Source of the DNA: a virus
Direction: 5' to 3' (one strand)
IMG/VR virus record: IMGVR_UViG_3300042934_000300
Span: 1-20,243 of that record
Length of the DNA: 20,243 nucleotides
Positions 1 through 20,243 of this stretch are shown piece by piece (position 1 is the first letter of the stretch; every line of letters begins with the position of its first letter). The notes beneath the pieces were generated by a model that worked only from the letters and a program-made list of their open reading frames with translations, was not told the DNA's origin and ran no database searches. Both the position numbers and the translations under genes were made by a program.

Positions 1-202
1 CCTCTTGGTCATCTTTTGTAGTGAAGTGCACATGATTTGAATATTGTCCTACTGGGGTGTTTCTTTTTACATCGGCAACCCCTATATTGACGGCTTTTGT
101 GAGACACTTAGCGTCAATTTCTCGGATATCATCCATCATGGACAATAACTCTTTCCGAAATTGCTTAATAGCAATCTGGTTAGCTCTCTGATTATTGTTC
201 AT
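1..202 (-). CDS. HK97 gp10-like tail completion / head-tail joining protein (partial, C-terminus outside window)
   Basis: The start is ATG at 202, overlapping the stop of the previous gene in an ATGA junction. The 67 visible residues begin MNNNQRANQIAIKQF and include NTPVGQYSNHVHF. An 'NTPV(D/G)-x-G' segment after an N-terminal helix, with conversion to basic residues, is characteristic of the HK97 gp10-like family that completes the head-tail interface. Its place directly after the adaptor and head-closure genes fits the usual order (adaptor, stopper, gp10-like, tail terminator). The open frame runs off the left edge. Family assignment is from the motif and gene order; the rest of the protein cannot be seen. 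Confidence 0.7.
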   Translation of the reverse strand, partial: MNNNQRANQIAIKQFRKELLSMMDDIREIDAKCLTKAVNIGVADVKRNTPVGQYSNHVHFTTKDDQE

Positions 203-540
203 GCTGTATCACTTCGCTTTACACTATATTGCATACCGGCACCACGGGGAAAACCTTCGCCTACGGTCAGTGTTATTACCGCTCCGCTCTTATGCTGAGT
301 AATGATAACCTTATCGCCTTCTTTGGCTGTATTTAAGCCACAGAAAAGCGTATGTGAGTTAATCAACGTCGGAATACCATCTTCACCCGTATCAGTCAAT
401 GAACCACCACTATAATGACACTTAACTCCACTTGGTAATTGCAATTCTTCATGACTTGAAGTTACCTCATCGACCGTCTCTTCGATATTTCGGTATATAT
501 CCATTGTATCTTTCCATAATCGTTCAAGAGGACTACCCAT
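199..540 (-). CDS. Putative head-closure (stopper) protein
   Basis: 113 residues, ATG at 540 sharing TAATG with the stop of the preceding gene and preceded by AGGAGGT. The protein opens with LWKDTMDIYR, a pattern typical of small phage head-completion proteins ('LW.D.cxIY'). The rest is predicted beta-rich (SGVKCHYSGG, GDKVIITQHKSGAVITLTVGEG), as expected for SPP1 gp16-like stoppers. It would sit below the portal and adaptor rings and hold DNA in the filled capsid. The assignment rests mainly on position between adaptor and gp10-like genes, size and the N-terminal motif; no catalytic residues are expected. Confidence 0.55.
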   Translation of the reverse strand: MGSPLERLWKDTMDIYRNIEETVDEVTSSHEELQLPSGVKCHYSGGSLTDTGEDGIPTLINSHTLFCGLNTAKEGDKVIITQHKSGAVITLTVGEGFPRGAGMQYSVKRSDTA

Positions 541-878
541 TATCTCAACCTCCTAAACTTCCGCAGGCTTTCTTTATCCTTCTTGGATAAGCCGTACACG
601 GTTTCTTTGGATACATCATCGCCAATATTATAAGTAATAGATGTATCGCCCTCCTTGATACTCTTAACATCAAATACAGAGGATGTACCATTCTCGGCCT
701 CATAATTAATTACTGTCTGTACTTTCTTTCTGATGTACGGCTCAGCTTCTAATGGTAACTCGGTAAGATTGCAATAATTTAACGCTTCCTGAATAACATC
801 AGAGATTATTAAATCCTTTGCGATATCAGTAATTTTAAGATTAGTTTTCACTAATGCGGTTAATTCTATTGTGGTCAC
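540..878 (-). CDS. Putative head-tail connector (adaptor) protein, gp6/YqbG-like
   Basis: 112 residues starting at a GTG codon (878) with an AAAAGGAG site 9 bases upstream; no in-frame ATG lies nearer. The N-terminal two thirds are helical, with the features of phage gp6-type connectors (an ITDIAKDLIISDVIQEALNY helix, then PLEAEPYIRKKVQTVINYE). A basic C-terminus (KKDKESLRKFRRLR) follows. These proteins form the ring under the portal. Position immediately after the coat and SAP-like genes and before the closure gene supports the role. The initiation region can fold on itself (see hairpin 887-906). Confidence 0.6.
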   Translation of the reverse strand: MTTIELTALVKTNLKITDIAKDLIISDVIQEALNYCNLTELPLEAEPYIRKKVQTVINYEAENGTSSVFDVKSIKEGDTSITYNIGDDVSKETVYGLSKKDKESLRKFRRLR

Positions 879-886
879 TGTATCAA

Positions 887-906
887 CTCCTTTTCAAAAA
901 AGGGAG
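887..906 (-). promoter_or_regulatory. Hairpin overlapping the ribosome binding site of the adaptor gene
   Basis: Read on the minus strand, CTCCCTTTTTTGAAAAGGAG is an imperfect inverted repeat in which the first CTCC pairs with the Shine-Dalgarno GGAG of the GTG-started gene at 878. Such pairing would lower initiation unless a ribosome finishing the upstream gene (stop at 911) opens it. Seen in sequence; the regulatory effect is inference. Confidence 0.3.
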
Positions 907-910
907 CCGA

Positions 911-1096
911 TTACTCAGCACCCTCGTTAGATTTTGCAAGCAGATCCATAAGTTCTGCTTTATTTGCTTTCTTATCGTACTCAATGCCTTTTTCATCAAG
1001 CAAAGCTTGTATCTCTTTGTTTGCAGGCTCAACCTTCTTTTGAATGCCTACCACATGGTCATGCAATCTCTTAATTCGTCTTTCCTGGCTCGTCAT
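911..1096 (-). CDS. Small protein with SAP/HeH/Rho-N-like domain
   Basis: 61 residues, ATG at 1096 behind AGAGGAG. The N-terminal half is a charged helix (MTSQERRIKRLHDHVVGIQKK). The C-terminal half, IQALLDEKGIEYDKKANKAELMDLLAKS, matches the helix-extended-loop-helix pattern (LEM/SAP/Rho-N-like) of short nucleic-acid or protein-binding modules. Proteins of this kind commonly sit between coat and adaptor genes in Gram-positive siphoviruses. Their role is not established. Expression may be lowered by the hairpin between it and the coat gene. Confidence 0.7.
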   Translation of the reverse strand: MTSQERRIKRLHDHVVGIQKKVEPANKEIQALLDEKGIEYDKKANKAELMDLLAKSNEGAE

Positions 1097-1107
1097 ATAG
1101 ACAACTC

Positions 1108-1142
1108 CTCTCTAAATAAAGAGGGGATATCGCTACCCCCTC
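1108..1142 (-). terminator. Hairpin after coat gene, possible attenuator
   Basis: On the minus strand GAGGGGGTAGCGATATCCCCTC forms a 6-base stem (GAGGGG/CCCCTC) beginning 13 bases after the coat stop and followed by TTTATTT. The T stretch is short and interrupted, so this is a partial terminator at best. It could also protect the abundant coat mRNA. The T stretch overlaps a second possible pairing with the downstream AGAGAGG. Confidence 0.4.
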
Positions 1143-1154
1143 GGTTTACAGTTA

Positions 1155-2135
1155 CTAAGCGATCTTGAACATGAACTTAACGATACGTACTGCCTTAGGA
1201 TCATAAACCCTAGTCCAGTTCGTGCCTGTTTCAAGTTCTGTGAGGCTCGGGAATACCTTTGCAGTACCCGCAACCGGCTCAACCCACTTAACACCGCGAG
1301 GATGTAGAATAGAAATCTTTCTGTTAACAAGAATGTCCTCGCCGGCAAGTGATAAGCCTTTTCTAACAACTTCGGTCTGTTGGATATCTTTATGGCTGCC
1401 ATTTCCCCATGCAACTGCACCGGCACCGAATAAATAAGACTCTGCCGCTCCGGTTGCGGAATCGAATGCCATGGAGTCGTCAACTATAACTCTCTTGCCC
1501 ATGAAGGTCTTAATTCTAATCTTGCTTTTGGAATCCTCCACGGTTTGGATCATATCATTCTTTGCGAGATATGCTTCAACTGCACTGTGCATTGATACTG
1601 CGGTTAATAAGTCTTTAGCATCGCCCATCTTCTGTGTTGCATCAATAAAAGTGCTACCACCGATCAAAGCTAAATTACCCACCAATGCAGTAATGTCATG
1701 GATTTTTTCTGCCATGGTTGCTGATGCGAATACACCATCAAGGGTAGAAAGTAGAATTTGCTGATACTGTCTTTCCCAATACTTCGCGAATAGATCTGCG
1801 ATAGCCTTCATAGGATCATCACCGGACAATACAGCCGATAGTGCGTTAGCACCATAGGATTTAACAAACCCTAATTTTCTAGCAACATCTGCACTAGATC
1901 CGATGTTGCCAGGAGCGGTTTCTCCATCATCATCCATAACCTCAGGATCACCGGTTAAGTCTTCCCAGAAAGGCATATTGATTAATGTATTGGCTCCACT
2001 AGCCAAAGAGTCAAATTCGCTGTTATGTTCAGCAACTCCACTCTGGATCAATTCGGAGAGCTCCATGGTTCTCTGAACTGCATAAGGTGTAAATACTTCG
2101 GGTTGGATAATATCTGTTACTCTTGTTACTGGCAT
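1155..2135 (-). CDS. Major capsid (coat) protein, Gp13-like
   Basis: 326 residues, ATG at 2135 with GAGGTAA upstream. The N-terminus (MPVTRVTDIIQPEVFTPYAV), the 'FDSLASGANTLINMPFWEDLTG' region and the 'AEKIHDITALVGN' segment match the Gp13-like coat family of Gram-positive siphoviruses, which has an HK97 fold with a long N-terminal arm. 'FMGKRVIVDDSM' and the 'SYLFGAGAVAWGN' stretch are the usual late-domain landmarks of this family. It follows the scaffold gene, as expected. Length is normal for the family and the frame is intact. It forms the icosahedral shell. Confidence 0.9.
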   Translation of the reverse strand: MPVTRVTDIIQPEVFTPYAVQRTMELSELIQSGVAEHNSEFDSLASGANTLINMPFWEDLTGDPEVMDDDGETAPGNIGSSADVARKLGFVKSYGANALSAVLSGDDPMKAIADLFAKYWERQYQQILLSTLDGVFASATMAEKIHDITALVGNLALIGGSTFIDATQKMGDAKDLLTAVSMHSAVEAYLAKNDMIQTVEDSKSKIRIKTFMGKRVIVDDSMAFDSATGAAESYLFGAGAVAWGNGSHKDIQQTEVVRKGLSLAGEDILVNRKISILHPRGVKWVEPVAGTAKVFPSLTELETGTNWTRVYDPKAVRIVKFMFKIA

Positions 2136-2176
2136 AATTTATTACCTCGTTTCTTTCTTATTATTTTGGTTAATAG

Positions 2177-2779
2177 TTACACGCTAGCCTTATACTGAGC
2201 TGCTAAGGTCGGATTCTCTCTGAGGAGCTTTCCTTGCTCGGTAAGGTTGAAATGTTCTTTACTCCATGGGTTCTTACCTCCTAATGGAGTTTTGTCTTTG
2301 TTGAATGGATCCTTACCTGTCACTACAGGAGTGAAAAGATCTTTGTAAGTCTCCTTGATCGTGATCAGCTGCTCATCGATACCGGATACTGCTCCATCGG
2401 CACCAACCACTAATTTGGACTTGTCAAACTTTGTAGCCAGTAGATCCGGATACTTGGTATCGGTCAGTTTCGCTTGGATTGCAGTATTGATTGTTAGTTC
2501 CTTAATCTTACCCTCATATTCTGTCTTCGTGTTTGTGTTAGCATCTTGCAGATCTTTGATTGTTTTTTCGAGTTCCTCATTGCCCTTAACCTTTTTATTA
2601 AGTTCGGTCAGTTGATTATCTCTATCCTTTATCTGCTGTTCCAGGTCTTTCTTGGTTTCGTTCACTTCATCGAAACGCGTCTTAGGGATAAACCCTTTGA
2701 GCGATTCCGTATAAGCATCCATAACCTTTTGTGCCTGTTCCTCTGTCATTCCTAATGCTAGTAAATCTTCTTTCTTCAT
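2177..2779 (-). CDS. Capsid scaffolding protein, GP20 / phage minor structural family
   Basis: About 200 residues. I chose the ATG at 2779 because AAAGGTGG lies 8 bases before it; the in-frame GTG four codons earlier overlaps that site. The N-terminus (MKKEDLLALGMTEEQAQKVMDAY) is the helical start typical of the GP20 scaffold family. Next comes a long coiled coil rich in K, E, D, Q (about residues 40-100). A C-terminal part follows with KDPFNKDKTPLGGKNPWSK and then an NLTEQGKLLRENP helix. It would assemble with coat subunits and leave the procapsid before packaging. It is immediately upstream of the coat gene. Confidence 0.9.
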   Translation of the reverse strand: MKKEDLLALGMTEEQAQKVMDAYTESLKGFIPKTRFDEVNETKKDLEQQIKDRDNQLTELNKKVKGNEELEKTIKDLQDANTNTKTEYEGKIKELTINTAIQAKLTDTKYPDLLATKFDKSKLVVGADGAVSGIDEQLITIKETYKDLFTPVVTGKDPFNKDKTPLGGKNPWSKEHFNLTEQGKLLRENPTLAAQYKASV

Positions 2780-2940
2780 ATATGCTTCCACCTTTCAAAT
2801 TCAATTGTTAACCCGGTTCAGTCCGGTATTATTTGTCTCATTTATTTAACGTCGTTGATACCAGCCGACGATTTTAGATATAAAAAATAAGACGTTTAAC
2901 CCAACGTCCATACTAGGGAGATAAGTGAATCACCGCCTCT
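2780..2940 (-). promoter_or_regulatory. 161-base leader of scaffold/coat genes with two hairpins
   Basis: No gene. On the minus strand there is first a hairpin GACGTTGGGTTAAACGTC (2891-2908) followed by TTATTTTTTA. Next is a second hairpin, CGTCG...CGACG (2850-2870), and then CCGG-ACTGAA-CCGG (about 2815-2826) close to the scaffold ribosome site. I could not place a convincing promoter here. Confidence 0.4.
2881..2908 (-). terminator. Intrinsic terminator-like hairpin before scaffold gene
   Basis: A perfect 6-base stem GACGTT/AACGTC with loop GGGTTA is followed on the minus strand by TTATTTTTTA. It lies 32 bases after the stop of the 82-residue gene. The stem is short and AT-containing, so moderate or partial termination is likely. 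It would lower expression of that gene relative to scaffold and coat if a promoter lies downstream, or act as a processing signal. Confidence 0.45.
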
Positions 2941-3189
2941 CTATTCTACTATATCATAGGTCTTTTCGAATATATCCGGTTTACATGGATAAAACTCACC
3001 TTGCACCCCACGAATTATGTAATCACCCATGTTTGCTTCCATAACACCTTCAATTGTTTTGATATAGAGTTTATTGCAACTTCGTCCTATTTCTTGACTT
3101 ACTAATTGCGGCAATAGCCAATCTACGCTTTCGTCTGAACCATCAAACTTTACAGCGTCAATAACAATTGGTTTCTTTCTGTATTTCAT
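2941..3189 (-). CDS. Conserved phage protein with 'GDYIIRGVQGEFYPCKPDIFEKTY' C-terminus
   Basis: 82 residues from ATG 3189. GGAGGAGGTG stands just upstream, and an in-frame GTG three codons earlier overlaps that site, so it is rejected. The protein has the well-known layout of a small protein found in many phages: a basic N-terminus KYRKKPIVIDAVKF, a variable middle, then VMEANMGDYIIRGVQGEFYPC and an acidic end. Its biochemical role is unknown. It opens the capsid gene block after two strong terminators, which suggests a separate promoter or read-through. Confidence 0.8.
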   Translation of the reverse strand: MKYRKKPIVIDAVKFDGSDESVDWLLPQLVSQEIGRSCNKLYIKTIEGVMEANMGDYIIRGVQGEFYPCKPDIFEKTYDIVE

Positions 3190-3245
3190 CCCTTTCACCT
3201 CCTCCTAGTGTTTCGGAATTCTTATAACTCTTTCCTATTAACCCA
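3190..3245 (-). promoter_or_regulatory. Possible promoter of the capsid block
   Basis: This short stretch lies between the tandem terminators and the gene starting at 3189. The minus strand contains TTATAAG and an inverted repeat CTATTGGGTTAATAG. No -35 element at a standard distance was found. The argument for a promoter is mainly positional: transcription from upstream meets two terminators. An activator-dependent or read-through arrangement is the alternative. Confidence 0.25.
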
Positions 3246-3273
3246 ATAGAAAAGCACCTACCGAAGTAGATGC
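3246..3273 (-). terminator. Strong intrinsic terminator (second of a tandem pair)
   Basis: Minus strand GCATCTAC-TTCG-GTAGGTGC has an 8-base stem (one T-G wobble) closed by a C(UUCG)G tetraloop and followed by TTTTCTATT. This is a textbook Rho-independent terminator, located 47 bases after the stop of the putative immunity gene. Confidence 0.85.
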
Positions 3274-3282
3274 CAAATTTTA

Positions 3283-3321
3283 AGTATAAAAATACCACCT
3301 ACCGTTATTATAGATGGTATT
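3283..3321 (-). terminator. Strong intrinsic terminator (first of a tandem pair)
   Basis: Minus strand AATACCATCTA pairs with TAGGTGGTATT (11 bases, one wobble) around a 9-base loop and is followed by TTTATA. It touches the stop codon of the 85-residue gene. Its TAGGTG arm resembles the arm of the next terminator, so the pair may have arisen by duplication. Confidence 0.8.
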
Positions 3322-3577
3322 ATACTTCGATTACCGAAAATATATAATCGCTGATTTTTTCAAGCCGTTTACCGATATCGTTGACTTCATAGACTTTGTC
3401 AAAGCCTATTTCCACAACAAGATCATTCAGCCATTCATATAGTTCCGCTGCGATATCTTCATCATTAATTGCAATACTATCATCCCATTCAAATACAGCA
3501 GAGGCAAGCATGGCCTGTTCATCAGTGCCAAGCAACGGGAAGAAAAAATCATAATCATCTTTTTTAATTGTCAACAT
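3320..3577 (-). CDS. Putative immunity protein to the MuF C-terminal toxin domain
   Basis: 85 residues, ATG at 3577, two bases after the stop of the MuF gene. Its AGGAGG ribosome site is formed by the last codons of the toxin domain, so translation is coupled. The protein is very acidic (21 D/E against about 6 K/R) and predicted helical (DIAAELYEWLNDLVVEIGF, NDIGKRLEKISDYIF). It has no signal peptide, membrane segment or structural-protein motif. A small acidic cytoplasmic protein directly behind a toxin-tipped gene, followed by terminators, is the usual layout of toxin/immunity pairs. I do not recognise a named immunity family. An unrelated head accessory protein is the alternative. Confidence 0.5.
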   Translation of the reverse strand: MLTIKKDDYDFFFPLLGTDEQAMLASAVFEWDDSIAINDEDIAAELYEWLNDLVVEIGFDKVYEVNDIGKRLEKISDYIFSVIEV

Positions 3578-3579
3578 CC

Positions 3580-4905
3580 TTATTGCCTCCTTTTCTTCAG
3601 GTTATTTGCATATTTTGAGCTTGTAGGGTTCACCTGAATAATTACTCCGGTATCAGGATTAATAGAAACCGTCGCTTTTTCTCCAATATACTTCTGACTA
3701 GGTAATCCATTATCGCTTATTTTTATTCTACCAGTTTTTAGTGGGTTTAGCAATGCTTCTTTCGTATTGGCTGCAGATACATTTCTTTCAATCGCTCTAT
3801 CAACCGCATGTTTTGATATATTTGTTATCTCAGTTCCATTACTTGACATGGCACCGATGATATCATTGTATTCGCTCTGGGTCTTCCCTGTAATATATTT
3901 ATCATGCCATTGATTATAAGTCATATCAGCAGGCACCGTGTAACTCTTCCCAGCAGAATCTCTTGCTACCCTAGTATCATCAGATAAATCCTCATCATCG
4001 TAATGCGGAATAGTCGTGCATCTATCAAACGCATGTAACGGAGGCATGCTCACGCCAACAATGCCCTTACCAACTTCAAACGGTTTCCCGTCTAGCTCTG
4101 CACATCGTTCGCATGTCTTCATATCGAGTGTTGCTAGCCATTGATACTTCTCAACGCCGTCTTCTGTATATGCAGCCTGTGAGCCCTGTTCGATGATAAA
4201 GGATCCTTCTGTATGCAACAACCGGTAAGCTTCATATTCCTTTGTACCAAACTTCTTCGAAAACTCACCTGCAAGTGTCTTTGGATTTCTGCCTTGGATC
4301 ATCATTGTGGTGATACTCTCGTTCAACTGCTGGAACATGTAATCCTTTTGCTTCCAGAGCCGCGTTGAGAAGTCAGCTCCATCGAACGGATACTTTATCA
4401 GCTCCTCTACAGTCTTCGCACTGACTTGAGCAAATTCTTGATGAAAACCATGATATTGATCAATATTAAACCAGGTCCGGTAATAGCTGTCGGAATATAC
4501 ATCCTTTAATGTATTCCCGACTTGATGCTCATAATCTATTGCGTACAGCTGCTGGAGAGTTGCATCAATCTGTTTCTGCAAAGCTTCATAACGCGTTATC
4601 CTCGCCCTGATGCTCATGTTATTGAGCTCCAGATTGTACTTACCCATATTTTCATAAGCTTTGTCGATAAAGTCCTGTAAATCACCTATTTCGGCTTTAC
4701 TGAGCTTTAGCTGCGCACTGGCATAGGATAACTGATTTTCCTCGGCGTATCGCCAGTAGAAGTTATTGATAACGGATTGGATTTCTCTATTGGCCTGTTC
4801 GAAGGATTTCTCTAATTCCTTGTAGTAGGAATTGATTTTCTTCTCACCGGACAGATATTTCTTTTCCTGACGCTCTTCCCAGTATTTCTTATTCGGTGTA
4901 GACAT
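3580..4905 (-). CDS. MuF-type minor head (head morphogenesis) protein with C-terminal toxin-like domain
   Basis: 441 residues, ATG at 4905 overlapping the portal stop (TAATG). Residues 1-230 are helical. Residues 229-302 form the MuF domain, with YQWLATLDMKTCERCAELDG and PPLHAFDRCTTIPHYDD (C265, C268, H291, C296). A typical minor-head tail follows to about 338 (ARDSAGKSYTVPADMTYNQW). Many relatives end there; this one continues for about 100 residues. The extra part (about 356-441) is basic and has the pattern SKHAVDRAIERNVS, QKYIGEKATVSINPDTG and IIQVNPTSSKY. This resembles RelE/colicin-like (BECR-fold) nuclease toxin domains that replace each other at the tips of polymorphic toxins. MuF proteins with toxin tips are an established group in temperate phages. 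Toxin activity here is inference. Confidence 0.85.
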   Translation of the reverse strand: MSTPNKKYWEERQEKKYLSGEKKINSYYKELEKSFEQANREIQSVINNFYWRYAEENQLSYASAQLKLSKAEIGDLQDFIDKAYENMGKYNLELNNMSIRARITRYEALQKQIDATLQQLYAIDYEHQVGNTLKDVYSDSYYRTWFNIDQYHGFHQEFAQVSAKTVEELIKYPFDGADFSTRLWKQKDYMFQQLNESITTMMIQGRNPKTLAGEFSKKFGTKEYEAYRLLHTEGSFIIEQGSQAAYTEDGVEKYQWLATLDMKTCERCAELDGKPFEVGKGIVGVSMPPLHAFDRCTTIPHYDDEDLSDDTRVARDSAGKSYTVPADMTYNQWHDKYITGKTQSEYNDIIGAMSSNGTEITNISKHAVDRAIERNVSAANTKEALLNPLKTGRIKISDNGLPSQKYIGEKATVSINPDTGVIIQVNPTSSKYANNLKKRRQ

Positions 4906-6329
4906 TATTCTTCACCGTCCTCATCATCCTCTTCATCTTCACCCAGCATCGGAACCTCTTGCGACTTAGCCTCTTTTTTTAGTCTTGCTCTTTCCGTTTT
5001 ATAGTCCTTAGTCCAAGGATGATTTTCGATGATGGTCTGCTGACTAATAACACCCATGCTGTTCTGGCAGTCAGTAATAGCCGCGCTCTCATTAATTGCG
5101 ATATCACGGTTGAATATTATGCTGACTTCTTTATCTGATACCTGTTGCCTTGTGATTTCGAGGTACTTATTAACGAAATACATCTGCTGTTCGAATGACC
5201 ACTTAAAACTGTCCTCCAATTTATTGCACTTAAGGTCTAATCCGGAATAGAGGAATTCAAGCGCAATGCCAGAAGGACTGTTGCCAAGCTTATCCTGCCC
5301 CTTATCAACCGCTTGTCCATATCTGTATATATCCTTGGCCAACTGCAGGAAGTGTTTCTCCGCTGCATCAATATTGATCGTTGGATTGAGAGTGGTAACA
5401 TCACCATCTTCATCAACCTTAATACCGTGATAATACGCAAGGTCACGCATGAACTGGCTTAAATTTTCACCACCATATCCTTTAAGCACATAGATAAGGC
5501 TCCTGAGGTCTGCTAATAGATTAGATACATCCGACCGGGTTAAATCATAATCATCTACCAGCGTCTTAACAAACTGCAGGTCCGGTAATTCGAAGTCATT
5601 ATTCTTCCACGGGACAAAAGGAACCCTGTCCCAAGTACCCGGCGCATCTTCAATAGTGAAGTACGGAGCAAGGATTTCATCGCCTTCAACATTAAGATAC
5701 ATTTCTGCATCTAGGATAACATTACCGTCTCCGTCTTTTGTGTAATATTCTACACCGTCAGGTGTATGATATTCGATTTTGGTAATATACTTCTTTGTCT
5801 TGCCCTCATAGGTTTCAACCTGATAATATCTAATCATGGCCTGCAGCTCTTCATGATCATTATCAGCCCATAGGGGAATACACTGTTCTGCAGGGATTCT
5901 CATTGACTTTTTAATTCGATCAGAACCTATGTGTTCATAACTCCACGCAATCCCCTTATTGCTGCACTCAGTGCCTAGCTGCACAAGTTTATGTTGATAC
6001 CGCTTACCGAGAGTATCCTGCACCACTTTGAGATATGTAGCATCTTCACATTCCATCGTATAAGGCTTTGAAAGCAGATAGTTCACTTTATCCTCGACAA
6101 ACTCATGCATAAACCCATGAGCCAGTTTGTGATTGGTCTTAGTTTCATCCGGTACTGGCTTCTCATTCTCGTAACGGATCATTTGCCGGTTAAGGATATC
6201 GTTCTCAACCCGGTAATAATTATCACCTTTGATCATGAGCTTGCGCTCTTTGGATGCCTCAAACTCATCGATATAGATCTTGATTAATTCCGGAGTAGTC
6301 AGCTCATTGATATTATTAATAAATTCCAC
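4905..6329 (-). CDS. Portal protein, SPP1 gp6-like
   Basis: 474 residues. I chose the GTG at 6329 because GAGGTGA precedes it by 6-7 bases; a GTG eleven codons upstream lies inside the terminase gene without a good site. The protein begins MEFINNINELTTPELIKIYI. The sequence includes the portal landmarks of the SPP1 family: HGFMHEFVEDKVNYLLSKP, an EYHTPDGVEYY region, PFVPWKNNDFELPDLQFVKTLVDDYD, and GNSPSGIALEFLYSGLDLKC near the tunnel-forming helices. An acidic tail (LGEDEEDDEDGEE) follows. It forms the 12-subunit ring through which DNA is packaged and to which the head-completion proteins attach. Terminase ends 13 bases before it. Confidence 0.92.
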   Translation of the reverse strand: MEFINNINELTTPELIKIYIDEFEASKERKLMIKGDNYYRVENDILNRQMIRYENEKPVPDETKTNHKLAHGFMHEFVEDKVNYLLSKPYTMECEDATYLKVVQDTLGKRYQHKLVQLGTECSNKGIAWSYEHIGSDRIKKSMRIPAEQCIPLWADNDHEELQAMIRYYQVETYEGKTKKYITKIEYHTPDGVEYYTKDGDGNVILDAEMYLNVEGDEILAPYFTIEDAPGTWDRVPFVPWKNNDFELPDLQFVKTLVDDYDLTRSDVSNLLADLRSLIYVLKGYGGENLSQFMRDLAYYHGIKVDEDGDVTTLNPTINIDAAEKHFLQLAKDIYRYGQAVDKGQDKLGNSPSGIALEFLYSGLDLKCNKLEDSFKWSFEQQMYFVNKYLEITRQQVSDKEVSIIFNRDIAINESAAITDCQNSMGVISQQTIIENHPWTKDYKTERARLKKEAKSQEVPMLGEDEEDDEDGEE

Positions 6330-6342
6330 GTCTCTCACCTCG

Positions 6343-7584
6343 CTATTTGAATACTTTAACACTTGCCTGCTTCATATCGTCTTCTAACGAATACCTAAGT
6401 CCATCAATCAAATGGTTATCTTTATCCACCGGGACAGGAAGCACATTGCCGTTTTTATCTTCTTTATACTTGTATTTATTTATCTCTGTTTTGAAACATT
6501 TACACCTTGGATGGACAATAATTTCAAGACCTTGTAGGAACTTAATGCCGTACTCAACGCTGCCTTGTCCCTTTTTAGCTCCCTTGGCATTAATACCTAG
6601 CGTTTTATACTCTGCAACTGACTTAGGCTCTGCGCAATCACAAGTAACTCTGTCTCTACCAGCCTTCTCTTTAACCATTGGAGCTGATTGGCTATTGAGT
6701 AAATCAACTGCCTCTATTTCATCACAGATATACAGACGTTTCCGCATCTTATCGTAATGAGACTTGATATAAGCAAATGGATCCTCAGCGAATCCCCAAT
6801 CAATACCATGACGATAGTTATCAAACGTCGGCTCAATATCGGAGAAATCTTCAACTCTCCAATTCTTAAAGATAACCGCTCCAAGAGTTCCCCAGTTACC
6901 CAAGGTATAAACCTCGTAGTAGTATTTATCTGTCTCATTCTCAAGTGCTGCTATATCATCTGGAGTAAGGAAGTGGTTGTCTTTGTATGTCGTCTTAAGA
7001 ATTGAAGTATTATCCTTCTCGATATACTGCTTATCATCTTCCCAGATACCGAAGTACTCTTCATATATCCAATGATCCTTCAATATAGGATTAAAGCTTA
7101 ATGTAAGCCGCTTAATTACCTCCGACCGCCCTCTGAGACGTTTGTCTAGCTGCTTAATATCGCTACGTTCGCACTCAGTAGCTTCCTCCACCCATATATC
7201 AGTGATAACACCTTTTTTGGGAGTAATCGACTTTACCTTTTCAACATCATCCAGACCGCAGAAAAGGATCTGCATATCATTTAGATTACAGGTGATTATC
7301 ATATCTGTTTTATTGATGTCAAAATACTCCCGGAGATTAAAGGCGTTTATGGCTTTAGTAATCTCGTTTAAGCAAGAACGCTTTATCGTTGATTGAACAT
7401 TTCTTACAACTAAGTAATTTCGTTTACCTCCCAAAACATCTAATACAGTTCTTTGGGCCAAAGAAAAAGACTTACCCGAAGATGATCCTCCAAAGTAAAT
7501 CTGATAACGGTTGTTATTATGAAATTGATATTTTAAATATATTTCATTGAATACCTTTGGATCTATATCGAGGTTAATCGCCAT
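6343..7584 (-). CDS. terL: Terminase large subunit, PBSX/SPP1-type
   Basis: 413 residues from ATG 7584 (MAINLDIDPKVFNEIYLKY), overlapping the small-subunit gene by 11 bases. An ORF start at a TTG five codons earlier is less likely. ATPase part: Walker A GGSSSGKS at residues 32-39, then VITDIWVEEATE with the Walker B and catalytic E at about 129-134. Nuclease part: GIDWGFAEDP (D262), CDCAEPKS (D316) and HLIDGLRYSL (D394), three acidic residues at the positions expected for the RNase H-like metal site. The protein pumps DNA into the procapsid and cuts the concatemer. SPP1-type terminases usually work by headful packaging from a pac site; that is family knowledge, not seen here. Confidence 0.95.
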   Translation of the reverse strand: MAINLDIDPKVFNEIYLKYQFHNNNRYQIYFGGSSSGKSFSLAQRTVLDVLGGKRNYLVVRNVQSTIKRSCLNEITKAINAFNLREYFDINKTDMIITCNLNDMQILFCGLDDVEKVKSITPKKGVITDIWVEEATECERSDIKQLDKRLRGRSEVIKRLTLSFNPILKDHWIYEEYFGIWEDDKQYIEKDNTSILKTTYKDNHFLTPDDIAALENETDKYYYEVYTLGNWGTLGAVIFKNWRVEDFSDIEPTFDNYRHGIDWGFAEDPFAYIKSHYDKMRKRLYICDEIEAVDLLNSQSAPMVKEKAGRDRVTCDCAEPKSVAEYKTLGINAKGAKKGQGSVEYGIKFLQGLEIIVHPRCKCFKTEINKYKYKEDKNGNVLPVPVDKDNHLIDGLRYSLEDDMKQASVKVFK

Positions 7585-8137
7585 AGTCCTCACCACCAAT
7601 TTTTATTGTGATTTCAGTATTCGCATCACCTCTTAGTTTAATATTATCTGTGAACATACCCAGATGTTTGCCAAGAAGCTCCAGAGCCCTAACCTTATCG
7701 CACGTACTAACCTCAATACCGTTCTTCCCCATCTTTATACCGGCGATGGCTTTCTTCTTCTCTTCAGGAAGCCTATCAGTCGGAGTAATCTTTACTGTTT
7801 CCCATGTCTTCAATTTGCCAGTATCAGGATCCATTACATACTGCCCATTCAGAATCATTGGCTCATCCACAACTTGGGAGAAGTCTGATCCATTAGTAAA
7901 TGCTATTGCAGCCAACTCCTTTAGAACCATATCTTGAGTGATCTCAGTACGTTTTTCACGGTCCTTCATGCGTTCTTCAATATACTTTGCAACGTTAACA
8001 TTAGTTAACAATCTACTTGCAGCTGCTTTAGCTACTTCATCGCTCTTTACATTCTTATATATAGCCTTATATGCTCTAGTGGCATTAAGGTCTATTAGAT
8101 ATTCATCTGCAAATAACTTTTGTTTATCGGTTAACAT
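7574..8137 (-). CDS. terS: Terminase small subunit, Terminase_2 family
   Basis: 187 residues, ATG at 8137 with GGTAGGTGA upstream. The N-terminal 60 residues carry the helix-turn-helix typical of the family: LTDKQKLFADEYLIDLNATRAYKAI, then AASRLLTNVNVAKYIEERM. The middle includes the 'EITQDMVLKELAAIAF' segment, and the end is KVRALELLGKHLGMFTDNIKLRGD. It recognises the packaging site and regulates the large subunit. The upstream terminator ends only 24 bases before the start codon, leaving no room for a private promoter (see findings). Confidence 0.92.
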   Translation of the reverse strand: MLTDKQKLFADEYLIDLNATRAYKAIYKNVKSDEVAKAAASRLLTNVNVAKYIEERMKDREKRTEITQDMVLKELAAIAFTNGSDFSQVVDEPMILNGQYVMDPDTGKLKTWETVKITPTDRLPEEKKKAIAGIKMGKNGIEVSTCDKVRALELLGKHLGMFTDNIKLRGDANTEITIKIGGEDYGD

Positions 8138-8161
8138 TAATGCTCACCTACCTTTTTAGAA

Positions 8162-8190
8162 TAAAAAAAGAACCAAGTTAGTTTTGGTTC
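8162..8190 (-). terminator. Strong intrinsic terminator directly before terS
   Basis: Minus strand GAACCAA-AACTAAC-TTGGTTC is a perfect 7-base stem followed by TTTTTTTATT. The T tract ends 24 bases before the terS start codon. Because it precedes rather than follows the late operon, it is a good candidate for a regulated (antiterminated) stop. Confidence 0.85.
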
Positions 8191-8390
8191 CTTAATCTAT
8201 AGTTACATATTATTATTTATTAGTGTATAATTCTGAGCTACCTGCTCAATAATAATATTGAAAATACGGGCAGGTAACCCGGAATGATTTTTTAAGACCT
8301 CCTGTTGTGTTTGCGTATGATGTTAAAAATATATGGTGATGCATATATAATTAATTGCAAATTCAGCAAGAGGTCAATGTTAACAATAAT

Positions 8391-8446
8391 AATGCACAAT
8401 ATCACTCCCTTTCTGTTTCAGAGTGCTATTATTTTGTGCATTTTTT
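8391..8446 (+). terminator. Large stem-loop with plus-strand T run
   Basis: Plus strand: outer arms AATGCACAA and TTGTGCATT (9 bases) enclose an inner CACTC/GAGTG stem, followed by TTTTTTGTTT. This looks like a plus-strand intrinsic terminator, although no plus-strand gene ends here. It could stop antisense transcription or end a small plus-strand RNA. Confidence 0.45.
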
Positions 8447-8466
8447 GTTTATATATACATGCTATA

Positions 8467-8505
8467 GCAATTTATAAAATAGCATCCAGAAATTAATCTG
8501 GATGC
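8467..8505 (-). terminator. Terminator-like hairpin in late leader
   Basis: Minus strand GCATCCAGA-TTAATT-TCTGGATGC is a perfect 9-base stem followed by TATTTTATAAATT. The T-rich tail is interrupted by A, so termination may be partial. It comes 66 bases after the accessory-unit terminator on the minus strand. Confidence 0.55.
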
Positions 8506-8570
8506 CAGCCTCCGCTCTTGGAGGTCTTTGAATTATCATAATGGCTTATTGGCTCTGATATTTGCTGCAT

Positions 8571-8593
8571 AAAAAAGCACCCCGAAGGATGCT
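8571..8593 (-). terminator. Intrinsic terminator of the accessory two-gene unit
   Basis: Minus strand AGCATCC-TTCG-GGGTGCT (7 pairs including one wobble, UUCG tetraloop) followed by TTTTTTATG. It lies 45 bases after the stop of the 353-residue membrane protein gene. Confidence 0.85.
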
Positions 8594-8637
8594 ATTATAT
8601 ATATAACTTGCTGCGATGTTAAATGTCAACTATAACA

Positions 8638-9699
8638 TCAAACTGCAACGTCCGATTCTTCACTATTTTTATATACATTAATTTCAAAACATACACCCTT
8701 AACACTTCTGCCGCTTTCATAGTTTCTATGTCTATATTCATGAGGAATTATTTTTGCAATTCGAAAGTCTTTTTGTATTGCTTCCTCAGTAATTTCTTTA
8801 GCGATTGCTGCCTTTTTCCCTAATCCAAATAAATAAATAGTCTCGATTCCATCATCAATAGATTTAAATAAATGTTTTAAATAAACTTTCGTACCATTAA
8901 ATTTATATGTTATTGAGTTAGCTGTTAGGAATATACGTATTTTAAAATAGTTTCGATTAAAATAAAATTCACTAACATCTGTGACACTGCCTGTTGCAAT
9001 ATTATGTAGAAATCGCAAAAATTCGCTGGTCTCATATGTAAAACATTGATCACCAATTTCTTCAGGATATAGTTGTCTTGCTGATTTTGAATATTCATTT
9101 AAAAGTATTTGATAAAACATTCCATTACCATCAAGCGTTTTTATATCATTCAATAAATCTCTTACTTCTTCACTCTCATTTTTTAAAGGATCCAATATAT
9201 TATCATCAAAATAATCCAATGCTTCACTATCACCTTTTAAAATTATATCTCTACATACTGCTAATCTTGATGCTTTGATAATTTCTTTGTTTACATATTT
9301 TTTAGCTTTTGGTAATAATCCCACATCAACAAAAGCTGTTACGGCCGTTACAAAATTTTTATGAGGATTTGATTTATATTCTAATCGTATAATTGCTTGA
9401 TTTTTATTAATAAAAGACTCCACGCTTTCTTCTTTTACCCATTGTATTTTAAAATCAGGAATCATAACATCAACGTCAAGAGACTTTACCATTTTAGTTG
9501 CCTTTATCACTCGCCCCTTAATGGAGTTGGATACCGTTCCTTTTCTGGCTGTTTTCGATACTCCTACAAATAGCTTTTGTAAAGTCCCGGCTAACATGTA
9601 CAATTTATCTAAGTTGAATAAACATGCTATTACCACAATTAAAGCTGTTAATGGTATTCCAATAATCCCTGATATCCCCTTTATATCCTCTAAAGACAT
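8638..9699 (-). CDS. Membrane-anchored protein of unknown function (accessory/moron)
   Basis: 353 residues, ATG at 9699, two bases after the stop of the preceding small gene. The ribosome site GTGGGGGG lies in that gene's end, so translation is coupled. One hydrophobic N-terminal helix, about residues 8-30 (GISGIIGIPLTALIVVIACLF), would anchor it with the rest in the cytoplasm or outside. The remainder has a helical middle (about 115-200) and an alpha/beta C-terminus with IRIFLTANSITYKF and IAKIIPHEYRHRNYESGRS. I recognise no family. Base composition is clearly more AT-rich than in the structural genes, and terminators lie on both sides, so it looks acquired. Superinfection exclusion or defence is a guess from context. 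Confidence 0.75.
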   Translation of the reverse strand: MSLEDIKGISGIIGIPLTALIVVIACLFNLDKLYMLAGTLQKLFVGVSKTARKGTVSNSIKGRVIKATKMVKSLDVDVMIPDFKIQWVKEESVESFINKNQAIIRLEYKSNPHKNFVTAVTAFVDVGLLPKAKKYVNKEIIKASRLAVCRDIILKGDSEALDYFDDNILDPLKNESEEVRDLLNDIKTLDGNGMFYQILLNEYSKSARQLYPEEIGDQCFTYETSEFLRFLHNIATGSVTDVSEFYFNRNYFKIRIFLTANSITYKFNGTKVYLKHLFKSIDDGIETIYLFGLGKKAAIAKEITEEAIQKDFRIAKIIPHEYRHRNYESGRSVKGVCFEINVYKNSEESDVAV

Positions 9700-9701
9700 A
9701 G

Positions 9702-9929
9702 TTATCCCCCCACTCGAACAAGTAATTTATTATGACACTCACTATCTGAACACGAGAATTCAACTCTATGATCTATTGGTAAAATCGCATCAATATTAAT
9801 TAATGACATCTTTTCATTGCAATAAATGCAATTCTTATTACCACTTATTACATCGTCATAAACTTGTAGCGATTTGAGTAATTTTACTATGTCATCATCA
9901 TTAAAAGCTTTAAGCTCATTATTCTTCAT
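9702..9929 (-). CDS. Small four-cysteine (zinc-knuckle-like) protein, accessory unit
   Basis: 75 residues from ATG 9929, chosen because AAAGGTGG stands 6 bases before it; the longer frame has no ribosome site. After a helical N-terminus (MKNNELKAFNDDDIVKLLKSL) come NCIYCNEKM and, 24 residues on, FSCSDSECHNK, giving C-x2-C...C-x4-C plus a histidine that could bind one metal ion. It is translationally coupled to the membrane protein behind it, so the two probably act together. Function is not recognised. Confidence 0.7.
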   Translation of the reverse strand: MKNNELKAFNDDDIVKLLKSLQVYDDVISGNKNCIYCNEKMSLINIDAILPIDHRVEFSCSDSECHNKLLVRVGG

Positions 9930-9962
9930 TAGTGACCACCTTTCTTGCTTCCTATTTATCAT

Positions 9963-10105
9963 ATTTTACCATATCTCTCCTTATTATACAATATTTTCTA
10001 TATTATTTACTTTTAATTTTTTATTATACATAAATCAATAATAATAATATTATTATAATACTACTAAATGTGAATATTGTGATAATTAGAACAATATTGT
10101 AATAC
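9963..10105. promoter_or_regulatory. AT-rich upstream region of the accessory unit with inverted repeats
   Basis: About 140 bases, extremely AT-rich, with no gene. The minus strand has two TATAAT hexamers (in TATGTATAATAA and ATTGTATAATAAGG) that are candidate -10 boxes, without a clear -35. AATATTGT (10073-10080) and ACAATATT (10091-10098) form an 8-base inverted repeat, and the second arm is itself part of the palindrome ACAATATTGT. This is operator-like and could control the accessory genes. Confidence 0.35.
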
Positions 10106-10139
10106 AAAAGGCACCCGGTGATAATTCCGAATACCTTTT
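10106..10139 (-). terminator. Long hairpin terminator after the late-regulator gene
   Basis: The minus strand AAAAGGTATTCGG pairs with CCGGGTGCCTTTT over 13 positions (including G-T wobbles) with an 8-base loop. The 3' arm ends in TTTT. The plus strand also ends in TTTTT, so it may work in both directions and insulate the accessory unit. Confidence 0.6.
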
Positions 10140-10266
10140 TGGGGAGTATAATTATTGGGGGATCCCATGACGGAAATCAGCTGCCAGCTTTGACACCGTA
10201 CAGCCAACGGAGGTTTTCTTGCAACCTTCTACGATATCTATTTTATCAATTAGAACGTCCCTTGTG
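10140..10266 (-). promoter_or_regulatory. Region after the late regulator, candidate late-control region
   Basis: 127 bases without a convincing gene. The minus strand begins CACAAGGGACGTTC, continues with GATAAAATAGATATCG and then a small hairpin AGGTT-GCAAGAA-AACCT (10211-10227). Late promoters of phages are often just after the regulator gene, and the GATAAAAT box would be a plausible -10. No consensus is known to me, so this is a positional inference. Confidence 0.25.
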
Positions 10267-10656
10267 TTACCTCTTTTCAGAAAGTAATTTAAAAAACAAT
10301 CTCCTCTTCTCGTAAAACTGTCGTCTACCACATGGCACATTCATGTATTCATACGTAATTCCAAGGGTAACATTTTTTACGATGTACTGATAAATATATG
10401 GATCAGCTTCAATAGCTGTCTGCTCTATCAGCTCATTGTCTGCTCTCAACTTATTTATTTGCATGGCTTTGTTTGCTGTCTGATCTCCAGTTTCGTTCCC
10501 TTTTGGCATACCATCTTGGCACACTTCTGATAATCCATATAGGCTTCTAGCTTCATCTTCTCGGCTTTGGTATCTCTTGCAAAAGTAAAACAGTTCCCGG
10601 TACAAATCCGTTTCAATTTCATATTTATGTAAGCTCAAGTCTCTTTTATTCGGCAC
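10267..10656 (-). CDS. Putative phage late-gene transcription regulator
   Basis: 129 residues, GTG start at 10656 with AAGGACGGTGA upstream. The protein begins MPNKRDLSLHKYEIETDLYRELFYFC. It ends with ELIEQTAIEADPYIYQYIVKNVTLGITYEYMNVPCGRRQFYEKRRLFFKLLSEKR; this ending, with a helix-turn-helix-like 'GITYEYMNVPCGRRQFYEKRR' segment, is shared by many Clostridia phage proteins encoded just before the terminase genes. Those positions are held by ArpU/RinA-type late activators in other Gram-positive phages, and sigma-like activity has been suggested for such proteins. Activity here is inferred from position and the HTH-like segment. Confidence 0.65.
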   Translation of the reverse strand: MPNKRDLSLHKYEIETDLYRELFYFCKRYQSREDEARSLYGLSEVCQDGMPKGNETGDQTANKAMQINKLRADNELIEQTAIEADPYIYQYIVKNVTLGITYEYMNVPCGRRQFYEKRRLFFKLLSEKR

Positions 10657-10660
10657 CCTA

Positions 10661-10885
10661 TCACCGTCCTTTTATCTGTAAATAATGACTGTATCCACAA
10701 GCATATTTTGTCTTACCTTTTACGCTAACCTTATAGACATAATCAGATCTAAGCATCGCACTAGTAAAATAAACGTCCTTTCCACACACGTTGCATACTT
10801 CATGATTTACATCCTTGCCATGAGACCTAAGCTCCGATGGACTTAACTTTGTACTTTGTCCTTCTCCTGTCCAAGCCCAGTTGTC
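10661..10885 (-). CDS. C-terminal zinc-binding domain reached by +1 frameshift from the HTH gene
   Basis: This 74-residue open stretch starts DNWAWTG and contains CNVCGKDVYFTSAML and then YACGYSHY, a C-x2-C...C-x3-H treble-clef-like zinc site typical of small phage proteins. The frame is open further upstream, but the first codons after the HTH gene's ribosome-like AAGGAG include no ATG, GTG or TTG. The first in-frame GTG falls inside the CxxC motif and would destroy it. The stretch directly continues the upstream HTH protein if the ribosome shifts +1 at CCC-TGA-C. The fusion would be about 276 residues. A simple indel or an unusual start codon is the alternative. The next gene begins 4 bases after its stop. 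Confidence 0.65.
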   Translation of the reverse strand, partial: DNWAWTGEGQSTKLSPSELRSHGKDVNHEVCNVCGKDVYFTSAMLRSDYVYKVSVKGKTKYACGYSHYLQIKGR

Positions 10886-10901
10886 AGGGACGCTCCTTTT
10901 T
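10883..10901 (-). promoter_or_regulatory. Candidate programmed +1 frameshift site (prfB-like)
   Basis: Minus strand reads AAA AAG GAG CGT CCC TGA C. A Shine-Dalgarno-like AAGGAG is separated by exactly three bases (CGT) from the slippery codon CCC, followed by the stop TGA and then C. The same geometry (AGGGGG, three bases, CUU, UGA, C) drives +1 shifting in the bacterial release-factor-2 gene. CCC followed by TGA is a context where a peptidyl-tRNA can slip +1 (CCC to CCT). Confidence 0.65.
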
Positions 10902-11492
10902 GGTTTTAGCTTCAACCTTTGAATCCAGAAACCCATCGTTTTTTGTCTTTTTCCTAGCAAGGTGATTCAAGTAAATAAAATTGTTTACTGCCGACTTTGA
11001 TACTCCAAAATAATCAGCTATATCGGTCTGAGATTTACCTTCATCTTGGTACATTCTCCGGACATCCTCAATGTTCAGTGTCGGCTTGTCCTCAATCTTC
11101 TTGGCTTCCTCCTGTGGGATCTCGGTTAGCTTCTCCTCGACCGGATCAGTATCCTTCTTTGCTGACTGTTCCCTCTCCTGTATTAGTTGCAATGTTTCCT
11201 GATAGGTTGGAAATGAGGTTTCCTGCTTTCGGATCCCAAGAAGCTTCTCTAGCTCTTCGGTTTTCTCATTTCTTAACATAATCAGATTGGCTTTTATTAC
11301 GCTTGATATATCATCCATCTTGGATTTGTCTAAAATATTTATTAGATATGTATACATACCACAGTGTAAAACAGAGATTACTCCATCTTGAGCTGCATCG
11401 ATGGTATCCTCAACATTTTTAAGTTCAGAAGATATGGTTCTTAATTTACCAGCTCTTTCATTTGCCTGCTCTAATAATTCCTTACTGTTCAT
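10884..11492 (-). CDS. Phage HTH regulatory protein (zero-frame product)
   Basis: 202 residues from the second of two adjacent ATG codons (11492), 7 bases after AAGGAGG; the first ATG at 11495 is only 4 bases away. The N-terminal half is helical, possibly a coiled coil (ELLEQANERAGKLRTISSELKNVEDTID). Around residues 141-177 there is a clear helix-turn-helix: NIEDVRRMYQDEGKSQTDIA, then DYFGVSKSAVNNFIYLNHL. It then becomes strongly basic and stops at TGA 10884. The stop sits in a prfB-like +1 shift site, so this may be the short form of a protein whose long form carries a zinc domain. It lies directly before the putative late regulator. Confidence 0.75.
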   Translation of the reverse strand: MNSKELLEQANERAGKLRTISSELKNVEDTIDAAQDGVISVLHCGMYTYLINILDKSKMDDISSVIKANLIMLRNEKTEELEKLLGIRKQETSFPTYQETLQLIQEREQSAKKDTDPVEEKLTEIPQEEAKKIEDKPTLNIEDVRRMYQDEGKSQTDIADYFGVSKSAVNNFIYLNHLARKKTKNDGFLDSKVEAKTKKERP

Positions 11493-11656
11493 CATCTTTC
11501 CTCCTTATTATCATGCTCCGACATCTCATTCGGAGAAACTAATGCACTCTTTACAACCTCAAATCCTGCCGTCGCGACCATACTGTCCAGATCATCATGC
11601 AGGCCTTCGATCATACAGATATCTTCATCGATATCAAATGTATATATTAATTTCAT
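11492..11656 (-). CDS. Small acidic phage protein of unknown function
   Basis: 54 residues from ATG 11656 (MKLIYTFDIDEDICMIEGL), with GGAG nine bases upstream; the longer frame to 11710 lacks a ribosome site. The sequence is acidic, with DLDSMVATAGFEVVKSALVSPNEMSEHD, and no recognised domain. Its stop overlaps the ATGATG start region of the HTH gene, so the two are coupled. It is the first minus-strand gene after the plus-strand cassette, so it needs a promoter in 11657-11769 or antisense read-through. Confidence 0.6.
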   Translation of the reverse strand: MKLIYTFDIDEDICMIEGLHDDLDSMVATAGFEVVKSALVSPNEMSEHDNKEER

Positions 11657-11706
11657 CTTTCTTATCTCCATTCTACAGTTGGTAAATAATAACTTATTGC
11701 ATTCTG

Positions 11707-11745
11707 ACATACTATGTCCTATGTATGTGATTTAATAGGTATACT
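11707..11745 (+). promoter_or_regulatory. Operator-like inverted repeat and possible promoter of plus-strand cassette
   Basis: ACATAC (11707-11712) and GTATGT (11723-11728) form an inverted repeat with a 10-base spacer. TATACT at 11740-11745 is a candidate -10 box 25 bases before the ATG at 11770. I see no good -35 hexamer, so an activator or a weak promoter is possible. Confidence 0.35.
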
Positions 11746-11769
11746 AATTCTCAAAGGAGCTTGAACATT

Positions 11770-12051
11770 ATGCCATTCTTAAAACCCGACCACAGTCCTA
11801 TCATTCGCCATCCCCAAGGCCATCCAGTAGCTGTAATAGCAGCATTTAATACTATCGGAGATCTCGTCCCGAGGTATTTTTGCGTTGAAGATGATAACAG
11901 CGAGATCTTTAAATTTAAAGTAGATACTATTAAGGCTATTAAGGAAAAGCATATGGTTAAGACATTTTATTGTACCTATTTTGCTTACGGGTACCGGAAT
12001 GACATAGTGTTATGCTTTGATGTGATTAATACTAAGTGGGTTATAGGTTAA
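11770..12051 (+). CDS. Small conserved-looking protein of unknown function on the opposite strand
   Basis: 93 residues, ATG at 11770 with AAAGGAGC nine bases upstream. It begins MPFLKPDHSPIIRHPQGHPV and continues VAVIAAFNTIGDLVPRYFCVEDD, KFKVDTIKAIKEKH, TFYCTYFAYGYRNDIVLCFDV and ends TKWVIG. The pattern is a small all-beta protein with no signal peptide. The strong ribosome site and well-formed frame argue that it is real. It is the first gene of a plus-strand pair set against a long minus-strand operon, as expected of an acquired lysogeny-expressed cassette. I cannot name a family. Confidence 0.7.
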   Translation: MPFLKPDHSPIIRHPQGHPVAVIAAFNTIGDLVPRYFCVEDDNSEIFKFKVDTIKAIKEKHMVKTFYCTYFAYGYRNDIVLCFDVINTKWVIG

Positions 12052-12240
12052 TAGTTTACTTTTAGTACTTTGTTTATTCGACAAACATTTACATTTTTTT
12101 ATATATTTGTATATTTCTTACAATCATATTTGGTATATATTTACTTGTATAATGCTGTAAAATTATGTATTATTTTGTTGTAACGTAGTCATCAATCATA
12201 TGCTCTTTTATAAGAGTCAAAAAGAAAGGTGGTAATTACA
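12052..12240 (+). promoter_or_regulatory. Leader of the secreted-protein gene with candidate -10 and small hairpin
   Basis: 189 very AT-rich bases without a gene. A TATAAT hexamer at 12148-12153 (in ACTTGTATAATGC) is a good -10 box; TTGGTA upstream is too close (12 bases) to be an ideal -35. CTCTT-TTAT-AAGAG (12203-12216) forms a hairpin just before the AAAGGTGG ribosome site, which could tune translation. Confidence 0.4.
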
Positions 12241-12684
12241 ATGAGTAAAATGTTAAAAAGAATTGCAGTACTTGTTTTTCTCGTAACACTAGTAAGTGCT
12301 CCATCTACCGCACTAGCTGCTTCTCAAGCGGTTTGTGTAGCCGATTACGGCTATTATAAGTCTTTTGAGTATCAACCATCACCTCTTGAAATACGTCCTG
12401 GCTTTTCAGCAAACTTATCAAATAATATATTTGATGGACTATTCGTAACCGCTGAAAATACTCGTTTACACGTAGCTTGCAACACCTCATTTAATGGTCA
12501 GCTTAGATATCGCATATATAGAACTACTCCAACTTTTAGTCTTGTAGTAGAAGGAATAGCTGATAACGGTTCATTCTATGCAGAAACTCCCGTATTTGCT
12601 CAATCTGGAACTTATATAATAGAGGTTACAAATATCGGAGTTCCTTTTATGTACATAGAAAATTATTCCGTTTGGTATGATTAA
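12241..12684 (+). CDS. Secreted protein of unknown function (possible lysogenic-conversion gene)
   Basis: 147 residues, ATG at 12241 with AAAGGTGG eight bases upstream. A classical signal peptide is visible: basic MSKMLKRIA, hydrophobic VLVFLVTLVSA, then cleavage probably after ALA near residue 27. The mature part of about 120 residues is beta-rich (SFEYQPSPLEIRPGF, LRYRIYRTTPTFSLVVEG, GTYIIEVTNIGVPFMYIENY) and resembles a single beta-sandwich domain without recognisable catalytic residues. It has two cysteines (VCVADYG, VACNTSF) that could pair. It has its own terminator and probably its own promoter and runs against the phage operon. Such genes are typical morons expressed from a prophage. 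Confidence 0.75.
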   Translation: MSKMLKRIAVLVFLVTLVSAPSTALAASQAVCVADYGYYKSFEYQPSPLEIRPGFSANLSNNIFDGLFVTAENTRLHVACNTSFNGQLRYRIYRTTPTFSLVVEGIADNGSFYAETPVFAQSGTYIIEVTNIGVPFMYIENYSVWYD

Positions 12685-12698
12685 GTCTTTTTTAAGAT

Positions 12699-12732
12699 GG
12701 GCTGTCTGTAATAGGACAGCCCTTTCTTTTTC
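12699..12732 (+). terminator. Strong intrinsic terminator of the secreted-protein gene
   Basis: GGGCTGTC-(8-base loop)-GACAGCCC is a perfect 8-base GC-rich stem followed by TTTCTTTTTC on the plus strand. It lies 14 bases after the stop and directly against the end of the converging methylase gene. The minus strand has no T run after the stem, so it is mainly one-directional. Confidence 0.9.
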
Positions 12733-12735
12733 ATG

Positions 12736-13506
12736 CTAATAATTCATCCATAGCACTTCGGTCCGTGGCAGCGAATTTTCAGCTCTGGCCGGAGTGCTTA
12801 TCTTTCTCCAGTCCTTCAGGTACATATTATAAATCTCATTCTCATACCCTGATAACATCACCGGACCGGTATGTAACAAAAGCGTCTCGAGTAATTCAAC
12901 ATGATCCTGATCAGTCATTTCATGGCGGTATTGCTTCCTTGACCGGGTAGACAACACATACGGCGGGTCTCCATAAATCAGAACGTTGGAATGGTTAAAT
13001 GCCTTGATCAGATCAATCGCCGGTTTATGTTCTATCTGCACCATCTTCAGCCGCTGAGCTACAGCCGTTATAACTTCAGGAAGGTCATTCCAGTACCGGA
13101 CCGCATATGCTGCTTCTCGACCGTATACATCTTTCTTCCATCCACATTTTTCGCATAGCCGGAAGCCATGTCCCATTCCAGACCGAATAAGAAAGTTCTT
13201 TGCTCTCTCGACATCCGATAAAGTATCGGAGTTTTCCGGAAAGGCTTCGTTATATTCCGTCCTCGCATACGGTGTATATACTATTTTTTCGATTAGCTCG
13301 TCCTTCTTTGTCCGGATCACCCGGAAGAGATTTACGACATCATCATCCAGATCGTTGATAGTTTCTATTCTGGAAGGTTCTTTGTTAAGCAGCACTGCGA
13401 TCCCTCCGGCATATGGTTCCAAATAGCTGTGATGTACCGGCATATTTTCGATTATCCATGGAGCTATACGTTGCTTGCTTCCAGGATATCTTAATAATGT
13501 TCTCAT
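12736..13506 (-). CDS. DNA adenine N6-methyltransferase, D12/Dam class
   Basis: 256 residues, ATG at 13506 overlapping the stop of the HNH gene (ATGA). Landmarks of the D12 class are all present: RYPGSKQRIAPWI at the N-terminus, SAM-binding EPYAGGIAVLLNK, catalytic DPPY in VLIYGDPPYVLSTR, and the C-terminal PRTEVLWMNY. The central 'GFRLCEKCGWKKDVYGR' part corresponds to the target-recognition segment. The protein would methylate adenine in phage DNA, probably to evade host restriction or to mark replication. No restriction partner is adjacent. It is intact and of normal length. Confidence 0.92.
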   Translation of the reverse strand: MRTLLRYPGSKQRIAPWIIENMPVHHSYLEPYAGGIAVLLNKEPSRIETINDLDDDVVNLFRVIRTKKDELIEKIVYTPYARTEYNEAFPENSDTLSDVERAKNFLIRSGMGHGFRLCEKCGWKKDVYGREAAYAVRYWNDLPEVITAVAQRLKMVQIEHKPAIDLIKAFNHSNVLIYGDPPYVLSTRSRKQYRHEMTDQDHVELLETLLLHTGPVMLSGYENEIYNMYLKDWRKISTPARAENSLPRTEVLWMNY

Positions 13507-14279
13507 ACCCTCTTCCTCCTCTGATTTGCTTTTGATGCTATGTCAGCTATGGTTATTCCGATCCGGGTAAGATCTGCGTCTTTCTGAATGAGTTTAAGAT
13601 GGTTAAGCGTTGCTAACTGGGCACGAGTTACAATAATGAGATTGCCAGGATCCATATTAAGCTTGTTACCATCTCCGAAAATAATCGCATGACCCTTCGG
13701 TACGGGACCGTTATGTTCTTCCCAAATCAGTACATGTTTTTGCTTCCAGTTTTTATTAAGGTGCCCGTCCTGTATCTTTACGTAAATATATCCATCCTTT
13801 GAGTCAATCCTCTCAGATCCGATCGGTAAACGGTTGGGCGGTATGCTTCCTTTCTTGAACTGCGTTTCTTCACCACCTATCCAATACTTCTTTTTACCTT
13901 TATTGAAGGGTACATTGCCTTTATGATATTGCCCAGTCAGACCGCTATCCAGCTTATACCTCGCATAGCATCCTTTAATCTGTTCCTTGGTGTAGTTCGT
14001 TCCAAATGCATCATTCAACATGTCAGCCATAGACTGATGTCCGGTACCAACGTAATGTTCCATGACAAAGGTTCTGACATTCTCGGGATAAGAATATCCC
14101 TCTCCTTTAATCCTTGTTGGGAGCCCATTTTTCAAATCATGGTTTTTCATATATGAACGCATTTTTGATTCAGTAAAGTCTGTTCCTAGTTTGGAATTAA
14201 CCAGATCGGCCAATTCCGATGTCCGCCTTCCGGCAACATTATCAGCTATAAATCTGTTAACTTCTTTGGAGTATCTCAT
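13503..14279 (-). CDS. HNH endonuclease-like phage protein
   Basis: 258 residues from ATG 14279 with GGAGGG just before it. The N-terminal half has two repeats of a small helical DNA-binding module: FIADNVAGRRTSELADLVNSKLGTDFTESKMRSYMKNH, and then FVMEHYVGTGHQSMADMLNDAFGTNYTKEQIKGCYARY. They share the pattern 'L(A/N)..(F/G)GT(N/D)(F/Y)T..(Q/K)(M/I)(K/R)(S/G)'. A basic linker leads to the HNH part, with KHVLIWEEHNGPVPKGHAIIF, a GDGNKLNMDPGNL segment and a late histidine. These proteins are common beside methylases in Gram-positive phages. Cutting activity is inferred from the motif; a nicking or packaging role is possible. Confidence 0.85.
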   Translation of the reverse strand: MRYSKEVNRFIADNVAGRRTSELADLVNSKLGTDFTESKMRSYMKNHDLKNGLPTRIKGEGYSYPENVRTFVMEHYVGTGHQSMADMLNDAFGTNYTKEQIKGCYARYKLDSGLTGQYHKGNVPFNKGKKKYWIGGEETQFKKGSIPPNRLPIGSERIDSKDGYIYVKIQDGHLNKNWKQKHVLIWEEHNGPVPKGHAIIFGDGNKLNMDPGNLIIVTRAQLATLNHLKLIQKDADLTRIGITIADIASKANQRRKRV

Positions 14280-14280
14280 A

Positions 14281-14511
14281 TCATCCCTCCAGCATCTTAG
14301 GGATTTTAACATCTGCATTCATTCGGTCATCTTGAAGTTTCTTTGCTTGCAGTACTAAGGATCCGTTAGCAATTATCCTTGATGCTACATCATTAATTGC
14401 TTTCGCCCTAGTTATTTCTTCTTGCAATGCATCGCCTTTTAATTCTTCATCATTCAACCTTTCTAATTGGGCGAATAGATGATTGTTTAAATCTCCTAAT
14501 GTATTTTGCAT
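14281..14511 (-). CDS. Small conserved phage protein, helical, unknown function
   Basis: 76 residues, ATG at 14511 behind AAGGAGGTAAGTT. It begins MQNTLGDLNNHLFAQLERL and ends NADVKIPKMLEG, with helical ELKGDALQEEITRAKAINDVASRII in between. This layout recurs in Clostridia phage middle regions as a separate small gene next to HNH proteins. No catalytic or metal site is seen, and the role is unknown. Its stop lies immediately before the HNH gene. Confidence 0.75.
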   Translation of the reverse strand: MQNTLGDLNNHLFAQLERLNDEELKGDALQEEITRAKAINDVASRIIANGSLVLQAKKLQDDRMNADVKIPKMLEG

Positions 14512-14820
14512 CTAACTTACCTCCTTACTTATTTTGATTCCGATGCATGGTACCAGAAATATGTATACAGCTTTTTTAGTTCTGTCAATGAAAATACCAA
14601 TCCATATGTCATACCATGTGACGATTAATTTAATTTTCATCATTACCCCCCCGGTCCAAGCCTTAAGCCAACACTTTATATGTACGAAGATATCTCGATT
14701 GCCGCTGGTCCGGGAATAATAAAATTCACAATTGTTCGCTTCGTCCTCGGTTATAAAATCCTTGCAGACATCACAGCGTTTATTGACTGCCTTAAGAATT
14801 AGTTTCTTATCGTAATCCAT
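14512..14820 (-). CDS. Fused ORF: CxxC zinc-knuckle protein joined to a small 'MKIK...WYDIWIG' phage protein
   Basis: 102 residues, ATG at 14820 with GAGGCG before it. Residues 1-59 look like one protein: CDVCKDFITEDEA, then FVHIKCWLKAWTGG, a C-x2-C...H-x3-C zinc site. Residues 61-102 look like another, normally free-standing phage protein (MKIKLIVTWYDIWIGIFIDR, hydrophobic YIFLVPCIGI). The join is a run of seven G (plus strand 14646-14652, C7). With six G the first frame would end in TAA overlapping ATG ATG, and the second would start normally. Sequencing error, indel or phase variation should be considered. Confidence 0.6.
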   Translation of the reverse strand: MDYDKKLILKAVNKRCDVCKDFITEDEANNCEFYYSRTSGNRDIFVHIKCWLKAWTGGVMMKIKLIVTWYDIWIGIFIDRTKKAVYIFLVPCIGIKISKEVS

Positions 14821-14827
14821 AGGCGCC

Positions 14828-16627
14828 TCATTTCTTCTGAAGATCTTTCAGATAATCAGTTATTTCAGACATACTGGATGTAGTGTGGTCATACTTCTTT
14901 TCGTACGTTCTCTTACTTCCATATGCCTCTTTATTCTTTTGGAGAAGATGATAATGCTGCTCATCATGGGTACCGGCTTTCCAGTAAAGTTCCCTTTCTC
15001 GGTATTCCTCAACTACAAGCCTGTCACCGTTAGGAAAATCATATTTGTAATAATAGCAATCAACATGCTGGTCGTAATACCATTCACCCCAGGTCTTATA
15101 ATTCTCAGCCCACTCTTTCCGCTGATCATTGTTTTTAAGGATTGGCAGCTCTGGCTGTACCGGCTTAGGCTCTTCGATTACCTGAGGCTTACGCATTTCC
15201 TTATCGAGCAGAATAATCGCATCATACCGCATTTTCGCTTTTCTTCTGCCAGGTACCGTATCATTATTTTTGCGGAAGGCTTCAATGTATTCTGTTAGTT
15301 TATCGATTTCGGTATTTACATCATGGTAAGAGTAATACTCTGGATCTATTACCTCGGGCTCATCCTCTTCGTCTGATTCCGGTACCGTCTGGATGATATC
15401 AGCTTCTATGGTTTCAACTGGTTCCGGCTCAATCGGTTGCCACTTATCTCCATTAACACAATAATTATCTTCGGTATTTGGATAATCACAGCATCCTTGA
15501 ATTTCTCTACCACAGGTATCACATGGAAGAGCTTCACCTTGATCGGGCTTATCAATCTCCTGCTCCCAATGATTAAGTGTATTGTCGCAACTGTTACACG
15601 GAAATTCCTTTGCGTCTGGATGATCTTTAAAATATTCCTCAGTGGTCATGATAGTATACTTACAATAAGCGCATTTCTTTTCTACGTTTTCATCCACATC
15701 GTTCACGATCTCAGGATCATTATCCACAATATTCAGGGTAACGTTCATAGCTTTAGGCTCTTCGTAAATATCAAGTGCCTCTTTAACAAATCGCCCATAC
15801 TTCATATGCATCTTTTCTTTACTTACTTCAATGTCAATTCCTCCAGCAAAACTGTGAAAACTGTAATTCCACTCAGAGCAGCCGCTATGTAGAGCTCCAT
15901 AAGGAGATCTATACTTCTGAAATGATTTTGATATATCGCCGGGAACATTGGTTGTTTTGCTTATCTCAAAAAGTTTTTTAAGGTCATCAGGATATTTATC
16001 AAAATACCATTTTACAAACCAGCGCTCATCGTGCAGCTCTTCCTGATCTGACTTATCACAGGAATTACAATCCTCAGATATTCCACCCGAGCACTTCAAT
16101 TCATCCTCTCCGGTATCATTGATCTGATCTCTGATAAAACATTCCGGTTCGACTTGCGATGTCGCAACTTTCTCAGGCTCCGCTTTTTTATGCGACGTCG
16201 CATAAGATTTTTCTGATTGTTTAATATTCTTGATCTCTGCTACCGTAGTCGTTATAGTAACCTGTTCTAGCTGCTGATCAGTCATGGTTAACATTTCTGA
16301 CAGCTTACTTTTATCAAAACTAATATACTTATCAATCAGGATTGGAGAGTTACCATCCTTGCTAAATCGGTCATTAATGGACATATACCTGCTCGCCCAT
16401 GATTGACTGAAACCAAATTCGGTTTGTGCAAATTCCCATATGTTCTGATATCCATCCTCGGTAAACAATTGATTATCCCGGATATATTTCAGGTAATATC
16501 CGATAGCGACAAAACTCCTGCTGGCACTGGCTATATTAGATTTAATAAATTCCTTTACATCCAGAAGTAGTAGCTCCTTGTACCATTCCGGGTTATTATC
16601 CATTAATTCTTGTAGTTCCTCACTCAC
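14828..16627 (-). CDS. Large phage replication/regulation protein with DUF3102-like N-terminus and zinc knuckles
   Basis: 599 residues, GTG at 16627 overlapping the previous stop (GTGA) with GGAGGG upstream. The N-terminus has FVAIGYYLKYIRDNQLFTEDGY and NIWEFAQTEFGFSQSWASRY followed by KLSEMLTMTDQQLEQVT, the pattern of ParB/DUF3102-like phage proteins that hold a helix-turn-helix. In the middle are cysteine pairs near 187-190, 319/322, 344/347, 369/372 and 379/380, suggesting two zinc sites. The C-terminus contains WYYDQHVDCYYYKYDFPNGDRLVVEEY and a helical end. It is probably a DNA-binding protein of the replication module, but the precise role is unknown. Two palindromes lie inside the gene (16154-16205). 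Confidence 0.6.
   Translation of the reverse strand: MSEELQELMDNNPEWYKELLLLDVKEFIKSNIASASRSFVAIGYYLKYIRDNQLFTEDGYQNIWEFAQTEFGFSQSWASRYMSINDRFSKDGNSPILIDKYISFDKSKLSEMLTMTDQQLEQVTITTTVAEIKNIKQSEKSYATSHKKAEPEKVATSQVEPECFIRDQINDTGEDELKCSGGISEDCNSCDKSDQEELHDERWFVKWYFDKYPDDLKKLFEISKTTNVPGDISKSFQKYRSPYGALHSGCSEWNYSFHSFAGGIDIEVSKEKMHMKYGRFVKEALDIYEEPKAMNVTLNIVDNDPEIVNDVDENVEKKCAYCKYTIMTTEEYFKDHPDAKEFPCNSCDNTLNHWEQEIDKPDQGEALPCDTCGREIQGCCDYPNTEDNYCVNGDKWQPIEPEPVETIEADIIQTVPESDEEDEPEVIDPEYYSYHDVNTEIDKLTEYIEAFRKNNDTVPGRRKAKMRYDAIILLDKEMRKPQVIEEPKPVQPELPILKNNDQRKEWAENYKTWGEWYYDQHVDCYYYKYDFPNGDRLVVEEYRERELYWKAGTHDEQHYHLLQKNKEAYGSKRTYEKKYDHTTSSMSEITDYLKDLQKK
16154..16205. repeat. Two palindromes sharing TGCGAYGTCGCA
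   Basis: TTGCGATGTCGCAA (16154-16167) and TTATGCGACGTCGCATAA (16188-16205) occur 36 bases apart, centre to centre. The second is a perfect 18-base palindrome. Both encode an A-T-S motif in the large regulator gene. They could be operator or recognition sites for a dimeric protein, or just a repeated codon pattern. Confidence 0.45.
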
Positions 16628-16833
16628 TTGAATCCCTCCTTACTCTTAAACTCAATCACCTTGACCAGCTCAAGAAGTATCTGCCGGCACAGGTCACAAT
16701 CATACCGGTGATCTATCTCTTTCATTTCCTGCATCAGGATAACCCAATCATCCGGGTTGGAAATATCCTTCCATCGAAGATAATAGTTGTAAGTGTCCTT
16801 AAATATCAATCTGACCTGTTCTTTATCTGGCAT
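16624..16833 (-). CDS. Small phage protein, unknown function
   Basis: 69 residues, ATG at 16833 behind AAGGAGGT. Sequence: MPDKEQVRLIFKDTYNYYLRW, with a KDISNPDDWVILMQEMKEIDHRY segment, then CDLCRQILLELVKVIEF. One CxxC occurs (CDLC). This pattern is found in small genes beside the replication module of Clostridia phages. It starts the minus-strand run just after the repeat field and overlaps the next gene by four bases. Confidence 0.75.
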   Translation of the reverse strand: MPDKEQVRLIFKDTYNYYLRWKDISNPDDWVILMQEMKEIDHRYDCDLCRQILLELVKVIEFKSKEGFK

Positions 16834-16895
16834 TTTATTAACCTCCTTATAGTAACCGGGGTAACCGTGAGGTAACCGTTGGCTTGGTTACCGCT

Positions 16896-17062
16896 AAAGC
16901 CTTGATTTTACTGACAAAACTGGCACGGTAACCGTAGTAACCGTTATTTTTTACGCGCGTATAGAAAATGCTTTTATATTATTATTTGTATATAGGATTG
17001 ATATTTTTCACGGTTACTACGGTGAAACGGTTACCGCAAGCATCAAAGCCTTGATTTTACTG
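16896..17062 (+). repeat. 18-base direct repeat in the origin region
   Basis: AAAGCCTTGATTTTACTG occurs at 16896-16913 and 17045-17062, each shortly after GGTTACCGC and 9-13 bases before another GGTAACC. The whole module is therefore duplicated at a spacing of about 149 bases. Confidence 0.85.
16931..17023. repeat. 14-base inverted repeat flanking the AT-rich core
   Basis: ACCGTAGTAACCGT (16931-16944) and ACGGTTACTACGGT (17010-17023) are exact reverse complements, 65 bases apart. The enclosed DNA is AT-rich apart from ACGCGCGT. The arrangement could be an unwinding region held by two facing binding sites. Confidence 0.8.
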
Positions 17063-17108
17063 GGTTTCTTCGGTAACCGTTATGTATTAATCTTACGGTA
17101 CTTTTCGG

Positions 17109-18941
17109 TTACCTTTGGGGTTTAAACGGTACTTTTTGTAGATTAGATGGCTCGAATTCTGTATCATCTTCTTTAAGACTGACACACCATGCCTTCATAC
17201 CGTTTATACTTACGCTTTTAAATGGACGATCCGCTGCTGACTCTGTATATCCTTTCTGTTTCATCCAACTAGAAAGTGCTTTGGAATCATATCCTCCTTC
17301 ACTACACATCTTCTCAAACATACTTTTAAGAATATTGATCTTTCCGCCTGAAATACTTCCCCAGCATTCGCCGACAGGCATATTACCCTTCGTAGCAAAT
17401 TTGTAGTGATTTGCAGTAACCATATCTCTCAGGAACTCATATCCTCTTAAACCTGTGTCGATCGAATCCTTTGTCTGTAAATGCTTTTCGATATCACTAA
17501 CCTTCATAGCTCTGTTATCGCAGAAAATCCATTTTGTAGCCAATGCATCAGCGGTTAAAATTGCAGCCGCAGCCATAGATTGTTTCTCGGTTGCTCCTGT
17601 TCCAAAGGAATTATAGAATTCCTTATAGATCCTCTCAACCTCTTCTCTGGCAGCCTCATTACGAAGTAGCATGACAAATATCCTACCGGCATGACCATAG
17701 TTTTTTCTAATGATATCAGCAACAGCGGGAATATCATTAAACAGCTTTTCCTTGCACTCGATCTCAATAATTCTATTAACCGCACCACCGCCAGAAGCAC
17801 TGTTTGTTATTGGACCTTCTCCCGATGTAAGAATACAGTTTTTCCATGTTGGAGTTTTTTGAATTCCTCCTGTTTTCTTTCCTCTTATACGTCCAGTTCC
17901 CTCACAGAGCATATATACAGTAGTTTCAAACATTTTCTTATCTTTAACCAACTGGAACTCATCCAGGACGAGTGGCATACTATTAACAAATCCGGCTAAT
18001 AATTCCGTCCCTACCGGCGTACCATTGAATGTTTGAAAATAAGCTTCTTCTCCAGGGTCTGCCCATACCGATATTGCAAGCATTTGAGATACAGACTTAC
18101 CAACCTCTGAACCTCCCCAAAAATGAACTATGAAATTCAATTTTCCAAGGATTTTAAGCAGTACACTCGCAAAACTGGCAGCCAACATTATCCTGGACGG
18201 AGAATCGGTTCTTCTTACTTCTTTCGCTAACTTAAGCCATTCGTCAAAACTTCCCTCTGATCTGATAGACTTGTATATATTTTCAAAGTCATTATTACCA
18301 TCGAAAACCAAATCATCCACATAGGGACTAAATTCGCCTCGGTTTGTCCATCCAAGTCGACCCACTGAGTTGTGCTGAGGGATAACGTCATAATTAAGGT
18401 TTTCGATGTCATGCAGGTACCGGACCAAATACTTTGAGTTCTCCGAAGTTACCGCCACTCCATTATTGGATAGCTCTAAAATATTGTTAGCGCTTGCTAT
18501 TGTGCGTCTTTCATAAATTTCGTTTCTCCAGAACTTACCTTTTTTAAAAGCAATCCTTAATTTTTCGGTACCAGTATCAATATTAGATAAACACTCCACC
18601 GGCATAATTGGATGAACACAGGCTATATCTTCGCCATTACGTTCATTTCTCCTACTAACAGCGTAATCATCAGCTAACCACTCTCCAGTCTTAAGCTCAA
18701 GATCCTGCCCGTCGAATTGAGTAACATTATCAATAATTACACCTTTACCAGCTTGATCCTCTGCATAAGCTTTAAGCATTCTTCCGAATTCCCTGAAACC
18801 AACGTTCGTTGCATTGTCTTTTAAAGTGGTGAATACCTGGTTGTACTTGAAGCGGTTATTTCTTAAGGCAAACAATACCTTGTATGGCTCTTCAGTATTA
18901 AAATCAGCTTTTGAGTATTGTTTTACCGATAATTCCTCCAT
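17109..18941 (-). CDS. DUF927-family replicative helicase-like ATPase
   Basis: 610 residues, ATG at 18941 with AAGGAGGT within the preceding gene's end; the overlap with that gene is 38 bases. The N-terminal 150 residues are a variable domain. Central landmarks of the DUF927/phage DNA-helicase ATPase core are: VGRLGWTNRGEF (about 193-204), Walker A GGSEVGKS (276-283), then PLVLDEFQ (323-330) with Walker B acidic residues, and a sensor-like CILTSGEGPITNSASGGG. A winged-helix-like end (FLRDMVTANHYKFATKG) and NILKSMFEKMCSEGG follow. Expected role: unwinding or initiating replication of phage DNA. Its stop codon is inside the iteron field. Confidence 0.85.
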   Translation of the reverse strand: MEELSVKQYSKADFNTEEPYKVLFALRNNRFKYNQVFTTLKDNATNVGFREFGRMLKAYAEDQAGKGVIIDNVTQFDGQDLELKTGEWLADDYAVSRRNERNGEDIACVHPIMPVECLSNIDTGTEKLRIAFKKGKFWRNEIYERRTIASANNILELSNNGVAVTSENSKYLVRYLHDIENLNYDVIPQHNSVGRLGWTNRGEFSPYVDDLVFDGNNDFENIYKSIRSEGSFDEWLKLAKEVRRTDSPSRIMLAASFASVLLKILGKLNFIVHFWGGSEVGKSVSQMLAISVWADPGEEAYFQTFNGTPVGTELLAGFVNSMPLVLDEFQLVKDKKMFETTVYMLCEGTGRIRGKKTGGIQKTPTWKNCILTSGEGPITNSASGGGAVNRIIEIECKEKLFNDIPAVADIIRKNYGHAGRIFVMLLRNEAAREEVERIYKEFYNSFGTGATEKQSMAAAAILTADALATKWIFCDNRAMKVSDIEKHLQTKDSIDTGLRGYEFLRDMVTANHYKFATKGNMPVGECWGSISGGKINILKSMFEKMCSEGGYDSKALSSWMKQKGYTESAADRPFKSVSINGMKAWCVSLKEDDTEFEPSNLQKVPFKPQR

Positions 18942-19215
18942 ACTTCTTAACCACCTCCTTGCCTTCTTCGTAAGAACCTCGGTTTAGTATTTCAAGGTCT
19001 ACTGTGTATTTAAGTATTTCGTTCCTGCAGAGTATTTCCTCATCGGAAAAAGGTTCAAACGAAGTTATTACCTTCTTGTACATTAAAATTGCTCTCATTA
19101 TGTAAGCCCTGGTCTCTTCTCTGTTTATCTTTTTAGCTTTGATAAATGGATCCTGTTTTACTTTAGGTTCAATATGCTGTTTTTGTATTGCTATCCTTTG
19201 ACGGTAGCTCTGCAT
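18904..19215 (-). CDS. Small basic protein of the replication module, unknown function
   Basis: 103 residues, ATG at 19215 with GGCGGTGA upstream, two bases after the ERCC4 nuclease stop. It is helical and basic: MQSYRQRIAIQKQHIEP, EETRAYIMRAILMYKKVI, FSDEEILCRNEILKYTVDLEIL. The 3' end carries the ribosome site of the helicase gene, so translation is coupled. No known domain is recognised. Confidence 0.7.
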   Translation of the reverse strand: MQSYRQRIAIQKQHIEPKVKQDPFIKAKKINREETRAYIMRAILMYKKVITSFEPFSDEEILCRNEILKYTVDLEILNRGSYEEGKEVVKKYGGIIGKTILKS

Positions 19216-19217
19216 TA

Positions 19218-19730
19218 TTAATCACCGCCTAAAAGCTCAACTATCTTTGCTCCTGCATCGCCACGGCTGCAAAACATGAATTCAACACCATATTTTTCTT
19301 GCATCGTTTTCATAGCTTTGGAAAGTGTCTGACCCGTTGTCGGAGGTCTCATGCCTGCTACAGACTGGCATTTTCTCTGCATTGACTTAACCGTTCGCAT
19401 AAAAGTTTCTATCCTTGGATTTTGCCAAAGAGCTACATCATCGATGGATTTAACTCCCCAACCATGCTCCACTAATACAATAAGCTTTATTCCATTATCC
19501 TGAGCAAGTTGACACTCTCTCCGGAATCGGTCATGCTCTTTACCGCATATGTTACCTACGCACTCCTGCAGGTCTTTTTTACTGTCAATTACGACTGATA
19601 AATTCTTCATGTTGGCATAATCACCAACCGGAAGCTTACTTCTGAATATTTTAATCCCGAGCTTTTCGAGCTGGGCGTTTTCGATTTTATGCTTATCTAT
19701 CTGCTGTCTAGTGTCTTCAATTATTGTCAA
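19218..19730 (-). CDS. ERCC4-type nuclease
   Basis: 170 residues. The start is TTG at 19730 (MTIIEDTRQQ) with AAAGGAGT nine bases upstream; I see no better ATG. Motifs of the ERCC4 nuclease fold: EDTR (residues 5-8), LPVGDY (D37) and VVIDSKKDLQE (D49, K51), corresponding to the GDY and ERKxxxD-like site, with RFRRECQ helix after it. The C-terminus, LSKAMKTMQEKYGVEFMFCSR, completes the fold. It probably processes branched or flap DNA in phage replication or recombination. The gene is preceded by a long structured leader. Confidence 0.88.
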   Translation of the reverse strand: MTIIEDTRQQIDKHKIENAQLEKLGIKIFRSKLPVGDYANMKNLSVVIDSKKDLQECVGNICGKEHDRFRRECQLAQDNGIKLIVLVEHGWGVKSIDDVALWQNPRIETFMRTVKSMQRKCQSVAGMRPPTTGQTLSKAMKTMQEKYGVEFMFCSRGDAGAKIVELLGGD

Positions 19731-19747
19731 TATGTATTACTCCTTTC

Positions 19748-19774
19748 TCCGGAGCAGCGATGAACTACCCCGGA
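19748..19774 (-). promoter_or_regulatory. Hairpin just before the ERCC4 nuclease ribosome site
   Basis: Minus strand TCCGGGGTAG-TTCATCG-CTGCTCCGGA makes a 10-pair stem (two G-T wobbles) ending four bases before AAAGGAGT. No T run follows, so it is not a terminator. It may influence translation from the TTG start. Confidence 0.5.
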
Positions 19775-19850
19775 TTGGATAAGAAGGTTAATATTTCACT
19801 GTGATATGTTGTACTGTGCCTTCTATGAAAATTAATAGTTTCTATTTTTT

Positions 19851-20022
19851 TTAATTAAGCATCGGCTTTGTGGACATTTCAGCTACCCACTTAATCACCA
19901 TTACTGGCTAGGCAATAGGAAGAATTTTATTTGCCCATTAAGACTTCCAACGTGTCCACCCTTTACTTTCCCTCTTGCAGGAACCGCCGACCTAACACGC
20001 TCTCCCAAATCAGCTTAATTAA
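19851..20022 (-). ncRNA. Candidate structured RNA or leader
   Basis: No gene occurs between 19731 and 20018. Nested complementary segments are visible: TTAATTAAGC/GCTTAATTAA (20013-20022 with 19851-19860), GTCGGC/GCCGAT (19986-19991 with 19861-19866), and GTGGACA/TGTCCAC (19953-19959 with 19870-19876). Inside them GGAAG/CTTCC (19944-19948 with 19918-19922) and GGCAA/TTGCC (19931-19935 with 19911-19915) would form a pseudoknot, and CCA-GTAA-TGG is a GNRA-capped hairpin. The 3' arms of the first two stems are adjacent, as in a stacked helix. I match no named RNA class. Confidence 0.5.
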
Positions 20023-20243
20023 CTAAACGGTATAATATCTAAATCAACAGTTACGCCCTTGTCAGCCACGACAACCTTTACTCTGGGACTGACAATAGAT
20101 TGTATCTCTTCTCGGAACATCTTCTCATTCGAATTTCCGTCTGACAAATGAAGCAGAACCACATTATCAAGGCTATAAGTCTTATTGACCTCTATGAAAG
20201 CCTTGCACGTTTCCAGCTCCATATGAGACGTTATTATTCTGTC
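20019..20243 (-). CDS. Metallo-beta-lactamase-fold hydrolase (C-terminal part only)
   Basis: The frame is open to the right edge: seven codons (DRIITSH) precede the first ATG at 20222, so that ATG is internal. The visible 74 residues read SHMELETCKAFIEVN, then NVVLLHLSDGNSNEKMFREEI and VVVADKGVTVDLDI. 'SH(M/L)..(E)TC' followed by 'VLLHLSDGNS' is the usual C-terminus of phage and YycJ-like MBL-fold exonuclease-type proteins, with the last metal-binding histidine in LLHLS. The stop lies inside the first stem of the candidate RNA. N-terminal HxHxDH motifs are outside the window. Confidence 0.75.
   Translation of the reverse strand, partial: DRIITSHMELETCKAFIEVNKTYSLDNVVLLHLSDGNSNEKMFREEIQSIVSPRVKVVVADKGVTVDLDIIPFS

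What the first reader, a model, noticed from the sequence alone, without database searches (positions are those of the whole stretch)
3254..4905. MuF minor head protein with a toxin-like tip plus a coupled acidic immunity candidate
Seen: the MuF gene has its core (C265, C268, H291, C296) and normal linker, then about 85-100 extra residues. This tail is basic (about 14 K/R against 7 D/E) and reads SKHAVDRAIERNVS...QKYIGEKATVSINPDTG...NPTSSKY. The next gene, 2 bases on, is 85 residues with 21 acidic residues, and its ribosome site is inside the toxin codons. Two strong terminators close the pair. Known: MuF proteins of temperate phages can carry interchangeable toxin tips (polymorphic toxins), and BECR-fold nuclease tips share HxxxR, YIG and TG...PTS elements. 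Inference: the tip is an RNase-type toxin injected with or built into the virion, neutralised by the 85-residue protein in lysogens. The specific toxin/immunity pair may be undescribed.
Basis: partly seen in the sequence, partly recalled or inferred. Interest (0 to 1): 0.78.

Follow-up and report, generated by a model that had tools for sequence, protein, structure and literature searches.

The report
Phage capsid toxin tip with antidote
This phage gene makes a small head protein whose last hundred residues look like an exchangeable RNA-cutting toxin, with a matching antidote gene right behind it; the arrangement is a known one, but I found no description of this particular toxin-antidote pair.

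Summary
The 441-residue MuF minor head protein (3580-4905, minus) ends in a basic tip of about 96 residues, followed after 2 bases by an 85-residue, very acidic gene whose ribosome site lies in the tip's last codons; two terminator-like hairpins follow. The tip is an exchangeable module: relatives with the same core (64-85% identical) carry Ntox50, DUF6883, DUF4258 or unmatched tips, or none. The same tip sits on other MuF backbones and on RHS proteins of other phyla. An acidic partner gene follows it nearly everywhere; profiles built without seven loci that lack a MuF hit find 6 of 6 tips and 7 of 7 partners there. The predicted tip structure (pLDDT 94.8) resembles BECR toxins (CdiA-CT NC101, colicin E5, RelE). 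So: a MuF polymorphic toxin with a BECR-like, DUF4258-related tip and a partner family without a curated model. The kind is known (Zhang 2012; Jamet 2017; Apk2; Bxa). New here: this toxin-immunity family and sharp exchange borders, MuF residue 337 on one side, usually a terminator hairpin behind the immunity stop on the other. Toxicity, RNA target, neutralisation and injection are untested.

The parts
3895..4905 (-). MuF minor head protein core, residues 1-337 (Phage_Mu_F at residues 193-299 = 4009-4329)
   Evidence: Pfam PF04233 E 2.5e-12, TIGR01641, PHROG minor head protein 1.2e-99; next to the SPP1-type portal gene; DNA similarity to same-core, different-tip relatives ends at 3892-3905 in 8 of the 10 compared
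3583..3870 (-). toxin tip, residues 346-441, DUF4258-related BECR-like domain
   Evidence: alignment A3 of 30 tips, AF2 pLDDT 94.8, BECR matches, hhalign to DUF4258 members 96.6%
3808..3810 (-). [quoted passage not shown]
   Evidence: H 30 of 30, R370 29 of 30, R374 24 of 30 tips
3586..3594 (-). ribosome-binding sequence AAAAGGAGG of the partner gene, inside the tip codons
   Evidence: junction sequence
3320..3577 (-). 85-aa acidic immunity candidate (pI 4.05)
   Evidence: partner family A4/A6, AF2 pLDDT 95.7, partner-profile hits directly downstream of 12 of 15 new tip places and in 7 of 7 loci without a MuF hit
3291..3321 (-). first terminator-like hairpin, 3' border of the exchange cassette in most loci compared
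3253..3274 (-). second terminator-like hairpin
4905..6362 (-). portal protein gene directly upstream (context of a MuF gene)
   Evidence: PF05133 E 1.3e-78

Best explanation
A MuF-family polymorphic toxin of a (probably temperate) phage of Herbinix-like Clostridia. The N-terminal 337 residues are the structural minor head protein. The last ~96 residues are an exchangeable BECR-like domain related to DUF4258, predicted to be a metal-independent ribonuclease, most likely acting on tRNA or another translation RNA, with H366, R370/R374, K405 and T428 as the likely active-site set. The following 85-residue acidic protein binds and blocks it, so that a lysogen or producing cell is not poisoned; coupled translation (2-base gap, ribosome site in the tip codons) keeps the antidote in step with the toxin. 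The protein would be built into the head at the portal, enter the next cell with the DNA, and hinder cells lacking the antidote. Tip and antidote are exchanged together as one cassette between MuF residue 337 and the terminator hairpin behind the antidote. Shown here: architecture, exchange, adjacency, co-variation, predicted folds. Inferred: RNase activity, active site, target, neutralisation, delivery.
For: Same core, different tips: 28 loci with 64-85% identical core; by Pfam 2 of 8 scanned sibling tips are Ntox50, 1 DUF6883, 1 DUF4258, 4 without a hit; 2 of 28 end right after the linker (L073, L079) and 3 carry this tip and partner family (L062, L064, L080). Same tip on other carriers: RHS repeats in L045, L050, L055, L058 and MuF proteins L041, L047, L057. 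Partner: 62 of 62 partner ORFs that I compiled are acidic, 59-101 aa, pI 4.05-4.68 over 39 non-redundant ones. Tests on loci left out of the profiles: the partner profile hits directly downstream in 12 of 15 new Clostridia places (these partners are 26-56% identical to their best row of A4); profiles built without seven loci that show no MuF hit find 6 of 6 tips and 7 of 7 adjacent partners among their 477 ORFs. Tip and partner identities co-vary (Mantel r 0.648, 0 of 5000 permutations) and the partner diverges faster (tip more alike in 402 of 406 pairs). Fold: Foldseek best 5i4q CdiA-CT NC101 E 3.4e-3; VIA 7vd7_A Z 7.5, rmsd 2.5, 80 aligned; colicin E5 3ao9_A Z 6.1, rmsd 3.3, 75 aligned. Partner genes without a tip hit in the genome: 5 credible of 13 partner-bearing Clostridia genomes.
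Against: No experiment. Foldseek gives no match below E 1e-3, VIA Z stays below 8, and some of the matched BECR toxins (ParE) are not RNases. The S/T of BECR strand 4 is Q424 in the window; T 18, S 6, Q 6 of 30 tips. 3 of 15 new places lack a partner-profile hit (L097, L104, L106; L097 has an acidic downstream ORF that the profile does not recognise), two hits are marginal (L101, L102), and L051 has no small downstream ORF. Of the 28 same-core loci 9 show no downstream gene because the contig ends, none was listed or the frame is broken (L070, L071, L073, L078, L082, L084, L086, L087, L088). No integrase in the 20 kb window record. The tip profile finds no related solved structure by sequence.
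Confidence: 0.86

Rival explanations
1. The tip is an enzyme used by the phage on the newly infected cell (for example trimming host or phage RNA, or countering an RNA-based defence), as proposed for PBECR domains of MuF and polyvalent proteins; the partner only keeps it silent in the producing cell.
For: BECR-like fold and MuF fusion; Iyer 2017 (PMC5512222, passages read) proposes this for PBECR domains, including those fused to MuF.
Against: The same tip with a related partner occurs on RHS proteins, and partner genes occur without a tip hit, in one case type (L272, L273) beside a gene related to another tip's partner, which fits an interbacterial weapon better. The two readings are not exclusive.
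Confidence: 0.25
2. The tip is a structural extension or decayed relic without toxin activity; the small gene is an unrelated head-operon gene.
For: MuF proteins without tips occur (L073, L079); in L080 the tip has a large internal deletion.
Against: H366, N416, P417 and G420 are invariant in 30 of 30 diverse tips; tip and partner occur together on unrelated carriers.
Confidence: 0.04
3. A type II toxin-antitoxin module (RelE/DUF4258-like) captured by the phage that acts as an addiction module, the MuF fusion being incidental.
For: Profile similarity to DUF4258, which a review of the RelE/ParE superfamily lists among toxin families of type II modules (PMC11980606, passages and one section read). 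Some tips lie in short frames (L097 138 aa, L105 58 aa).
Against: In most loci the tip is the C-terminal end of a larger head or RHS protein; the partner shows no match to a known antitoxin family and its model no clear fold match.
Confidence: 0.06

Closest known systems
MuF polymorphic toxins of temperate phages (Jamet 2017, PMC5576092; Zhang 2012, PMC3482391)
   Same: MuF gene behind the portal gene, C-terminal toxin extension, small downstream ORF, Firmicutes; nuclease tips including Ntox50 and EndoU listed (sections read)
   Different: the window tip and partner reach no Pfam or NCBIfam cut-off; DUF4258 is not named in the Jamet main text (supplements not seen)
Apk2 (PMC12226406) and Bxa (PMC11699363)
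   Same: experimentally studied MuF toxins with adjacent immunity proteins, one of which binds the toxin (passages read)
   Different: (p)ppApp synthetase and ADP-ribosyltransferase tips, not an RNase; each has two immunity proteins, one of them enzymatic
CdiA-CT NC101 / CdiI (PDB 5i4q, 5i4r) and colicin E5 tRNase (3ao9, 2dfx)
   Same: among the best structural matches of the predicted tip; small toxin domain with an immunity protein
   Different: other delivery routes; 17-25% identity in the structural alignments; no sequence-profile match in the PDB
DUF4258 (PF14076), including CdiA-CT type 8 'tRNase (?)' in PMC11630599 (one passage read)
   Same: H-x-x-x-R helix and following strands; hhalign 96.6%, E 6.8e-10
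   Different: window tip scores 19.3 bits, under the 25-bit cut-off; 34 of 36 DUF4258 places lie in short open frames (48-170 aa)
PBECR domains fused to MuF (Iyer 2017, PMC5512222)
   Different: only 2 of 30 tips touch PBECR2, best E 0.06

Membership tests
MuF polymorphic toxin | N-terminal MuF domain encoded next to the portal gene | tested here: met
MuF polymorphic toxin | variable C-terminal extension on a conserved core | tested here: met
MuF polymorphic toxin | toxin domain shared with other polymorphic toxin families | tested here: met
   same tip on RHS proteins L045, L050, L055, L058
MuF polymorphic toxin | small downstream ORF of under 150 aa as immunity gene | tested here: met
   85 aa in the window
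MuF polymorphic toxin | carried by temperate phages | tested here: inconclusive
   no integrase in the 20 kb window record; tyrosine or serine recombinase in 5 of 7 related records searched, none in those of L011 and L065
MuF polymorphic toxin | toxicity, neutralisation, presence in the virion | not testable with these tools
   needs bench work
BECR fold RNases | N-terminal helix followed by a four-stranded sheet | tested here: met
   AF2 model: H20-28, H33-41, E45-51, E57-62, E66-71, E76-82, H85-95; structural matches to BECR toxins
[quoted passage not shown]
   H366, 30 of 30; helix; a common but not universal BECR feature
BECR fold RNases | S/T in strand 4 | tested here: inconclusive
   position 424 is T 18, S 6, Q 6 of 30 (Q in the window); T428 just after strand 4 is T/S in 27 of 30
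BECR fold RNases | RNase activity | not testable with these tools
   -
DUF4258 (PF14076) | score over the curated cut-off | tested here: not met
   window tip 19.3 bits against 25; 20 of 30 tips hit at E<=0.1, best 7.2e-7; the L046 genome's tip is over the cut-off
DUF4258 (PF14076) | profile homology | tested here: met
   hhalign of A3 with 16 DUF4258 members: 96.6%, E 6.8e-10; related clade, not filed as member
Ntox50 | Pfam PF15542 match and a second, C-terminal histidine | tested here: not met
   no PF15542 hit for the window at E<=1; the tip has one histidine; signature as stated in Zhang 2012 section 28
PBECR domains | Pfam match | tested here: inconclusive
   2 of 30 tips, PBECR2 best E 0.06

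The most novel reading that the evidence does not exclude
The cassette is a defined unit of exchange whose 3' border is a terminator hairpin: in lysogens the antidote gene is an insulated, moron-like transcription unit that stops at the hairpins, while in lytic growth the late transcript reads through them. The hairpin would serve both as transcription stop and as the homology that lets phages swap whole toxin-antidote cassettes.
Probability: 0.22. Interest if true: 0.6.

Novelty: new member of a known kind. Interest (0 to 1): 0.42.

Why it matters
It adds a recognisable toxin-immunity family, shared by phage heads and RHS proteins, to a system in which only Apk2, Bxa and the EFV ADP-ribosyltransferase are named as studied examples in the passages read here. 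The partner family reaches no curated cut-off in the libraries searched, so annotation does not name it. The sharp cassette borders give a handle on how phages exchange such toxins, and the MuF route makes a testable prediction: a ribonuclease delivered with phage DNA.

Tried and rejected
Promoter for the partner inside the tip gene: best sigma-70-like score in the 300 nt before the partner against upstream windows, 37 loci, mean 8.68 against 7.82, Wilcoxon p 0.25; promoter-like sites in 2800-5000 are at the shuffle level (7 against 6.5). Not supported. The window's own hit (TTGCTA-17-TAGAAT with TG) lies in codons of the conserved LLNPL stretch, so it is not independent.

Hairpin as a MuF-only signal: rejected. 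Terminators were found within 150 nt behind the partner in 15 of 26 MuF-type or unassigned short-carrier loci and in 0 of 6 of L044, L045, L048, L050, L055, L058 (grouping mine).

Partner relatives from the window sequence alone: none in phages or viral contigs; the family came out through the tip. Partner against libraries: no Pfam or NCBIfam hit, a partial PHROG match of unknown function (phrog_3154, residues 25-48, E 3.7e-4), and in A4 only scattered weak Pfam hits (DUF6511 in 3 of 31, best E 0.0021). Solved structures by sequence: best rows unrelated. Partner fold: no Foldseek match below E 1, VIA best Z 6.2, rmsd 2.8, 71 aligned, to an unrelated protein; no fold is named. Rfam: none at E<=1. 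PADLOC: none for MuF or the partner. Literature on terminators with MuF toxins: 5 papers hold all the words, none on this by its title (listing only).

Full report
What is there. The MuF gene (3580-4905, minus) follows terminase and SPP1-type portal genes and precedes a scaffold gene (Pfam) and a 326-aa ORF in the place of the capsid gene (1155-2135; capsid by position, no family call made). Predicted pI: core 5.3, tip 9.8, partner 4.05.

Source. The tip and partner are identical in a 6.4 kb contig of a Herbinix MAG (L040), so a Herbinix-like Clostridium (class Clostridia) is the likely host; a short contig can be misbinned.

The tip moves. tblastn with the tip finds 12 phage records; 9 were fetched and all 9 have a small acidic ORF behind it. 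The collection scans gave 29 viral and 21 genome loci, many Streptococcus ones nearly identical and L040 the same as the window. 49 of these 50 have a small ORF directly behind the tip or its remnant (none in L051). Carriers scanned with Pfam (10 proteins): MuF proteins (L041, L047, L057), proteins with RHS repeats (L045 Mucilaginibacter, L050 Bacteroidales, L055 Hyphomicrobiaceae, L058 Burkholderiaceae), and L044, L048, L051 without a family over its cut-off. In the other direction, 28 viral loci share the core at 64-85% and end in different ways: Ntox50 (L065, L081), DUF6883 (L076), DUF4258 (L078), tips without a Pfam hit (L061, L068, L071, L085), the present family (L062, L064, L080; E 2.7e-35 to 2.3e-16), or nothing (L073, L079). 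L061, L063, L074 and L077 look RelA/SpoT-like to my eye (recalled motif; Pfam gave no hit for L061, the one scanned).

Partner. 62 of 62 partner ORFs compiled are acidic. The alignment is weak (mean pairwise identity 0.21 against 0.40 for tips), so two tests use loci that the profiles had not seen. In 391 genomes of the class of the Herbinix genome the tip profile finds 15 genomes, the Herbinix one included; of the 15 new places the partner profile hits directly downstream in 12. Misses: L097, L104, L106, the last two weak tip hits; L101 and L102 are marginal at E 0.001-0.002. These partners are 26-56% identical to their best A4 row. Profiles rebuilt without seven loci that show no MuF hit with my MuF profiles (L044, L045, L048, L050, L055, L058, L060) find 6 of 6 tips and 7 of 7 partners, each adjacent, among 477 ORFs (L058's partner only at E 2e-4; L060 has a tip remnant, not counted). 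Partner and tip identities co-vary (r 0.648; 0 of 5000). The partner profile hits 14 of 391 genomes; 8 of these also have a tip hit, 5 have a credible partner gene without one, and one (G042, L282) is a doubtful match in a 215-aa protein next to a MinD-like gene (by eye). In two of the five (L272, L273) the gene before it is a homologue of the partner of a different tip: 37% over 75 aa to L085's partner, E 7.8e-14 (tested for L273; L272 is alike by eye), as in polyimmunity loci; one contig holds two copies (L280, L283).

Fold. AF2 gives the tip pLDDT 94.8 with the BECR order of elements. Foldseek ranks CdiA-CT NC101 first (5i4q, E 3.4e-3, probability 1.00), then colicin E5 (3ao9_B, 1.5e-2); none is below 1e-3. 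In the VIA look the first 33 rows are, by title, toxins of toxin-antitoxin, CDI or colicin systems (7vd7_A Z 7.5, rmsd 2.5, 80 aligned; 3ao9_A Z 6.1, rmsd 3.3, 75 aligned; 5i4q_A Z 5.4, rmsd 3.2, 76 aligned; also ParE, which is not an RNase), and unrelated proteins start at row 34, Z 3.8. Z below 8 can arise from common arrangements, but the list is uniform and agrees with the sequence link: 20 of 30 tips touch DUF4258 (best 7.2e-7), one RegB (0.011), two PBECR2 (0.06), besides eight other families with scattered weak hits, and hhalign against 16 DUF4258 members gives 96.6%. The partner model (pLDDT 95.7) matches nothing clearly.

Mechanism. Shown: module exchange, adjacency, co-variation, predicted folds. 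Inferred: metal-independent RNA cleavage using H366 with R370/R374, K405 and T428; tRNA as target by analogy with NC101 and colicin E5 (PMC9086364, passages read); neutralisation by blocking the active site, as that review describes for BECR CDI toxins; delivery with DNA as proposed by Zhang 2012 and Jamet 2017 (sections and passages read).

Borders. I compared the window by blastn with ten of the same-core loci that have other tips (L061, L063, L065, L068, L072, L074, L076, L077, L081, L085; near-duplicates and cut loci left out). Similarity ends at window 3892-3905 in 8 and near 4110 in 2 (L076, L081). It resumes at the hairpin directly behind the partner stop in 7 of 10: L061, L063, L065, L072, L074, L076 (80-93% over 38-81 nt) and L085 (77% over 57 nt). 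In L068 only 21 nt of the second hairpin match, about 470 nt behind the partner and after another ORF; L077 and L081 gave no blastn block there, though hairpins of similar form stand behind their partners. Tipless L079 shows none of this type in 579 nt (one locus). A promoter for the antidote was not found beyond chance.

Novelty. MuF polymorphic toxins, BECR tips on MuF and adjacent immunity genes are known. DUF4258 is listed as a CDI toxin type (PMC11630599) and called undescribed in a 2025 review (PMC11980606, section read). Papers with 'DUF4258' (8) or 'MuF toxin' (6) do not show this pair in the listings or in the passages read of five of them (PMC11980606, PMC11630599, PMC5576092, PMC12226406, PMC11699363); supplements were not open to me, so Jamet's tables may list some of these proteins. 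Hence: new member of a known kind.

Noticed in passing
window 3253-3321 (-); L061, L062, L063, L064, L065, L072, L074, L076: A similar terminator hairpin (ACCATCTATCATAACGGTAGGTGGT or close to it) lies directly behind the small gene whatever the toxin tip is; it looks like the 3' border of the exchange cassette.
   Followed up: partly
L020, L039, L056, L059, L060, L080: Tips that are broken, partial, out of frame with MuF or internally deleted while the acidic partner ORF stays open: the antidote seems to outlive the toxin (by eye).
   Followed up: partly
L272, L273, L280, L283: Partner-family genes without a tip hit; in L273 the gene before it is a homologue of another tip's partner (E 7.8e-14), and L280/L283 are two copies on one contig: polyimmunity-like.
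   Followed up: partly
L108, L109, L110: Large frames (958-1155 residues) ending in this tip with VRVTAGNIRN-type repeats; the one scanned (L108) has no Pfam match, but the corresponding loci L096, L098, L107 hit my MuF2-type profile.
   Followed up: partly
window 8638-9699 (-) and 9702-9962 (-): A 353-residue protein with a hydrophobic N-terminal segment and no clear family, with a small Cys-rich, weakly HNH-like protein beside it, between terminase and early genes: possible cargo or exclusion genes.
   Followed up: no
window 12229-12684 (+): A 151-residue protein with a signal-peptide-like start on the strand opposite to the annotated genes around it, no clear family match; moron-like.
   Followed up: no
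L068-L069 3494-4018: Another tip without a Pfam hit on the same MuF core that also has an H-x-x-x-R stretch (TDHSLNRF), followed by a 77-residue acidic ORF: possibly a further BECR-like pair.
   Followed up: no

What the first reader, a model, noticed from the sequence alone, without database searches (positions are those of the whole stretch)
10661..11492. prfB-like programmed +1 frameshift joining an HTH protein to a zinc domain
Seen: the HTH gene stops at TGA in the context AAGGAG-CGT-CCC-TGA-C. The +1 frame continues as an intact 74-residue domain with a C-x2-C...C-x3-H zinc pattern, and that frame has no usable start codon: no ATG/GTG/TTG occurs before the CxxC motif. Known: the E. coli prfB shift uses a Shine-Dalgarno-like sequence exactly three bases before the slippery codon, then UGA C; the spacing here is identical. 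Inference: the phage makes a short HTH protein and a long HTH-zinc fusion in a fixed or regulated ratio. Termination efficiency at UGA (RF2 level) could tune it, just upstream of the late regulator.
Basis: partly seen in the sequence, partly recalled or inferred. Interest (0 to 1): 0.75.

Follow-up and report, generated by a model that had tools for sequence, protein, structure and literature searches.

The report
prfB-like frameshift in phage regulator gene
A family of phages of Clostridia-like bacteria appears to end a DNA-binding protein gene with a conserved ribosome-slip signal, so that some ribosomes shift one base and add a zinc-binding domain: the kind of signal bacteria use in their release-factor-2 gene, here in a viral regulator.

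Summary
The junction AAGGAG-CGT-CCC-TGA-C and the intact +1-frame zinc domain are real. The claim of no start codon is only half right: none lies between slip site and CxxC, but TTG 10960, ATG 10936 and TTG 10915 lie upstream in that frame, without a good Shine-Dalgarno (SD) sequence.

Relatives decide it. Six lineages found by protein homology, not by motif, share (A/G)AGGAG-(C/T)GT-CCC-T(G/A)A at the end of the HTH ORF. Their HTH tails are otherwise hardly alignable, yet the zinc domain always follows in +1. This is the most conserved 4-codon stretch of the fused gene (94% nucleotide identity, mean 51%), with fixed GAG and CCC codons. A motif-only scan gave six more HTH members; in three the zinc ORF has no ATG/GTG/TTG before its first Cys. 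The zinc frame is under purifying selection. So an SD-stimulated +1 programmed frameshift (CCC to CCU) is strongly supported by comparison, though untested by experiment.

Not supported: RF2-specific tuning (TAA replaces TGA in three lineages; the base after the stop varies). Seven relatives lack all or part of the site. Regulation of late genes is inferred from position next to a late-regulator-like gene.

The parts
10884..11495 (-). zero-frame ORF: 203-aa protein (coiled-coil hairpin, helix-turn-helix, disordered tail ending KERP), stop TGA
10968..11072 (-). helix-turn-helix segment (residues 142-176)
   Evidence: weak Pfam HTH/Sigma70_r4/MarR matches; three confident helices in the model
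10893..10898 (-). SD-like stimulator AAGGAG, 3 nt upstream of the slip codon
   Evidence: sequence; AAGGAG or AGGGAG in all 12 lineages
10886..10889 (-). slip site CCC-T (Pro-tRNA moves from CCC to CCT)
   Evidence: invariant in 12 lineages; precedents for CCC_UGA in PMC5009743
10884..10886 (-). zero-frame stop TGA in the A site when the slip would occur
   Evidence: TGA in 9, TAA in 3 of 12 lineages
10661..10885 (-). +1-frame extension: 74 codons encoding a CxxC...Cx3H zinc-ribbon-like domain, then stop
   Evidence: purifying selection in relatives
10934..10936 (-). ATG in the +1 frame inside the HTH gene: rival internal start for the zinc part, no good SD
10267..10656 (-). next gene, 129 aa, in the place where relatives carry a late transcriptional regulator
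   Evidence: phrog_11237 in the window; phrog_36 / DUF1492 / Sigma70_r4 in relatives

Best explanation
The HTH gene carries an SD-stimulated +1 programmed ribosomal frameshift site. Ribosomes reaching AAGGAG-CGT-CCC-TGA pair their anti-SD with AAGGAG while Pro-tRNA sits on CCC and the A site holds a stop codon. The short 3-nt spacing and slow termination favour a slip of Pro-tRNA from CCC to the overlapping CCU. Most ribosomes would stop and make a 203-aa HTH protein; a fraction would continue in +1 and make a 277-aa HTH-zinc fusion. Shown: sequence, frame relation, conservation and codon fixation, selection on the zinc frame, and absence of any start codon in some relatives. Inferred: that slipping occurs, its efficiency, and that the two products act differently in phage (probably late) transcription control.
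For: Six homology-found lineages (window, L026, L027, L034, L043, L044) share the site exactly at the HTH stop with Zn in +1. KERP is the most conserved 4-codon window at nucleotide level, 0.944 against mean 0.505 (sd 0.114); GAG and CCC are fixed while nearly all other conserved residues vary synonymously. CCC is 9% of Pro codons, and 12 of 120 large ORFs on the member contigs end CCC-stop, about the number of HTH members. The motif-only scan retrieved new HTH members (L053, L056, L063, L064, L068, L069), five of them with Zn in +1. L056, L063 and L069 have no ATG/GTG/TTG between the preceding in-frame stop (21-24 nt upstream) and the first Cys. Zn-frame dN is far below dS, e.g. L026/L027 0.20 against 1.30. 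L044 carries a second Zn paralogue as a free 57-aa ORF with its own ATG, in contrast to its frameshift-linked copy. Literature: 3-nt SD spacing for +1, and CCC_UGA shifting in Listeria phages and at E. coli pheL (PMC5009743); CCC and UUU are the next most slippery codons before a stop (PMC10885494).
Against: No experimental data. The window itself has an in-frame upstream ATG and two TTGs. L002, L022, L024, L028 and L041 keep Zn in +1 but lack the site; L042 and L045 keep GGAGCGTCCCT without an adjacent stop. How those make the Zn part is unexplained. L068 keeps the site but has lost the Zn domain. Motif-found members carry the site by selection and do not count as conservation evidence. Members are related, so codon fixation is not a set of independent events. 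No conserved 3' structure, though prfB needs none.
Confidence: 0.86

Rival explanations
1. Overlapping genes: the zinc protein is made separately from an internal start (ATG 10936 or a TTG) inside the HTH gene, perhaps by translational coupling; the AAGGAG is incidental.
For: ATG 10936 and two TTGs are in frame in the window. Several relatives have some upstream ATG. The Zn domain can stand alone (L039/L040 with a GTG after an SD; L047; second copy in L044). It is the likeliest mode for the members without the site.
Against: Starts have no good SD and are not at a conserved position. L056, L063 and L069 have none at all. It does not explain fixation of AAGGAG-YGT-CCC-TRA at exact spacing.
Confidence: 0.09
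2. The SD-like AAGGAG before the stop serves termination-reinitiation, retaining the ribosome to restart in the +1 frame just downstream.
For: SD sequences just before stops are common in coupled phage genes (PMC5009743).
Against: No ATG/GTG/TTG in the +1 frame between slip site and first Cys in the window and in most other members (L027, L043 and L064 are the exceptions); L044 has only about 5 codons there. CCC-T would not need to be fixed.
Confidence: 0.03
3. A simple indel: pseudogene or sequencing/assembly error that split one gene.
For: Single-base frame breaks are common in metagenome assemblies.
Against: The same +1 relation and the same 15-mer in many contigs from different samples; no in-frame fused relative found; Zn frame under purifying selection.
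Confidence: 0.01

Closest known systems
prfB (release factor 2) programmed +1 frameshift
   Same: SD-like hexamer exactly 3 nt before the P-site slip codon, pyrimidine-rich codon plus U, stop codon in the A site, +1 shift
   Different: Slip codon CCC_U not CUU_U; SD AAGGAG not AGGGGG; stop UGA or UAA with no conserved following C; late in the gene and adds a domain rather than restoring a broken ORF; gene is a phage HTH protein, so no RF2 autoregulation
Listeria phages PSA, A118, A500 tsh and PSA cps +1 frameshifts
   Same: Phage genes of Firmicutes; +1 at CCC_UGA (tsh) or CCC_UCC (cps); C-terminally extended second product; CCC a rare codon
   Different: Structural (tail, capsid) genes; described with a stop or pseudoknot stimulator, no prfB-type SD mentioned in the passages read here (PMC5009743)
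E. coli pheL CCC_UGA incidental +1 frameshift
   Same: CCC_UGA slipping at the end of an ORF, 15% in K-12 (PMC5009743)
   Different: Incidental, not conserved to make a fused domain
Lambda-type Q antiterminators (own knowledge, a lead only)
   Same: Zinc motif plus HTH in a late-control protein
   Different: No usable sequence relation shown: weak Phage_antitermQ/Q-like hits in only 2 of 12 members

Membership tests
prfB-type SD-stimulated +1 programmed frameshift | SD-like sequence 3 nt upstream of the slip codon | tested here: met
   AAGGAG or AGGGAG at exact spacing in 12 of 12 lineages, 6 of them not motif-selected
prfB-type SD-stimulated +1 programmed frameshift | CTTT (rarely TTTT) slip sequence | tested here: not met
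   CCCT in all; so prfB-like, not a prfB site
prfB-type SD-stimulated +1 programmed frameshift | UGA followed by C | tested here: not met
   window yes; relatives UGA or UAA followed by A/C/G/T
prfB-type SD-stimulated +1 programmed frameshift | downstream frame open, coding and conserved | tested here: met
   Zn domain in +1 in 11 of 12 lineages, lost in L068; dN below dS
prfB-type SD-stimulated +1 programmed frameshift | measured +1 product | not testable with these tools
   needs reporter or mass spectrometry
Listeria-phage CCC_UGA +1 sites | CCC followed by U of a stop as the slip site | tested here: met
Listeria-phage CCC_UGA +1 sites | structural gene (tsh or cps) | tested here: not met
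   HTH protein upstream of terS/terL; no structural match
Zinc-ribbon domains | two Cys/His pairs on beta hairpins | tested here: inconclusive
   C-x2-C and C-x3-(H/C) conserved; AlphaFold core pLDDT about 80-90 with beta hairpins; no significant PDB fold match

The most novel reading that the evidence does not exclude
A phage regulatory switch built on a prfB-like frameshift: the ratio of an HTH protein to its HTH-zinc form is set by ribosome slipping at a stop codon and so reports the state of host translation (release factors, Pro-tRNA), feeding into the late-gene programme; widespread in uncultured Clostridia phages and evolving with repeated loss of the site.
Probability: 0.3. Interest if true: 0.82.

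Novelty: new variant of a known kind. Interest (0 to 1): 0.66.

Why it matters
In the literature read here, SD-stimulated +1 frameshifting is described for prfB, and CCC_UGA slipping for phage structural genes. Here both are combined in one 15-nt signal, conserved across divergent phages in a DNA-binding protein gene. It offers a compact natural +1 cassette, a second independent system for testing SD spacing and stop-codon competition, and a candidate regulator with two alternative C-termini that standard annotation would miss or call two genes.

Tried and rejected
Homologues in the phages collection: none by tblastn for window HTH, window Zn, L027 HTH and Zn, L044 HTH or L069 HTH. Lachnospiraceae and Clostridia genome searches: only the Herbinix genome is convincing (L047 is a separate zinc protein with its own start); L046, L048 and L049 look like ribosomal protein L28 (own reading) and L020 is an archaeal chance match. 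Conserved 3' stem or pseudoknot: none (window z -2.05, the others between -1.98 and 0.11 with no shared structure). Transcriptional slippage: no long A run, and the A run is not conserved. Stop readthrough in frame 0: only about 18 codons in the window. Frameshift reading of the no-site members (AAA TAG T; TGT TAA T): no SD at 3 nt, poor re-pairing, so left open. tRNA-Pro genes seen in the Herbinix MAG: UGG and CGG, none GGG, but the MAG is incomplete. Zn-domain tree too short to place gain and loss firmly: the site needs 3 changes, e.g. one gain and two losses.

Full report
WHAT IS THERE. The window is a 20,243-base IMG/VR virus record; 9,520 bases of it match a Herbinix MAG contig at 99.99%. 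On the minus strand lie a 72-aa ORF, then the 203-aa HTH gene (11495-10884), then a +1-frame ORF ending at 10661, then a 129-aa gene (10656-10267), and further on terS and terL. The HTH gene ends AAA AAG GAG CGT CCC TGA C. In the +1 frame 74 codons follow with CNVC and CGYSH.

RELATIVES. Neither protein has a tblastn match in 50,697 phage records. Step-wise homology searches with the zinc domain and the HTH protein found L002, L022 (a second copy in the same Herbinix genome), L024, L026, L027, L028, then L034-L045. In every locus where an HTH gene of this family precedes the zinc domain, the zinc domain is in the +1 frame. Six distinct lineages (window, L026, L027, L034, L043, L044) end the HTH ORF with (A/G)AGGAG-(C/T)GT-CCC-T(G/A)A (AGGGAG in L026). 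These were not chosen by motif. Their HTH tails are hardly alignable, from ...LDSKVEAKTKKERP to ...GESGRERP and ...RQKQKKPADDKERP, yet the last 12-15 nt are nearly identical.

CONSERVATION MEASURED. In a codon alignment of the fused gene of these six, KERP is the top 4-codon window of 164: 0.944 nucleotide identity, mean 0.505, sd 0.114. Of 24 columns with an invariant amino acid, only GAG and CCC in the motif and one GAT elsewhere show no synonymous change. In member contigs CCC is 9% of Pro codons, CGT 13% of Arg codons and GAG 39% of Glu codons, and 12 of 120 large ORFs end CCC-stop, about as many as there are HTH members. The members are related, so this is not a product of independent probabilities.

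MOTIF SCAN. A scan of all viral contigs for AAGGAGCGTCCCTRA, blind to protein, gave 29 stretches. Twelve belong to this family, including new members L053, L056, L063, L064, L068 and L069; the others are mostly one recurrent unrelated sequence and strays with short +1 frames. L056, L063 and L069 have no ATG, GTG or TTG anywhere in the +1 frame between the previous in-frame stop (21-24 nt upstream of CCT) and the first Cys, so their zinc domain is reachable only by frameshift or a non-canonical start. In Clostridia genomes the same motif sits at background level, and the hits other than the Herbinix copy are strays. L068 has the site but the +1 frame is only 22 codons: the zinc domain has been lost.

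SELECTION. In the zinc frame dN is well below dS: L026/L027 0.20 against 1.30; L022/L024 0.05 against 0.48.

MECHANISM. A review (PMC5009743) gives 3 nt as the SD spacing for +1 stimulation, notes that CCC_UGA is used for +1 shifting in tail genes of Listeria phages PSA, A118 and A500 and slips at 15% at E. coli pheL, and that prfB-type shifting was also measured with UAG in place of UGA. PRFect (PMC10885494) cites CCC and UUU as the next most slippery codons before a stop. The site here combines these parts. Expected products are a 203-aa HTH protein and a 277-aa HTH-zinc fusion. The claim of RF2-specific tuning is not supported: L034, L056 and L064 use UAA, and the base after the stop is A, C, G or T. 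RF2 does read both UGA and UAA, so some RF2 effect is possible.

EXCEPTIONS. L022, L024 and L028 (TAG) and L002 (TAA) have no site; L041 keeps AAGGAG but not CCC; L042 and L045 keep GGAG-CGT-CCC-T with a sense codon next, recalling the PSA cps site ACA_CCC_(UCC). How the zinc part is made in these is open; weak internal starts exist in them. The zinc-domain tree is short and allows one gain and two losses. L039/L040 carry a distant zinc domain behind another gene, with GTG after GGGAGGA (read). L044 carries both the frameshift-linked copy and, about 130 nt further on, a free 57-aa paralogue with its own ATG: a natural contrast within one phage.

PROTEINS. The HTH protein models as a long-helix/beta-hairpin/long-helix N-terminus, a linker, an HTH (142-176) and a low-confidence tail that would tether the zinc domain. 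Family matches are weak HTH or sigma region 4. The zinc domain models as beta hairpins plus a C-terminal helix with no significant fold match. The next gene in relatives matches phrog_36 transcriptional regulators, DUF1492 or sigma region 4, so the frameshift gene lies directly upstream of a late-regulator-like gene; a role in late control is inference from place.

VERDICT. A real, conserved, SD-stimulated CCC-U +1 frameshift site is the best explanation (0.86). Its products, efficiency and regulatory meaning are untested.

Noticed in passing
L044:5291-5464: A second, freestanding zinc-domain ORF (57 aa, own ATG) about 130 nt after the frameshift-linked copy in the same phage.
   Followed up: partly
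L002:4448-5273; L022:873-1716; L024:4364-5204; L028:94-934; L041:278-1139: Relatives with HTH and zinc domain in +1 but no slip site (stops TAA/TAG); how the zinc part is expressed is unclear.
   Followed up: partly
L042:2418-3357; L045:4190-5129: Intermediate sites GGAGCGTCCC-TTG and GGAGCGTCCC-TCG with no stop next to CCC, recalling the PSA cps site.
   Followed up: partly
L068:2092-2863: HTH gene with an intact slip site but the zinc domain deleted; the +1 frame is only 22 codons.
   Followed up: partly
L034 and L036: Identical second half and slip site but different N-terminal part of the HTH protein: mosaic exchange inside the gene.
   Followed up: no
window 11761-12051 (+) and 12229-12684 (+): Two plus-strand ORFs, the second with a signal-peptide-like N-terminus, sit inside an otherwise minus-strand phage operon; they look like accessory (moron) genes.
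   Followed up: no
L050, L058, L060-L062, L066, L067, L070, L072, L073, L077: A recurrent non-family sequence AGRCGCTTGAAGGAGCGTCCCTGACGGT in other viral contigs, in short reading frames.
   Followed up: no
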